Assembly (NCBI RefSeq): GCF_030272895.1 | Contig: NZ_JALRNF010000011.1 | Location: 75,026-139,025 of the forward strand | Direction of reading: 5' to 3' | Length of the DNA: 64,000 bases | From: Pseudomonas sp. BGr12 | GTDB lineage: Bacteria > Pseudomonadota > Gammaproteobacteria > Pseudomonadales > Pseudomonadaceae | The notes under the pieces: generated by a model | Databases searched by the model: none | Told to the model about the DNA's origin: nothing | Seen by the model: only the letters and a program-made list of their open reading frames with translations | In this document: positions 1-64,000 of the stretch, piece after piece | How the letters are laid out: each line of letters begins with the position of its first letter | How positions within the stretch are numbered: the stretch's first letter is position 1 | Made by a program: the position numbers and the translations under genes

Positions 1-2300
1 GCCAGCAGGTCCTTGGCCGAGTTGTAGGCGACTTCCACCGCCGGACGATCCAGTTGCCCCTGGTGGGCTTTTTCCAGGGTCAGTTCGAGCATGCCGAGGA
101 TGGCGTTCATCGGTGTGCGGATTTCGTGGCTGATGGTGGCCAGAAAAGTGCTTTTGGCCCGGTTGGCGTCGTCGGCCTGCTGTTTGGCCAGGCTCAGGTC
201 CTGGATCAGCTGACGCCGTTCGCTGATATCGATCCAGCCGCCGATGATGCCCTGGACCTCGCCCAGCGAGTCACGGTAGGGCAGGATCCAGTGGTAGATG
301 GTCATCGCCTTGTCGTTGAGCAGCAGCGGGCGGTCGACGATCAGTGGCAGGCCCTCGCGCATCACCTGCTGGTAGTCGGCCTGGATCTGGCTGGCATGGC
401 AGCTGTCCCCCAGGGCGCAGTGCTGGATACCCTTGCCGAGGACTTCATCGAGCGTCAGTTGCAGCGCCTCCAGGTAGCTGTCGTTGCAGCTCTGCAAGAG
501 CCCCTGGCGGTCACGGACGTACATTGGATGAGGTGTGCCGTTGAGCAGTGCGCGCATGAACTCGAGCTGGTCGCCCAGGGCACGCTCGGCAGCCTCGCGT
601 TGTTTGATCTGGTGGCGCATCCAGGCGTTCCAGGCCAGTGACAACAGCAGCAGCAAACTGGTACCCAGGATGATCTGCAGGATCAGGTGCTGGTACTTTC
701 GCCAGTAGGCATCGGTTTCGGTGCTGTAGCCACGCCAGCGGCTGTTGATGATGCCCAGTTCCTCGGGCGCGATGCTCAGCAGTGCCTTGTCCAGGATCGA
801 GGCCAGCTCCTGTGCGCCCCGTGCGGTCGCCATCGAGAAGGTTGCAGGCTCCGCACCCACCGAAGTACGGATGGTCAGGTCGCTCTGCGAGGCCAGGCTG
901 AAATTGGCGTTGATCAGTGCGGTGATGGCCGCATCGACATGACCGCTGGCGAGCAGTGAGGTAGAGAAGTAGGTGCTTTCGGTTTCTACCAGCTGGATAC
1001 CGGGCACGCGCTTGCGCAGGTCGTCGACCAGGGGGCTGTCGCGGGTCAGGGCCACCCGGCGTCCCTGCAACTGCTCCAGGGACATGGGCTGATCCGCACC
1101 CTGACGGGTCAGCAGTACATAGGAGTTCTCCAGGTACGGGCGGCTGATCGCCAGGGTGCTTGCCCGCCGCAGGCTGGGGGAAATGGCAGCAATCACATCG
1201 GCCTGGCCGTGGTTCAGGCGAGCGATCATGTCGCTGATGCCGCTGGCGCGTTGCACTTGAAAGCGCAGGCCGGTGCGCAGGCGAATCAGCTCGAGCAGGT
1301 CGGCGGCAATCCCGCGAAAGTTACCGGCACTGTCAAAGAACGTCAGCGGTGCGGCGGTTTCGTTGACCACTACCCGTACCACCGGGTGCTCTGCCAGCCA
1401 GCGCTCCTCGCGCTGGGAGAGCTGTAGCTTGCGGTCGGTCAGCAACACATCGCTGCCAGCGCTCCAGCGCTTGAAAATGTCTTCGCGCACGCTGCTGGGA
1501 ATGTTGTCGAGGGTGTTGTTGATCAGCTGCAACAAGACCCGATTGCTCTGCTGCACGGCAAAGCTGAAACCCACCGGCTCGTGCTTGCCGAAATTGGCCA
1601 TCTTGACGTTCTGCAAGTGGCCCTGGTTGATCAGGTAGTGGGTGGAAATGGTATCGCCGAGAAAGACATCGGCCTGATCGAAAGCCACGGCATTGAGGGC
1701 ATTCTGGTAGGAGGGGTAGGACTGGATGGTGGCCTTGGGGTAACTGCTGCGAACCTCTTCCAGGGGCAGGTAGTGATAGACCATGCTCAGGCGCAGGCCA
1801 GCCATCCCGGTGTCCAGGGGGCGGCTTTCGTTCTCGCGGGTGACCAGCACCGGTTGATCCACCGCGTAAGGCCTGGAAAGCACCACCCCCGGGGTGGCGG
1901 CCTCGAAGCCATTGGCACTGCCGAGCAGGTCGATCCGTCCCTGGGTCAGCGCCTTGACCGCCTCCTGGCGGCTGGCAAAGCGCCGCACCTGGATCTGCAT
2001 GCCCAACGCGCGTCCCAGGATGCCGGCAAAGTCTGCTGTCATGCCTTCGTAGTCACGGCCACTGGCCGTCATGTCGAATGGCGGGTAGTCCGGTGCCGAG
2101 GTACCGAGCACCAATTGCCCTTTGCGTTCGATCCAGTGCCGTTGCGATGCGCTCAGGGGCAGGGTCACACTTGTCGCTCCTGAGCGGCTGAGCAACTGGT
2201 ACTGGCCTGCCGGGGCCTCTTCGGCCTGTGCCGGCAATCCCGAAAACAGCCCGGCAACGACACTGAGCAGGCACAGCAACACCAGGTTGCGGCTAGGCAT
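1..2300 (-). CDS. BvgS/EvgS-type hybrid sensor histidine kinase (3' part outside window)
   Basis: Membrane sensor kinase that should sense a signal through its periplasmic part and pass phosphate to the adjacent regulator. Residues 1-766 are inside the window. They read as a signal peptide (about 1-26), two consecutive solute-binding (SBP_bac_3, Venus-flytrap) domains at about 50-275 and 290-515, one membrane segment at about 541-562, a PAS domain at about 575-700, then the histidine kinase H-box ATISHEIRTPMN with His725. The ATPase domain and any receiver and Hpt domains of the BvgS family would lie beyond base 1. The start ATG is 8 bases after the stop of the regulator gene, so the two form an operon in the order bvgA-bvgS. 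The ligand is unknown; the family assignment is firm, the name bvgS would be a guess. Confidence 0.9.
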   Translation of the reverse strand, partial: MPSRNLVLLCLLSVVAGLFSGLPAQAEEAPAGQYQLLSRSGATSVTLPLSASQRHWIERKGQLVLGTSAPDYPPFDMTASGRDYEGMTADFAGILGRALGMQIQVRRFASRQEAVKALTQGRIDLLGSANGFEAATPGVVLSRPYAVDQPVLVTRENESRPLDTGMAGLRLSMVYHYLPLEEVRSSYPKATIQSYPSYQNALNAVAFDQADVFLGDTISTHYLINQGHLQNVKMANFGKHEPVGFSFAVQQSNRVLLQLINNTLDNIPSSVREDIFKRWSAGSDVLLTDRKLQLSQREERWLAEHPVVRVVVNETAAPLTFFDSAGNFRGIAADLLELIRLRTGLRFQVQRASGISDMIARLNHGQADVIAAISPSLRRASTLAISRPYLENSYVLLTRQGADQPMSLEQLQGRRVALTRDSPLVDDLRKRVPGIQLVETESTYFSTSLLASGHVDAAITALINANFSLASQSDLTIRTSVGAEPATFSMATARGAQELASILDKALLSIAPEELGIINSRWRGYSTETDAYWRKYQHLILQIILGTSLLLLLSLAWNAWMRHQIKQREAAERALGDQLEFMRALLNGTPHPMYVRDRQGLLQSCNDSYLEALQLTLDEVLGKGIQHCALGDSCHASQIQADYQQVMREGLPLIVDRPLLLNDKAMTIYHWILPYRDSLGEVQGIIGGWIDISERRQLIQDLSLAKQQADDANRAKSTFLATISHEIRTPMNAILGMLELTLEKAHQGQLDRPAVEVAYNSAKDLL

Positions 2301-2308
2301 TGGCTGCC

Positions 2309-2935
2309 TCAAACCAGTGCATTGCGTTTGGCCACTTCAATCAGTTCGACAAGGGAGCCGGCCTTGAGCTTTTGCATCAGGCGCTTCTTGTAGGTACTGA
2401 CGGTCTTGTTGCTGAGAAACATGCCCTGGGCTATTTCCTTGTTGCTTCGACCCTGGGCAAATAATTGTAATACCATGAGTTCCCGGTCGTTGACCTGCTT
2501 GAACAGTTCCAGTTCGCCGGGCGATTCATCAGGAAGATGTGGGTGGGTGATTGCCTGGCTTGGGAAGTAGTTGTAACCGGACAATACCGCTTTTATTGCA
2601 CTGAGCAATTCGCTCAGGTCTTCCTGCTTGCACACATAGCCGGCGGCACCGGAATGCATGCAACGTATGGCGAACAATGCCGGTGACTGCGCGGTCAATA
2701 CCAGGATTTTCAGAGGGATGGCCATGCTATGGAAACGCGACAGCACCTCAAGGCCGTCGAGCCGGGGAATGCTGATGTCGAGGATGATCAGGTCCGGCAT
2801 GCATTCACGAACCATCTGCATGGCATCCACGCCGTTGTCCGACTCTCCGATCACGCGATAGCCTTCATTCTCCAGAAGCATGCGCACTGCCAGGCGAATG
2901 ACCGGGTGATCGTCGATAATGAATACAGAATGCAT
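2309..2935 (-). CDS. NarL/BvgA-type response regulator
   Basis: DNA-binding response regulator of 208 residues. The receiver domain (about 3-118) has the acidic pair DD at 8-9 and the phospho-acceptor Asp53 (ILDISIP); a LuxR-type helix-turn-helix follows at about 145-205 with the family pattern GRSNKEIAQGMFLSNKTVSTY. The reading frame is open for 13 codons upstream, but ATG at 2935 begins the expected receiver strand (MHSVFIIDDH) and has GGAAAG before it. It is the first gene of the operon with the BvgS-like sensor. Codon use is somewhat more AT-rich than in most neighbours, and the upstream spacer is clearly AT-rich. Confidence 0.92.
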   Translation of the reverse strand: MHSVFIIDDHPVIRLAVRMLLENEGYRVIGESDNGVDAMQMVRECMPDLIILDISIPRLDGLEVLSRFHSMAIPLKILVLTAQSPALFAIRCMHSGAAGYVCKQEDLSELLSAIKAVLSGYNYFPSQAITHPHLPDESPGELELFKQVNDRELMVLQLFAQGRSNKEIAQGMFLSNKTVSTYKKRLMQKLKAGSLVELIEVAKRNALV

Positions 2936-3238
2936 GGTGAACTTTCCAGGTAAGGTGCAAAGATGAATCAGCACCTTAGCGCAGATAGAACGGGTCGGAC
3001 ATTGAGGTGGGGGTGGGTAAGTGTTATATGGGAAAATTCCTACTTTAAATAAAGGGAATATTTACAAGTGATAGTGTGATTTAAAGTTGTCAATAGTGTT
3101 ATTGGTAACGGGGGGTTTCCAAATATTCAGCATGTTTAACCTGTTAAGCGTGTTGTAGTCATAGTTCATTGGCAGGCGCATGCAAGAAATGGCCAGGTCG
3201 ACACCTGTTGCTGGCAGGTGGCCCCGGCCTTTCATCGG
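2936..3238. other. AT-rich intergenic spacer upstream of the BvgA-like gene
   Basis: About 300 bases without a gene, between the promoter side of the two-component operon and the 3' end of dgt. Bases 3001-3160 are markedly AT-rich compared with the rest of the window. It should contain the promoter of the two-component operon; I cannot pick the -10 and -35 with confidence and see no REP or terminator. Confidence 0.6.
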
Positions 3239-4570
3239 TTACACCGGACTCGAACGGCCGGTCATCTCGCGGGCCATTTCGCTGGCATAGCTATCGGTCA
3301 TCCCGGCAATGAAATCGATCATGCGCAGGAACGACGTGTGCAAAGAGGCCGAAGGGCTGGGGGCATTGTTGCCGAGCAGGTCGAGAATTCGCCGGCTCTT
3401 GAACGAAGGCGTACGCCCTCCATATTGTTCCAGCGCCGCGCCGCAGAAGGAGTTGAGCAGGATCTCGAGGGTGGTGTAGGCGCCGATCTCGTGCAGGGTC
3501 TTGCGCTTGTCCTGGAAGATTTTCTTGCGCGCAATGTCCTTGGCCTGCAGGACGCAACGCTTGGCCGGGCCGTGCATATGCTCGACCAGGTCGCCCTGCA
3601 GTTGCCCTGCCAGCAAGGCATCCTGTTGCTCGACAAAGGCGCGGGCGGCGGCGTTGGTCAGGTGCTCGATGGCCTTGCCGCGCAGGATCGCCAGCTTGCG
3701 CCGACGCGAATCGCCAGGGCCCAGCTGGCGATAGGTTTCCGGCAGGTCGTCACCGACCAGGCTGAGCAGCAGCGACTCCACTTCCGGGTAGTCGAGCAGG
3801 TCCATTTCCAGGCCATCCTCGAGGTCGATCAGAGCGTAGCAGATGTCGTCGGCGGCCTCCATCAGGTACACCAGCGGATGGCGCGCCCAGCGGTTTTCTT
3901 CCAATTGCGGCAGGTCCAGTTTGCGGGCGATCTGTTCGAGCAGCGGCAGCTCGCTCTGGTAGCAGCCGAACTTGTGCTTCTTGTAGCCGAGGGCGTCGGC
4001 GTGGCGGGCTGTCCAGGGGTACTTGAGGTAGGTGCCAAGGGTTGCGTAGGTCAGGCGCATGCCGCCATCGAACTGGTGGTACTCCAGTTGGGTAAGGACG
4101 CGAAAGCCCTGGGCGTTGCCTTCGAAATTGAGAAAGTCGGCGCGTTCGGCCTCGCTCATGGCGTCCAGCCAGCCGCGTCCTGCGGCCTGCTGGAACCAGT
4201 GGCGAATGGCATCTTCGCCGGAGTGGCCGAAGGGTGGGTTGCCGATGTCGTGCGCCAGGCAAGCCGATTGCACGACCATGCCCAGGTCGCTCGGCTCGCA
4301 CCACTGGGGCAGTTGCTCGCGCAGGGTTTCACCCACGCGCATGCCCAGTGAGCGGCCGACGCAGCTGACTTCCAGGGAGTGGGTCAGGCGGGTGTGGATG
4401 TGGTCGTTGCTCGATACCGGGTGTACCTGGGTCTTGCGGCCCAGGCGGCGGAAGGCGCCGGAGAAGATGATCCGGTCGTGGTCCTTGTGGAAGGGGCTGC
4501 GGCCCAGTTCTTCAGGGCTGTGCAGGGGCTTGCCGAGTCGCTCGCGGGTGAGCAGGGTGTGCCAGTCCAA
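3239..4570 (-). CDS. dgt: deoxyguanosinetriphosphate triphosphohydrolase-like protein
   Basis: HD-superfamily phosphohydrolase that cleaves dNTPs (classically dGTP) to deoxynucleoside and triphosphate; cytosolic. It has 443 residues. The N-terminus reads [13 protein letters not shown], followed by the family signature [14 protein letters not shown], a first metal His in RLTHSLEV and the HD motif [14 protein letters not shown]. The frame stays open upstream for another 106 codons, but the conserved family start corresponds to a TTG codon at 4570 preceded by CGGAGAA, so TTG is taken as the start. The upstream extension overlaps a REP region and is not coding. It stands alone, on the same strand as the next genes but separated from them by REP sequences. 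Confidence 0.9.
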
Positions 4571-4912
4571 GGCCAGTTCTCCGATACAGGGGCAGGGGGA
4601 TAGCTTCCCGTGTCGGCGGCATGGCTGCAAGTCGCTTTTTGGTGCTGGGGTTGTGCACCGGCGCTCCCATCGATCGTAGCCTGGCAGCAGCGGCCACACC
4701 TTCAGGCAATCAAGACAGTTGCTCCCACAAAGGTTCCCGGCATGCCTCGGACTCTGTGGGAGCTGCCGCCAGGCTGCGATCGGGCGCGAAGCGGCCGTAC
4801 ACCAGACCGCCTCAGTACATCTGCCCCAATGAGGTGGCCGGATTGCGACTGCTTTGCAGTCGATCGCAGGCTTCGCCTGCTCCCACAAGGGCTGTGCAGA
4901 CCGGTCCGGCGG
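4571..4912. repeat. REP/REPIN-like repeats between dgt and the YqjD-like operon
   Basis: This 340-base spacer has no gene. It holds REP-type units in both orientations: one beginning CTGTGGGAGCTGCCGCC near 4754 and its inverted partner ATCGCAGGCTTCGCCTGCTCC near 4863, plus a fragment GTTGCTCCCACAAAGG near 4719. Together they can fold into a long imperfect stem. The dgt promoter must lie at the 4571 end. Confidence 0.7.
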
Positions 4913-5239
4913 TTACTTGGTTTCGCTCTTCATGAACAGCTTGATCAGCGGAACAAGGCTGCTGCCCAGGCGAATAATCCGGCTCAGGCTGCCATTCTTC
5001 GCACCTCTGCCGGTCAGAAACCCCAACACCACCACCGCACCGATCCCCCACAAGGGCGCATGCTTGATCCCCAATCCACCCTGCAAGCTGTCACCCATTG
5101 CCCGCAAGCGCGTCAGCGGATTGAGCAGTTGCCCGGACTCATGACGGATCTCCTGCCGATGCATCTCCAGGCGCAGGCGCACCAGCGCCTTGCGCAGTTC
5201 GCGCCGGTCATTGGTTTTCGCAAGTTCAGGCAGGCTCAT
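4913..5239 (-). CDS. small protein of unknown function, third gene of the YqjD/YqjE-like operon
   Basis: Protein of 108 residues. The first 60 residues are charged and helical, rich in Arg, Leu and Glu. One hydrophobic stretch follows at about 64-77 (APLWGIGAVVVLGFLTG), then a basic tail with a second weak apolar patch. Its ATG overlaps the stop of the upstream holin-like gene (ATGA), so the two are translationally coupled. By position it matches the third member (YqjK-like) of the enterobacterial yqjDEK cluster, although I cannot show homology by sequence. Probably an inner-membrane-associated protein; no function is assigned. Confidence 0.8.
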   Translation of the reverse strand: MSLPELAKTNDRRELRKALVRLRLEMHRQEIRHESGQLLNPLTRLRAMGDSLQGGLGIKHAPLWGIGAVVVLGFLTGRGAKNGSLSRIIRLGSSLVPLIKLFMKSETK

Positions 5240-5613
5240 GGCAACAGGCGCTCCCGGTCCTTGGCCAGTTCTTCCAGGGTCGAACTGAACGGCGACGATT
5301 CATCGTGCACGGCAGCCTTCAGGCGCAAGGCGCAGAACAGTGCCGCTACACCATAGAAGACGCACAGTCCGATTACCCCGGCCAGGCGATAGCTGTCCCA
5401 CAACAGCACCAGCACCAGCGCCGACAGGGCGATCAGCAACAGCAGGGCGAACACCAGGGCAAGGCCGGCGAACAGCAACAGGCTCAGGGTTCGTGCTTTC
5501 TGCTCCTGCAACTCGATGCCGAACAGCTCGACATGACCATGCAACAGCCCGAGCACCGCAGCGCCCAGGCGTTTGCTCGACGCACCGCTGGCGCCGATCG
5601 ATTCACTTTCCAT
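5236..5613 (-). CDS. phage holin family / YqjE-type inner membrane protein
   Basis: Protein of 125 residues with an amphipathic N-terminus and two adjacent strongly hydrophobic segments at about 45-70 and 78-100, the pattern of the Holin-X/YqjE family. Despite the family name there is no lysis context; homologues accompany the ElaB/YqjD membrane protein. The stop overlaps the ATG of the next gene by four bases, and the upstream DUF883 gene ends 10 bases before this start, so all three are one operon. Confidence 0.82.
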   Translation of the reverse strand: MESESIGASGASSKRLGAAVLGLLHGHVELFGIELQEQKARTLSLLLFAGLALVFALLLLIALSALVLVLLWDSYRLAGVIGLCVFYGVAALFCALRLKAAVHDESSPFSSTLEELAKDRERLLP

Positions 5614-5623
5614 CGCCAGGACC

Positions 5624-5938
5624 TCAGCGCCGATTGGCCAGCAGGCCGATCAGAAAACCGACCCCGGCGGCGATCCCGATCGATTGCCAGGGGTTGCTCT
5701 GTACGTAGTCTTCGGTAGCGGTCAAGGCCGCCTGGCCACGCTCACGCATCGAGTCCTGGGTCAGTTGCAGGGTTTCCCGGGCACGCAGCAAGCTGTCGTG
5801 GATCTGGCTGCGCATTTCGTCAGCCTGGTCACCTGCCAGGGTGGCGGTGTGCTCGAGCAGCTTTTCGGTATCGCGTACCAGGGTCTGGAAGTCAGCCATC
5901 AAAATTTCTTGAGCAGTCTTTGCCGATTTGCTGGCCAT
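5624..5938 (-). CDS. ElaB/YqjD/DUF883 family membrane-anchored protein
   Basis: Protein of 104 residues. A long charged amphipathic helix covers about 10-80, with many Glu, Gln, Arg and Thr. A C-terminal membrane anchor follows (SIGIAAGVGFLIGLLANRR), the family hallmark of a Gly-rich helix ending in an Arg pair. In Escherichia coli, members of this family (YqjD, ElaB) are tail-anchored inner-membrane proteins that bind ribosomes in stationary phase; the same role here is inferred. First gene of a three-gene operon. Confidence 0.88.
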   Translation of the reverse strand: MASKSAKTAQEILMADFQTLVRDTEKLLEHTATLAGDQADEMRSQIHDSLLRARETLQLTQDSMRERGQAALTATEDYVQSNPWQSIGIAAGVGFLIGLLANRR

Positions 5939-6006
5939 GGGGCTCTCCCTACGGGTGTGTGGTTAATTCGAGTTGCAGGCGCTGGCGAAGGTTCAGTGCA
6001 AATCGC

Positions 6007-6021
6007 TGGTACAGCTTTTGC
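6007..6021 (+). promoter_or_regulatory. possible sigma-54 promoter for the ammonium transporter
   Basis: TGGTACAGCTTTTGC fits the sigma-54 pattern: GG and GC separated by exactly 10 bases, TGGTAC against the ideal TGGCAC, and TTGC at -12. Nitrogen-controlled expression would suit an ammonium transporter, but the site lies about 215 bases before the start codon and I found no clear NtrC site. Confidence 0.33.
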
Positions 6022-6236
6022 TTTTCCCTGGTGCGCCGGGGTCGGTGCCTGCGCCGAATATGGGCGCGCGCGTTTGCTGGCCCTGTAAACCTTAACCCAA
6101 TCCACGACAAACCCAAGGAAAAACTCCAGATATCAGCAGGATCGGCCAGGGAGGTGGCATGACGATGATCCAGGCTGGTGCAAAAAGGAGTACCTGTGCG
6201 CTGTCCTGGTGCTATTTCGAAAGGCCTGCCGACTCC

Positions 6237-7445
6237 ATGGATAATCTGCAAAGTGCGGTGGACACTCTGGTCCACGGCTCCAATACGCTGTTCATTCTGC
6301 TGGGCGCGGTCATGGTCCTGGCCATGCATGCCGGCTTCGCGTTCCTCGAAGTCGGTACCGTGCGCCACAAGAACCAGGTCAATGCCCTGTGCAAGATCCT
6401 CAGTGACTTTGCCGTCTCGACCCTGGCCTACTTCTTCGTCGGCTACTGGATCTCCTACGGCGTGAGTTTCCTGCAGCCGGCAGCGGTGCTGGGCAGCGAC
6501 CATGGCTACAGCCTGGTGAAGTTCTTTTTCCTGCTGACCTTCGCTGCCGCGATTCCGGCGATCATTTCCGGCGGGATCGCCGAACGGGCACGCTTTGCCC
6601 CGCAACTGTGCGCCACGGTACTGATCGTGGCGTTTGTCTATCCCTTCTTCGAAGGCATTGTCTGGAACGGCAACCTGGGGCTCCAAGCCTGGCTGCAGGC
6701 GCGGTTCGGTGCCAGCTTCCATGACTTTGCCGGCTCTGTGGTGGTGCACGCCATGGGCGGCTGGCTGGCCCTGGCGGCGGTGCTGTTGCTCGGTCCGCGC
6801 AATGGCCGCTACCGCGACGGCAAGCTGGTGGCGTTCGCCCCGTCCAACATCCCGTTCCTGGCCCTGGGGTCGTGGATCCTGATCGTCGGCTGGTTCGGCT
6901 TCAACGTCATGAGTGCCCAGACCCTGCAAGGGGTCAGCGGCCTGGTGGCAGTCAACTCGCTGATGGCCATGGTCGGCGGCACGGTAGCGGCCTTGCTGGT
7001 CGGTCGCAACGACCCGGGCTTTGTCCATAACGGCCCGCTGGCCGGGCTGGTGGCGGTGTGTGCAGGTTCCGACCTGATGCACCCGGTCGGCGCCCTGGCC
7101 ACCGGGGCCATCGCCGGCGCCTTGTTCGTCTGGTGTTTTACCGCGGCGCAAAACGCCTGGAAGATCGATGACGTGCTGGGTGTCTGGCCCTTGCATGGCT
7201 TGTGTGGCGTATGGGGTGGCATTGCCTGCGGGATCTTCGGCCAGACCGCGTTGGGCGGGCTGGGCGGTGTCAGCCTGATCGTACAGCTGATCGGCAGCCT
7301 GGCGGGGGTGACGGTGGCATTGATCGGCGGCTTTGCCGTGTACGGCACGATCAAGGCGCTGCATGGCCTGCGCCTGAGCCAGGAGCAGGAGTATTACGGC
7401 GCCGACCTGTCGATTCACAAGATCGGCGCCACCAGCCAGGACTGA
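6237..7445 (+). CDS. ammonium transporter, Amt/MEP family
   Basis: Polytopic inner-membrane channel for ammonium/ammonia, 402 residues with about eleven hydrophobic segments. The twin pore histidines of the family are visible: His171 in VVVHAMGGW and His320 in WPLHGLCGVWGG. The substrate-gate motif GGIAERARF and the conserved N-terminal FAFLEVGTVRHKNQVNA are also present. ATG at 6237 was chosen because the family alignment begins a few residues later; GAAAGG lies upstream. It has no adjacent glnK, unlike the classical glnK-amtB pair, and stands between a divergent small-membrane-protein operon and a convergent antiporter. A second Amt paralogue elsewhere is likely. Nitrogen control is inferred only. 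Confidence 0.93.
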   Translation: MDNLQSAVDTLVHGSNTLFILLGAVMVLAMHAGFAFLEVGTVRHKNQVNALCKILSDFAVSTLAYFFVGYWISYGVSFLQPAAVLGSDHGYSLVKFFFLLTFAAAIPAIISGGIAERARFAPQLCATVLIVAFVYPFFEGIVWNGNLGLQAWLQARFGASFHDFAGSVVVHAMGGWLALAAVLLLGPRNGRYRDGKLVAFAPSNIPFLALGSWILIVGWFGFNVMSAQTLQGVSGLVAVNSLMAMVGGTVAALLVGRNDPGFVHNGPLAGLVAVCAGSDLMHPVGALATGAIAGALFVWCFTAAQNAWKIDDVLGVWPLHGLCGVWGGIACGIFGQTALGGLGGVSLIVQLIGSLAGVTVALIGGFAVYGTIKALHGLRLSQEQEYYGADLSIHKIGATSQD

Positions 7446-7454
7446 CAGCCGTGC

Positions 7455-9440
7455 TCAGCGTCCGCCGACCAGGCGTGCTTCACAGGCGCTCAGGGCTGAC
7501 ACCGGACCGCTGAGCAACACCGCGTCGCCGGCATGCAGGCAGGTGTCGGCGCTGACGTCCAGCTCGGCACCGTCGCGTTGCACAGCCTGCAGTTCGACCC
7601 CCAGTGCTTCCAGGTCCAGGTCGGCCAGGGAGCGTCCGCAGGCGAAGGCTCCGGCGCCGAGGTTGACGGCATGCATCATCGCCTTGGGCTGGCCTTCGCT
7701 GTCTACCGGGCTGGTCTCGGCGCCCTGGTAGAAGGCGTGCAGCATGCGGTAGCGGGTCTGGCGCACCTCGTCGATGCGTTGCTGCACCAGGTTCATGGGC
7801 AGGCCCAGCATCACCAGGGCATGGGAGGCGAGCATCAGGCTCGATTCCAGCAGCTCCGGTACCACGGCGGTGGCACCGGCTGCGCGCAGCCCTTCGCGCT
7901 GGCTGTCGTCGCGGGTGCGGACCAGGATCTGAATCTGGGCATGGCGCTCGCGCGCGGCCTTGAGCACCTCCAGGGCGATGTCGGTGCCGTCCACGGCAAT
8001 CACCAGCAGGCGCGCACGCTCAAGGCCGACGGCGCTGAGCAACTCGCCCCGGCGCGAGTCGCCGTAATGCACGCAGCTTTCGCCGGCGGCGGCTTCCTGG
8101 ACACGCACGGGGTCATCGTCCAGGGCAACGAACGGAATTTCCTCGCGGCGCAGGAAACGCCCGATCGACTGGCCCACCCGGCCATAGCCACAGATCACCA
8201 CGTGACCATCGAGCGAGGCGCTCTGGGCTTCGATGGCTTGCAACTGGACTTCCTGGTTGGGCTTGCGGTGCAGGCGCAGGGCGATGCCGGGGGCGGCACG
8301 CAGCAGCAGCGGGGTGACCAGCATCGAGCAGAAGGTGGCGGCCAGCAAGAGGTTGCCGATGGCCTCGGGCAACAACTGGGTCTGTTGCATCTGGGCCATC
8401 AGGGCAAAACAGAACTCGCCCCCCTGGGCCAGGGCCAGGCCGCTGCGCCAGGCCGTCTCGGCGTCGCTGCCACGTACCCGGACCAGGGCCGCGACAACAC
8501 AACCCTTGACCACCAGCAGGCCCAGGGTGAGGGCAAGGATTTCCAGGCCATGGCTGGCGAACAGTTGCAGGTCGATGAGCATGCCGATACTGACAAAGAA
8601 CAGGCCCAGCAGGATGTCGCGAAACGGACGGATATCCGCCTCGATCTGGTGACGGTAATTGCTTTCACCCAGCAGCATGCCGGCCAGGAACGCCCCCAGT
8701 GCCGGCGACAGGCCCAGCAGGTGGGTCAACCAGGCGGTCAGCAGGACGATCACCAGCGCCAGCAACACGAACAGCTCCGCCGAGTGGGAACTGGCCACCT
8801 CGTGGAACAGGCGTGGCAGCAGCCAGCGGCTGGCCAGCAGCAGGCCGACGAAGAGGATCACGGTCTTGCCCAGGGTCAGCGGCAGGGCCCAGTACCAGGC
8901 CTGGCCGCTTTCGCCGGCAAACACCGGGACCAGGGTCAGCAACAGGACGGCGACCACGTCCTGGAACAGCAATACGCCAATGGCGTTCTGGCCATGGCTG
9001 CTGAAGATCTCACCCAGGCTGGTCAGTTCCTTGCTGACGATCGCCGTGGACGACAGCGCCAGCCCCGCGCCGAGCAGCAGGGCAGCGTTGGCCGGCATGC
9101 CCAGCAGGGCCAACAGCCCGGCCAGCAGGATCGCCGAACAGATCACCTGCAGGCTGCCCAGGCCGAACACCACATTGCGCAGGGCGAGCATCTTCGACAG
9201 GGAGAATTCCAGTCCCAGGGAAAACAGCAAGAAGACCACACCCATTTCCGCAAGGTCCGGTAGCTCTTCGCTTTCATTGACCCAGTTGAGGGCCGTCGGC
9301 CCGACAAACAGACCGACACACAGATAGCCCAGTACCGGCGGCAACTTCAGGCGCCGGAAAAAGGCGATGACGACCAGCGACGAGGCCAGGATGATCAGCA
9401 AGTTGGCAAACACAAGGGACTCCCTGTTGGAAAACTGCAA
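7455..9440 (-). CDS. CPA2 family cation:proton antiporter with RCK domain (KefB/YbaL type)
   Basis: Inner-membrane monovalent-cation/proton antiporter of 661 residues. Residues about 5-385 form 12 or so hydrophobic segments with the family motif LGYLCVGLFVGP near the start. A cytosolic NAD-binding TrkA-N (RCK) domain begins at about 413 (VVICGYGRVGQSIGRFLRR), and a TrkA-C ligand-binding domain covers roughly 560-655. This is the YbaL/KefB/KefC architecture, used for K+ efflux or pH control. It converges with the ammonium transporter, with only 9 bases between the two stops. Which ion or electrophile gates it cannot be told. Confidence 0.9.
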   Translation of the reverse strand: MQFSNRESLVFANLLIILASSLVVIAFFRRLKLPPVLGYLCVGLFVGPTALNWVNESEELPDLAEMGVVFLLFSLGLEFSLSKMLALRNVVFGLGSLQVICSAILLAGLLALLGMPANAALLLGAGLALSSTAIVSKELTSLGEIFSSHGQNAIGVLLFQDVVAVLLLTLVPVFAGESGQAWYWALPLTLGKTVILFVGLLLASRWLLPRLFHEVASSHSAELFVLLALVIVLLTAWLTHLLGLSPALGAFLAGMLLGESNYRHQIEADIRPFRDILLGLFFVSIGMLIDLQLFASHGLEILALTLGLLVVKGCVVAALVRVRGSDAETAWRSGLALAQGGEFCFALMAQMQQTQLLPEAIGNLLLAATFCSMLVTPLLLRAAPGIALRLHRKPNQEVQLQAIEAQSASLDGHVVICGYGRVGQSIGRFLRREEIPFVALDDDPVRVQEAAAGESCVHYGDSRRGELLSAVGLERARLLVIAVDGTDIALEVLKAARERHAQIQILVRTRDDSQREGLRAAGATAVVPELLESSLMLASHALVMLGLPMNLVQQRIDEVRQTRYRMLHAFYQGAETSPVDSEGQPKAMMHAVNLGAGAFACGRSLADLDLEALGVELQAVQRDGAELDVSADTCLHAGDAVLLSGPVSALSACEARLVGGR

Positions 9441-9591
9441 AAAACCAGCAAGTTTGAACGATAGCTACTGTGCGCGTGCTGACCAGGGTCAGTAGTCGTG
9501 CAACAGTGGATAACTTTCCCGCCCGCGCTCGACGGCCCCCGGCGGCAGACCTAGAATAATGATCCCCTGTGACTGTTGCCGGAACCCGTCA

Positions 9592-9828
9592 ATGCTTCCT
9601 GAATGCCAATTGTTCGGCACCCTGGGTTGCCACCTGTGTGAAGTGGCCGAAGCCCTGTTGATGCCCTTTGTCGAGCATGGCCTGCTGGTCGAGCTGGTCG
9701 ATATCGCCGATAGCGAGGAACACTTCCAGCGCTATGGTTTGCTGATTCCCGTACTGCGTCGCTGTGACACCGGCGCAGAATTGAACTGGCCGTTCGATGC
9801 CGAGCAGGTGGTGATGTTCCTGCGCTGA
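9592..9828 (+). CDS. glutaredoxin-like small redox protein
   Basis: Small thioredoxin-fold protein of 78 residues. The N-terminus MLPECQLFGTLGCHLCEVA has the CxxC redox pair (CHLC) in the usual place after the first strand, and the conserved cis-Pro region appears as LLIPVLRR. This matches the glutaredoxin-2-like/DUF836 family. ATG at 9592 is preferred over the upstream in-frame ATG at 9559 because the fold begins there. Its partner protein is unknown. Confidence 0.82.
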   Translation: MLPECQLFGTLGCHLCEVAEALLMPFVEHGLLVELVDIADSEEHFQRYGLLIPVLRRCDTGAELNWPFDAEQVVMFLR

Positions 9829-9919
9829 GTGGCCAGGCTTGCGGATGATTTCCTGATGTCTGCGGCAGCCCCTGGGCGTGGACAATCCCTGGTTTCTGTA
9901 TTCATGCCAAGGATGAACC

Positions 9920-10351
9920 ATGTACCTCACCGAACACTTCACCCTGCCCGAAATGACCATGTCGGAGAGCGCCGCACGCCTGGGCATCGACAACACGCCG
10001 GATGCCGCCGCCCTGGTCAACCTTCACCGCCTGTGCACCTTTCTCGAAACGGTGCGTCAGTTGGTCGACAAACCGGTACTGGTCAGCAGTGGCTATCGCA
10101 GCCGCGCCTTGAACAGCGCCATCGGCGGTTCGCCCAACAGTGCCCATATCCAGGGCCTGGCGGCGGACATCAACGTGCCGGGATTGACCGCCGCCGCCCT
10201 GGCGCAGCGTGTGGCCGACAGCCCGCTGATGTTCGACCAGTTGATTCTCGAATATGACCAATGGGTGCACCTGGGCCTGTCCTTGAGCGGGGAGCGGCGG
10301 CAATTGCTGACCATCCGCAAGGGCACGGGCTACCTTCCCGGGCTGGTCTGA
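9920..10351 (+). CDS. peptidase M15A (D-Ala-D-Ala carboxypeptidase-like)
   Basis: Protein of 143 residues with the M15 (peptidase_M15_3) metal motif: SGYRSRALNSAIGGSPNSAHIQGLAADI gives the zinc ligands His and Asp (SAHxxGxAAD), and DQWVHLGL gives the second His. Single-domain proteins of this type are found as phage endolysins and as chromosomal housekeeping copies. No signal peptide is visible and no phage genes are nearby, so I call it a chromosomal M15 family protein. Confidence 0.85.
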   Translation: MYLTEHFTLPEMTMSESAARLGIDNTPDAAALVNLHRLCTFLETVRQLVDKPVLVSSGYRSRALNSAIGGSPNSAHIQGLAADINVPGLTAAALAQRVADSPLMFDQLILEYDQWVHLGLSLSGERRQLLTIRKGTGYLPGLV

Positions 10352-10391
10352 TTGCGCTGTCCGATTGACGTGTCCGACCAGTCTGAATATG

Positions 10392-10407
10392 CTGTATATA
10401 AATACAG
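10392..10407. promoter_or_regulatory. LexA (SOS) box
   Basis: CTGTATATAAATACAG is a perfect CTG-N10-CAG LexA operator with an AT-rich core. It ends 35 bases before the ATG of the small gene at 10443 and overlaps a TATAAA-like -10 region, the normal layout for LexA repression. Confidence 0.85.
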
Positions 10408-10442
10408 TATTGGGGGCAGGGTTTGCCTCAAGGGTGCGGAAC

Positions 10443-10754
10443 ATGGTCAACGTCGAACAACTGAAGTACAGCGTCAATCGAATGTCCACCGACAGGGTGA
10501 GCGAGGCGGTGCTCGAGTTGCGTCTCGATGGCCTGGTGCTGGAGGGCAAGACGCCGTTCAGCAAGCTGCACTTCAACACCTGTTTTGCCGAGATCGAAGC
10601 CTTGTTCCAGCGCGCCGGTTATCACCGGCCGCTGGATGTGGTGGGTTATCAGGGGCTGATCTATGCCCTGTACGATCCCGGTCGCTGGGAGGCTGTGGAC
10701 GTATTGCGCTGGCTCAAGGAGTTCAGCGAAGCCGCCGCAAGCCAGGCTGGCTGA
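10443..10754 (+). CDS. SOS-controlled small protein of unknown function
   Basis: Protein of 103 residues beginning MVNVEQLKYSVNRM. It has no signal peptide or membrane segment, is mixed charged, and is predicted to be a small alpha/beta cytosolic domain. I do not recognise the family. ATG at 10443 follows the LexA box at 10392-10407 with a normal leader, whereas an in-frame ATG at 10365 lies upstream of the operator and is rejected. The gene is followed by the RluA-type synthase with a 49-base gap, so SOS induction could also affect that gene. A role in the DNA-damage response is inferred from the operator alone. Confidence 0.82.
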   Translation: MVNVEQLKYSVNRMSTDRVSEAVLELRLDGLVLEGKTPFSKLHFNTCFAEIEALFQRAGYHRPLDVVGYQGLIYALYDPGRWEAVDVLRWLKEFSEAAASQAG

Positions 10755-10803
10755 GGCACGGGGCTTGGGGGATAATGCCGGGTTTATTCCTCAGAGTGTT
10801 CCC

Positions 10804-11691
10804 ATGGCCAATGCCCCTTTCAACCCGGCCCAGCATCAAGCCAGTACCGTTTGCCTGCCGCACGGCGACTGGGCGACCGTGCTCGACTGTTTGAGCGAGC
10901 ATTTCAAGGCCATCGGGCGTGAGCAGTGGCTTGACCGGATCATCCGCGGGCGGGTGCTGGATGCCCAGGGCCAGCCGATCAGTGCGACGCTGGCCTACAA
11001 GCCGGGGTTGCGCATCCACTATTTTCGAGAAGTCCCCAACGAGAAGCCGATTCCGTTCCAGGAGCAGGTCCTGCATGTCGACGAGCACCTGGTGGTGGCC
11101 GACAAGCCGCACTTCTTGCCGGTCACCCCAACGGGGGAGTATGTCGAGCACACCTTGCTGCGCCGGCTGATTCGCCGCCTCGACAACCCGCATCTGGTCC
11201 CCCTGCATCGCATCGATCGGCACACCGCCGGGCTGGTGCTGTTTTCCGCCAACCCCAAGAGCCGCTCGGCCTATCAGTCGCTGTTTCCCAACCGACAGAT
11301 CGACAAGCGTTACCAGGCCATTGCCCGGGCTTTACCGCAGCTCGAGTTTCCATTGGTGCACAAGAGCCGCATGGTCCATGGCGAGCCGTTCTTTCGCATG
11401 CATGAAGTGGAAGGGGCGAGCAACAGCGAAACCCTGGCCGAGGTGCTGGAGAGAAACGGCGAGTTCTGGCGCTATGGTCTGTCGCCGGTCACCGGTAAGA
11501 CCCACCAGTTGCGGGTGCACATGACCGCGTTGGGCGCGAGCATTTGCAACGATCCCTTCTACCCGCAGGTGGTCGAGGACGCGGATGACTACAGCAAACC
11601 CTTGAAACTGCTGGCGCAGAGCTTGCGCTTCAAGGATCCGTTCACTGGTGAAGAGCGCTACTTCGAAAGCGGCTTGACCCTCGACTGGTAG
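10804..11691 (+). CDS. RluA-family pseudouridine synthase
   Basis: RNA-modifying enzyme of 295 residues that isomerises a uridine in rRNA or tRNA to pseudouridine. The catalytic motif HRIDRHTAGL contains Asp138, matching the HRxDxxTxG signature of the RluA/RsuA superfamily, and GKTHQLRVHM is the conserved C-terminal motif. There is no N-terminal S4 domain, and the N-terminal 85 residues are those of the short RluA-like subgroup. ATG at 10804 was chosen because the upstream extension overlaps the previous gene. The RNA target is unknown. Confidence 0.9.
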   Translation: MANAPFNPAQHQASTVCLPHGDWATVLDCLSEHFKAIGREQWLDRIIRGRVLDAQGQPISATLAYKPGLRIHYFREVPNEKPIPFQEQVLHVDEHLVVADKPHFLPVTPTGEYVEHTLLRRLIRRLDNPHLVPLHRIDRHTAGLVLFSANPKSRSAYQSLFPNRQIDKRYQAIARALPQLEFPLVHKSRMVHGEPFFRMHEVEGASNSETLAEVLERNGEFWRYGLSPVTGKTHQLRVHMTALGASICNDPFYPQVVEDADDYSKPLKLLAQSLRFKDPFTGEERYFESGLTLDW

Positions 11692-11727
11692 CCGGCGGGC
11701 GCGACTGTCTCGGGTGGGAACAACTGC

Positions 11728-11806
11728 CTTTGTAGGAGCGGGCTTGCCCCGCGATTGCGGTGTGTCAGTCACATCGCTTCGCGGGGCAAGCCCGCTCCTA
11801 CAAAGG
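11728..11806. repeat. REPIN (inverted REP pair)
   Basis: Two inverted copies of a REP core, TGTAGGAGCGGGCTTGCCCC and its complement, flank a short variable centre. The whole can fold into a long hairpin between the convergent ends of the pseudouridine synthase and aer. Confidence 0.93.
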
Positions 11807-11825
11807 ACAGTTGCTTGCGCATGTT

Positions 11826-13391
11826 TCAGCGGTTGAAGCGCTCAACCAGCGAGTACTGGCTGGTCGCGGTGCGGGTCAGTTCTTCACTGAGCAGCGCCGA
11901 GTGCTGGGCCTGTTCGGAGGTCTGGTCGGCCAGCTGGGCAATGGTGCTGATGTTGCGGCTGATCTCGTCGGCCACTGCAGTCTGCTCCTCGGTCGCCGCC
12001 GCGATCTGGGTCGCCATGTCGGTGATGTTGGCCACCGCTTCGCTGATGCCGACCAGTGCCTGGTCCGCTTCCATTACCCGTGCCACACCCTCTTCAGCCT
12101 GGCGGTGACCGGCCTCCATGGTCTGCACGGCATTGCTGGCGGTCTGCTGCAGCTTGGCGATCAGGCCATGGATCTGCCCGGTCGATTCGCTGGTGCGCTG
12201 GGCCAGCTGGCGAACTTCGTCGGCCACCACGGCAAAACCTCGGCCCATTTCGCCGGCACGCGCCGCTTCAATGGCGGCGTTGAGGGCCAACAGGTTGGTC
12301 TGGTCGGCGATGCCTTTGATCACATCGACCACGCCGCCGATTTCATCGCTGTCGCGGGCCAGTTGGGTGACGGTCAGCCCGGTTTCGCCCACGGCTGCCG
12401 ACAGGCGCTGGATGGCCTCGCGGGTCTCGCCGGCGATATCGCGGCCACGGCCGGTCAGGCGGTTGGCTTCCTGGGTGGCGTCGGCGGTGCGCTGGACGTG
12501 ATTGGCTACTTCCTGGGTGGTGGCGGCCATCTGGTTGACCGCGGCGGCGACCTGTTCGGTCTCGACACGCTGGCGCTCCAGCCCCGAGGAGCTGTTGTGG
12601 GCCAGGGTGTCGGACTGCCGGGCCTGCTCGTTGAGGTGTTCGGCAGTGTCCTGCAGGCGGGTCAGGCAGGTCTTCATCCGTGCGTCCTGGCTGAGCATGG
12701 CCATTTCCAGGCGCGCCTGGACACCACGGCTGTCGGTGTACATCTGCGCGATCAGCGGATCGGAGGTGCTTTGCTCGGCCAGGCGCAGCAGGCGCTTGAG
12801 GCCGCGTTGTTGCCAGCTCAGGCCGAGCAGCCCCAGTGGCACCGACAGGCCCGCCGCCAGGGCGAAGCCCCAGGAGTGACCGAGCCAGTTGCCGATCAAA
12901 AAGCCGATCTGGCTGACCAGGATGAACGGCAGCCAGTCCTGCACCACCGGCAGCCACTTGTCGCGCCGCGGAATGGCCGACTTGCCCTGGTTGATGCGCT
13001 GGTACAGCGCTTCGGCCCTGCGGATCTGCTCGGCGGTCGGCTTGACCCGCACCGATTCGAAGCCCACCACCTGGTTGTTCTCGAACACCGGCGTGACATA
13101 GGCGTTGACCCAGTAATGATCACCGCTCTTGCAACGGTTCTTGACGATCCCCATCCATGGCAGGCCCTGCTTGAGCGTGGCCCACATGTGCGCAAACACC
13201 GCGGGTGGTACATCCGGGTGGCGCACCAGGTTGTGCGGGGCGCGCATCAGCTCCTCGCGGGAAAAGCCGCTGATTTCGACGAAGGCATCATTGCAATAGG
13301 TGATGACACCCTTGGTATCGGTGGTCGAGATCAAACGTTGTTGGGCAGGAAAAGTCCGTTCGCGCTGGGTAATCGGCTGGTTATTACGCAT
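11826..13391 (-). CDS. aer: Aer-type aerotaxis / energy-taxis receptor
   Basis: Methyl-accepting chemotaxis protein of 521 residues. It starts [20 protein letters not shown], as I recall for Pseudomonas Aer. The N-terminal PAS domain (about 10-115) includes the FAD-PAS pattern [16 protein letters not shown] hydrophobic segment follows at about 155-195, then a HAMP-like region and the cytoplasmic signalling domain with the hairpin tip [41 protein letters not shown]. Members sense cellular redox through FAD and steer cells towards oxygen. ATG at 13391 is preferred over 13409 because a FliA promoter ends at 13422. It lies beside acnA, as in other pseudomonads. Confidence 0.92.
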
Positions 13392-13421
13392 GAGCTGTTC
13401 AATCCGCAAGGCTTTGAAGGG

Positions 13422-13448
13422 TTATCGGCAGCATGGGGTTTTTGTTGA
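13422..13448 (-). promoter_or_regulatory. FliA (sigma-28) promoter of aer
   Basis: On the minus strand TCAAC, 14 bases, then GCCGATAA. The -10 is a perfect sigma-28 box and the -35 is one base off TCAAG, with the correct spacing. The -10 ends about 30 bases before ATG 13391, fitting flagellar-regulon control of a taxis receptor. Confidence 0.75.
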
Positions 13449-13467
13449 ACGAATATTTAACGACTGA

Positions 13468-14244
13468 TTACCCCGGGACGAGCATGGGGTAGGTAAATCC
13501 AGTGAAGTGGGCCAGGTTCAGGGCAAAATGACACAACACGGCAGCGAACAAGCCGCCAAAACGATAGGCCAGCCCGTAACCGAGACCGGCCAGGGTCGCC
13601 AGTGCGAACCACTGCCATCCCGCTCCCAGGTGCGCAAGGCCGAACAGGGCGGCCGCCAGCAGCAGGGCCAGGTGGCGGTTATGGGTCAGACGTTCGAGCC
13701 CACCCTGGATATAACCGCGAAACAGCAACTCTTCGGTGAGGCTGACCAGCAGCAGGTTGTTCAGCGCCCAGAGCCAGGCCTGCTCCGGCCACTTGGGGGC
13801 CCAGGTGATCATCCCCATCAGCCAGGCGCCGCCCAGGCAGGCGGCAATGACGCCTGGCAAGGTCAAGGCCAGGCTTGCAACCAGGCGTTTGCCACTCAGC
13901 GCCAGCACCCAGGGGCAGGCCAGCAGTAGCCAGAAGCCGATCAAGGGCTTGTCCAGGTTCAGGTACAGGGAAAAGGGCAGGGCGCCGGCGCTGAGGACGG
14001 CCTTGTCGATCACCCGGGTGCTATGGAAGCCTGGCAGCCAGTGCAGCGCCAGGGCCAGGGCCAGCAGCACGAACAGCCCGTGGCCGCAGCCTTGCTGCCA
14101 GCGGCCGGGGCGATTGACCAACAGCCCTGCGCAGAGCAGGGCAATCAGGCTGGGCAGCACCAGCAGGCCAAGGCTGCCATGGACGAGCGCAACGCTGTAG
14201 CCAAGGCCCAGCAGGGCCAGTCCAATCCGTTGGGACACCAACAT
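13468..14244 (-). CDS. CPBP family intramembrane glutamic endopeptidase
   Basis: Membrane protein of 258 residues with about eight hydrophobic segments. The ABI/CAAX (CPBP) motifs are visible in order: EELLFRGYI (motif 1, the catalytic Glu pair and Arg), FGLAHLG (motif 2, His) and CHFALNL (motif 3, His and Asn). Bacterial members are linked to protein processing or bacteriocin immunity; the substrate here is unknown. It sits between aer and acnA on the same strand, with aer starting 76 bases downstream from its own promoter. Confidence 0.87.
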   Translation of the reverse strand: MLVSQRIGLALLGLGYSVALVHGSLGLLVLPSLIALLCAGLLVNRPGRWQQGCGHGLFVLLALALALHWLPGFHSTRVIDKAVLSAGALPFSLYLNLDKPLIGFWLLLACPWVLALSGKRLVASLALTLPGVIAACLGGAWLMGMITWAPKWPEQAWLWALNNLLLVSLTEELLFRGYIQGGLERLTHNRHLALLLAAALFGLAHLGAGWQWFALATLAGLGYGLAYRFGGLFAAVLCHFALNLAHFTGFTYPMLVPG

Positions 14245-14314
14245 GGAACATCCTTCAGCAGTGAAAACCTGAAGCCTACGACAGTCCAGGCGGTGTCCGG
14301 GACACGCGGATGGC

Positions 14315-17056
<2,742 letters not shown>

Positions 17057-17309
17057 ACCAACTCCTTCTGCGCCGGTGAACGGCAATCTTCCTTGCTGTC
17101 GCCGGTTCACCGCCTCTGTGACGGTCCGCACGGCACGGACCCTGGCTGAATGGTCAGGTTAGTCCCGATTGGCGCACCTGACCAAGAACTGGACCGGCGG
17201 GGCATGTCACCGGTTCCGAACTTCCTTTATCATTCGCCGATTTACCGGCGCAGTGCATTGCGCCCGGTCAGGGTCGGCGTGATTGGCCGCCCACCCTCCT
17301 GGAGTGAAG

Positions 17310-18374
17310 ATGAATACCCTGTTTATGCATTGCCGGCCCGGTTTCGAGAGCGAAGTCTGTGCCGAAATCGCCGAGCATGCCGCCCGCCTGAATGTCCCCG
17401 GCTACGCCAAGGCCAAGCCGCAGAGCGCTTGCGCCGAGTTCATCTGCAACGATGCCGAAGGCGCCGAGCGGCTGATGCGCGAACTGCGCTTTGCCCAGTT
17501 GATATTCCCGCGCCAGTGGGCGCGCGGCAGTTTCATCGAGTTGCCGGAAACCGACCGCATCAGCGTGCTGCTTGAGCACCTGGCCGATTACCCGGTGTGT
17601 GGCAGCCTGTGGCTGGAAGTGATGGACACCAACGAGGGCAAGGAGCTTTCGACCTTCTGCCGCAAGTTCGAGGTCCCGTTGCGCAAGGCGCTGGGCAAGG
17701 CCGGGCGGCTGGTCGAGGATGCCGGCAAGCCGCGTCTGCTGCTGACCTTCGTCAGCGGCCGGCGGGTGTTTGCAGGCCTGGCCGATGCCGACAACTCGGC
17801 GATGTGGCCCATGGGCATCCCGCGCCTGAAGTTCCCCCGCGAAGCGCCAAGCCGCTCGACCCTGAAGCTGGAAGAGGCCTGGCACCATTTCATTCCCCGC
17901 GACCAGTGGGATGCGCGGCTGTCCGACGACATGACCGGCGTCGACCTGGGTGCTGCGCCCGGGGGCTGGACTTACCAGTTGGTCAAGCGCGGGATGCTGG
18001 TCACCGCCATCGACAATGGCCCCATGGCCGAGAGCCTGATGGACACCGGGCTGGTCCAGCACCTGATGGCCGACGGTTTTACCTACAAACCCCGGCAGAC
18101 GGTGGACTGGATGGTCTGCGATATCGTCGAGAAGCCGGCGCGCAGTGCCGCCTTGCTGGAAACCTGGCTGGGCGAGGGGCTGTGCCGCGAGGCGGTGGTC
18201 AACCTCAAGCTGCCGATGAAGCAGCGCTATGCCGAGGTGCGGCGCTTGCTCGATCGTATCGAAGAGGGGTTCAAGGCACGCAAGGTCAAGGTGTCGATCG
18301 GCTGCAAGCAGCTGTATCACGATCGTGAAGAGGTGACCTGCCACCTGCGGCGCCTGGACCTGAAACCGCGTTGA
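17310..18374 (+). CDS. rlmM: 23S rRNA (cytidine2498-2'-O)-methyltransferase RlmM
   Basis: SAM-dependent methyltransferase of 354 residues that methylates the 2'-O of C2498 of 23S rRNA. The N-terminal THUMP-like region (FMHCRPGFESEVCAEI) is followed by the Rossmann domain with the SAM motif GVDLGAAPGGWTYQLV at about 210-225 and the FtsJ-type catalytic Lys in the NLKLPMKQRY segment. ATG at 17310 has TGGAG upstream. Its length matches the family. It shares its upstream region with divergent acnA and precedes tusA. Confidence 0.95.
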   Translation: MNTLFMHCRPGFESEVCAEIAEHAARLNVPGYAKAKPQSACAEFICNDAEGAERLMRELRFAQLIFPRQWARGSFIELPETDRISVLLEHLADYPVCGSLWLEVMDTNEGKELSTFCRKFEVPLRKALGKAGRLVEDAGKPRLLLTFVSGRRVFAGLADADNSAMWPMGIPRLKFPREAPSRSTLKLEEAWHHFIPRDQWDARLSDDMTGVDLGAAPGGWTYQLVKRGMLVTAIDNGPMAESLMDTGLVQHLMADGFTYKPRQTVDWMVCDIVEKPARSAALLETWLGEGLCREAVVNLKLPMKQRYAEVRRLLDRIEEGFKARKVKVSIGCKQLYHDREEVTCHLRRLDLKPR

Positions 18375-18378
18375 ATTG

Positions 18379-18464
18379 ATCGCCGGCTCTGCCGGCTCCC
18401 ACAGGGACAGAAATTCCCACAGGGATGGGGCTGACACTTGTGGGAGCTGGCGTAGCCGGCGATG
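18379..18464. repeat. REPIN-like inverted repeat between rlmM and tusA
   Basis: GATCGCCGGCTCTGCCGGC near 18379 and its inverted partner GAGCTGGCGTAGCCGGCGAT near 18444 enclose a short spacer. This is a different REP subtype (ATCGCCGGC core) from the CGCGGGGCAAGCCC units elsewhere in the window. Confidence 0.8.
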
Positions 18465-18529
18465 AGGTCCTCAAGGATGACGCGAAGGCCCCCTTGCGCG
18501 ACAATAGCTGATTGTTTCCGGAGTTCTAC

Positions 18530-18772
18530 ATGACCGATTTCACCCCAGACGCCATCCTCGACGCCACCGGCCTGAACTGCCCGGAGCCGGTGATGATGCT
18601 GCACCAGCACGTGCGCGACCTGGCCGCCGGCGGCCTGCTCAAGGTGATTGCCACCGACCCGTCGACGCGTCGCGATATCCCCAAGTTCTGCGTGTTCCTC
18701 GGCCATGAGCTGGTCCAGCAACAGGAAGATGCCGGCACCTACCTGTACTGGATCCGCAAGAAAGTCGACTAG
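18530..18772 (+). CDS. tusA: sulfurtransferase TusA
   Basis: Small sulfur-carrier protein of 80 residues that takes persulfide sulfur from IscS and passes it on for tRNA 2-thiolation and molybdenum cofactor sulfur traffic. The signature [10 protein letters not shown] carries the single reactive Cys of the CPxP motif at residue 18, and the C-terminal half has the usual [12 protein letters not shown] segment. ATG at 18530 follows GGAG. Its TAG stop overlaps the stop of the convergent MATE gene within CTAG. Confidence 0.94.
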
Positions 18773-20166
18773 GCGCGCCCAGCCCGGCGAATGTGCCGGG
18801 CGCTGCTGCGTGCCAGGCGGATCGACAGCATCAGCGCCGCGCAGGTCAGGCCGGCAATCAGGCCTTCCCACAGGCCGTTTGGCCCGCTGGCCGGGCCGAA
18901 GTGGTCGGTCAGGCCGAGCAGGTAGCCCACCGGCAGGCCGATACCCCAGTAAGCGAACAGGGTCAGGATCATGGTTACCCGTGTGTCCTGGTAGCCGCGC
19001 AGCGCGCCTGCGGCAATCACCTGGATGGCATCGGAGAACTGGTACAGCGCGGCATACACGATCAGCATGGCGGCAATCTGGATCACCGCGGTGTCCGGGG
19101 TGTAGATCGAGGCGATCGGTTCGCGCAGCAGCAGGATGAACGCTGCCGAGAAACAGGCGAACACCAGTGCCGCACCCAGGCCGACCAGGGCGGCGAAGCG
19201 GGCCTGGCGCGGCTGGCCGGCGCCGACCGCCTGGCCGACCCGCACGGTCACGGCCATCCCCAGCGAATAAGGAATCATGAACAGCAGCGAGCTGATGTTC
19301 AGGGCGATCTGGTGCCCGGCCACCACGGTCGGGCCAAGGCTGCCGATCAGCAGGGCGATCACCGCAAAGATGCTCGACTCGGCGAATACCGCGATACCGA
19401 TGGGCAGGCCGACGCCTACCAGGCGCTTGATCACTGCCCACTGCGGACGCTCGAAACGCACCAGTACCCGACTGCCCTCATAGGCCGGGGCCCAGCGGGT
19501 CCAGGCGGCCATGCCCAGGGCCATGAACCACATGACAATGCCACTGGCCCAGCCACAACCGACGCCACCCAGGGCCGGCAGGCCGAAGTGGCCGTAGATC
19601 AGCACGTAGTTCAGCGGGATGTTCAGCAACAGGCCTAGCAGGCCGATGACCATGCTTGGCCGGGTGCGGCCCAGGCCATCGCTGTAGCAGCGCAGCACAT
19701 AGTAGAGGGCGATGCCGGGAAAGCCGAAGGCGATGCCTTGCAGGTAGCCCATGCTCGGCGCGACCAGTTGCGCATCGACCTTCATCACCTGCAGCACCGG
19801 CTCGGCGCTGAGCAGCAGGGCGCTGCCGATCAGGCCGACGGCCAGCGCCAGCCACAGGGCCTGGCGCACCAGCGGGCCGATCTCGGCGTGCTGGCCGGCG
19901 CCGAAGCGCTGGGCGACCTTGGGCGTGGTGGCCAGCAGGATGCCGGTCATCAGCAGGAACAGCGGGATCCAGATCGAGTTGCCCAGGGCCACGGCCGCCA
20001 GGTCACGCGGGCTGACCCGCCCGGCCATCACGGCATCGACGAAGCCCATGGCGGTGGTGGCCAGCTGCGCGATGATGATGGGCGTGGCCAGCCACAACAG
20101 ACTGCGCAACTCGGTGCGAATACGGGCAGGGCGGGAGAGGGGGGCAGAGAGGGTGTCGGCGGTCAT
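18769..20166 (-). CDS. MATE family multidrug efflux protein (NorM type)
   Basis: Inner-membrane cation-coupled exporter of 465 residues with twelve hydrophobic segments arranged as two homologous halves. Family features are the N-terminal [28 protein letters not shown] and a mid-protein charged loop around [13 protein letters not shown] at 20166 was chosen; the longer frame from 20232 adds a poor 22-residue extension. NorM-like members expel fluoroquinolones, dyes and other cations, but the physiological substrate is unknown. It is convergent with tusA and divergent from pdxB. Confidence 0.92.
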
Positions 20167-20321
20167 CGGTGTCACAAGGCAGGCGTCCCCAGGAAAAGTG
20201 CGCGGAACACACCAGTATACGCCTTGACGCATTGGTCAGGAAACTCGCCAGGTGCCAGCGCGCCTCGCTGGATTCGCCTCCGGCAAGGGCCTACACTGCG
20301 ATCCCCCGATAGGAGAGCGCC

Positions 20322-21464
20322 ATGCTGATTGTTGCCGACGAGAATATTCCGCTGCTCGATGCCTTCTTTGCCGGATTCGGCGAGATCCGCCGCTATCCCG
20401 GGCGCGCCATCGACGCGGACTGTGTCAGGGATGCCGATGTGCTTCTGGTGCGCTCGGTGACCCGGGTCGACCGGGCACTGCTTGAAGGCAGCAAGGTGCG
20501 CTTCGTCGGCACTTGCACCATTGGTACCGATCACCTGGCCCTGGACTACTTCGCCGAAGCCGGGATCCAGTGGTCAAGTGCGCCAGGCTGCAACGCGCGC
20601 GGCGTGGTCGATTATGTGCTGGGCAGCCTGCTGACCCTGGCCGAGCTGGATGGCGCCGAACTGTCCGGGCGTACCTATGGCGTGGTTGGCGCCGGCGAAG
20701 TCGGCGGGCGCCTGGTCGAGGTGCTGCGTGGCCTGGGCTGGAACGTGCTGGTCTGCGATCCACCGCGCCAGGCCCGTGAAGGCGGTGACTATGTCAGCCT
20801 GGAGCGGATTCTCGATACGTGCGACGTGATCAGCCTGCACACCCCGTTGAGCCGCGAAGGCCAGCATGCCACCTGGCATTTGCTCGCTGCCGCGGAACTG
20901 GCACGCCTGCGCCCGGGGGCGTGGCTGATCAACGCCAGCCGTGGTCCGGTGATCGACAATGTGGCGCTGCGCGAGTTGCTGCTCGAGCGCGAGGATGTCC
21001 TGGCGGTGCTGGATGTCTGGGAAGCCGAGCCGCAGGTGGATCTGGAGCTGGCCGACCTCTGCGTGCTGGCCACTCCACACATCGCCGGCTACAGCCTGGA
21101 CGGCAAGCAGCGCGGCACGGCGCAGATCTACCAGGCGTTCTGTGCCTGGCGTGGCGAGCCGGCAGCGGTGCAATTGGCCGACCTGTTGCCGCAACCCTGG
21201 CTGGCCGAAATCGGCCTGCAGGCTGAAACCGACCCGGCCTGGGCCCTGGCGACCCTGTGCCGCGCCGTCTACGATCCGCGCCGCGACGATGCCGATTTCC
21301 GCCGCAGCTTGAGCAGTGACGTGCAGGAACAGAAGGCGGCCTTCGATGCCTTGCGCAAGCACTATCCGTCACGTCGCGAGATCGAGGGGCTGCTCGTGCG
21401 CCTGCACGGCGACGCGCCGCAATTGGCACAGATGGTCAGGGCGCTGGGTGGTGTGCTGGTGTGA
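20322..21464 (+). CDS. pdxB: erythronate-4-phosphate dehydrogenase
   Basis: NAD-dependent 2-hydroxyacid dehydrogenase of 380 residues, second step of DXP-dependent pyridoxal 5'-phosphate synthesis. It begins [16 protein letters not shown], as PdxB enzymes do. The nucleotide-binding glycine motif [16 protein letters not shown] is at about 124-140, and the catalytic Arg, Glu and His lie around [11 protein letters not shown] and ATPHIAGYS. The last 90 residues form the PdxB-specific dimerisation domain. Single gene divergent from the MATE pump. Confidence 0.96.
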
Positions 21465-21475
21465 TGCGGGCAATA

Positions 21476-21501
21476 AAAACCCGGCGTTGATGCCGGGTTG
21501 A
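21476..21501 (-). terminator. intrinsic terminator of the small gene at 21514
   Basis: Read on the minus strand, AACCCGGC, a six-base loop, GCCGGGTT and then TTTATT. The U-tract lies on the minus side, so it serves the small gene ending at 21514. The hairpin also sits 14 bases after pdxB. Confidence 0.85.
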
Positions 21502-21513
21502 GAAATTCGGGGG

Positions 21514-21699
21514 TCAGGGATTCTTCTGGGCGCGCTCTTCACGGCTTTTTTCCAGCTTCTCGCACGCTTGCTGGATCATGTCCTCGGTGATCTCGACCTC
21601 TTGCCCGTCAGGGCCGATGATCGAGCCGCACACCGGCACCTTCGGCGCCTCGGCTTTTGGCGCGGTTGCTTGCTCTGTTTTCCCTTGCTGCAAGCTCAT
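21514..21699 (-). CDS. small acidic protein of unknown function
   Basis: Protein of 61 residues starting MSLQQGKTEQATAPKAEAPK, with GAGGAG before the ATG at 21699. The first 23 residues are a flexible Ala/Pro/Lys-rich tail, followed by VCGSIIGPDGQEVEITEDMIQQACEK, which looks like a small helical domain, and a charged C-terminus. There is no signal peptide or membrane segment. I do not recognise the family; it seems a conserved Pseudomonas hypothetical. A clear terminator follows it, which supports it being expressed. Confidence 0.7.
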   Translation of the reverse strand: MSLQQGKTEQATAPKAEAPKVPVCGSIIGPDGQEVEITEDMIQQACEKLEKSREERAQKNP

Positions 21700-21831
21700 T
21701 TCCTGTCTCCTCATCAGGTTACCAGCTAAGACTAGGCGCGTTGGGTGACTGGCGTGTGACAGCGCGGGGCCGGTCACTCCACGACCTTGGTCAAGTCCAA
21801 CAGAAAGCAAGGTAAAGCTCCAGTGGTACTT

Positions 21832-21848
21832 TAGACCAAAACGGTCTA
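21832..21848. promoter_or_regulatory. palindromic operator candidate upstream of the ABC exporter
   Basis: TAGACCAAAACGGTCTA is a perfect dyad with 6-base arms and a 5-base centre, 65 bases before the exporter ATG. It resembles operators of TetR-family efflux regulators such as NemR-type sites. No regulator gene is adjacent. Confidence 0.5.
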
Positions 21849-21913
21849 TCAGCCATTGGAGCGGGCCTTAAAGGGTGTAGGCTGAATCAAAACCACGGAG
21901 CTTCGGTCCTTCC

Positions 21914-23686
21914 ATGTTCAAGCGTTTTTCCGAGCGCCAACGCCAGGCCCTGCGCCTGGGCTGGCGCTTTATCCGGCCATACCGCAAACAGGTGGTGCTG
22001 GCGTTGCTGGCGCTGGTGCTGACCGCCGGCATCACCCTGTCCATGGGCCAGGGTATTCGCATGCTGGTCGACCAGGGCTTCATGACCGGCTCGCCGCACT
22101 TGCTCAACCAGTCCATCGGCGTGTTCCTGGCGTTGGTCGTGGCGCTGGCGATCGGCACTTTCAGCCGCTTCTACCTGGTGTCATGGATCGGCGAGCGCTG
22201 CGTGGCCGATATCCGCCAGCAGGTGTTCGATCACCTGATCTACCTGCACCCGGGTTTTTTCGAGAGCAACCGCAGCTCGGAGATCCAGTCGCGCCTGACC
22301 GCCGATACCACCTTGCTGCAGTCGGTGATCGGCTCGTCGCTGTCGATGTTCCTGCGCAACGTGCTGATGGTGCTGGGCGGCATCGTGCTGTTGTTCGTCA
22401 CAAACCCCAAGCTCACCAGTATCGTGGTGCTGGCCCTGCCGCTGGTGGTTGCGCCGATCCTGATCTTCGGCCGGCGGGTGCGCAGCCTGTCGCGCCAGAG
22501 CCAGGATCGCATCGCCGACGTCGGCAGCTATGTGGCCGAGACCCTCGGGCAGATCAAGACCGTGCAGGCCTACAACCACCAGGGCAGCGACCAGCAACGC
22601 TTCGCCGACACGGTGGAGGCGGCGTTCAGCGTCGCCCGCAAACGCATTCGCCAGCGTGCCTGGCTGATCACCCTGGTGATCGTGCTGGTGCTCGGCGCCG
22701 TGGGCGTAATGCTCTGGGTCGGTGGCATGGACGTGATCGCCGGGCGGATTTCCGCCGGTGAACTGGCCGCCTTTGTGTTCTACAGCCTGATCGTCGGCAG
22801 TGCCTTCGGCACCGTCAGCGAGGTGATCGGTGAGTTGCAGCGGGCTGCCGGCGCGGCGGAGCGGATCGCCGAGTTGCTGGCTGCGCGCAGCGAGATCAGC
22901 GCGCCGGCCCAGGGGCTGGAACGTTCGGCGCCGCGGGCCAGGGGGCGGATCGAGTTGCAGGCGGTGCGCTTTGCCTACCCCTCGCGCCCCGAGCCCGCCG
23001 CCATCGATGGCTTGAGCCTGACCGTCGAGCCGGGTGAAACCCTGGCCCTGGTCGGGCCGTCGGGGGCAGGCAAGTCGACCCTGTTCGACCTGCTGCTGCG
23101 CTTCTACGATCCCCAGCAAGGCCGCATTCTGCTTGACGGTCAAGCTATCGACTGCCTCGATCCCCTGGACCTGCGCCGGCACTTCGCCCTGGTGGCGCAG
23201 AATCCGGCGCTGTTCTTCGGCACGGTGGAGGAGAACATTCGCTATGGCCGGGCCGCTGCGAGCATGGCCCAGGTCGAAGCCGCCGCGCGCAGCGCCCACG
23301 CCCATGACTTCATCCTGCAATTGCCCCAGGGCTACCAGACCCACCTTGGCGATGCCGGCCTGGGCCTGTCGGGCGGCCAGCGGCAGCGCTTGGCGATCGC
23401 CCGGGCCTTGCTGGTGGATGCGCCGATCCTGCTGCTGGACGAAGCCACCAGCGCCCTCGATGCCCACAGCGAGCACCTGATCCAGCAGGCGCTGCCGACC
23501 CTGATGAGCGGGCGTACCACCCTGGTGATCGCCCATCGGCTGGCCACGGTGCAACACGCCGATCGCATCGCGGTGATCGACCAGGGGCGCCTGGTGGCGA
23601 TTGGCACTCACCGTCAACTGCTGGTCGAGAGCCCGTTGTATGCACGCCTGGCGGCATTGCAGTTCAACACCGTTACGGATTTGTGA
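21914..23686 (+). CDS. ABC exporter, fused permease and ATPase (MsbA-like half-transporter)
   Basis: Inner-membrane exporter half-transporter of 590 residues. Six hydrophobic segments cover about 20-305, followed by a nucleotide-binding domain with Walker A GPSGAGKST at about 381-389, signature LSGGQRQR at about 485 and Walker B ILLLDEATSALD at about 505-516. It should act as a homodimer. Its length and layout resemble MsbA/LmrA-type lipid or drug exporters, but the substrate is unknown, and lpxK is absent so it is not msbA by context. A palindromic operator candidate precedes it and a hairpin overlaps its stop. Confidence 0.92.
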   Translation: MFKRFSERQRQALRLGWRFIRPYRKQVVLALLALVLTAGITLSMGQGIRMLVDQGFMTGSPHLLNQSIGVFLALVVALAIGTFSRFYLVSWIGERCVADIRQQVFDHLIYLHPGFFESNRSSEIQSRLTADTTLLQSVIGSSLSMFLRNVLMVLGGIVLLFVTNPKLTSIVVLALPLVVAPILIFGRRVRSLSRQSQDRIADVGSYVAETLGQIKTVQAYNHQGSDQQRFADTVEAAFSVARKRIRQRAWLITLVIVLVLGAVGVMLWVGGMDVIAGRISAGELAAFVFYSLIVGSAFGTVSEVIGELQRAAGAAERIAELLAARSEISAPAQGLERSAPRARGRIELQAVRFAYPSRPEPAAIDGLSLTVEPGETLALVGPSGAGKSTLFDLLLRFYDPQQGRILLDGQAIDCLDPLDLRRHFALVAQNPALFFGTVEENIRYGRAAASMAQVEAAARSAHAHDFILQLPQGYQTHLGDAGLGLSGGQRQRLAIARALLVDAPILLLDEATSALDAHSEHLIQQALPTLMSGRTTLVIAHRLATVQHADRIAVIDQGRLVAIGTHRQLLVESPLYARLAALQFNTVTDL

Positions 23687-23708
23687 CAGCGTTCCGCCGG
23701 CTGTCACA
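23682..23708 (+). terminator. perfect hairpin at the end of the ABC exporter
   Basis: TGTGACAGC, nine-base loop, GCTGTCACA, a perfect 9-base-pair stem that includes the stop codon of the exporter and is followed by TTTCTGT. Probably a weak intrinsic terminator; the U-tract is interrupted. Confidence 0.55.
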
Positions 23709-23766
23709 TTTCTGTAGCAATCCCCTGAGACTATCTAGTCCAGCTGTTGCGTAACGCTCGAACCTG

Positions 23767-23796
23767 GCTGCTATCACTCGATGGCAGCTTTTTTTT
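23767..23796 (+). terminator. strong intrinsic terminator just before the chemoreceptor start codon
   Basis: GCTGCTATC, loop ACTC, GATGGCAGC, then eight T residues: a 9-base-pair stem with one G-U pair and an ideal U-tract. Its end is 32 bases before the ATG of the chemoreceptor at 23829, so it lies inside any leader transcript of that gene unless transcription starts in those 32 bases. Confidence 0.85.
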
Positions 23797-23828
23797 GGCT
23801 CCCATTCCTTGTTTCTGGATTCCTTCCG

Positions 23829-25445
23829 ATGTTGCGTAAATCCCTGAGAATGCAAATTCTCGCGCTGCTGGCTGGCAGTCTGTCGGCCATGCTGATCATC
23901 GCGCTTGTGTGCTTTCAACTGCTGTCGTCCAGTGTTCGTGGTTACGGGCAGTTGATCGACGGGCCGTTGCAGGCCTCGCAGTTGATCGACGAAGCCAACC
24001 TGCAGTTCAAGGTCCAGGTCCAGGAGTGGAAGAACGTGCTGTTGCGCGGCAAGCAGCCGGCTGAGCTGGACAAGTACTGGCAGCAATTTCTTGCCCGTGA
24101 ACAGCAGGTGCAGGGCATTCTCGAACAGTTGATCGAGCACAGCGAGGCGCCGCTCAAGGCGCGCGCCGAACAGCTCAAGGAAAGCCACCGCCAGTTGGGT
24201 CGGGCCTATGCCCAGGGTCGCCAGGCGTTCCTCGCAGCAGGCGGCGATCCGGTAGTGGGGGACCAGGCGGTCAAAGGTGTGGATCGCGCCGCCAGCGAGC
24301 AGATGAGCGCGCTGGTCAGCCAGTTGCGCGCCGACGCCCAGGCCCGCGCCGAGGCGATCAACCAGTCGGCGCAGCGCACCGTGTGGCTGGGCCTGCTGGT
24401 GATGTTCGGTTCGGCGCTGCTGGTCGGCCTGCTCAGCCTGTGGCTGGTCAATCGCAGCCTGATCGAGCCGATCCGTGGCCTGATCGACTACGTCGCGCAA
24501 CTGAGCCAGGGCCGCTTCGAGGCACGGGTGCCCAGCGATCGCCAGGATGAGCTCGGCCGCCTGGCCGTGGCGGCCAATACCTTGCGCGACTTTCTCGCCG
24601 ATACTGTCAGCCGCCTGCAGCGCAATGCCGGCGAGTTGGAAACCGCCAGCGGCGAGTTGCGTAGCATCGCCGGCAGCATGGCGGTGGGCACCGACGATCA
24701 GTTCCAGCGCACCGATCAGGTGGCCACGGCCATGCACGAGATGTCCGCCACTGCCCAGGAAGTCGCCCGCCATGCCGCCGAAGCGGCGCGGGCGGCCGAT
24801 GATGCCGACCACAGTGCCCAGGCGGGCGAGCAGGTCATGCAGGCCACCATCGACACCATTGCCACGGTCAACCAGGAGATCGCCGGTACGGCCGCGGTAA
24901 TTCGCGATCTGGAGGCCGACAGCGCGCGCATCGGCAAGGTGCTGGAAGTGATCCGCGGAATCGCCGAGCAGACCAACCTGCTGGCGCTCAATGCCGCCAT
25001 CGAGGCGGCGCGGGCAGGGGAGGCCGGGCGCGGCTTCGCCGTGGTCGCCGACGAGGTGCGCAGCCTGGCCCAGCGCACGGCGGCGTCGATCGCCGAGATC
25101 AACCAGATCATCAGCGCCGTGCAGTCCGGCGCCGTGGATGCGGTCAGGGCCATCGAAAGCGGCCAGCAGCGCAGTGAAGAGGGGGCCGAGCAGGTCCAGC
25201 GCGCCGGGCAGATGCTGCAGCGCATCACCCAGGCGGTGGAAGCGATCCGCGACATGAACCGGCAGATCGCCACGGCCGCCGAAGAGCAGACCAGCGTGGC
25301 CGAGGACATTTCCCGCAACCTGGTGGAAATCACGCGTATCGCCACCGCCAACCAGCAGGCGGTGCAGCACACCGAGCAGGCCGGTCATCGCCTGCACGGG
25401 CTGTCGGGGCAGCTTGGCGAAGTCACGGCGCGGCTGAGCGCCTGA
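23829..25445 (+). CDS. methyl-accepting chemotaxis protein
   Basis: Transmembrane chemoreceptor of 538 residues. First membrane helix at about 8-33; a periplasmic helical sensor domain of about 155 residues (34-190, four-helix-bundle size); second membrane helix at about 194-215; HAMP at about 216-270; then the signalling domain with the conserved tip [38 protein letters not shown]. No C-terminal CheR-docking pentapeptide is visible (ends TARLSA). The ligand is unknown. ATG at 23829 was chosen because a terminator lies between it and the upstream in-frame ATG at 23781. No FliA promoter is visible near it, unlike aer and cheV. Confidence 0.9.
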
Positions 25446-25827
25446 CCCGCGACGGGGGAAATCCGCCACATGCCGGCAAAAGTGGCGATCAATGTGGCGG
25501 ATTGTCGCCAGAAAAACCGCTAAAGATGGGGTGCGACGACGCGTCCCGGGTATTAGCCCTTGGTCTTGAGAGAGTTGGCCCGCTTTGTGCTTAAAGGCGG
25601 GCAGGCCTAGGCCTCGCAAGCACCCGGTGTGTTGTCAGACGCCCGGGTGACCGTTTCCCGATCCATCGAACAACCCCAGCCGCCAACCATCGCGCGCGCG
25701 TCCAGGCCGATTGCCTGAGTATCGTGCTCAGCTAAGCTTTGGTCTGCGCGAGCAACAACAAGAATCCGGGCGTGCACTACGGGACCAGCGGTCATTGCCA
25801 ATTACTTCACCCCAATTGGATTGAACT
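25446..25827. other. intergenic region upstream of mqo
   Basis: About 380 bases without a gene. It must carry the mqo promoter. I see a weak inverted repeat (CACCCGG near 25621 and CCGGGTG near 25643) that could terminate the chemoreceptor transcript, and no REP. No promoter can be chosen with confidence. Confidence 0.5.
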
Positions 25828-27426
25828 ATGAAAAAAATCCTGCTGACGCTCCTGTGCCTGAGTGTCATCGGCTGCTCCAAGCCCAGTGAGCCCGAAAAGA
25901 GCGTAGACGTGCTGCTGATCGGCGGCGGCATCATGAGTGCAAGTCTGGGCACCTACCTCAACGAGCTGGAGCCGGGCTGGTCGATCGACATCTACGAGCG
26001 CCTGGACAAGGTCGCCGAAGAAAGCTCCAACGCCTGGAACAACGCCGGTACCGGCCACTCGGCCTTCTGCGAGCTGAACTACACCAGCGAAGGCGCCGAC
26101 GGCAAGATCGACATCAGCAAGGCGGTCGGGGTCAACGAGCAGTTCGAGATCTCCAAGCAGTTCTGGGCCTACCAGGTCGAACAGGGCGTGCTGAGCAACC
26201 CGACCTCGTTCATCAACAACGTGCCGCACATGAGTTTCGTCTGGGGCGACAAGAACGTCGAGTTCCTCAAGAAGCGCCATGAAGCCCTGCAGCACAGCTC
26301 GCTGTTCCGTGGCATGGAGTACTCCGAAGACCACGCGCAGATCCAGAAGTGGGTACCGATCGTGATGGAAGGCCGTGCTGCCGACCAGAAGATCGCCGCC
26401 ACCCGCATGAACATCGGTACCGACGTCAACTTCGGCGAGATCACCCGCCAGCTGATCGCCTCGCTGACCAAGCGCGACAACGTCAAGCTGCACGTGCAGC
26501 ACGAAGTGCGCGACATCGTGCGCAACGCCGACAACACCTGGACCGTGGTGGTTGCCGACCTCGCCAACAAGGGCGCCGAGCGTAGCGTCAAGGCCAAGTT
26601 CGTGTTCATCGGTGCCGGTGGTGGTGCCCTGAAACTGCTGCAGAAGTCCGGTATCCCTGAAGCTGACGGCTATGCCGGCTTCCCGGTCGGTGGCCAGTTC
26701 CTGATGACCGACAACCAGGCCATCGTTGCCCGTCACAAGGCCAAGCTGTACGGCAAGGCTTCGGTGGGCGCGCCGCCGATGTCCGTTCCGCACCTGGACA
26801 CCCGCGTGATCGATGGCAAGGAAGTGCTGCTGTTCGGCCCGTTCGCGACCTTCTCCACCAAGTTCCTGAAGAACGGTTCGCTGCTCGACATGTTCGCTGC
26901 GCTGACCACCCACAACATCATGCCGATGACCCACGCTGGCATCGACAACATCGACCTGAGCACCTACCTGATGGGTCAGCTGATGCTCAGCTTCGATGAC
27001 CGCATGGATGCCCTGCGCGAGTACTTCCCGAACGCCAAGAACGAAGACTGGAAACTGCTGCAGGCCGGTCAACGGGTCCAGGTGATCAAGAAGGATCCGG
27101 TGCACGGTGGCGTTCTGCAGTTCGGTACCGAAGTGGTTGCCGCCCAGGATGGCAGCATCGCTGCGCTGCTGGGTGCCTCGCCAGGTGCTTCGACCGCCGC
27201 GCCAATCATGCTGAGCGTGCTGGAGAAGACCTTCAAGGATCGCATCAAGACCCCTGAATGGCAGGCCAAGCTGAAGGAAATCGTGCCGACCTACGGCCAG
27301 AAGCTCAACAACAACCTTGAGCTGACCAACAAGACCCGTGAGTGGAGCAGCTCGCGTCTGGGCCTGCTGTACGTTCCGGTGCTGCCGGAAGCGGCCCCTG
27401 TGGTACAGGCTGAGCCTGCGCTGTAA
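25828..27426 (+). CDS. mqo: malate:quinone oxidoreductase with a lipoprotein signal
   Basis: FAD enzyme of 532 residues that oxidises malate to oxaloacetate and reduces quinone. The FAD-binding glycine motif [17 protein letters not shown] starts at about residue 29, and [18 protein letters not shown] and the C-terminal [16 protein letters not shown] are Mqo signatures. Unusually, it opens with [20 protein letters not shown]: two Lys, a hydrophobic run and a lipobox (VIGC, Cys16) followed by a linker of charged residues before the FAD domain. That predicts export and lipid anchoring, odd for an enzyme usually on the cytosolic face. The start is supported by the family start beginning only at about residue 25 and by a normal upstream region. 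A strong terminator follows. Confidence 0.93.
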
Positions 27427-27447
27427 GTCGTGAAACGCTAGAAACGA

Positions 27448-27480
27448 AACAGCCCCCTATTCAGGGGGCTGTTTTGTTTT
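27448..27480 (+). terminator. intrinsic terminator of mqo
   Basis: CAGCCCCC, short loop, GGGGGCTG, then TTTTGTTTT. A-rich sequence on the 5' side makes it usable in the other direction for the glycine-zipper gene. Confidence 0.95.
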
Positions 27481-27504
27481 CGGGGCTGGAAAGCATCGCG
27501 GGGC

Positions 27505-27531
27505 ATGTGGGAGCGGGCTTGCCCCGCGAAA
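27505..27531. repeat. single REP unit
   Basis: GTGGGAGCGGGCTTGCCCCG, the same core as the other REPs; a partner in inverse orientation lies on the other side of the glycine-zipper gene near 28070. Confidence 0.8.
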
Positions 27532-27552
27532 AGACCCTGAAACCAGGTGCAA

Positions 27553-27918
27553 TCAGTGACGCTTCTTGTCCGCCACGTGGTTGCCCAGGGCACCGCCTGC
27601 AGCGCCACCCAGGCCCGCGCCGATGGCCGAACCGGTGCTGCCGCCGAGCGAGCCGCCGATCAGCGAACCGCCGGCCGAGCCCAGGCCGCCGCCGATGGCT
27701 GCCTTGGTCTTGTTGCCGTTCTTGGCTGCCATGGCACTGCCTGCTGCGCCGCCGACGCCAGCGCCGATTGCGGCACCGGTGCGACCGCCGAGCTGTTGCC
27801 CGACCACGTTACCCAGTACACCACCCAGGCCACCGCCCAGGGCGGTCTGGCCATCACCGGCCACGGCGCCTTGTGCGCACAGCAGGCCCAGGGTCAGGGC
27901 GGCAAGAGTCTTACGCAT
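27553..27918 (-). CDS. secreted glycine-zipper protein
   Basis: Exported protein of 121 residues. Signal peptide about 1-21 (MRKTLAALTLGLLCAQGAVAG, likely cleavage after AVA). The mature part is dominated by glycine-zipper repeats (GGGLGGVLGNVVGQQLGG, GAAIGAGVGGAAGSAM, GSAIGAGLGGAAGGALG), as in the 2TM/YMGG-like families found in outer-membrane or periplasmic small proteins. The C-terminus is NHVADKKRH. ATG at 27918 was chosen because it starts the signal peptide. Function unknown; flanked by REP units on both sides. Confidence 0.85.
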   Translation of the reverse strand: MRKTLAALTLGLLCAQGAVAGDGQTALGGGLGGVLGNVVGQQLGGRTGAAIGAGVGGAAGSAMAAKNGNKTKAAIGGGLGSAGGSLIGGSLGGSTGSAIGAGLGGAAGGALGNHVADKKRH

Positions 27919-28033
27919 GAGAATCAACCTCCAGGTTCGAAAGGCGCGCATTCTCCTGTTACCGCTACAACTGCGCAATGCTGGCCATTCATGCATGACG
28001 CTATTCCGGTAGGCGCGGCGGTGCGACGATTCG

Positions 28034-28098
28034 ACTTGCCCCGCGATGCGATTGTCCTGATAGAACGCAATCGCGGGGCAAGCCCGCTCCCACAGGCA
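28034..28098. repeat. REP pair (imperfect REPIN)
   Basis: ACTTGCCCCGCGATGCG near 28034 and GCAATCGCGGGGCAAGCCCG near 28067 are inverted partial copies of the REP core; the right copy extends to GCTCCCACAGG. Confidence 0.75.
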
Positions 28099-28100
28099 TG

Positions 28101-28128
28101 AAAAAGCCCGCTCAAGGGCGGGCTTTTT
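28101..28128 (-). terminator. terminator downstream of tRNA-Pro
   Basis: AAAAAGCCCGC, loop, GCGGGCTTTTT: symmetric, so it can act in both directions. On the minus strand it follows the tRNA 3' end by about 10 bases. Confidence 0.92.
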
Positions 28129-28138
28129 GCTTTGGATG

Positions 28139-28215
28139 TGGTCGGAGAGACAGGATTCGAACCTGCGGCCTTCTCGTCCCGAACGAGACGCGCTACCTGG
28201 CTGCGCTACACTCCG
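28139..28215 (-). tRNA. tRNA-Pro (anticodon CGG)
   Basis: 77-base cloverleaf on the minus strand: acceptor CGGAGTG and CTCTCCG, D arm GCGC...GCGC, anticodon stem TCTCG/CGAGA with loop TTCGGGA giving anticodon CGG, T arm GCAGG TTCGAAT CCTGT, discriminator A and encoded CCA. The sixth acceptor pair is a U-U mismatch; all others pair. It decodes CCG, a common proline codon in this GC-rich genome. Confidence 0.97.
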
Positions 28216-28280
28216 ATGGAGAAAATATTACTCAAAAATGTCTCCCCGACAAGCCCCCTTCACAAGGCTTGTTGCACACG

Positions 28281-28502
28281 TCAGAGATCCTTGACGGTGC
28301 GTACCTGGTCCTTGTTGATGCGGGTGCGCTTGCCATCCAGTTGCTCGAACTCGTAGAAGCCGGTTTCGTCGTCGTACTCCGGCGTGTCGACTGCCTGGAT
28401 TTCGCGGCCATCGTTGAGGGTGATGACGGTAGGCGATGCGCAACCTGCCAGGGTGCCAAGACCGACGGCGAGCAGGAGGGCGGGGAGGGTCCGTTGAATC
28501 AT
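28281..28502 (-). CDS. YgdI/YgdR family lipoprotein
   Basis: Small lipoprotein of 73 residues. Signal peptide with lipobox LAGC (Cys21), then a DUF903-type beta domain: [45 protein letters not shown]. The family has an SH3-like fold; function unknown. Residue after Cys is Ala, so outer-membrane sorting is expected. Lies directly upstream of the tRNA on the same strand. Confidence 0.93.
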
Positions 28503-28698
28503 CGTGTTTCTCCGGTAATGGATAGTGCGTAATGTTCCTCAGACGCAGGGGGGCTGTGCAAGTTCCTTGCACTTACCAGCATAGCGGTTGCGCACCTTCA
28601 TTGACGGGCGACAATCCCTTTCAGGGTAGCGGGCGCGAGCCGGGCAGGGCTGTGATATAACACCGTCCATCCTCCCTCTATCAATGGATCAAGGTCCC

Positions 28699-29238
28699 AT
28701 GAAAGCCAAGGCAGATGTACCTTTCGTGCCGCTGAACATTGCGGTGTTGACGGTCAGTGATACCCGTACCCTGGAAACCGACACCTCCGGCCAGGTCTTT
28801 GTCGATCGCCTGACCGAGGCGGGCCACGGCCTGGCTGCACGGGTGCTGCTCAAGGATGACCTGTACAAGATCCGCGCCCAGGTCGCCACCTGGATCGCCG
28901 ATGAACAGGTGCAGGTGGTGCTGATTACCGGCGGCACCGGTTTTACCGGTCGCGACAGCACCCCCGAGGCCGTCGCCTGCCTGCTCGACAAGCAGGTCGA
29001 TGGGTTTGGCGAGCTGTTCCGTCATATTTCCATGGCCGACATCGGCACCTCCACCGTGCAGTCCCGTGCCCTGGCCGGGCTGGCCAACGGCACCCTGGTC
29101 TGCTGCCTGCCAGGCTCGACCAACGCCGTGCGCACCGGTTGGGACGGCATCCTCGCCGAGCAGCTGGATGCCCGTCACCGTCCGTGCAATTTCGTCACCC
29201 ACCTCAAGCAGGCCGAACCCTGCGCCAGTCGTGGTTGA
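28699..29238 (+). CDS. moaB: molybdenum cofactor biosynthesis protein B
   Basis: MoaB/MogA-fold protein of 179 residues, thought to adenylylate molybdopterin before molybdate insertion. It has the MoCF-binding signature ITGGTGFTGRDSTPEAV and the second motif LVCCLPGSTNAVRTGWDG. ATG 28699 begins MKAKADVPFVPLNIAV. It is followed by moeA after only 7 bases, so the two form an operon for molybdenum cofactor insertion. Pseudomonas often has two moaB/moeA copies; which one this is cannot be told here. Confidence 0.94.
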   Translation: MKAKADVPFVPLNIAVLTVSDTRTLETDTSGQVFVDRLTEAGHGLAARVLLKDDLYKIRAQVATWIADEQVQVVLITGGTGFTGRDSTPEAVACLLDKQVDGFGELFRHISMADIGTSTVQSRALAGLANGTLVCCLPGSTNAVRTGWDGILAEQLDARHRPCNFVTHLKQAEPCASRG

Positions 29239-29245
29239 AGCGTCC

Positions 29246-30448
29246 ATGAGCAGCTCGTTGATGGCGGTCGAGGACGCACTGGCGCGTTTGCTGGCACTGG
29301 CCGAGGCGGCGCCGATCGTCGAGACCGAACAGGTGGCCCTGGCCGAGGCGCAAGGTCGGGTGCTGGCCCGGGAGCTGGTTGCCAGCCTCGACCTGCCGCC
29401 CTGGCCGAACAGCGCCATGGACGGCTACGCCTTGCGCCTGGCCGACTGGCAGGGCGAGGCGTTGCCGGTCAGCCAGCGGATCTTTGCCGGCCACGCGCCC
29501 GAGCCGCTGCAACCGGGTACCTGCGCGCGGATCTTCACCGGTGCGCCGCTGCCCGCCGGTGCCGATTGTGTCGAGATGCAGGAGAACGCCGAGGTGCTGG
29601 ATGACCAGCGGGTGCGTTTCACCGAGCCGCTGCACGTCGGTCAGAACGTTCGTCCGCAAGGTCAGGAAACCCGTGCGGGCGAATCGGTGCTGGCCGCTGG
29701 CACGCGCCTGGGGCCGATCGAGCTGGGGCTGGCTGCGACCCTGGGCTGCGCCGAGCTCACGGTGGTGCGCAAGGTCAAGGTAGCGGTGCTCTCCACTGGC
29801 GACGAGCTGGTCGAGCCCGGCCTGCCGCTGGGCCCCGGGCAGATCTACAACAGTAATCGCCGCCTGCTGGTCAGCTGGTTGCAGCGCCTGGGCTGCGAAG
29901 TGATCGATGCGGGCATCCTTGCCGATGACCTGCAAAAGACCCGCGACTGCCTGGCGGGCCTGAACCAGGTCGACCTGATCCTGTCGACCGGCGGTGTCTC
30001 GGTGGGTGAGGCCGACTACCTGGGGCTGGCCCTGCGTGAAGCCGGCGAGCTGGCGTTGTGGAAGCTGGCGATCAAGCCCGGCAAGCCATTGACCTTCGGC
30101 CACTACAAGGGCGTGCCGGTGATTGGCCTGCCCGGTAACCCGGCCTCGACCTTGGTGACCTTCGGCCTGTTGACCCGTCCGTACCTGCTGCGCCGCCAGG
30201 GGGTCGCCGAGGTTACGCCGTTGCAGTTCCCGGTGCCGGCCGGTTTCGACTGGCCCAAGGCGGGCAATCGCCGCGAGTACCTGCGGGCCCGGCTGGAGCA
30301 GGGCCAGGCGCTGATCTACAAGAACCAGAGCTCCGGTGTCCTGCGCAGCGCCGCCTGGGCCGAAGGCCTGGTGGAAGTGCGCGAGGGCACCACGCCGGCC
30401 AAAGGCGATACCGTGCAGTTCATTCCCTTGAGCGAACTACTCGGCTGA
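29246..30448 (+). CDS. moeA: molybdopterin molybdenumtransferase MoeA
   Basis: Enzyme of 400 residues that inserts molybdate into adenylylated molybdopterin. The MoeA signatures appear in order: PPWPNSAMDGYALRL (domain I/II), ARIFTGAPLPAGADCVEMQE, VLSTGDELVEPG, ILSTGGVSVGEADYLG and GLPGNPASTLVTFGLL. ATG at 29246 begins MSSSLMAVEDAL. The reading frame is open far upstream inside moaB, but that part is a shadow. The second in-frame ATG at 29261 is an alternative start. The 3' end overlaps the convergent glycosyltransferase gene by 12 bases. Confidence 0.94.
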   Translation: MSSSLMAVEDALARLLALAEAAPIVETEQVALAEAQGRVLARELVASLDLPPWPNSAMDGYALRLADWQGEALPVSQRIFAGHAPEPLQPGTCARIFTGAPLPAGADCVEMQENAEVLDDQRVRFTEPLHVGQNVRPQGQETRAGESVLAAGTRLGPIELGLAATLGCAELTVVRKVKVAVLSTGDELVEPGLPLGPGQIYNSNRRLLVSWLQRLGCEVIDAGILADDLQKTRDCLAGLNQVDLILSTGGVSVGEADYLGLALREAGELALWKLAIKPGKPLTFGHYKGVPVIGLPGNPASTLVTFGLLTRPYLLRRQGVAEVTPLQFPVPAGFDWPKAGNRREYLRARLEQGQALIYKNQSSGVLRSAAWAEGLVEVREGTTPAKGDTVQFIPLSELLG

Positions 30449-31684
30449 ACGGCTGAGCAGGCCGTTGCCCTCGAGGTTCGCCAGGGCCGGCGCGCGCTGG
30501 CTCAGGCGGGCGTGTACGGTTTCCAGCTGGGCGGCGGCGATGCTCCAGTCGTGGTGTTCGGTGACGAACTGGCGCGCTGCCTCCGACAGCTGGCGCATGC
30601 GCCAGGGCTGGTTGAGCAACTGGTTGATCAGCAGGGCCAACTGGTCGCTGTCGTCGCTGCTCAGATAGTGCTCGCCCTGAGTCACCTGCAGGCCGGACAT
30701 GCCTTTGGTGGTGGTGACCACCGGCAAGCCGGCGGCCATGGCTTCCAGTACCTTGATCTTCGAGCCGCCGCCATAGCGCAGTGGCGCGAAGAAAATCGCC
30801 GAATGCCGTTGCAGCTCGCGCAAGTCCGGCAGGTAACCCACCCATTCGATGCGCGGATCGGTCCAGCGCGACTTCCAGCTGTCCGGCAGGGCGTGGCCGA
30901 CCACGGCAAAGCGCACCGCCGGGTTGCTTTGCCAGATCTGCGGCAGGATGTCTTCCAGTGCCCACTCGATGGCTTCGAGGCTCGCGCCATATTCGAAGTT
31001 GCCCACGAACAGCAGCCGCTGGCTGTGCATCGCCGGCTGGATGTTGCGGTAGTGGGCGCAATCCACGCCGTTGATCACCAGGGTGGCGGGGTAGCCGGTC
31101 AGGTGGGTGATGTGTTCGGCATCGCTGGGGCTGACCGCCACCACTTCGTGGGCCTGGCTCAGCACCCGGTTTTCCCAGCGGCGATAGCGCCAGCGATCGA
31201 ACGCGTTGAAGGGACGCAGCCACAGGGGCAGGCGGTCATGGCAGGCGGCACCGGCCACCGACTCGATGGTGTGCTCGCTGACCAGGAAGGGCAGGCCCCG
31301 TTCCTGCAGGGCTTTTTCGAAGGGCTGGAAACTGTAGCTGTGCTCGATCTGGATTACATCCCAGCGCTCGTTGAGCAATTGCTCGAAGCAATGCCGCAGG
31401 TGCGGCGCCAGGCCATTGACGCTGGCGCGCATCGGGTAGCCGGCATACACCGCGGCCAGCAGGTTCAACGGGCTGTGCAAGGGGCGCCTGGGTAGCACGA
31501 TCAAGCGTTCGAGCAACGGCTCCAGTGCCGCTCGCGCCGCCTCGCAGGGCGGGGTCTTGGATTGCACCAGCAAGGTGATCTGGTGGCCGCGCTGCGCCAG
31601 GCTGCGCAGCAGGTGATACTGTCGGGTTTTGCCGCCACTGGTGGTTGGCCAGGGCAGGTAAGGCAGTGTCCAGAGTACGCGCAT
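30437..31684 (-). CDS. glycosyltransferase family 4 protein
   Basis: GT-B fold glycosyltransferase of 415 residues. N-terminal donor-side pattern TSGGKTRQYHLLRSLAQRGHQ and the C-terminal family-1/4 motif APLRYGGGSKIKVLEAMAAGLPVVTT, which holds the nucleotide-sugar-binding Glu residues. ATG at 31684 follows GAGGAAAGGGG. It lies 61 bases downstream of the AlgA-type enzyme on the same strand, so the two may supply and use GDP-mannose for a surface polysaccharide; the actual acceptor is unknown. Confidence 0.88.
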   Translation of the reverse strand: MRVLWTLPYLPWPTTSGGKTRQYHLLRSLAQRGHQITLLVQSKTPPCEAARAALEPLLERLIVLPRRPLHSPLNLLAAVYAGYPMRASVNGLAPHLRHCFEQLLNERWDVIQIEHSYSFQPFEKALQERGLPFLVSEHTIESVAGAACHDRLPLWLRPFNAFDRWRYRRWENRVLSQAHEVVAVSPSDAEHITHLTGYPATLVINGVDCAHYRNIQPAMHSQRLLFVGNFEYGASLEAIEWALEDILPQIWQSNPAVRFAVVGHALPDSWKSRWTDPRIEWVGYLPDLRELQRHSAIFFAPLRYGGGSKIKVLEAMAAGLPVVTTTKGMSGLQVTQGEHYLSSDDSDQLALLINQLLNQPWRMRQLSEAARQFVTEHHDWSIAAAQLETVHARLSQRAPALANLEGNGLLSRSAE

Positions 31685-31745
31685 GACCCCTTTCCTCTTC
31701 ACCAGGCGGGCTACGGCATGCAGATATGAAAGGACGCGCCCGGGG

Positions 31746-33200
31746 TCAGTCGCTGGCTGGCTCCGGGGCGCGTCCATAGCTATCAGTAAAGCGCACGATG
31801 TCGTCTTCGCCCAAGTATTCGCCACTTTGTACTTCGATCATGATCAAGTCGATCACGCCGGGATTGGTCAGGCGATGTACCCGCCCCGGTTTGATAAAGG
31901 TCGATTCGTTGCTGCCGAGCAGGAATTCGTCGTCACCCTGGGTTACGCGGGCCATGCCGCTGACCACGATCCAGTGCTCGCTGCGATGGTGATGCAGCTG
32001 CAGTGACAGCGATGCCTGCGGGCGGACCATCAGGCGCTTGATCTTGAAGCGCGGGCCTTCCTCCAGCACCGTGTAGGTTCCCCAGGGGCGGTTGACCGTA
32101 CGGTGCAGGCGACAGGCGTCGTGGCCCTGGCGCTTGAGCTGCTGGGCGATCAACTTGACCTCCTGGCTGCGCGAGGCGTCGGCGATCAGCAGGGCGTCGG
32201 GGGTGTCGATGATGATCAGGTTGTCCAGGCCCACGGCGCCGACCAGCCGGCGTGGCGAGTCGATGTAGCAATTGGACACGTCATGCAGCACGGTCTCGCC
32301 CGTGCAGCGGTTGCCGCTAGCGTCGGCTTGCTGCAGTTCGCGCACGGCCTGCCAGCAACCGATATCGCTCCAGCCCAGTTCGGCGGGCAGGACGGCGACC
32401 CGGCTGGAGACTTCCATGACCGCGTAGTCGATGGAAATGTCCGGCACCGGTGCGAACGACCCCGGGTCGAGCTCCAGTTGCAGTTCACCCTGGCCCTGTT
32501 TGCTCGGGCTCAGTTGCAGGCAGTGGTTGACGGCGCAAAGCAGCTCGGGGGCATGCTGTTGCAGCTCGGCCAGAATCGCGTCCACGCGCATGCAGAACAT
32601 CCCGGCATTCCACAGGTGCCGGCCGCCTGCGAGAAACTGCCGGGCGGTCGGGGCGTCCGGCTTTTCGACGAAGCGGGCAACCTGGTAACCGTGCTCGCCC
32701 AGGGCCGGGCCTTGCTCGATGTAGCCAAAGCCGGTTTCCGCGCGATCGGGCACCAGGCCGAAGGTGGTCAGCCAACCTTGCTGTGCCAGCACGCGGGCAT
32801 CCCTGACGGCGTTTGCGAAGGCTGCAAGCTCGGTGATCAGGTGGTCGGCCGGCAATACCAGCAGCTGTGCATCCTCGCCGTACAGGCGGGCACTGTGCAG
32901 GGCAGCGGCAGCAATGGCGGGGGCGGTGCCGCGACCGAAGGGTTCGAGGATGAAGTCCAGGGCCATGCCCTGATGATTGACCTGGCGGTATTCGTCCTGG
33001 GTGCTGAAATACACTTCGCGGTTGGTGACGGTCAGTACGCGGTCGACGTCCGGCAGGCCGCAGGCGCGGATGAAGGTCTTTTGCAGCAGGCTCTGGCCAT
33101 CGGGCAGGCGCATGAAGGGTTTGGGCTGGGTTTCGCGAGAAACCGGCCATAGGCGGGTGCCGGCGCCGCCGGCGATGATGCAGGGAATCAGCGCGCTCAT
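31746..33200 (-). CDS. mannose-1-phosphate guanylyltransferase / mannose-6-phosphate isomerase (AlgA/WbpW type)
   Basis: Bifunctional enzyme of 484 residues making GDP-mannose. The N-terminal nucleotidyltransferase has GGAGTRLWPVSRETQPKPF at 11-29 and the FVEKPDAPTARQFL segment. The C-terminal type-II isomerase cupin (about 350-475) has RPWGTYTVLEEGPRFKIKRL and the metal motif LQLHHHRSEHWIVVSG. Length matches AlgA, WbpW and PslB. Alginate genes are absent, so it is not algA by context; together with the following glycosyltransferase it points to another mannose-containing polysaccharide. Confidence 0.93.
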   Translation of the reverse strand: MSALIPCIIAGGAGTRLWPVSRETQPKPFMRLPDGQSLLQKTFIRACGLPDVDRVLTVTNREVYFSTQDEYRQVNHQGMALDFILEPFGRGTAPAIAAAALHSARLYGEDAQLLVLPADHLITELAAFANAVRDARVLAQQGWLTTFGLVPDRAETGFGYIEQGPALGEHGYQVARFVEKPDAPTARQFLAGGRHLWNAGMFCMRVDAILAELQQHAPELLCAVNHCLQLSPSKQGQGELQLELDPGSFAPVPDISIDYAVMEVSSRVAVLPAELGWSDIGCWQAVRELQQADASGNRCTGETVLHDVSNCYIDSPRRLVGAVGLDNLIIIDTPDALLIADASRSQEVKLIAQQLKRQGHDACRLHRTVNRPWGTYTVLEEGPRFKIKRLMVRPQASLSLQLHHHRSEHWIVVSGMARVTQGDDEFLLGSNESTFIKPGRVHRLTNPGVIDLIMIEVQSGEYLGEDDIVRFTDSYGRAPEPASD

Positions 33201-33415
33201 TTCACAGCCTTGAGTTGCAAAGCGTCAATAAAATGTCTTTTATTTTTTCCTTGCTGCGTAAAGCCAAATATTTGTCGAATGATGCGCTCGGGTGCGGGCG
33301 CTTTCAATGGTTTCGTATCGGCGGAATCGGTTTTTTCGTGATCGTCGCGACCAAAGGTGAAACAAGGGGCTTGGTCGTGTGGTCGAGATAGTCGGGATCT
33401 ATTGCAAGGGGCGGC

Positions 33416-34318
33416 ATGATGGCACATCACAAGGCATTGGTGATCCTGCATGGCAAGCAAGCCATGAACGAGCAGGTGCGATCGGCGGTCGGCGGCATGC
33501 GCGAGCGTGGCTGGCAGCTCGATGTGCGCCTGACCTGGGAGCCCGGTGACGCCGCCCGGCTGGTGGCCGAGGCCCTGGCGGCCGGCTATGGGCAACTGGT
33601 GGCCGGCGGCGGGGATGGTACCTTGCGTGACGTCGCCGAAGCCATGGTCAGGGCCAAGGGGCAGGCCAGCCTGGTGTTGATGCCACTGGGCACGGCCAAT
33701 GACTTTGCCCGCGCCGCCGGCGTGCCGCTGGAGCCTGGGCCGGCATTGGCCCTGCTGGAGGCGCCCGCACGGGCCATTGATGTGGGGCGGGTGGGCGAGC
33801 AGGTGTTTCTCAACATGGCCACGGGCGGATTCGGCAGCCAGGTGACGGCCAATACCTCCGAAGACCTGAAGAAAGTCCTGGGTGGCGCGGCCTATCTGTT
33901 CACCGGCCTTACCCGTTTCAGTGAGCTCAGTACCGCGTCGGCCCGGCTGCAAGGGCCAGACTTCGACTGGCAAGGCGACCTGCTGGCCCTGGGCATTGGC
34001 AACGGTCGCCAGGCCGGGGGCGGTCATGTGCTGTGTCCGCAGGCGCAGGTCGATGACGGCTTGCTCGACGTCAGTATCCTGCCGGCACCCCAGGAGGTGG
34101 TAGGCACCTTGCGCAGCCTGCTCAGCGACGGTCTTGGCCTGGATAACCTGTTCGTGCGGGCGCGCCTGCCCTGGATCGAGATCCACAGTTCCCAGGGCCT
34201 GGACATCAACCTCGATGGCGAGCCCCTGCAGGCCGACAGCCTGCGCTTCGAGGCGCTGGCGGGGGCCTTGCGTGTGCACCTGCCGGAGGACTCGGCGCTG
34301 CTCAGTCGTCGAGGCTGA
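33416..34318 (+). CDS. yegS: YegS-type lipid kinase (diacylglycerol kinase catalytic domain)
   Basis: Lipid kinase of 300 residues. The nucleotide motif GGGDGTLRDVAEA is at 64-76, followed by PLGTANDFARA and a beta-rich C-terminal domain ending in INLDGEPLQADSLRFEAL, all typical of YegS. Members phosphorylate phosphatidylglycerol or related lipids in vitro. Start at 33416 or the next codon 33419, both ATG. Its last 17 bases overlap the convergent response regulator gene. Confidence 0.9.
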   Translation: MMAHHKALVILHGKQAMNEQVRSAVGGMRERGWQLDVRLTWEPGDAARLVAEALAAGYGQLVAGGGDGTLRDVAEAMVRAKGQASLVLMPLGTANDFARAAGVPLEPGPALALLEAPARAIDVGRVGEQVFLNMATGGFGSQVTANTSEDLKKVLGGAAYLFTGLTRFSELSTASARLQGPDFDWQGDLLALGIGNGRQAGGGHVLCPQAQVDDGLLDVSILPAPQEVVGTLRSLLSDGLGLDNLFVRARLPWIEIHSSQGLDINLDGEPLQADSLRFEALAGALRVHLPEDSALLSRRG

Positions 34319-34961
34319 TGATCTGCTCGCGCACGGCGAACAGCACCAGGCCGGCGACATCGTAGATCTGCAGGCGCTTCATGATCTGCGAGCGGTGGGT
34401 TTCCACGGTCTTGATGCTCAGGCCCAGGCCGTGGGCAATCTCGCGGGTGGATTTGCCACGCACGATCAGGCGCAGGATTTCCAGCTGGCGCGCCGTCAGG
34501 TTGTGGTTTTCCGCTGCCGGTGGCTTGCTGGCCTGGGCGCGTAGCAGGGCCTGGTTGATCACGGTGTGGGCGATCGCCGGGCTCAGGTAGCGCTCGCCGC
34601 TGCGCAGCGCCGCCAGTGCCTGTTCCAGCTCGGTGGCGGTGGTGTCCTTGAGCAGGTAGCCATGGGCGCCGCTTTCCAGTGCCTGCATGATCAGCTCGGG
34701 ATCGGTGTGCATCGACAGGATCAGCACCTTGCTGCGACAGCCGCTGGCGCGCAGGTGGGTCAGGGCCTGCAGGCCGCTGGTCGAGCGCATGGAGATGTCC
34801 AGCAGGACGATGTCCGGGTCCAGCTGTTGCACCAGCTCGGCCACCTGGTTGCCGTCATCGCCCTCACCGATGACGGTGTAGCCGGGAATGTCGGACACCA
34901 GGGCACGAACGCCGGCGCGGATCAGTGAGTGGTCATCCACCAGCAGCAATGTACAGGTCAT
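34302..34961 (-). CDS. NarL/FixJ-type response regulator
   Basis: Regulator of 219 residues. Receiver with DD at 9-10 and phospho-acceptor Asp55 (IVLLDISM), then a LuxR-type helix-turn-helix at about 150-212 (ARQLEILRLIVRGKSTREIAHGLGLSIKTVETHRSQIMKRL). It is coupled to the upstream histidine kinase by a 4-base overlap of stop and start. Target genes unknown. Confidence 0.94.
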   Translation of the reverse strand: MTCTLLLVDDHSLIRAGVRALVSDIPGYTVIGEGDDGNQVAELVQQLDPDIVLLDISMRSTSGLQALTHLRASGCRSKVLILSMHTDPELIMQALESGAHGYLLKDTTATELEQALAALRSGERYLSPAIAHTVINQALLRAQASKPPAAENHNLTARQLEILRLIVRGKSTREIAHGLGLSIKTVETHRSQIMKRLQIYDVAGLVLFAVREQIISLDD

Positions 34962-35848
34962 GGGGCGTTACTTGTCTTGGCGCGTTCGAGGGTGCGGGGA
35001 GGCCAGGGAAACAGGGCGTCGATGCGCGTGCCTTTGCCTGGCTGGCTACTGACGGACAGGGTGCCGTCGAGCAGGGCGGCGCGCTCGAGCATGCCGGCCA
35101 TGCCGCGCTGACCCTGCTCGCCCGGGTTGCTGGCCGGCATGAAGCCCTGGCCGTCATCGCAGATGGACAACGACAGGCCTTCGGGCAGGCGCTCGATGCG
35201 CACCACCAGGTTGCGCGCACCGGCATGGCGGAGAATGTTGGTGACCGCTTCCTGGGTGATGCGAAAGGCCGCGATGGCCATGTCGTCGGCAATGCCGCCC
35301 AGGCGCTGGCGGCATTCCAGGCTCCAGTTCAGGTTGGTGTTTTCCAGGGTGCGCAACAGATGTGCGCGCAAGCTGGCCTCCAGGCCCAGGCTGGACAGCT
35401 GGCGCGGGTTGAGGATCGCGGTGACGTCACGCACGTTGGCCAGGGTGTCGTCCAGGGTGTTGCGCAGGGTGCTGCAGTGTTCCTGCAGCTCCTGCGGTAC
35501 GCGACGCTGAAGCCAGTCGGCCTGGAGCTTGGCAGCCGTCAGCAATTGACCGATATCGTCATGCAACTCGCGACTCAGGCGCTGGCGTTCGCTTTCCTGG
35601 ACCTTGAGCAGGCGATTGGCAAGTTCGGCCGGGCGCATGGCGATCGAGCGCGCCCAGTGGCGCAGGTGCCAGCCGATGCTCAACATCGCCACCAGGTGCA
35701 GGACCAGTATGCTGGCCGGCATCGCCTGGGCCCGCAGGAACAGCATCAGGTTGGCAATGATCGAGGCCAGGCACAGCAGCGCAGTAAACCCGCGCAATAG
35801 AGCGGCCCCGGGACGCCAGTGCGTTAAAGTCTTGAGGCTTGGATGCAT
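34958..35848 (-). CDS. sensor histidine kinase, NarX/DegS-like (HisKA_3)
   Basis: Kinase of 296 residues, partner of the overlapping regulator. Two hydrophobic helices at about 17-65, no periplasmic domain of note, then the dimerisation motif QRLSRELHDDIGQLL with His96, and an HATPase region with RITQEAVTNILRHAGA (N box) and CDDGQGF and GMAGMLERA (G boxes). Start ATG 35848 was chosen since the frame upstream is AT-rich and non-coding. The signal would be membrane or cytosolic. Confidence 0.93.
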   Translation of the reverse strand: MHPSLKTLTHWRPGAALLRGFTALLCLASIIANLMLFLRAQAMPASILVLHLVAMLSIGWHLRHWARSIAMRPAELANRLLKVQESERQRLSRELHDDIGQLLTAAKLQADWLQRRVPQELQEHCSTLRNTLDDTLANVRDVTAILNPRQLSSLGLEASLRAHLLRTLENTNLNWSLECRQRLGGIADDMAIAAFRITQEAVTNILRHAGARNLVVRIERLPEGLSLSICDDGQGFMPASNPGEQGQRGMAGMLERAALLDGTLSVSSQPGKGTRIDALFPWPPRTLERAKTSNAP

Positions 35849-36297
35849 AGAAAATGAAGCCACTGAAATATCGCTGTAGAAAGCCTTGTAAAGGTCAAAA
35901 CAGGGGCGTTGTCGTATTGCCTTCACTATCAGTTGAAACTCGCTACTCGGAGCAGTGATGAGCTACCGTTAGCTTGATAATGAATCATCGAGAACGTGAT
36001 CGGCCAGGCTGTGGCAAACCTCTATCGGCGTGCATGGTATCACTTCAAGTTCAATTGGTCGCGGGCTCTGATAACTGCCTGAATCGTCAGTTTTTACGGG
36101 CTGTAACGGGGGTTCTGTCGAGGGCGGATGTCTAGCATTTTGCCATCACCTGGTGGTGGCAAAACATGCGCAAGATGAATAAATCTGCAAGTGGCTAAAA
36201 CATGTGCAGATGTCATCGGCAGGTCGGCAAAGTTGACACTTAAAGTCCGCAGCGCAGAGCGCTGCGAACAGTCAGTGGACACTTTGCCAATTACGCC
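35849..36297. other. intergenic region with palindromes
   Basis: About 450 bases without a gene, more AT-rich than average. It holds the promoter of the histidine kinase operon at the left end. It also holds a near-perfect palindrome at 36138-36164 (TTTTGCCATCACC and GGTGGTGGCAAAA) and a GC-rich hairpin at 36248-36266 (CGCAGCGC/GCGCTGCG) that probably ends the Hpt gene transcript. Short open frames here look spurious. Confidence 0.6.
36245..36269 (-). terminator. hairpin after the Hpt-like gene
   Basis: On the minus strand GTTCGCAGCGC, loop TCT, GCGCTGCGGAC, then TTTAAG. An 11-pair stem with a poor U-tract, 29 bases after the stop at 36298; a plausible terminator. Confidence 0.5.
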
Positions 36298-36795
36298 TTA
36301 GTTGCCCGCAGTTGAGCCTGCAGTTGCGCTGTGCGGTCCGTGCGCAGGGTGCACACAGGGCGTCATGGTCGAGGTGCAGGACGCGCAGGTCGACGTCGGG
36401 TTGAGGGCCGTCGCCAGGTTGTCGAGCAGCGCCACCTGTTCTTCGGTGTCCAGGCCCAGGTCGCCGGTGTGCGGGTCGATCAGTTCCAGTTGCCAGGCCA
36501 GCAGGGTCAGGCAGCCTTTGAGCGCCGGCAGGGCGCTGCCTGGCAGGCTCTTGGTGCTTCGAGCCGTTTCCAGCAGGTGCTGGAGTTGCTGGCTGTAGCT
36601 GGCCACTTCCATCAGCCCCAGGGTCCGGGCGCGTGCAACCAGGGTCGCCAGGGTATCGTTGAGGCAGTGGCAGGCATCCGGATCGTTGTCGATCAGGGCC
36701 AGATGCTGCAGGCATTCTTCAGCTTGGCTCAGCAGGACCTGGGCGTTCGCCAGGAAATCCTGCAGGACGATGCTGTTCAGTGAGTCGTTGGCCAT
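36298..36795 (-). CDS. degenerate Hpt-domain-like protein
   Basis: Protein of 165 residues starting MANDSLNSIVLQDFLANAQVL. Residues about 10-120 form a helical bundle laid out like an Hpt domain (FLANAQVLLSQAEECLQHL, CLNDTLATLVARARTLGL, SYSQQLQHLLE). Where Hpt domains have AHxLKGSA, this has CLNDTLATLV, so the phospho-accepting His is missing. The C-terminal 40 residues are Thr/Ser/Cys-rich and low in structure. ATG 36795 follows TGGAG. It is divergent from cheV, so a chemotaxis-related role is likely but unproven. Confidence 0.7.
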   Translation of the reverse strand: MANDSLNSIVLQDFLANAQVLLSQAEECLQHLALIDNDPDACHCLNDTLATLVARARTLGLMEVASYSQQLQHLLETARSTKSLPGSALPALKGCLTLLAWQLELIDPHTGDLGLDTEEQVALLDNLATALNPTSTCASCTSTMTPCVHPAHGPHSATAGSTAGN

Positions 36796-36801
36796 CAGTT
36801 G

Positions 36802-36824
36802 GCTCCAGCGCAAAGGGCTGGAGC
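36802..36824 (-). promoter_or_regulatory. hairpin covering the ribosome binding site of the Hpt-like gene
   Basis: GCTCCAG and CTGGAGC are perfect 7-base arms around a 9-base loop. The 3' arm contains the GGAG ribosome binding site of the gene starting at 36795, so the fold would hide it. Confidence 0.5.
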
Positions 36825-37072
36825 AGGGGTTGGCCACTTTGAGGCGATCGCTGACAAAAGCCTGACTCCGTTCATGCAATGAGAATGGCGTCACATTAAT
36901 GGCTAATGGATATTGCGAACATCAGGTCGCACCCGATTGCGACTAGGGGTTTCCCTGATGGGCTGGTTTATTTGCGACCCTTTGCGGGTGTTAGCGACAG
37001 GAAGGCGATGAGCGCAGTAAAGCATGATGGTAAAATGACATCAATCGTTGCCGCGGTATTTTCTTCGGTGGG

Positions 37073-37098
37073 TCAAGCTGCGCGTCAACTGGCCGATA
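37073..37098 (+). promoter_or_regulatory. FliA (sigma-28) promoter of cheV
   Basis: TCAAG, 14 bases, GCCGATA: matches the Pseudomonas sigma-28 consensus at both boxes with exact spacing. The -10 ends 46 bases before the cheV ATG. Confidence 0.8.
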
Positions 37099-37144
37099 CA
37101 GGGCCATCGGATTCATTTATTGGAACAAACCTGGGGGTTCTTCA

Positions 37145-38080
37145 ATGGCTGGCATTCTCGACACGGTAGACCAAAGAACGCAGCTGGTGGGTGAGAACCG
37201 CCTGGAAATCCTGATGTTCCGCCTGGCCGGCCGACAGTTGTTCGCCATCAACGTGTTCAAGGTCCAGGAAGTGCTGCAGATGCCCAAGCTGACCTTGATG
37301 CCGCAACGGCATGCCTTCGTCTGCGGGGTGGTCAACCTGCGCGGGCAGACCCTGCCGGTGATCGACCTGTCCCAGGCCATCGGCATGCGTCCGCTGACGC
37401 CCGGGCCAGGCAGCACCATCATCGTCACCGAATACAACCGCTCGGTGCAGGCGTTCCTGGTCGGCGGTGTCGACCGCATCGTCAACATGAACTGGGAAGC
37501 CATCATGCCGCCGCCCAGCAGCGCCGGTCGCCAGCACTACCTGACGGCGATCAGCAAGGTCGACGAACAGTTGGTGGAAATCATCGACGTGGAGAAAGTG
37601 CTGGCCGAAATCGTGCCGTACAGCGCCAAGGTCTCGCGCGACAAGCTCGAGGACCCGGTACTGGCCCGTGCCCGTGGCCGTGAAGTGCTGCTGGTGGATG
37701 ACTCCACCGTGGCCCTGGCCCAGTTGCGCGACACCCTGTCGCAACTGGGGGTGAAGATGCATGTGGCCAGTGACGGCCTCAAGGCCCTGCGCCTGCTCAA
37801 GGGTTGGGCCGATGCCGGGGAAGATGTCTGCGAGAAACTGCTGATGGTGTTCACCGATGCCGAGATGCCGGAAATGGACGGTTATCGCCTGACCACCGAA
37901 ATTCGCCACGATCCGCGCTTGCGCTCGTTGCATGTGGTGTTGCACACCTCGTTGTCCGGCAGCTTCAACGAGTCGATGGTGAAGAAGGTCGGTTGCGACA
38001 ACTTCCTCTCCAAGTTCCAGCCCGACAAGCTGGTCGATGTAGTGCGCCAACGCCTGATGCTGGATGAAGTGGCGGTCTGA
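37145..38080 (+). CDS. cheV: chemotaxis coupling protein CheV
   Basis: Chemotaxis scaffold of 311 residues: CheW-like coupling domain (about 18-160, with VVNLRGQTLPVIDLSQAIG) fused to a receiver domain (about 178-305) with DD at 185-186, phospho-acceptor Asp238 (VFTDAEMPEMDG) and the conserved Thr/Ser and Lys of the active site later on. CheV couples receptors to CheA and its receiver probably serves adaptation. The good ATG 37145 has a FliA promoter upstream, matching control with the flagellar regulon. Divergent from the Hpt-like gene. Confidence 0.95.
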   Translation: MAGILDTVDQRTQLVGENRLEILMFRLAGRQLFAINVFKVQEVLQMPKLTLMPQRHAFVCGVVNLRGQTLPVIDLSQAIGMRPLTPGPGSTIIVTEYNRSVQAFLVGGVDRIVNMNWEAIMPPPSSAGRQHYLTAISKVDEQLVEIIDVEKVLAEIVPYSAKVSRDKLEDPVLARARGREVLLVDDSTVALAQLRDTLSQLGVKMHVASDGLKALRLLKGWADAGEDVCEKLLMVFTDAEMPEMDGYRLTTEIRHDPRLRSLHVVLHTSLSGSFNESMVKKVGCDNFLSKFQPDKLVDVVRQRLMLDEVAV

Positions 38081-38125
38081 GTCGGTATAAGCTAGCGCTT
38101 CGACTCACAAGGAAGGTTGACCGCC

Positions 38126-38929
38126 ATGCGTCTGAGTGCCCTGTACCGTTACCCGCTCAAATCCGCCCGCGCCCAGGCGCTGGAAACGTCCTGCGTGGGC
38201 CTGCTGGGCTTGAGCGGCGATCGCCGCTGGATGCTGGTAGAACGTGACAATGGGCGCTTCCTGACCCAGCGCGCCTACCCGCAGATGAGCCAGTTGTCGG
38301 CGCTCTACCGCGAGGACGGCAGCCTGGTCCTCGGCGCCAGCGGGCGCAAGTCGCTGACGGTGCCGGTGCCCGATGCCGACAGCAACCTGCGCGGTGTGAC
38401 GATCTGGCGCGATTCCTTCCGGGTGCCGGATGCCGGTGACGAGGCTGCGCAGTGGCTCAGCGAATTCATCGGCAAGGCCGTGCGCCTGGTGCATGTGCCC
38501 GAGCAGCGCACCCGTTTCCTGCCCAGTGGTTACGGCCATAACAGCGATCGGGTGGCGTTTGCCGATGGCTTCCCCTTGCTGCTGATCGGCCAGTCGTCGC
38601 TGGATGACCTGGTGCACAAGGTCGGGCGGCCGCTGGAGATGTTGCGCTTTCGTCCGAACCTGGTAGTGGAGGGCGCCAAGCCGTTTGCCGAGGATGGCTG
38701 GAAGCGCATCCGCATCGGCGCGCTGGAGTTGCGGGTGATCAAGCCCTGCGAGCGCTGCATCCTGACCACCATCGATCCACAGACCGGCATACGTAGCGAG
38801 GATCGCGAGCCATTGACCACGCTCAAGACCTATCGGCAGAAGGAGGGGGATGTGCTGTTCGGGCAGAACCTGGTGGCTGATGGTACCGGGGTGCTGGAGG
38901 TGGGGATGCCGGTGACAGTGCTGGAATAG
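38126..38929 (+). CDS. MOSC domain protein (YcbX/mARC-like)
   Basis: Protein of 267 residues with an N-terminal MOSC beta-barrel domain (MRLSALYRYPLKSARAQAL) and a C-terminal MOSC domain bearing the conserved Cys in CERCILTTIDPQTG, which in relatives binds the molybdenum cofactor. YcbX and mARC proteins reduce N-hydroxylated bases. There is no ferredoxin domain at the C-terminus (unlike YcbX). ATG 38126 follows GGAAGG. Monocistronic between cheV and a REPIN. Confidence 0.9.
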   Translation: MRLSALYRYPLKSARAQALETSCVGLLGLSGDRRWMLVERDNGRFLTQRAYPQMSQLSALYREDGSLVLGASGRKSLTVPVPDADSNLRGVTIWRDSFRVPDAGDEAAQWLSEFIGKAVRLVHVPEQRTRFLPSGYGHNSDRVAFADGFPLLLIGQSSLDDLVHKVGRPLEMLRFRPNLVVEGAKPFAEDGWKRIRIGALELRVIKPCERCILTTIDPQTGIRSEDREPLTTLKTYRQKEGDVLFGQNLVADGTGVLEVGMPVTVLE

Positions 38930-38958
38930 GATTGTGCCTGTGTAGTCGGTGCCGCCGG

Positions 38959-39027
38959 TTTGTAGGAGCGGGCTTGCCCCGCGATGCGAGGTGCGCCCGA
39001 TCGCGGGGCAAGCCCGCTCCTACAAGC
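38959..39027. repeat. REPIN (inverted REP pair)
   Basis: TGTAGGAGCGGGCTTGCCCC and its complement flank a short centre, the same type as at 11728-11806. Lies between the convergent MOSC and slt genes. Confidence 0.93.
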
Positions 39028-39045
39028 AGCGGCTACAGCGCAGTC

Positions 39046-40974
39046 TTACTGATCGTCGAAATACCGCTCATGCCAGTCCACCAGCGGCTGTGGCGAATTG
39101 AGCTTCTTCCCGTAGATCACCGAATACGACAGTACGTTCTGTACGTACTGGCGGGTTTCGTCGAACGGGATCGACTCGACCCAGACGTCGAAACTCAGGT
39201 GGTCGGCGCCACGCAGCCACTGGCGCACGCGGCCGGGGCCGGCGTTATAGGCGGCTGAAGCCAGAACCCGGTTGCCGTTGAACTGGCTGTGCACCTGGCT
39301 CAGGTAGGCAGCACCGAGCTGGATGTTCTTGTCCGGGTTGAACACCTGCGCCGGCGATGCCAGCGGGATGCTGAACTTGCGTGCCGTCTCCTTGGCGGTG
39401 GCCGGCATCAGTTGCATCAGGCCGCTGGCACCGACGCTGGAGCGGGCGTCTTCCATGAAGGCGCTTTCCTGGCGGGTAATGGCGAACACCCAGCTCGAGT
39501 GCAGGCCGCGGACCTTGGCTTCGCGCACCAGGGTGTCGCGATGGGCCATCGGGAAGCGGATGTCCAGGTCGTCCCAGTACTTGGCCTGGCTGATGGTGCG
39601 GATGGCCGGGAAGTACCAGCGCATGTCATAGGCCAGCTTGGCCTGGGCGACCATCTCGTCACGGTTGAAATGACGGCTGACGTGGTACCACTCGCGGCGA
39701 CCGTCGACGATCTGGCCGCGGGCGTGGAATTCCAGGGCGCGGCGGATGCCCGGGGTATTGCGCACCTTGTTCATCAGTGCCGGGCTCAGCACCAGTGGCT
39801 TGTTGTTCAGCTGGTATGGCGTCTTCGCCCGGTCGGCGGCGAGGAAGCCATAGAAGTCACGCTCGTTGGCGACAGTCTTGTACAGCAGCGGCACCTCAGG
39901 GTTCTTCGGTTGCGCCAGCTCCAGGCTGCGGGCCTGCCAGTAGCGCCAGCGGCTGCTGCTGGCCAGGTCCTGGGGCAGGCGCCGGGTCAGTTCGTAGGCA
40001 TCTTCCCAGCGACCCAGGCGCAACAGCAGGCGCAGGCGCCATTCGGTGACGGTGTTGTCACGCAGTTCGGGGTCGTAGCGGGTCATCAGGTCCAGCGCCC
40101 GCGGGTCGTAGCGGCGGGCCAGGGTCAGGCCGATTTCCCGGGCGATGGCGACCTTTTCGTCGCGGGAGAAATGCATGCGGTTGGCGTAGTCGTCGAGCAG
40201 GCCCATGGCCCGCTCCGGATCCTGGCGCGCCAGGCGGCGCAGGCCCAGGCTGACCACGTCGGACATGGCCTCGTTGACCGGTACGAAACGCCCGGGCTGA
40301 TTCAGCAGCTCCGGCCGCTGCGCCACGTCCACCAGCAGGCGCCCCTGTGGTGCCAGGGTAGTCAGGTCCCGGGTCAGGGCATTGGCCAGTGCGTAGTTGC
40401 GGGCCTGGGCGGCCAGCTTGGTGCGCGCCCAGCGCTTCTGCTCGGTGAGCTGGCCTTCAGCCGCCCAGCGGGCGAACAGGGCGTCGCAGGCGGCCGGTTG
40501 GGACTTGCCCACCAGCCAGAGTTTTTCCGCCGCGGCATAGCCTTCGGCGCGCTGGCCCTGGATCAGCAGGCGCTGGCCGTCGAGGCAATCGAGTTCGGTG
40601 AAGTTCAGCTTCGGGTCATAGTAACGGCTGAAGGTGTCCCATTCGCCGCGTTCGGCCAGCCAGCGCAGCCAGCGCAACTTCATCCAGTTGGCCTGGGGCA
40701 GGTCGCCGTGGGTGGCGAGAAATTTCTCGATTTCCGCGTTGCTGGCGGTTTTCAGCCGGGCGGTGAGTTCGTCGTAGGCCAGGTAGGGCGTCAGCGGGTA
40801 GTCGCGCAGCGCCTGGGCGTAGCGCAGGTACGGGCCCTTGTCGCCCTTGGCCAGGGCGCGCTTGGCCTCATCGTAGTACTGGCGTTGTACGGTGATATCG
40901 GTGGCCTGGGCGACGCTGGCCGCAGAGGCCGAGAGAAGCAGGCAGGAAACAAGACTGAACAGGCGGCTGCGCAT
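39046..40974 (-). CDS. slt: soluble lytic murein transglycosylase
   Basis: Periplasmic enzyme of 642 residues that cleaves peptidoglycan with formation of 1,6-anhydromuramic ends. Signal peptide about 1-24 (MRSRLFSLVSCLLLSASAAS). A long alpha-helical U/L superhelix domain covers about 25-470, then the goose-lysozyme-like domain with ITRQESAFMEDARSSVGASGLMQLMPATA, where Glu503 is the catalytic acid. ATG 40974 was chosen as the signal peptide start. Monocistronic; divergent from uup. Confidence 0.95.
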   Translation of the reverse strand: MRSRLFSLVSCLLLSASAASVAQATDITVQRQYYDEAKRALAKGDKGPYLRYAQALRDYPLTPYLAYDELTARLKTASNAEIEKFLATHGDLPQANWMKLRWLRWLAERGEWDTFSRYYDPKLNFTELDCLDGQRLLIQGQRAEGYAAAEKLWLVGKSQPAACDALFARWAAEGQLTEQKRWARTKLAAQARNYALANALTRDLTTLAPQGRLLVDVAQRPELLNQPGRFVPVNEAMSDVVSLGLRRLARQDPERAMGLLDDYANRMHFSRDEKVAIAREIGLTLARRYDPRALDLMTRYDPELRDNTVTEWRLRLLLRLGRWEDAYELTRRLPQDLASSSRWRYWQARSLELAQPKNPEVPLLYKTVANERDFYGFLAADRAKTPYQLNNKPLVLSPALMNKVRNTPGIRRALEFHARGQIVDGRREWYHVSRHFNRDEMVAQAKLAYDMRWYFPAIRTISQAKYWDDLDIRFPMAHRDTLVREAKVRGLHSSWVFAITRQESAFMEDARSSVGASGLMQLMPATAKETARKFSIPLASPAQVFNPDKNIQLGAAYLSQVHSQFNGNRVLASAAYNAGPGRVRQWLRGADHLSFDVWVESIPFDETRQYVQNVLSYSVIYGKKLNSPQPLVDWHERYFDDQ

Positions 40975-41195
40975 GAGACTTCCGGGCAGTTTGACCATGA
41001 AAAGTGACGGCGAAGCCAGCACTGTTGAAATACATTGCTTAAGCTTAGCCGTTTGCCGCAGGCGGATGAAAGCATTGTGCTTGTATCGAGTTGTTTATTG
41101 GACGGGCTGTCGTGGGAGTATTCCGTAGGATCGCCTGCTTAATGTGAAGCGGGCCCAAGTCGGGTAGAATGCGCGCCCGGTTTTTGGAGAAGATC

Positions 41196-43118
<1,923 letters not shown>

Positions 43119-43125
43119 GGACAGG

Positions 43126-43153
43126 GGCCCGGCGCATGAGCCTGCGCCGGGCC
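43126..43153. repeat. GC-rich hairpin between convergent uup and universal stress gene
   Basis: GGCCCGGCGC and GCGCCGGGCC, a perfect 10-base-pair stem with an 8-base loop, between the two stop codons. No T-run follows on either side, so it may be a transcription barrier or processing site rather than a standard terminator. Confidence 0.6.
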
Positions 43154-43160
43154 TCGAACG

Positions 43161-43601
43161 TTACTCTTTTTTCTGCAGGCGCACGGCCAGCACATCGCAA
43201 GGTGCGCCGTGCAGCACGTCGTTGGCGGTGGAACCCAGCAGCAGGGCGAGACCGTGGCGGCCATGGCTGCCGACCACGATCAGGTCGCATTGCTGGTCCT
43301 TGGCCAGCTGGTGGATTTCCTGGCGTGGCTGGCCGTAGGTCAGGTGCGAGTCGCCCTTGTTGATTTCCGGGTACTTGTTGAACAGGCGCTCCATGCGCTC
43401 CTTGGCCTGGTCGAACTGCTGCTGTTGCAGCTGCGAAAGGTCCATTGGCACATCGCCGCCAAAGGCCATGGCCATGGGCTCGACGATATGCACCAGGGAG
43501 ACCTTGGTACCGGTGGGGGCGGCCAGTTCGCGGGCGCGCTTGATGACCGGATCGCATTCTTCGGTCAGGTCGACGGCAACCAGTATGTGTTCGTAGGGCA
43601 T
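43161..43601 (-). CDS. universal stress protein UspA family
   Basis: Single-domain Usp protein of 146 residues. N-terminus MPYEHILVAVDLTEECDPVI, and the ATP-binding loop VVGSHGRHGLALLLGSTAN matches the G-2x-G-9x-G(S/T) motif of nucleotide-binding Usps. Role in stress survival is inferred from the family. Convergent with uup. Confidence 0.93.
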   Translation of the reverse strand: MPYEHILVAVDLTEECDPVIKRARELAAPTGTKVSLVHIVEPMAMAFGGDVPMDLSQLQQQQFDQAKERMERLFNKYPEINKGDSHLTYGQPRQEIHQLAKDQQCDLIVVGSHGRHGLALLLGSTANDVLHGAPCDVLAVRLQKKE

Positions 43602-43710
43602 GAGTAGCTCTCCTGACAGTCGCGATTATTCAAGTATGGTCGGTTTCAGGCTGATCGCTTGCAACCCCGGCTAACCAGCTCATTTGCAACGCTTTATGGG
43701 AACAACAGAT

Positions 43711-44148
43711 ATGACGGTCTGGCTAGTGGTGTCAATCCTTGCGCTGATTCTCAGCCCCCTGGCCTGGCTGCGTCCTTCGCGCAACCAGAGTGGTCGGATG
43801 GCCCTGCGCATGGAAGCCCGGCGCATGGGCCTGAACATGCAACTGGCGCCCCAGGAGTGGCCACACTGGCTGCCCAAGGAGCCGCCAAGCCCGTGCGCGC
43901 AGTACCTGCAACCCCGGCGCCAGGGGCGCGCAGACAGCTGGAGTTACTGGCAGACCACACCAGGCACCTGGCTCAATCAATGGCGCGAACCCTGCGCCGA
44001 TCCCGTCCTTGCCGAGCAGTTCGCTCGCCTGCCCGAGAGCGTCTACAAGGTCGAAGCCGGCCCGCAGATGATTGCCCTGTTCTGGGGCGAACGGGGTGAA
44101 AAAGCTGTGTTGCAGGATATTGCCGCAGTGCTGAAGGCCCTGGCCTGA
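43711..44148 (+). CDS. inner-membrane-anchored protein of unknown function
   Basis: Protein of 145 residues beginning MTVWLVVSILALILSPLAWL, an N-terminal membrane anchor with a short periplasmic or cytosolic tail order that is unclear. The remainder is soluble, rich in Trp, Pro and Gln (WPHWLPKEPPSPCAQYL, WSYWQTTPGTWLNQWRE). No known family recognised; seems conserved in pseudomonads beside fadBA. Start could also be the ATG at 43696; neither has a strong ribosome binding site. Confidence 0.75.
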   Translation: MTVWLVVSILALILSPLAWLRPSRNQSGRMALRMEARRMGLNMQLAPQEWPHWLPKEPPSPCAQYLQPRRQGRADSWSYWQTTPGTWLNQWREPCADPVLAEQFARLPESVYKVEAGPQMIALFWGERGEKAVLQDIAAVLKALA

Positions 44149-44156
44149 CCGCGCTC

Positions 44157-44186
44157 AATAAAAAGCCCGATTCACGCATCGGGCAG
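44157..44186 (-). terminator. minus-strand intrinsic terminator with no annotated gene
   Basis: On the minus strand GCCCGAT, loop GCGTGA, ATCGGGC, then TTTTTATT. The U-tract is only on the minus side. No minus-strand gene lies upstream of it. Confidence 0.85.
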
Positions 44187-44466
44187 ACGGGCCAGGCAGG
44201 CCGGTAGAGTTTTCGATTCCCTCCCCAGTGTAGCGGGTTCCCTGCTGCGCGCTGATCCTTCACATCCGTTGTGCACACTGGCAGGCGTTGATCCGCTGCC
44301 GGTGCATGTAAGCCTTTGACCACTATCGCCGGCATGAATACGGCGTGATCACGGCTGGCCGGGTTTGCTCGCGCATGGCGAAAAATGACCGCAAAGTCGC
44401 GTTTTCACACAGCTTTCGGGCATTTGACAACGGCGATCTTTTCGTTGAATGTGTGCATACCCAAAT

Positions 44467-44493
44467 CAAACGGGCGTATGAATTGAGCGTTTG
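44467..44493. promoter_or_regulatory. imperfect PsrA-like operators before fadBA
   Basis: CAAACGGGCGTATG (one mismatch to CAAAC-N4-GTTTG) and the adjoining GAATTGAGCGTTTG (two or three mismatches) resemble the PsrA box. PsrA is known in Pseudomonas to repress fadBA5. Confidence 0.5.
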
Positions 44494-44644
44494 TATTATC
44501 GGACTGCTCTTACAGACATCCCGACTATCGCGCTGACGGGTGTGCCTGGCGCAAGGATTCGGCACTACACGGCTTCTGGCCGGCCGGGTCTTTCACCAGC
44601 GATCGGCGTGTACAGTTCAGCTTCCATATCGTGGAGATCAGTTG

Positions 44645-47997
<3,353 letters not shown>

Positions 47998-48015
47998 GCG
48001 TTTCGCGGGTGGAAG

Positions 48016-48040
48016 CCGGGGCCTGGTGCCCCGGTTTTTT
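48016..48040 (+). terminator. intrinsic terminator of fadBA
   Basis: CCGGGGC, loop, GCCCCGG, then TTTTTTG. Six T residues. Confidence 0.95.
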
Positions 48041-48078
48041 GTTTTGTGCCGCAAATTTTTTTCAAGAGGGTGAGCAAC

Positions 48079-48330
48079 ATGCAGATACAACCAGGCGTAT
48101 ACCGTCATTACAAGGGGCCTGAGTATCGTGTGTTCGGCACTGCGCGTCATTCCGAGACCGAGGAATGGGTAGTGTTCTATCAGGCCCTGTATGGCGATTT
48201 CGGTCTTTGGGTGCGGCCGCTTTCCATGTTCATGGAGTCGGTCGAGGTTGACGGCGAGCAAGTGCCGCGCTTTGCTTTGGTCAAGGCTGAAACCGAGCTG
48301 TTCACCCGGCCCGATGCCGAGGGTGGCTAG
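48079..48330 (+). CDS. DUF1653 family small protein
   Basis: Protein of 83 residues with the DUF1653 pattern IQPGVYRHYKGPEYRVFGTARHSETEEWVVFYQALYGDFGLWVRPLSMF. Beta-rich, cytosolic; function unknown. ATG 48079 follows GAGGGTGAGC. The upstream in-frame ATG at 48046 lies in the fadA terminator tail. Located between fadA and topA in pseudomonads. Confidence 0.9.
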   Translation: MQIQPGVYRHYKGPEYRVFGTARHSETEEWVVFYQALYGDFGLWVRPLSMFMESVEVDGEQVPRFALVKAETELFTRPDAEGG

Positions 48331-48430
48331 CGCCTCGCGCTTGACCTCACTCTGTTGCCACTATATATAGCGGTGCCGCGTCAGGTACCTGCCGTGTTTT
48401 TATTTTCAGTATTCAGGAATTTTCCGATCC

Positions 48431-51043
48431 ATGGGCAAATCGCTGGTCATTGTGGAATCCCCGGCTAAGGCCAAGACCATCAACAAGTACCTGGGCAGCC
48501 AGTACGTGGTGAAGTCGAGTATCGGCCATATCCGAGACCTGCCTACCAGCGGTTCGGCCAGCGCCAGCAAGGAACCTGCCGCCAAGCGTGGCAAGGCCGC
48601 CGCCGGCGAGGCACCGGCCCTGTCGCCAAAGGAAAAGGCGCGCAAGCAACTGGTCGCGCGCATGGGGGTTGATCCGGACCACGGCTGGAAAGCCAAGTAC
48701 GAGATCCTCCCGGGCAAGGAAAAGGTCATCGACGAACTGCGTCGCCTGGCCAAGGATGCCGACACCATCTATCTCGCAACCGACTTGGATCGCGAGGGGG
48801 AAGCCATCGCCTGGCACCTGCGCGAAGCCATCGGTGGTGACGACAGCCGATACAAGCGCGTGGTGTTCAACGAAATTACCAAGAAAGCCATCCAGGAAGC
48901 CTTCTCGCAGCCGGGCGAGCTGGATATCGACCGTGTCAACGCCCAGCAGGCCCGTCGCTTCCTCGATCGCGTGGTCGGCTACATGGTCTCGCCACTGCTG
49001 TGGGCCAAGATCGCCCGTGGCCTGTCTGCCGGTCGCGTGCAGTCGGTGGCGGTGAAGCTGGTGGTCGAGCGCGAGCGCGAGATCCGTGCCTTCATCCCGG
49101 AAGAATACTGGGAAGTACATGCCGACCTTGGCACTGCCAAGGATGCCAAGGTGCGCTTCGAAGTGGCGCGGGAGAAGGGCGAAGCCTTCAAGCCGCTCAA
49201 CGAAGCCCAGGCCATGGCCGCCCTGGAGAAGCTCAAAGCTTCCAGCTACAGCGTTGCCAAGCGTGAAGACCGTCCGACCAGCAGCAAGCCGTCGGCACCG
49301 TTCATTACCTCCACCCTGCAGCAGGCCGCGAGCAACCGCCTGGGCTTCGGGGTGAAGAAGACCATGATGATGGCCCAGCGTCTGTACGAAGCCGGCTACA
49401 TCACCTATATGCGTACCGACTCGACCAACCTTTCGGTCGATGCGGTGGAAATGGCCCGTACCTACATCGAGAACGAGTTCGGCAAGAAGTACCTGCCGCA
49501 AGAGCCGATCGTCTACGGCAGCAAGGAGGGGGCCCAGGAGGCGCACGAAGCGATTCGTCCTTCCGACGTCAACACCCACCCGACCAAGCTCAGCGGCATG
49601 GAGCGTGACGCCGAGCGTCTGTACGAGCTGATCTGGCGCCAATTCCTGGCCTGCCAGATGCCGCCGGCGCAGTACCTGTCGACCACGGTCAGCGTCATGG
49701 CTGGCGACTTCGAGCTGCGCGCCAAGGGCCGTATCCTCAAGTTCGACGGTTACACCCGTGTGCTGCCGCAACAGAGCAAGCCGGGCGACGACGACGTGCT
49801 GCCGGAAATGAACCAGGGCGAAGTGCTCAAGCTGATCCAGCTCGACCCGAGCCAGCACTTCACCAAGCCGCCGGCGCGTTACTCCGAGGCCAGCCTGGTC
49901 AAGGAAATGGAAAAGCGCGGCATCGGCCGGCCTTCCACCTACGCGGCGATCATCTCGACCATCCAGGACCGCGGTTATGTGACCCTGCACAACCGTCGCT
50001 TCTACTCCGAGAAGATGGGCGACATCGTCACCGAGCGCCTGTCCGAGAGCTTCTCCAACCTCATGGACTACGGCTTTACCGCCGGCATGGAAGAGAACCT
50101 CGATGACGTGGCCCAGGGCGAGCGCGACTGGAAAAACGTGCTGGACGAGTTCTACGGCGATTTCAGCAACAAGCTGAAAGTGGCCGAAGACAGCGAAAAG
50201 GGCATGCGCGCCAATCAGCCGACCCTGACCAACATCCCCTGCAAGGATTGCGGTCGGCCGATGATGATCCGCACCGCCTCCACCGGTGTGTTCCTCGGCT
50301 GCTCGGGCTACAGCCTGCCGCCCAAGGAACGCTGCAAGGCCACCGTCAACCTGGTCCCGGGCGATGAAATCGCCGCCGACGACGAAGGTGAGTCGGAATC
50401 GCGCGTGCTGCTGGGCAAGCATCGCTGCCCGATCTGCTCCACGGCCATGGATGCCTACTTGCTCGACGAGAAGCGCAAGCTGCACATCTGCGGTAATAAC
50501 CCGGATTGCACCGGCTACGAGATCGAAGAGGGCAACTACCGCATCAAGGGCTACGAAGGTCCGAGCCTGGAGTGCGACAAGTGCGGCAGCGAAATGCAGC
50601 TCAAGACCGGCCGTTTCGGCAAGTTCTTCGGTTGCACCAATACCGAGTGCAAGAACACCCGCAAGCTGCTCAAGAGCGGCGAGGCGGCGCCGCCGAAGAT
50701 GGACGCGGTGAAAATGCCGGAGCTCAAGTGCGAGAAGGTCAACGACACCTACGTGCTGCGTGACGGCGCTTCGGGCCTGTTCCTGGCGGCCAGCCAGTTC
50801 CCGAAAAACCGTGAAACCCGTGCACCGCTGGTGATCGAGATCATCCCGCACAAGGATGAGATCGATCCGAAGTACCACTTCCTCTGCGAAGCGCCGAAGA
50901 AGGATCCGGAAGGCCGTCCGGCGGTGATCCGCTACAGCCGCAAGACCAAGGAGCAGTACGTGCAGACCGAAGTCGACGGCAAGCCGACCGGCTGGCGTGC
51001 CTTCTACGACGGCAATGCCTGGAAGGTCGAAGACAAGCGCTGA
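48431..51043 (+). CDS. topA: DNA topoisomerase I
   Basis: Type IA topoisomerase of 870 residues that relaxes negative supercoils. Toprim domain at 1-150 ([35 protein letters not shown]). Active-site Tyr326 is in [10 protein letters not shown]. Three C-terminal zinc-finger repeats: [34 protein letters not shown] and [16 protein letters not shown]. An insertion of Ala, Lys and Pro residues near 40-65 ([19 protein letters not shown]) is a lineage feature. Single gene. Confidence 0.97.
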
Positions 51044-51058
51044 CCTCAGGTAGGCCCA

Positions 51059-51121
51059 ATCGCGGGGCAAGCCCGCTCCCACAGGCATTAAAACCTGTGG
51101 GAGCGGGCTTGCCCCGCGATG
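51059..51121. repeat. REPIN with minimal centre
   Basis: ATCGCGGGGCAAGCCCGCTC and its complement are separated by only about 14 bases (ACAGGCATTAAAACCTGT, itself partly palindromic), giving an almost uninterrupted long hairpin right after topA. Confidence 0.95.
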
Positions 51122-51184
51122 CTTTTCAGGTACGCACTAGTGTAAATTGATAGGCCGCCTTGCAGCCTTTCGGAGGGCACCCAG

Positions 51185-51706
51185 ATGGCCCAGGAACTCT
51201 ATACCCGCACCAATCAGAAAATTTACTTTGCCGGGCTCGCCCTCGAAGCCATGGGCAAGGCGCAGGACAGCCGGGCGATGAACGCCCAGGCCCTGATCCA
51301 GGCCGAGCGCGAATCGGCGCTGTTTCACCTGTACGGTGCTCTGCTCGGGCTCTGCCACGAAATTGCCGGCTTCTACCGCTTGCCCCAGGCCGGTGCTCCG
51401 CGTGCCGAGCTGCTGCTGACCCGAGAAGTGCTGGAGGCCGTGGCCATTCCGGAAATGGCCGAGCTGGTCGAACTGGCCAAGCAGCGTGAGACCTGGTTGG
51501 CGCAACTGCTAGCAGCTTATGCCGATTTGTTCCGACCGCCGGTCGCGAAAAAAACAGCGAAAACCGATGTCACCCAGCCGCTGATTCAGGCCGTGAGCCT
51601 GGACGAGCCCGAAGCGACGCCACTTTCGCGGGAAGAGCTGGAGAGCTGGCGGCAGAACCTCAAGGGCCTGACCGTGCGTTTTCGTGAAGGCTTGAGTGAG
51701 TGCTGA
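51185..51706 (+). CDS. DUF6586-like protein of unknown function
   Basis: Protein of 173 residues, mostly helical, cytosolic. Start MAQELYTRTNQKIYFAGLALEAMGKAQDS. It is a conserved neighbour of the sulA-lexA region in pseudomonads; it carries no recognised catalytic motif. A 51-base gap separates it from the next small gene on the same strand, so they may be cotranscribed. Confidence 0.82.
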   Translation: MAQELYTRTNQKIYFAGLALEAMGKAQDSRAMNAQALIQAERESALFHLYGALLGLCHEIAGFYRLPQAGAPRAELLLTREVLEAVAIPEMAELVELAKQRETWLAQLLAAYADLFRPPVAKKTAKTDVTQPLIQAVSLDEPEATPLSREELESWRQNLKGLTVRFREGLSEC

Positions 51707-51756
51707 TCGAGGCGGTCGCTGGTACAATGGCGACCTTTCGTGGAGAACTGCCCCTT

Positions 51757-51990
51757 ATGCCAACGTCCTTTCTAGAAATTGTCGAGTTGCCTGATGGCCG
51801 GATCGAGCTGCGCCGTGCCGAGGACGAAGGCTCCCTGGTAACCCTGGATTTCTCCGAGGACGCCAAGGCGTTCCTGCAAGGTCAACACGTCGAAGTGGCC
51901 AAAGCCATGCTCAGCGTTGGCGTGCAGATGGCCGGCAAACTGGTGGAAGGCGATATCGAGCGGGACGAAGGGCCACGCGTCCTGCATTGA
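51757..51990 (+). CDS. conserved small protein of unknown function
   Basis: Protein of 77 residues, starting MPTSFLEIVELPDGRIELRRAEDEG with TGGAGAA before ATG 51757. Acidic, probably beta-hairpin then helix (SEDAKAFLQGQHVEVAKAMLSVGVQMAGKL). No family recognised. Next to the DUF6586 gene on the same strand. Confidence 0.82.
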   Translation: MPTSFLEIVELPDGRIELRRAEDEGSLVTLDFSEDAKAFLQGQHVEVAKAMLSVGVQMAGKLVEGDIERDEGPRVLH

Positions 51991-52055
51991 TCGTCCGGCG
52001 TGGCTTCCTCGTCCTGAGGAAGCCTGGCGAACCCCATTTCAAGCACCCCTGAATA

Positions 52056-52550
52056 TCAGCCGAGGCGGATGTTCAGGCTTTGTGCGTCTCCGGCACGGGC
52101 GGCATTGCTCAGTTGCTGGCGGGCGCTGCTGCTGACCGTGTTCAGCCAGCTGACCACGGTGTGGCTACGACCCAGGCGCAGGGCGTCGCAGGCTAGCTGC
52201 AGGGCACTCTGGTTGCCGCGTGGTTGCAGCAGCAGGATGCGCTCGCGGTTCAGGCCGGCGTCGCGTAGCCAGGCGTGGGTGAGGCTGGCGGGCGGGGCGA
52301 TCAGGGTCAGCCAGCGGGCGTCCTGTTCTTCACTCAACTCGCTCAGTTCACGCAGCATGGGTGCCAGTAGGCTCTGGCAGCTACCCAGTGCGCCACGAAA
52401 GGACAGCTCGCTGAACACCTGGGACGCGCCAGGGTGTGGCGCGGGCTTGGCGGCTTTCAGTCCGGGCAGGACCGGCTGGGCCAGGAATGCTTCGAACAGA
52501 GGCAATTGCGCTGGCTGTTGTACTTTCTGTGACGCAGGGGGGAACTGCAT
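52056..52550 (-). CDS. sulA: SOS cell division inhibitor SulA
   Basis: FtsZ inhibitor of 164 residues induced by DNA damage. The RecA-like-fold region FSELSFRGALGSCQSLLAPML and WLTLIAPPASLTHAWLRDAGLNRERILLLQPRGNQSALQLACDALRLGRSHTVVSWL matches SulA. It starts 10 bases after the stop of lexA, so it is transcribed from the lexA promoter, the standard order in Pseudomonas. No own LexA box seen. Confidence 0.93.
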   Translation of the reverse strand: MQFPPASQKVQQPAQLPLFEAFLAQPVLPGLKAAKPAPHPGASQVFSELSFRGALGSCQSLLAPMLRELSELSEEQDARWLTLIAPPASLTHAWLRDAGLNRERILLLQPRGNQSALQLACDALRLGRSHTVVSWLNTVSSSARQQLSNAARAGDAQSLNIRLG

Positions 52551-52560
52551 GACGCCTCCT

Positions 52561-53169
52561 TTATCGACGTATGACGCCGACACTCAAGCCTTCGATCACC
52601 AGTTCCTGCTCTTTCAGGTCGACTTCGATCGGGGCGAATTCGGGGTTTTCAGCAATCAGCCAGACTTTGCTGCCTTCACGTTTGAAGCGCTTGACCGTGA
52701 CCTCGTCACCCAGGCGGGCGACCACGATCTGGCCGTTGCGGGCCTCGCGGCAGGTGTGCACGGCGAGCAGGTCGCCATCGACGATGCCGACGTCCTTCAT
52801 GCTCATGCCGTGAACCCGCAGCAGGTAGTCGGCACGGGGATGGAAGAAGGCCGGGTTGATGTTGCAGGATTCCTCGATGTGCTGCTGGGCGAGGATGGGT
52901 GCGCCCGCGGCGACGCGACCGATGATCGGCAGGCCGCTGTCCTCGGCCTTGGCCTCGAGGCCCGGGATGCGGATGCCGCGGGAGGCGCCCGGAGTCATCT
53001 CGATCGCACCCTTGCGGGCCAGGGCCTTGAGGTGCTCCTCGGCGGCATTGGGCGACTTGAAGCCCAGCTCCTGGGCGATTTCCGCACGGGTGGGCGGGAA
53101 GCCGTTGTCTTCCAGGCAGCGCTTGATAAAAGCCAGAATCTCAGCTTGGCGTGGCGTCAGTTTTAGCAT
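52561..53169 (-). CDS. lexA: SOS repressor LexA
   Basis: Repressor/autoprotease of 202 residues. Winged helix at about 1-70 ([30 protein letters not shown]), self-cleavage site Ala88-Gly89 in RVAAGAP, catalytic Ser123 (HGMSMKDVG) and Lys160 (VTVKRF). It blocks SOS genes until RecA stimulates its cleavage. Operon with sulA. Confidence 0.98.
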
Positions 53170-53179
53170 GTCGATCGCT

Positions 53180-53195
53180 CTGTCTTTTTATACAG
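53180..53195. promoter_or_regulatory. LexA box 1 of lexA
   Basis: CTGTCTTTTTATACAG: CTG-N10-CAG, 11 bases before the lexA start codon. Confidence 0.88.
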
Positions 53196-53198
53196 TGA

Positions 53199-53214
53199 CT
53201 GTAATTATATACAG
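53199..53214. promoter_or_regulatory. LexA box 2 of lexA
   Basis: CTGTAATTATATACAG: perfect CTG-N10-CAG, 3 bases from the first box, giving autoregulation of lexA-sulA. Confidence 0.9.
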
Positions 53215-53222
53215 TAAGTGGT

Positions 53223-53308
53223 GAGCTGCAAGCGGCTAGCTTCAAGAAAAAGCGGGGAACGGCAGCGCTTGTGGCTTACAGCTTGCAGCTTGTGGCTTGC
53301 AGCTGTGA
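53223..53308. repeat. AGCTTGCAG-type repeat cluster
   Basis: Two tandem 21-base copies at 53267-53287 (GCTTGTGGCTTACAGCTTGC) and 53288-53308 (GCTTGTGGCTTGCAGCTGTG), with an inverted copy-like stretch GAGCTGCAAGCGGCTAGCTT at 53224. Such AGCTTG-rich repeats recur in Pseudomonas intergenic regions. Confidence 0.75.
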
Positions 53309-53349
53309 TTTAATAGCTGACCGGGTGGCCGCAAAACGGCTGTGTGGAC

Positions 53350-53394
53350 TTGACAAATCAGTGCTTTGAAACGTATGTTTCAAACAAGTGTTTG
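53350..53394 (+). promoter_or_regulatory. psrA promoter with two tandem PsrA operators
   Basis: A perfect -35 TTGACA at 53350-53355 is followed by GAAACGTATGTTTC (53368-53381) and CAAACAAGTGTTTG (53381-53394), both fitting (G/C)AAAC-N4-GTTT(G/C). The first overlaps the -10 (TATGTT), the layout for autorepression. Confidence 0.88.
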
Positions 53395-53409
53395 TCAGGC
53401 GGAGTAGTC

Positions 53410-54123
53410 ATGGCCCAGTCGGAAACCGTTGAACGCATTCTCGATGCTGCCGAGCAGTTGTTCGCGGAAAAAGGTTTTGCCGAAACCTCATTGCGGCTGA
53501 TCACCAGCAAGGCCGGCGTCAACCTGGCGGCGGTGAACTACCATTTCGGTTCGAAGAAGGCGCTGATCCAGGCGGTCTTCTCGCGTTTCCTCGGTCCTTT
53601 CTGCACCAGCCTCGAGCGTGAGCTGGAGCGGCGCCAGGCCCGTCCCGAGCACAAGCCCAGCCTCGAAGAGCTGCTGGAGATGCTGGTCGAGCAGGCGCTG
53701 GTGGTGCAGCCACGCAGCGGTAACGACCTGTCCATCTTCATGCGCCTGCTGGGCCTGGCCTTCAGCCAGAGCCAGGGTCACCTGCGTCGCTACCTGGAAG
53801 ACATGTACGGCAAGGTGTTCCGCCGCTACATGCTGCTGGTCAACGAAGCCGCGCCGCGTATTCCGCCGATCGAGCTGTTCTGGCGCGTGCACTTCATGCT
53901 CGGCGCCGCTGCGTTCAGCATGTCCGGGATCAAGGCCTTGCGCGCGATCGCCGAGACCGATTTCGGCGTCAATACCTCGATCGAGCAGGTCATGCGCCTG
54001 ATGGTACCGTTCCTCGCCGCCGGCATGCGCGCCGACAGCGGCGTCACCGACGAGGCCATGGCCGCCGCGCAACTGCGTCCGCGCAGCAAATCGGCAAACC
54101 ATACGGTCACTGCCAAGGCCTGA
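53410..54123 (+). CDS. psrA: TetR-family fatty-acid-responsive regulator PsrA
   Basis: TetR-type regulator of 237 residues. Helix-turn-helix at about 27-47 (SLRLITSKAGVNLAAVNYHFGSKKALI). PsrA binds long-chain fatty acids, activates rpoS and represses beta-oxidation genes, including its own gene. Identification rests on the residues, position beside lexA and the tandem operators upstream. ATG 53410 begins MAQSETVERILDAAE. Confidence 0.95.
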   Translation: MAQSETVERILDAAEQLFAEKGFAETSLRLITSKAGVNLAAVNYHFGSKKALIQAVFSRFLGPFCTSLERELERRQARPEHKPSLEELLEMLVEQALVVQPRSGNDLSIFMRLLGLAFSQSQGHLRRYLEDMYGKVFRRYMLLVNEAAPRIPPIELFWRVHFMLGAAAFSMSGIKALRAIAETDFGVNTSIEQVMRLMVPFLAAGMRADSGVTDEAMAAAQLRPRSKSANHTVTAKA

Positions 54124-54168
54124 TGCCATGGCTGGGCGCCGCGGGCCGCATCGGCTAAGCTAGCGCCC

Positions 54169-54693
54169 ATGCCCAGTCTCGATCTACTGCACATTTCCCT
54201 TGCCGATCAATGCCTCTACGGATTTGCCCGGGGGCAGTTGCGCCTGCGCCTGCCGGTGTCCACGGCGTTGAACGGCGCCGGCGAGCGCAATGGCTCGGGC
54301 TGCACGCCCCGCGGCCTGCACCAGGTGCGGGCGAAGATCGGCGCAGGCTTACCACCCGGCGCGGTGCTGCGTGGGCGGCGCTGGACCGGTGAAACCTGGA
54401 CGCCGGCGCTGCATGCGCAGTTTCCCGACCGCGACTGGATCCTCACCCGCATCCTCTGGCTCAGCGGCTGCGAGCCGGGCTTCAACCGCCTGGGGCCGGT
54501 CGACACCTTCCGCCGCTACATTTACCTGCACGGCACGCCCGACAGCGAACCCATGGGCGTGGCGTTGTCCCATGGCTGTGTGCGCCTGCGCAATGCCGAC
54601 CTGCTGACCCTGTTCGACCAGGTGCCGCTGCATTGCCCGGTACAGATCGACGAAGTCGCGTGCCCCCAATGGGCTGACGCGCCCCTCTACTGA
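54169..54693 (+). CDS. L,D-transpeptidase (YkuD domain)
   Basis: Protein of 174 residues with the YkuD signature: IYLHGTPD (catalytic-site His) and SHGCVRLRN with catalytic Cys137. No signal peptide is visible at the N-terminus (MPSLDLLHISLADQCLYGF), unusual for an enzyme that acts on periplasmic peptidoglycan. Precedes nagZ by 10 bases, so they are an operon. Confidence 0.88.
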   Translation: MPSLDLLHISLADQCLYGFARGQLRLRLPVSTALNGAGERNGSGCTPRGLHQVRAKIGAGLPPGAVLRGRRWTGETWTPALHAQFPDRDWILTRILWLSGCEPGFNRLGPVDTFRRYIYLHGTPDSEPMGVALSHGCVRLRNADLLTLFDQVPLHCPVQIDEVACPQWADAPLY

Positions 54694-54703
54694 AGGATTA
54701 TTT

Positions 54704-55714
54704 ATGAGTGCCAGCCTGCAAGGCTCCTTGATGGTGGATATCGCCGGTACCTGGCTGACCGCCGAAGATCGCCAGCTTCTGCGCCAGCCCGAAGTGGCCG
54801 GCCTGATCATCTTTGCCCGCAACATCGACTGCCCGCGCCAGGTGCGTGAGCTGACCGCCTCGATCCGCGCCATCCGCCCCGACCTGATCCTGGCCGTCGA
54901 CCAGGAAGGCGGGCGGGTCCAGCGCCTGCGTCAGGGCTTCGTGCGCCTGCCGGCCATGCGCGCGATTGCCGACAACGACAACGCCGAGTACCTGGCCGAG
55001 CAGTGCGGCTGGCTGATGGCGACCGAAGTCCTGGCGGTCGGCCTGGACCTCAGCTTCGCCCCGGTGCTCGACCTGGATCACCAGCGCAGCGCTGTGGTCG
55101 GCAGCCGCGCTTTCGAGGGTGACCCGCAGCGGGCCACGGCCCTGGCCGGCGCCTTTATCCGTGGCATGAACGCGGCCGGCATGGCGGCCTGTGGCAAGCA
55201 CTTCCCCGGTCATGGCTGGGCCGAGGCCGACTCGCACGTCGCCATTCCTACCGACGAGCGCAGCCTCGAGCAGATCCGCGCCGTCGACCTGGTGCCTTTT
55301 GCGCGCCTCAGCGGCCAGCTGGCGGCGGTCATGCCGGCCCATGTCATCTACCCGCAGGTCGATAACCAGCCGGCCGGTTTCTCCCGGCGCTGGTTGCAGG
55401 AAATCCTGCGCGGCGAGCTGGGCTTTGACGGGGTGATCTTCAGCGACGACCTGTCGATGGCCGGTGCCCATGTGGTGGGTGATGCTGCCAGTCGCATCGA
55501 GGCGGCACTGAGCGCCGGGTGTGACATGGGCCTGGTGTGCAACGACCGGGCGGCAGCCGAGCTGGCCTTGAGCGCGGCCCAGCGCCTGAAGGTCAAGCCG
55601 TCGCCGCGTATCGCGCAGATGCGCGGGCAGGGCTTTGCGCGCACCGATTATCGCCAGCAGCCGCGTTGGCTGGAGGCGCTGGGGGCGTTGAAGGAAGCCC
55701 AGCTGGTCGATTGA
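54704..55714 (+). CDS. nagZ: beta-N-acetylhexosaminidase NagZ
   Basis: Cytosolic glycoside hydrolase family 3 enzyme of 336 residues that removes GlcNAc from anhydromuropeptides in cell-wall recycling, so it also shapes AmpR-controlled beta-lactamase induction. Motifs: AVDQEGGRVQRLR, CGKHFPGHGWAEADSH (catalytic acid-base loop) and FSDDLSMAGA with the nucleophile Asp. Operon with the L,D-transpeptidase. Confidence 0.96.
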   Translation: MSASLQGSLMVDIAGTWLTAEDRQLLRQPEVAGLIIFARNIDCPRQVRELTASIRAIRPDLILAVDQEGGRVQRLRQGFVRLPAMRAIADNDNAEYLAEQCGWLMATEVLAVGLDLSFAPVLDLDHQRSAVVGSRAFEGDPQRATALAGAFIRGMNAAGMAACGKHFPGHGWAEADSHVAIPTDERSLEQIRAVDLVPFARLSGQLAAVMPAHVIYPQVDNQPAGFSRRWLQEILRGELGFDGVIFSDDLSMAGAHVVGDAASRIEAALSAGCDMGLVCNDRAAAELALSAAQRLKVKPSPRIAQMRGQGFARTDYRQQPRWLEALGALKEAQLVD

Positions 55715-55737
55715 GTTTGCCGGGGCTGCCTTGCAGC

Positions 55738-55815
55738 CCATCGCAGGCTTCGCCAGCTCCCACAGGGGGGGCTCAGGTAGAGGGTTCTGTGGGCGCTGGC
55801 GAAGCCTGCGATGGG
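55738..55815. repeat. REPIN-like inverted repeat
   Basis: CCCATCGCAGGCTTCGCCAG at 55738 and the inverted GCTGGCGAAGCCTGCGATGG near 55796 flank a short centre; same REP subtype as at 4754-4890 (ATCGCAGGC core). Confidence 0.9.
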
Positions 55816-55816
55816 C

Positions 55817-58141
<2,325 letters not shown>

Positions 58142-58143
58142 TT

Positions 58144-58662
58144 TCAGGGCTTGCTGACCTTGAGCAGCAGGGCCAGGTGGCCGCCGTCAAGGAAGGTCAG
58201 TTCTCCATTTTTCACCGTGTTGTTGCTCTGCTTGAACTGCTCGCTCTGGATCACGCTGCCGTTGCCGTCGAACTGGTTGATCCAGAAACTGGTGTCGACG
58301 GCGATAAAGCGCTCTTCCGTTACGTTCAGGTTGCCCTCGATCGGGAAGTGGCCGAAGTGTTCCTTGCCGTCGCTGATGGCAACGGTGCCGGCATCCTGTT
58401 GCCAGGCCTTGTGCAGCAACACGGTGTACTTGCTCGGGTCGGCCGCAAGTTTTGCAACTTCGTCGTTCAGCAAGGGCTGGCGCATGTCGCCTTCGGCCGG
58501 GGGCTGGCCCGCGTTGCGCCAGTCTTCGGGGGCGAACTGGCTGGTAATGGCCGGCACGGCGTTCTGCCGCACCAGGATCATCTCGACCTGATAAACGCCT
58601 TCGGCGAAGGCTGCTGGGGCGAACAGGGCCAGCAGCAGGGTCAGGCAGCGAATGGCACGCAT
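58144..58662 (-). CDS. CsiV-family periplasmic protein
   Basis: Protein of 172 residues with a cleaved signal peptide (MRAIRCLTLLLALFAPAAFAEG, about 1-21). The mature part reads VYQVEMILVRQNAVPAITSQFAPEDWRN. In Vibrio cholerae CsiV is a peptidoglycan-binding partner of LpoA and PBP1A needed for cell shape. The role here is inferred from family resemblance. It lies between mfd and the SNF2 gene, 10 bases downstream of mfd and 2 bases before the SNF2 start, so the three genes are one operon. Confidence 0.82.
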   Translation of the reverse strand: MRAIRCLTLLLALFAPAAFAEGVYQVEMILVRQNAVPAITSQFAPEDWRNAGQPPAEGDMRQPLLNDEVAKLAADPSKYTVLLHKAWQQDAGTVAISDGKEHFGHFPIEGNLNVTEERFIAVDTSFWINQFDGNGSVIQSEQFKQSNNTVKNGELTFLDGGHLALLLKVSKP

Positions 58663-58672
58663 GGGATTTCCT

Positions 58673-62122
<3,450 letters not shown>

Positions 62123-62307
62123 GGGAGGTCGAGCTCCAAGCGTTGCGACAAAGACGCCAATTGTACCGTTCAGAGGCCCGTGCTGTCAGGCTTGCGCGGG
62201 CTAAAAAGCCTGTAGTGACACGTCGGCGACAGGCGCTCATTGCTCGATGGGCCGCGGGGCGTCATAATGTAGCCCCTTTTTTCTGTCCCTACATGTGGAA
62301 GGTTCCC

Positions 62308-63756
62308 GTGACTCAGAAGCCCGACCAGTGTCTTGGTGAGTGGATTGATCGTGAAGCACTTGCAGAAGCGATGATCCCGCTTATCGGTCAGCTCTACCGC
62401 AATAACAATGTGGTGAGCTCGATCTATGGCCGCAGCCTGATCAACCGCTCGGTGATCTCGATCCTCAAAGCGCACCGCTTTGCCCGTCATCGCCAAACCG
62501 ACGAAACCGAACTCTCTGTCCACGAGACATTCCCGCTGCTCAAGGCCATGAGCGAGCTGAAACTGGGCGCCGCTTCGGTCGACCTGGGCAAGCTGGCCAA
62601 CAAGTTCAAGCAAGAAGGCAACGGCCGTAGCGCCGAGCAGTTCGTGCGTGAAGAAATGGCTGACGTGGTTGGCCAGCAGAACGCTTCGGCGCGCAAAGGC
62701 ACCGACGTTGTCCTGTACGGTTTCGGTCGCATCGGCCGCCTGCTGGCGCGCATCCTGATCGAAAAAACCGGTGGTGGCGACGGCCTGCGCCTGCGCGCCA
62801 TCGTCGTGCGCAAAGGCGCCGAGAACGATCTGGTCAAGCGTGCCAGCCTGCTGCGTCGTGACTCGGTGCACGGTCCGTTCGATGGCACCATCACCATCGA
62901 CGAAGCCAACAACACCATCACTGCCAACGGCAACCTGATCCAGGTTATCTACGCCAAGAGCCCGAGCGAAGTCGACTACACCCAGTACGGCATCGAAAAC
63001 GCCCTGATCGTGGACAACACCGGTGTATGGCGTGACGCCGACGGCCTGGGCCAGCACCTGGCCTGCCCGGGCGCTGCCCGCGTGATCCTCACCGCACCTG
63101 GCAAGGGCGCGCTGAAGAACATCGTTCACGGCATCAACCACGGCGACATCACTGCCGACGACAAGATCATCTCGGCTGCCTCCTGCACCACCAACGCCAT
63201 CGTGCCGGTGCTCAAGGCTGTCAATGACAAGTACGGCATCGTCAACGGCCACGTCGAAACCGTTCACTCGTTCACCAACGACCAGAACCTGATCGACAAC
63301 TTCCACAAGGGCAGCCGTCGTGGCCGCGCCGCGCCGCTGAACATGGTCATCACCGAAACCGGTGCTGCCACCGCAGCCGCCAAGGCACTGCCAGTGCTCA
63401 AGGGCAAGCTGACCGGCAACGCGATCCGCGTACCTACGCCGAACGTGTCGATGGCCATCCTGAACCTGAACCTGGAAAAGGCCACCAACCGCGACGAAAT
63501 CAACGAGTACCTGCGCCAGATGGCCATGCACTCGGACCTGCACAAGCAGATCGACTACGTCAGCTCCCAGGAAGTGGTATCCACCGACTTCGTTGGCTCG
63601 CGCCACGCCGGTGTGGTCGATGCCGAAGCCACCATCTGCAACGATAACCGCGTTGTCCTGTACGTCTGGTACGACAACGAATTCGGTTACAGCTGCCAGG
63701 TTGTGCGTGTGATGGAAGACATGGCCGGCGTCAACCCGCCAGCTTTCCCACGCTAA
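62308..63756 (+). CDS. gap: glyceraldehyde-3-phosphate dehydrogenase (long form)
   Basis: NAD-type GAPDH of 482 residues, about 140 longer than the usual type. The extra N-terminal region (MTQKPDQCLGEWIDREALAEAMIPLIGQLYRNNNVVSS) precedes the nucleotide fold (VVLYGFGRIGRLLARILIEKTG). Catalytic Cys293 lies in SAASCTTNAIVPV. Pseudomonas carries this long form beside mfd. GTG 62308 with GGAAGG five bases before it is chosen; ATG 62293 overlaps that ribosome site. Strong terminator after it. Confidence 0.94.
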   Translation: MTQKPDQCLGEWIDREALAEAMIPLIGQLYRNNNVVSSIYGRSLINRSVISILKAHRFARHRQTDETELSVHETFPLLKAMSELKLGAASVDLGKLANKFKQEGNGRSAEQFVREEMADVVGQQNASARKGTDVVLYGFGRIGRLLARILIEKTGGGDGLRLRAIVVRKGAENDLVKRASLLRRDSVHGPFDGTITIDEANNTITANGNLIQVIYAKSPSEVDYTQYGIENALIVDNTGVWRDADGLGQHLACPGAARVILTAPGKGALKNIVHGINHGDITADDKIISAASCTTNAIVPVLKAVNDKYGIVNGHVETVHSFTNDQNLIDNFHKGSRRGRAAPLNMVITETGAATAAAKALPVLKGKLTGNAIRVPTPNVSMAILNLNLEKATNRDEINEYLRQMAMHSDLHKQIDYVSSQEVVSTDFVGSRHAGVVDAEATICNDNRVVLYVWYDNEFGYSCQVVRVMEDMAGVNPPAFPR

Positions 63757-63774
63757 GCTTCATTGTGTGACTGA

Positions 63775-63806
63775 AAACGGGGACCTTTGGGTTCCCGTTT
63801 TTTTTT
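63775..63806 (+). terminator. intrinsic terminator of gap
   Basis: AACGGGGACC, short loop, GGGTTCCCGTT, then nine T residues in all. Confidence 0.95.
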
Positions 63807-63843
63807 GGTTCTTCACGACATGCCGTGGGCTATGATTCTAGGG

Positions 63844-63886
63844 TTGAGTTGAGTTGAGTTGAGTTGAGTTGAGTTGAGTTGAGTTG
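63844..63886. repeat. TTGAG pentanucleotide tandem repeat, eight copies plus TTG
   Basis: Eight perfect TTGAG units then TTG. Unit length of five means copy-number change would shift a reading frame, but it is outside any gene I can see. Confidence 0.97.
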
Positions 63887-63937
63887 GACTGAGGCCGCGA
63901 GCTTATCCATTCAATGTGGCGATGCTGCCGGCCCCTT

Positions 63938-63978
63938 CCGCCTTTACGGCGGCCTACTTTTCTCTTGGGAAAAGTAGG
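63938..63978. repeat. double hairpin element
   Basis: CCGCC-TTTAC-GGCGG (63938-63952) directly followed by CCTACTTTTC-TCTTGG-GAAAAGTAGG (63953-63978), both perfect stems. A dispersed element of this look, with the CCTACTTTTC arm, occurs in many pseudomonads. Confidence 0.8.
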
Positions 63979-64000
63979 CAAAACCGCTGGCTCCTGCATC

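Follow-up and report, generated by a model that had tools for sequence, protein, structure and literature searches.

The window, the whole 64-kb stretch of Pseudomonas sp. BGr12 DNA analysed here, contains a gene for an ABC exporter followed in the same direction by a gene for a chemoreceptor (Table 1). Between the two lie a hairpin and an intrinsic terminator, and the receptor leader is, judged by its sequence, this terminator behind a Pho-type promoter-like block.

Table 1 Features of the exporter–receptor interval, in positions of the window
Feature	Position	Strand	Basis or remark
ABC exporter, 590 aa	21914–23686	+	ORF list; Pfam ABC_membrane, ABC_tran
Perfect 9-pair hairpin, 9-nt loop, without T-tract	23682–23708	+	Overlaps exporter stop and Pho-like box
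Pho-box-like 11-bp direct repeat, CTGTCAC-ATTT-CTGTAGC (CTGTCACATTTCTGTAGC)	23701–23718	+	12 of 14 positions of CTGTCAY-N4-CTGTCAY
-10-like element TGA-GACTAT	23726–23734	+	Hexamer GACTAT at 23729–23734, 10 nt after the 18-bp box
Predicted start (A of conserved CA, 23742) and first transcribed bases	23742–23765	+	Single-stranded or weakly folded
Intrinsic terminator, 10-pair stem and T8	23766–23796	+	A ~55-nt RNA is predicted to end here
Short distal leader, 32 nt	23797–23828	+	GGA hairpin absent
Chemoreceptor, 538 aa, CtpH_PP/PP_2120-like	23829–25445	+	ORF list; HAMP and MCPsignal domains

Relatives of the locus were collected by a scan of genome contigs, from which the best 80 loci of a longer list were taken. 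A same-direction exporter lies upstream of the receptor in 37 of these best 80 loci (L031–L066 and L072), by title 35 Pseudomonas, one Pantoea and one Paucimonas MAG; the DNA around the receptor in the other 43 gave no such exporter match. The leader alignment comprises these 37 relatives and the window (38 loci) and contains a conserved block that starts at TGT[A/C]ACA and takes in the whole T-run. Alignment A1 (36 rows) leaves out L037 and L059, as does model R1, and alignment A2 leaves out L043 and L064, which carry a one-base insertion, together with six motif-less loci (L039, L045, L046, L049, L053 and L072). Across the 36 rows of A1, pairwise identity was 0.87 in the box, 0.84 in the 10-nt spacer, 0.92 in the hexamer, 0.79 in the first transcribed bases, 0.84 and 0.97 in the two stem arms and 0.95 in the T-run; it was 0.42 in the six bases leading from the hexamer to the start and 0.48 in the terminator loop. 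Third codon positions of the receptor gave 0.61, below box, spacer and hexamer.

The terminator combines a GC-rich stem (23766–23789; ten pairs counting G–T, loop of four) with a U-run directly after it (T8 at 23789–23796), and the earlier note, which had placed a strong terminator 32 bases before the receptor ATG, was borne out in stem, T8 and all distances. We scanned both strands of the window for stems of at least nine pairs next to at least seven T and found two such sites on the + strand (the other at 63775–63800) and none on the − strand; by the same criterion, 40 resampled window-length single strands (first-order Markov) gave one site in total. The terminator is far above chance. A terminator scan listed it as the sole + strand terminator-like site after the exporter up to 26500. 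Its T-run of seven or eight is kept in 35 of the 38 loci, window included; the leader is thus not confined to a single strain, a condition that the earlier note had set for its reading. The T-run is absent in three of the 37 relatives (L037, L040 and L059) and in a degenerate site, L145, and in all four the promoter-like block is still recognisable.

The perfect hairpin upstream exists as previously described, and its reading as the end of the exporter is not supported. We rejected it as the exporter's terminator because it lacks a T-tract (TTTCTGTAGCAA lies directly 3' of it), spans the exporter stop codon (TGA at 23684–23686, within its left arm) and is kept in 13 of the 38 aligned loci, counting stems of at least seven pairs at this position; the stem is shorter in 24 loci, and L061, with a differing motif, was left unscored. 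Nor is it among the four terminator-like sites from the terminator scan. Its right arm overlaps the Pho-box-like repeat, a better conserved element. The companion claim, that the exporter does not need the downstream terminator, loses its footing as well: since the first hairpin is unlike a terminator, the exporter may also use the one at 23766–23796, which may thus close the exporter operon too.

In a published account the Pho box consists of a pair of 7-bp repeats with a 4-bp A/T-rich stretch behind each, and in E. coli it usually takes the place of the -35 region (PMC4971064). The window has a 22-bp box of this kind near a -10-like element and in place of a -35 (CTGTCAC-ATTT-CTGTAGC-AATC, 12 of 14 positions); neither this block nor the receptor's likely identity figured in the earlier note. 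The hexamer GACTAT agrees with TATAAT at three of six positions, and a scan of 22300–26500 for consensus sigma-70 promoters called none, the receptor leader included, before or after the terminator. Across the alignment the spacing from box to hexamer is exactly 10 nt (38 of 38 loci), the hexamer is GAGTAT in 22 loci, GACTAT in 15 and GAGCAT in one, and TGAGASTAT occurs in every locus except L059 (37 of 38). A transcription start is predicted at the A within the conserved CA.

When the highest-scoring upstream box on either strand was taken for every one of the 37 relatives, it scored 12 in 12, 11 in 11 and 10 in 14; among resampled sequences a score of 12 arose in 0.4%, and 11 or more in 4.4%. 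Because this top site differs from the conserved block in some relatives, the block was scored separately in the 38 loci, giving 12 in eight, 11 in 13, 10 in 13 and 9 in four. In the window's own genome, which encodes PhoB (361 bits), the best boxes upstream of pstS (L156) and phoB (L184), at 12 of 14 each, equal the receptor box in score and spacing; the hexamers 10 nt after them, TAGAGT and TCTAAT, respectively, look by eye like -10 elements. A box pattern matched this genome five times (zero in a reversed control), a weak test given that the pattern had been loosened after the window site was seen; one of the other four sites precedes a Ppx/GppA gene. Among non-syntenic receptors, L084, L105 and L107 have a box, 10 nt and TACGCT, and L092 is similar; L083, L087 and L095 have boxes scoring 13–14 but were not counted, since by eye their promoter layout differs. 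On the block scores, a PhoB site has good support in the window's own clade and weaker support in the remaining relatives.

From the predicted start to the end of the T-run, an RNA of ~55 nt is expected, with a conserved, mostly unpaired 5' part, a hairpin and seven or eight U, a modelled shape that fits an Hfq-dependent small RNA. Pairing of this RNA with the receptor start, both of which contain TGTTGCGTAA, was considered and dropped, as p was 0.03 in the window, L034 and L064 but exceeded 0.05 in each of the remaining 33 of 36 rows. A covariance model of the leader was searched with strict filters in 398 family genomes, some of which may be among the model's own sources, and returned 33 matches. 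All 23 strong ones (at least 83 bits, window included) lie between exporter and receptor, so the element seems to belong to this locus; it occurs once in the window's genome. Of the ten weak matches, one lies in G293 and two in G391; the locus check covered the other seven (L142–L148), among which only L145 has exporter and receptor beside it.

Downstream of the T-run the window departs from most relatives. The distance from T-run to start is 78–105 nt in 30 of the 34 relatives measured and 34–64 nt in the other four (34 in L045); its end point was the codon that aligns with residue 1 of the window's receptor, which overstates it by a few bases where the ATG is earlier, and the three loci without a T-run were omitted. 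An in-frame upstream receptor start at 23781 was dropped because these distances differ by non-multiples of three. The pattern ACANGGAYG occurs in 25 of the 37 relatives, ~58–72 nt before the start codon, inside a hairpin resembling those selected for CsrA binding (RUACARGGAUGU; PMC7652899). Over 29 aligned segments, 25 of them distinct, this GGA hairpin pairs in 84.6% of cells, and sliding it brings the figure down to 54.9% or less; but 65 of 500 shuffles do equally well, and covariation is not above that of shuffles. Neither the pattern nor a GGA in a hairpin loop was seen in the 32-nt leader of the window, whose strain lacks the GGA hairpin and some 46–73 nt of leader. Where present, the GGA hairpin suggests that the mRNA leader begins before it, and its position close after the T-run in many relatives fits read-through.

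The earlier note had held that the terminator must be read through, or bypassed by a start within the 32 bases, for the receptor to be made. With a promoter-like block upstream and just 32 nt to the ATG, receptor transcription most likely does cross the terminator; the receptor probably needs read-through, given how little room is left for another promoter after the T-run (32 nt in the window, 34 nt in L045). The longer distal leader of relatives could hide a promoter.

Of the leader-controlled attenuation proposed earlier, the layout holds (promoter-like block, terminator, gene) and the switch gained no support: a conserved antiterminator fold was looked for in the aligned leaders, and RNAalifold gave only the terminator in the transcribed part. 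No pair in the leader alignment changes on both sides, and no leader peptide with a ribosome-binding site was seen by eye. An extra helix in the leader fold was taken as spurious, as it joins bases before the predicted start to bases after it. At the gathering score, Rfam found only a tRNA within the window, and over 23600–23900 it gave nothing at E up to 5. A regulated attenuator, in which a ligand, protein or translation event toggles between terminator and antiterminator, is therefore possible but unproven, and we regard it as decidedly unlikely, even though the order of elements, the T-run kept in nearly all loci and the single-sequence folds of L031 and L041, which favour another fold over the usual terminator, agree with it. 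Partial termination without regulation fits better, and the small RNA may in that case have a function; the most economical reading is that termination is partial, giving the short RNA along with a limited supply of receptor mRNA. We found no published description of the receptor leader for PP_2119/PP_2120 or among P. putida small RNAs and start sites, supplementary files aside; the passages of PMC7324555 concern another intergenic region.

The receptor matches PP_2120 (CtpH_PP), which tables in two papers list as a phosphate receptor by homology (PMC6363813, PMC9543091). Published PP_2120 primer sites are found in the window's receptor gene with four and five mismatches, 82 bases apart as in relatives, and together with those tables they make it a probable phosphate chemoreceptor of the CtpH_PP type. 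According to a passage citing earlier work, transcript levels of KT2440's two phosphate receptor genes fall in response to phosphate (PMC6363813), which agrees with a Pho-type promoter, and both phosphate receptors of P. aeruginosa are said to rise at low phosphate (PMC4926252). For BIRD-1, the passages of PMC5082522 name CtpL and PPUBIRD1_4354 as the receptors affected by PhoBR, and CtpH_PP does not appear there by name.

Taken together, we consider it somewhat probable (roughly 55%) that a PhoB-type promoter drives an RNA that is partly ended at the terminator and otherwise read through into the receptor mRNA. Under phosphate shortage, the predicted promoter would fire from its box and hexamer and RNA would start at about 23742. 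Much of this RNA would stop at the terminator, leaving the ~55-nt RNA with its conserved, mostly unpaired 5' part and 8-U tail, and a presumed read-through fraction would become the mRNA of the CtpH_PP-type receptor. The same terminator would also halt transcription arriving from the exporter operon.

The same architecture with a box for an OmpR-type regulator other than PhoB is suggested by the many relatives that read TGTAACA-N4-TGTAGCA and score 9 or 10 of 14, a weakness that makes a different regulator possible there, and by the 82–99 matches per genome to the PhoB model, which point to many related regulators. For the window we think it improbable, because the score and spacing of its box equal those at its own pstS and phoB and phosphate lowers the KT2440 transcript. 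A plain exporter terminator, with the receptor transcribed from a promoter after it, would account for this being the sole terminator-like site listed behind the exporter, yet against it stand the mere 32 nt (34 nt in L045) from T-run to start, the position of the conserved promoter-like block upstream of the terminator and the GGA hairpin that closely follows the T-run in many relatives, as in an earlier-starting leader; we hold it very unlikely. The promoter scan, having called nothing on either side of the terminator, is neutral here.

It is also unlikely that the element is a stand-alone gene for a trans-acting small RNA of the Hfq type, to which the receptor is incidental or fed by leakage only. 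The build of the predicted RNA would suit such a gene, as would the change of CTGTTGCG where the T-run is lost (L037 and L059, and L145 by eye), but L040 has lost the T-run and kept CTGTTGCG, whereas L041, L042 and L064 have CTGTTGCG changed and the T-run kept, so the link between the two is loose. Furthermore, each of the 23 strong model matches has the receptor directly downstream of it, and a target search with 11-base complements in eight genomes, a weak test, gave by eye no shared site besides the element itself.

Returning to the promoter with partial read-through, a tentative and rather doubtful extension is that one start site yields both a conserved ~55-nt small RNA and the read-through receptor mRNA, with the terminator setting their ratio, and that in many relatives an RsmA-type hairpin on the read-through mRNA links phosphate taxis to the Gac/Rsm lifestyle switch. 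If true, the terminator would set the ratio of regulatory RNA to receptor number. On the main reading, chemotaxis would be controlled at a level beyond the promoter, as a receptor thought to sense phosphate would be governed by a Pho-type promoter together with an inbuilt terminator and the short RNA that results. Natural variation among the window strain and several relatives (T-run lost, distal leader short or GGA hairpin missing) makes the roles of these leader parts directly testable in P. putida KT2440.

Several known systems share parts of this arrangement. Leader attenuators and leader-derived small RNAs have the same succession of promoter-like block, short leader, intrinsic terminator and gene, but here no alternative fold or Rfam riboswitch was found, and no leader peptide was seen by eye. 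A likeness to 5' leaders bound by RsmA/CsrA is that GACARGGAYGUC-like hairpins occur between T-run and start in many relatives; unlike those leaders, the window strain has none, and the hairpins of relatives sit ~58–72 nt away from the start codon and so clear of the ribosome-binding site. The CtpH/CtpL phosphate chemoreceptors of P. aeruginosa and P. putida include a receptor of the PP_2120/CtpH_PP type and, in KT2440, phosphate-lowered transcripts, whereas a leader terminator is not mentioned in the passages on them. With Pho regulon promoters the locus shares two 7-bp repeats 11 bp apart, placed 10 nt before a -10-like hexamer as at its own pstS and phoB; it differs in a box that deviates at two of 14 positions (more in many relatives) and in a strong terminator that follows ~25 nt after the predicted start of the receptor leader.

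In four loci in which no exporter gene precedes the chemoreceptor gene (L084, L105, L107 and L092), a related box (for example, TTTCACAAATCTGCAAY) was present upstream of the receptor, and in L084, L105 and L107 it was followed by 10 nt and then by TACGCT. This arrangement of box, spacing and hexamer suggests that the receptor is under the same kind of control in these loci. Elsewhere in the genome from which the window derives, a Pho-box-like site was observed immediately upstream of a Ppx/GppA phosphatase gene (locus L152:1501-2542).

Within the window, TGTTGCGTAA occurs twice: in the predicted first transcribed bases of the leader (23745-23754) and across the receptor start codon (23830-23839). 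Because this sequence is found at both places and is almost self-complementary, the leader could pair with the receptor start region. For this pairing, p was 0.03 in the window and >0.05 in 33 of the 36 aligned leaders.

Other features of the window are listed in the table below; the tRNA gene is the sole Rfam match at gathering score in the whole window. The N-terminal 22 residues of the malate:quinone oxidoreductase (Mqo) resemble a lipoprotein signal. The kinship labels of the compared genomes disagree with mqo sequence identities: the window gene is 94% identical to that of G396, labelled g35, versus 75% to that of G056, labelled as the same species.

Coordinates of further features in the window
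Feature	Position	Strand	Basis
Malate:quinone oxidoreductase (Mqo) gene	25828-27426		
tRNA gene	28142-28215	-	Rfam match at gathering score
Second strong terminator-like site: 11-pair stem with a run of ≥7 T	63775-63800	+	Stem/T-run scan
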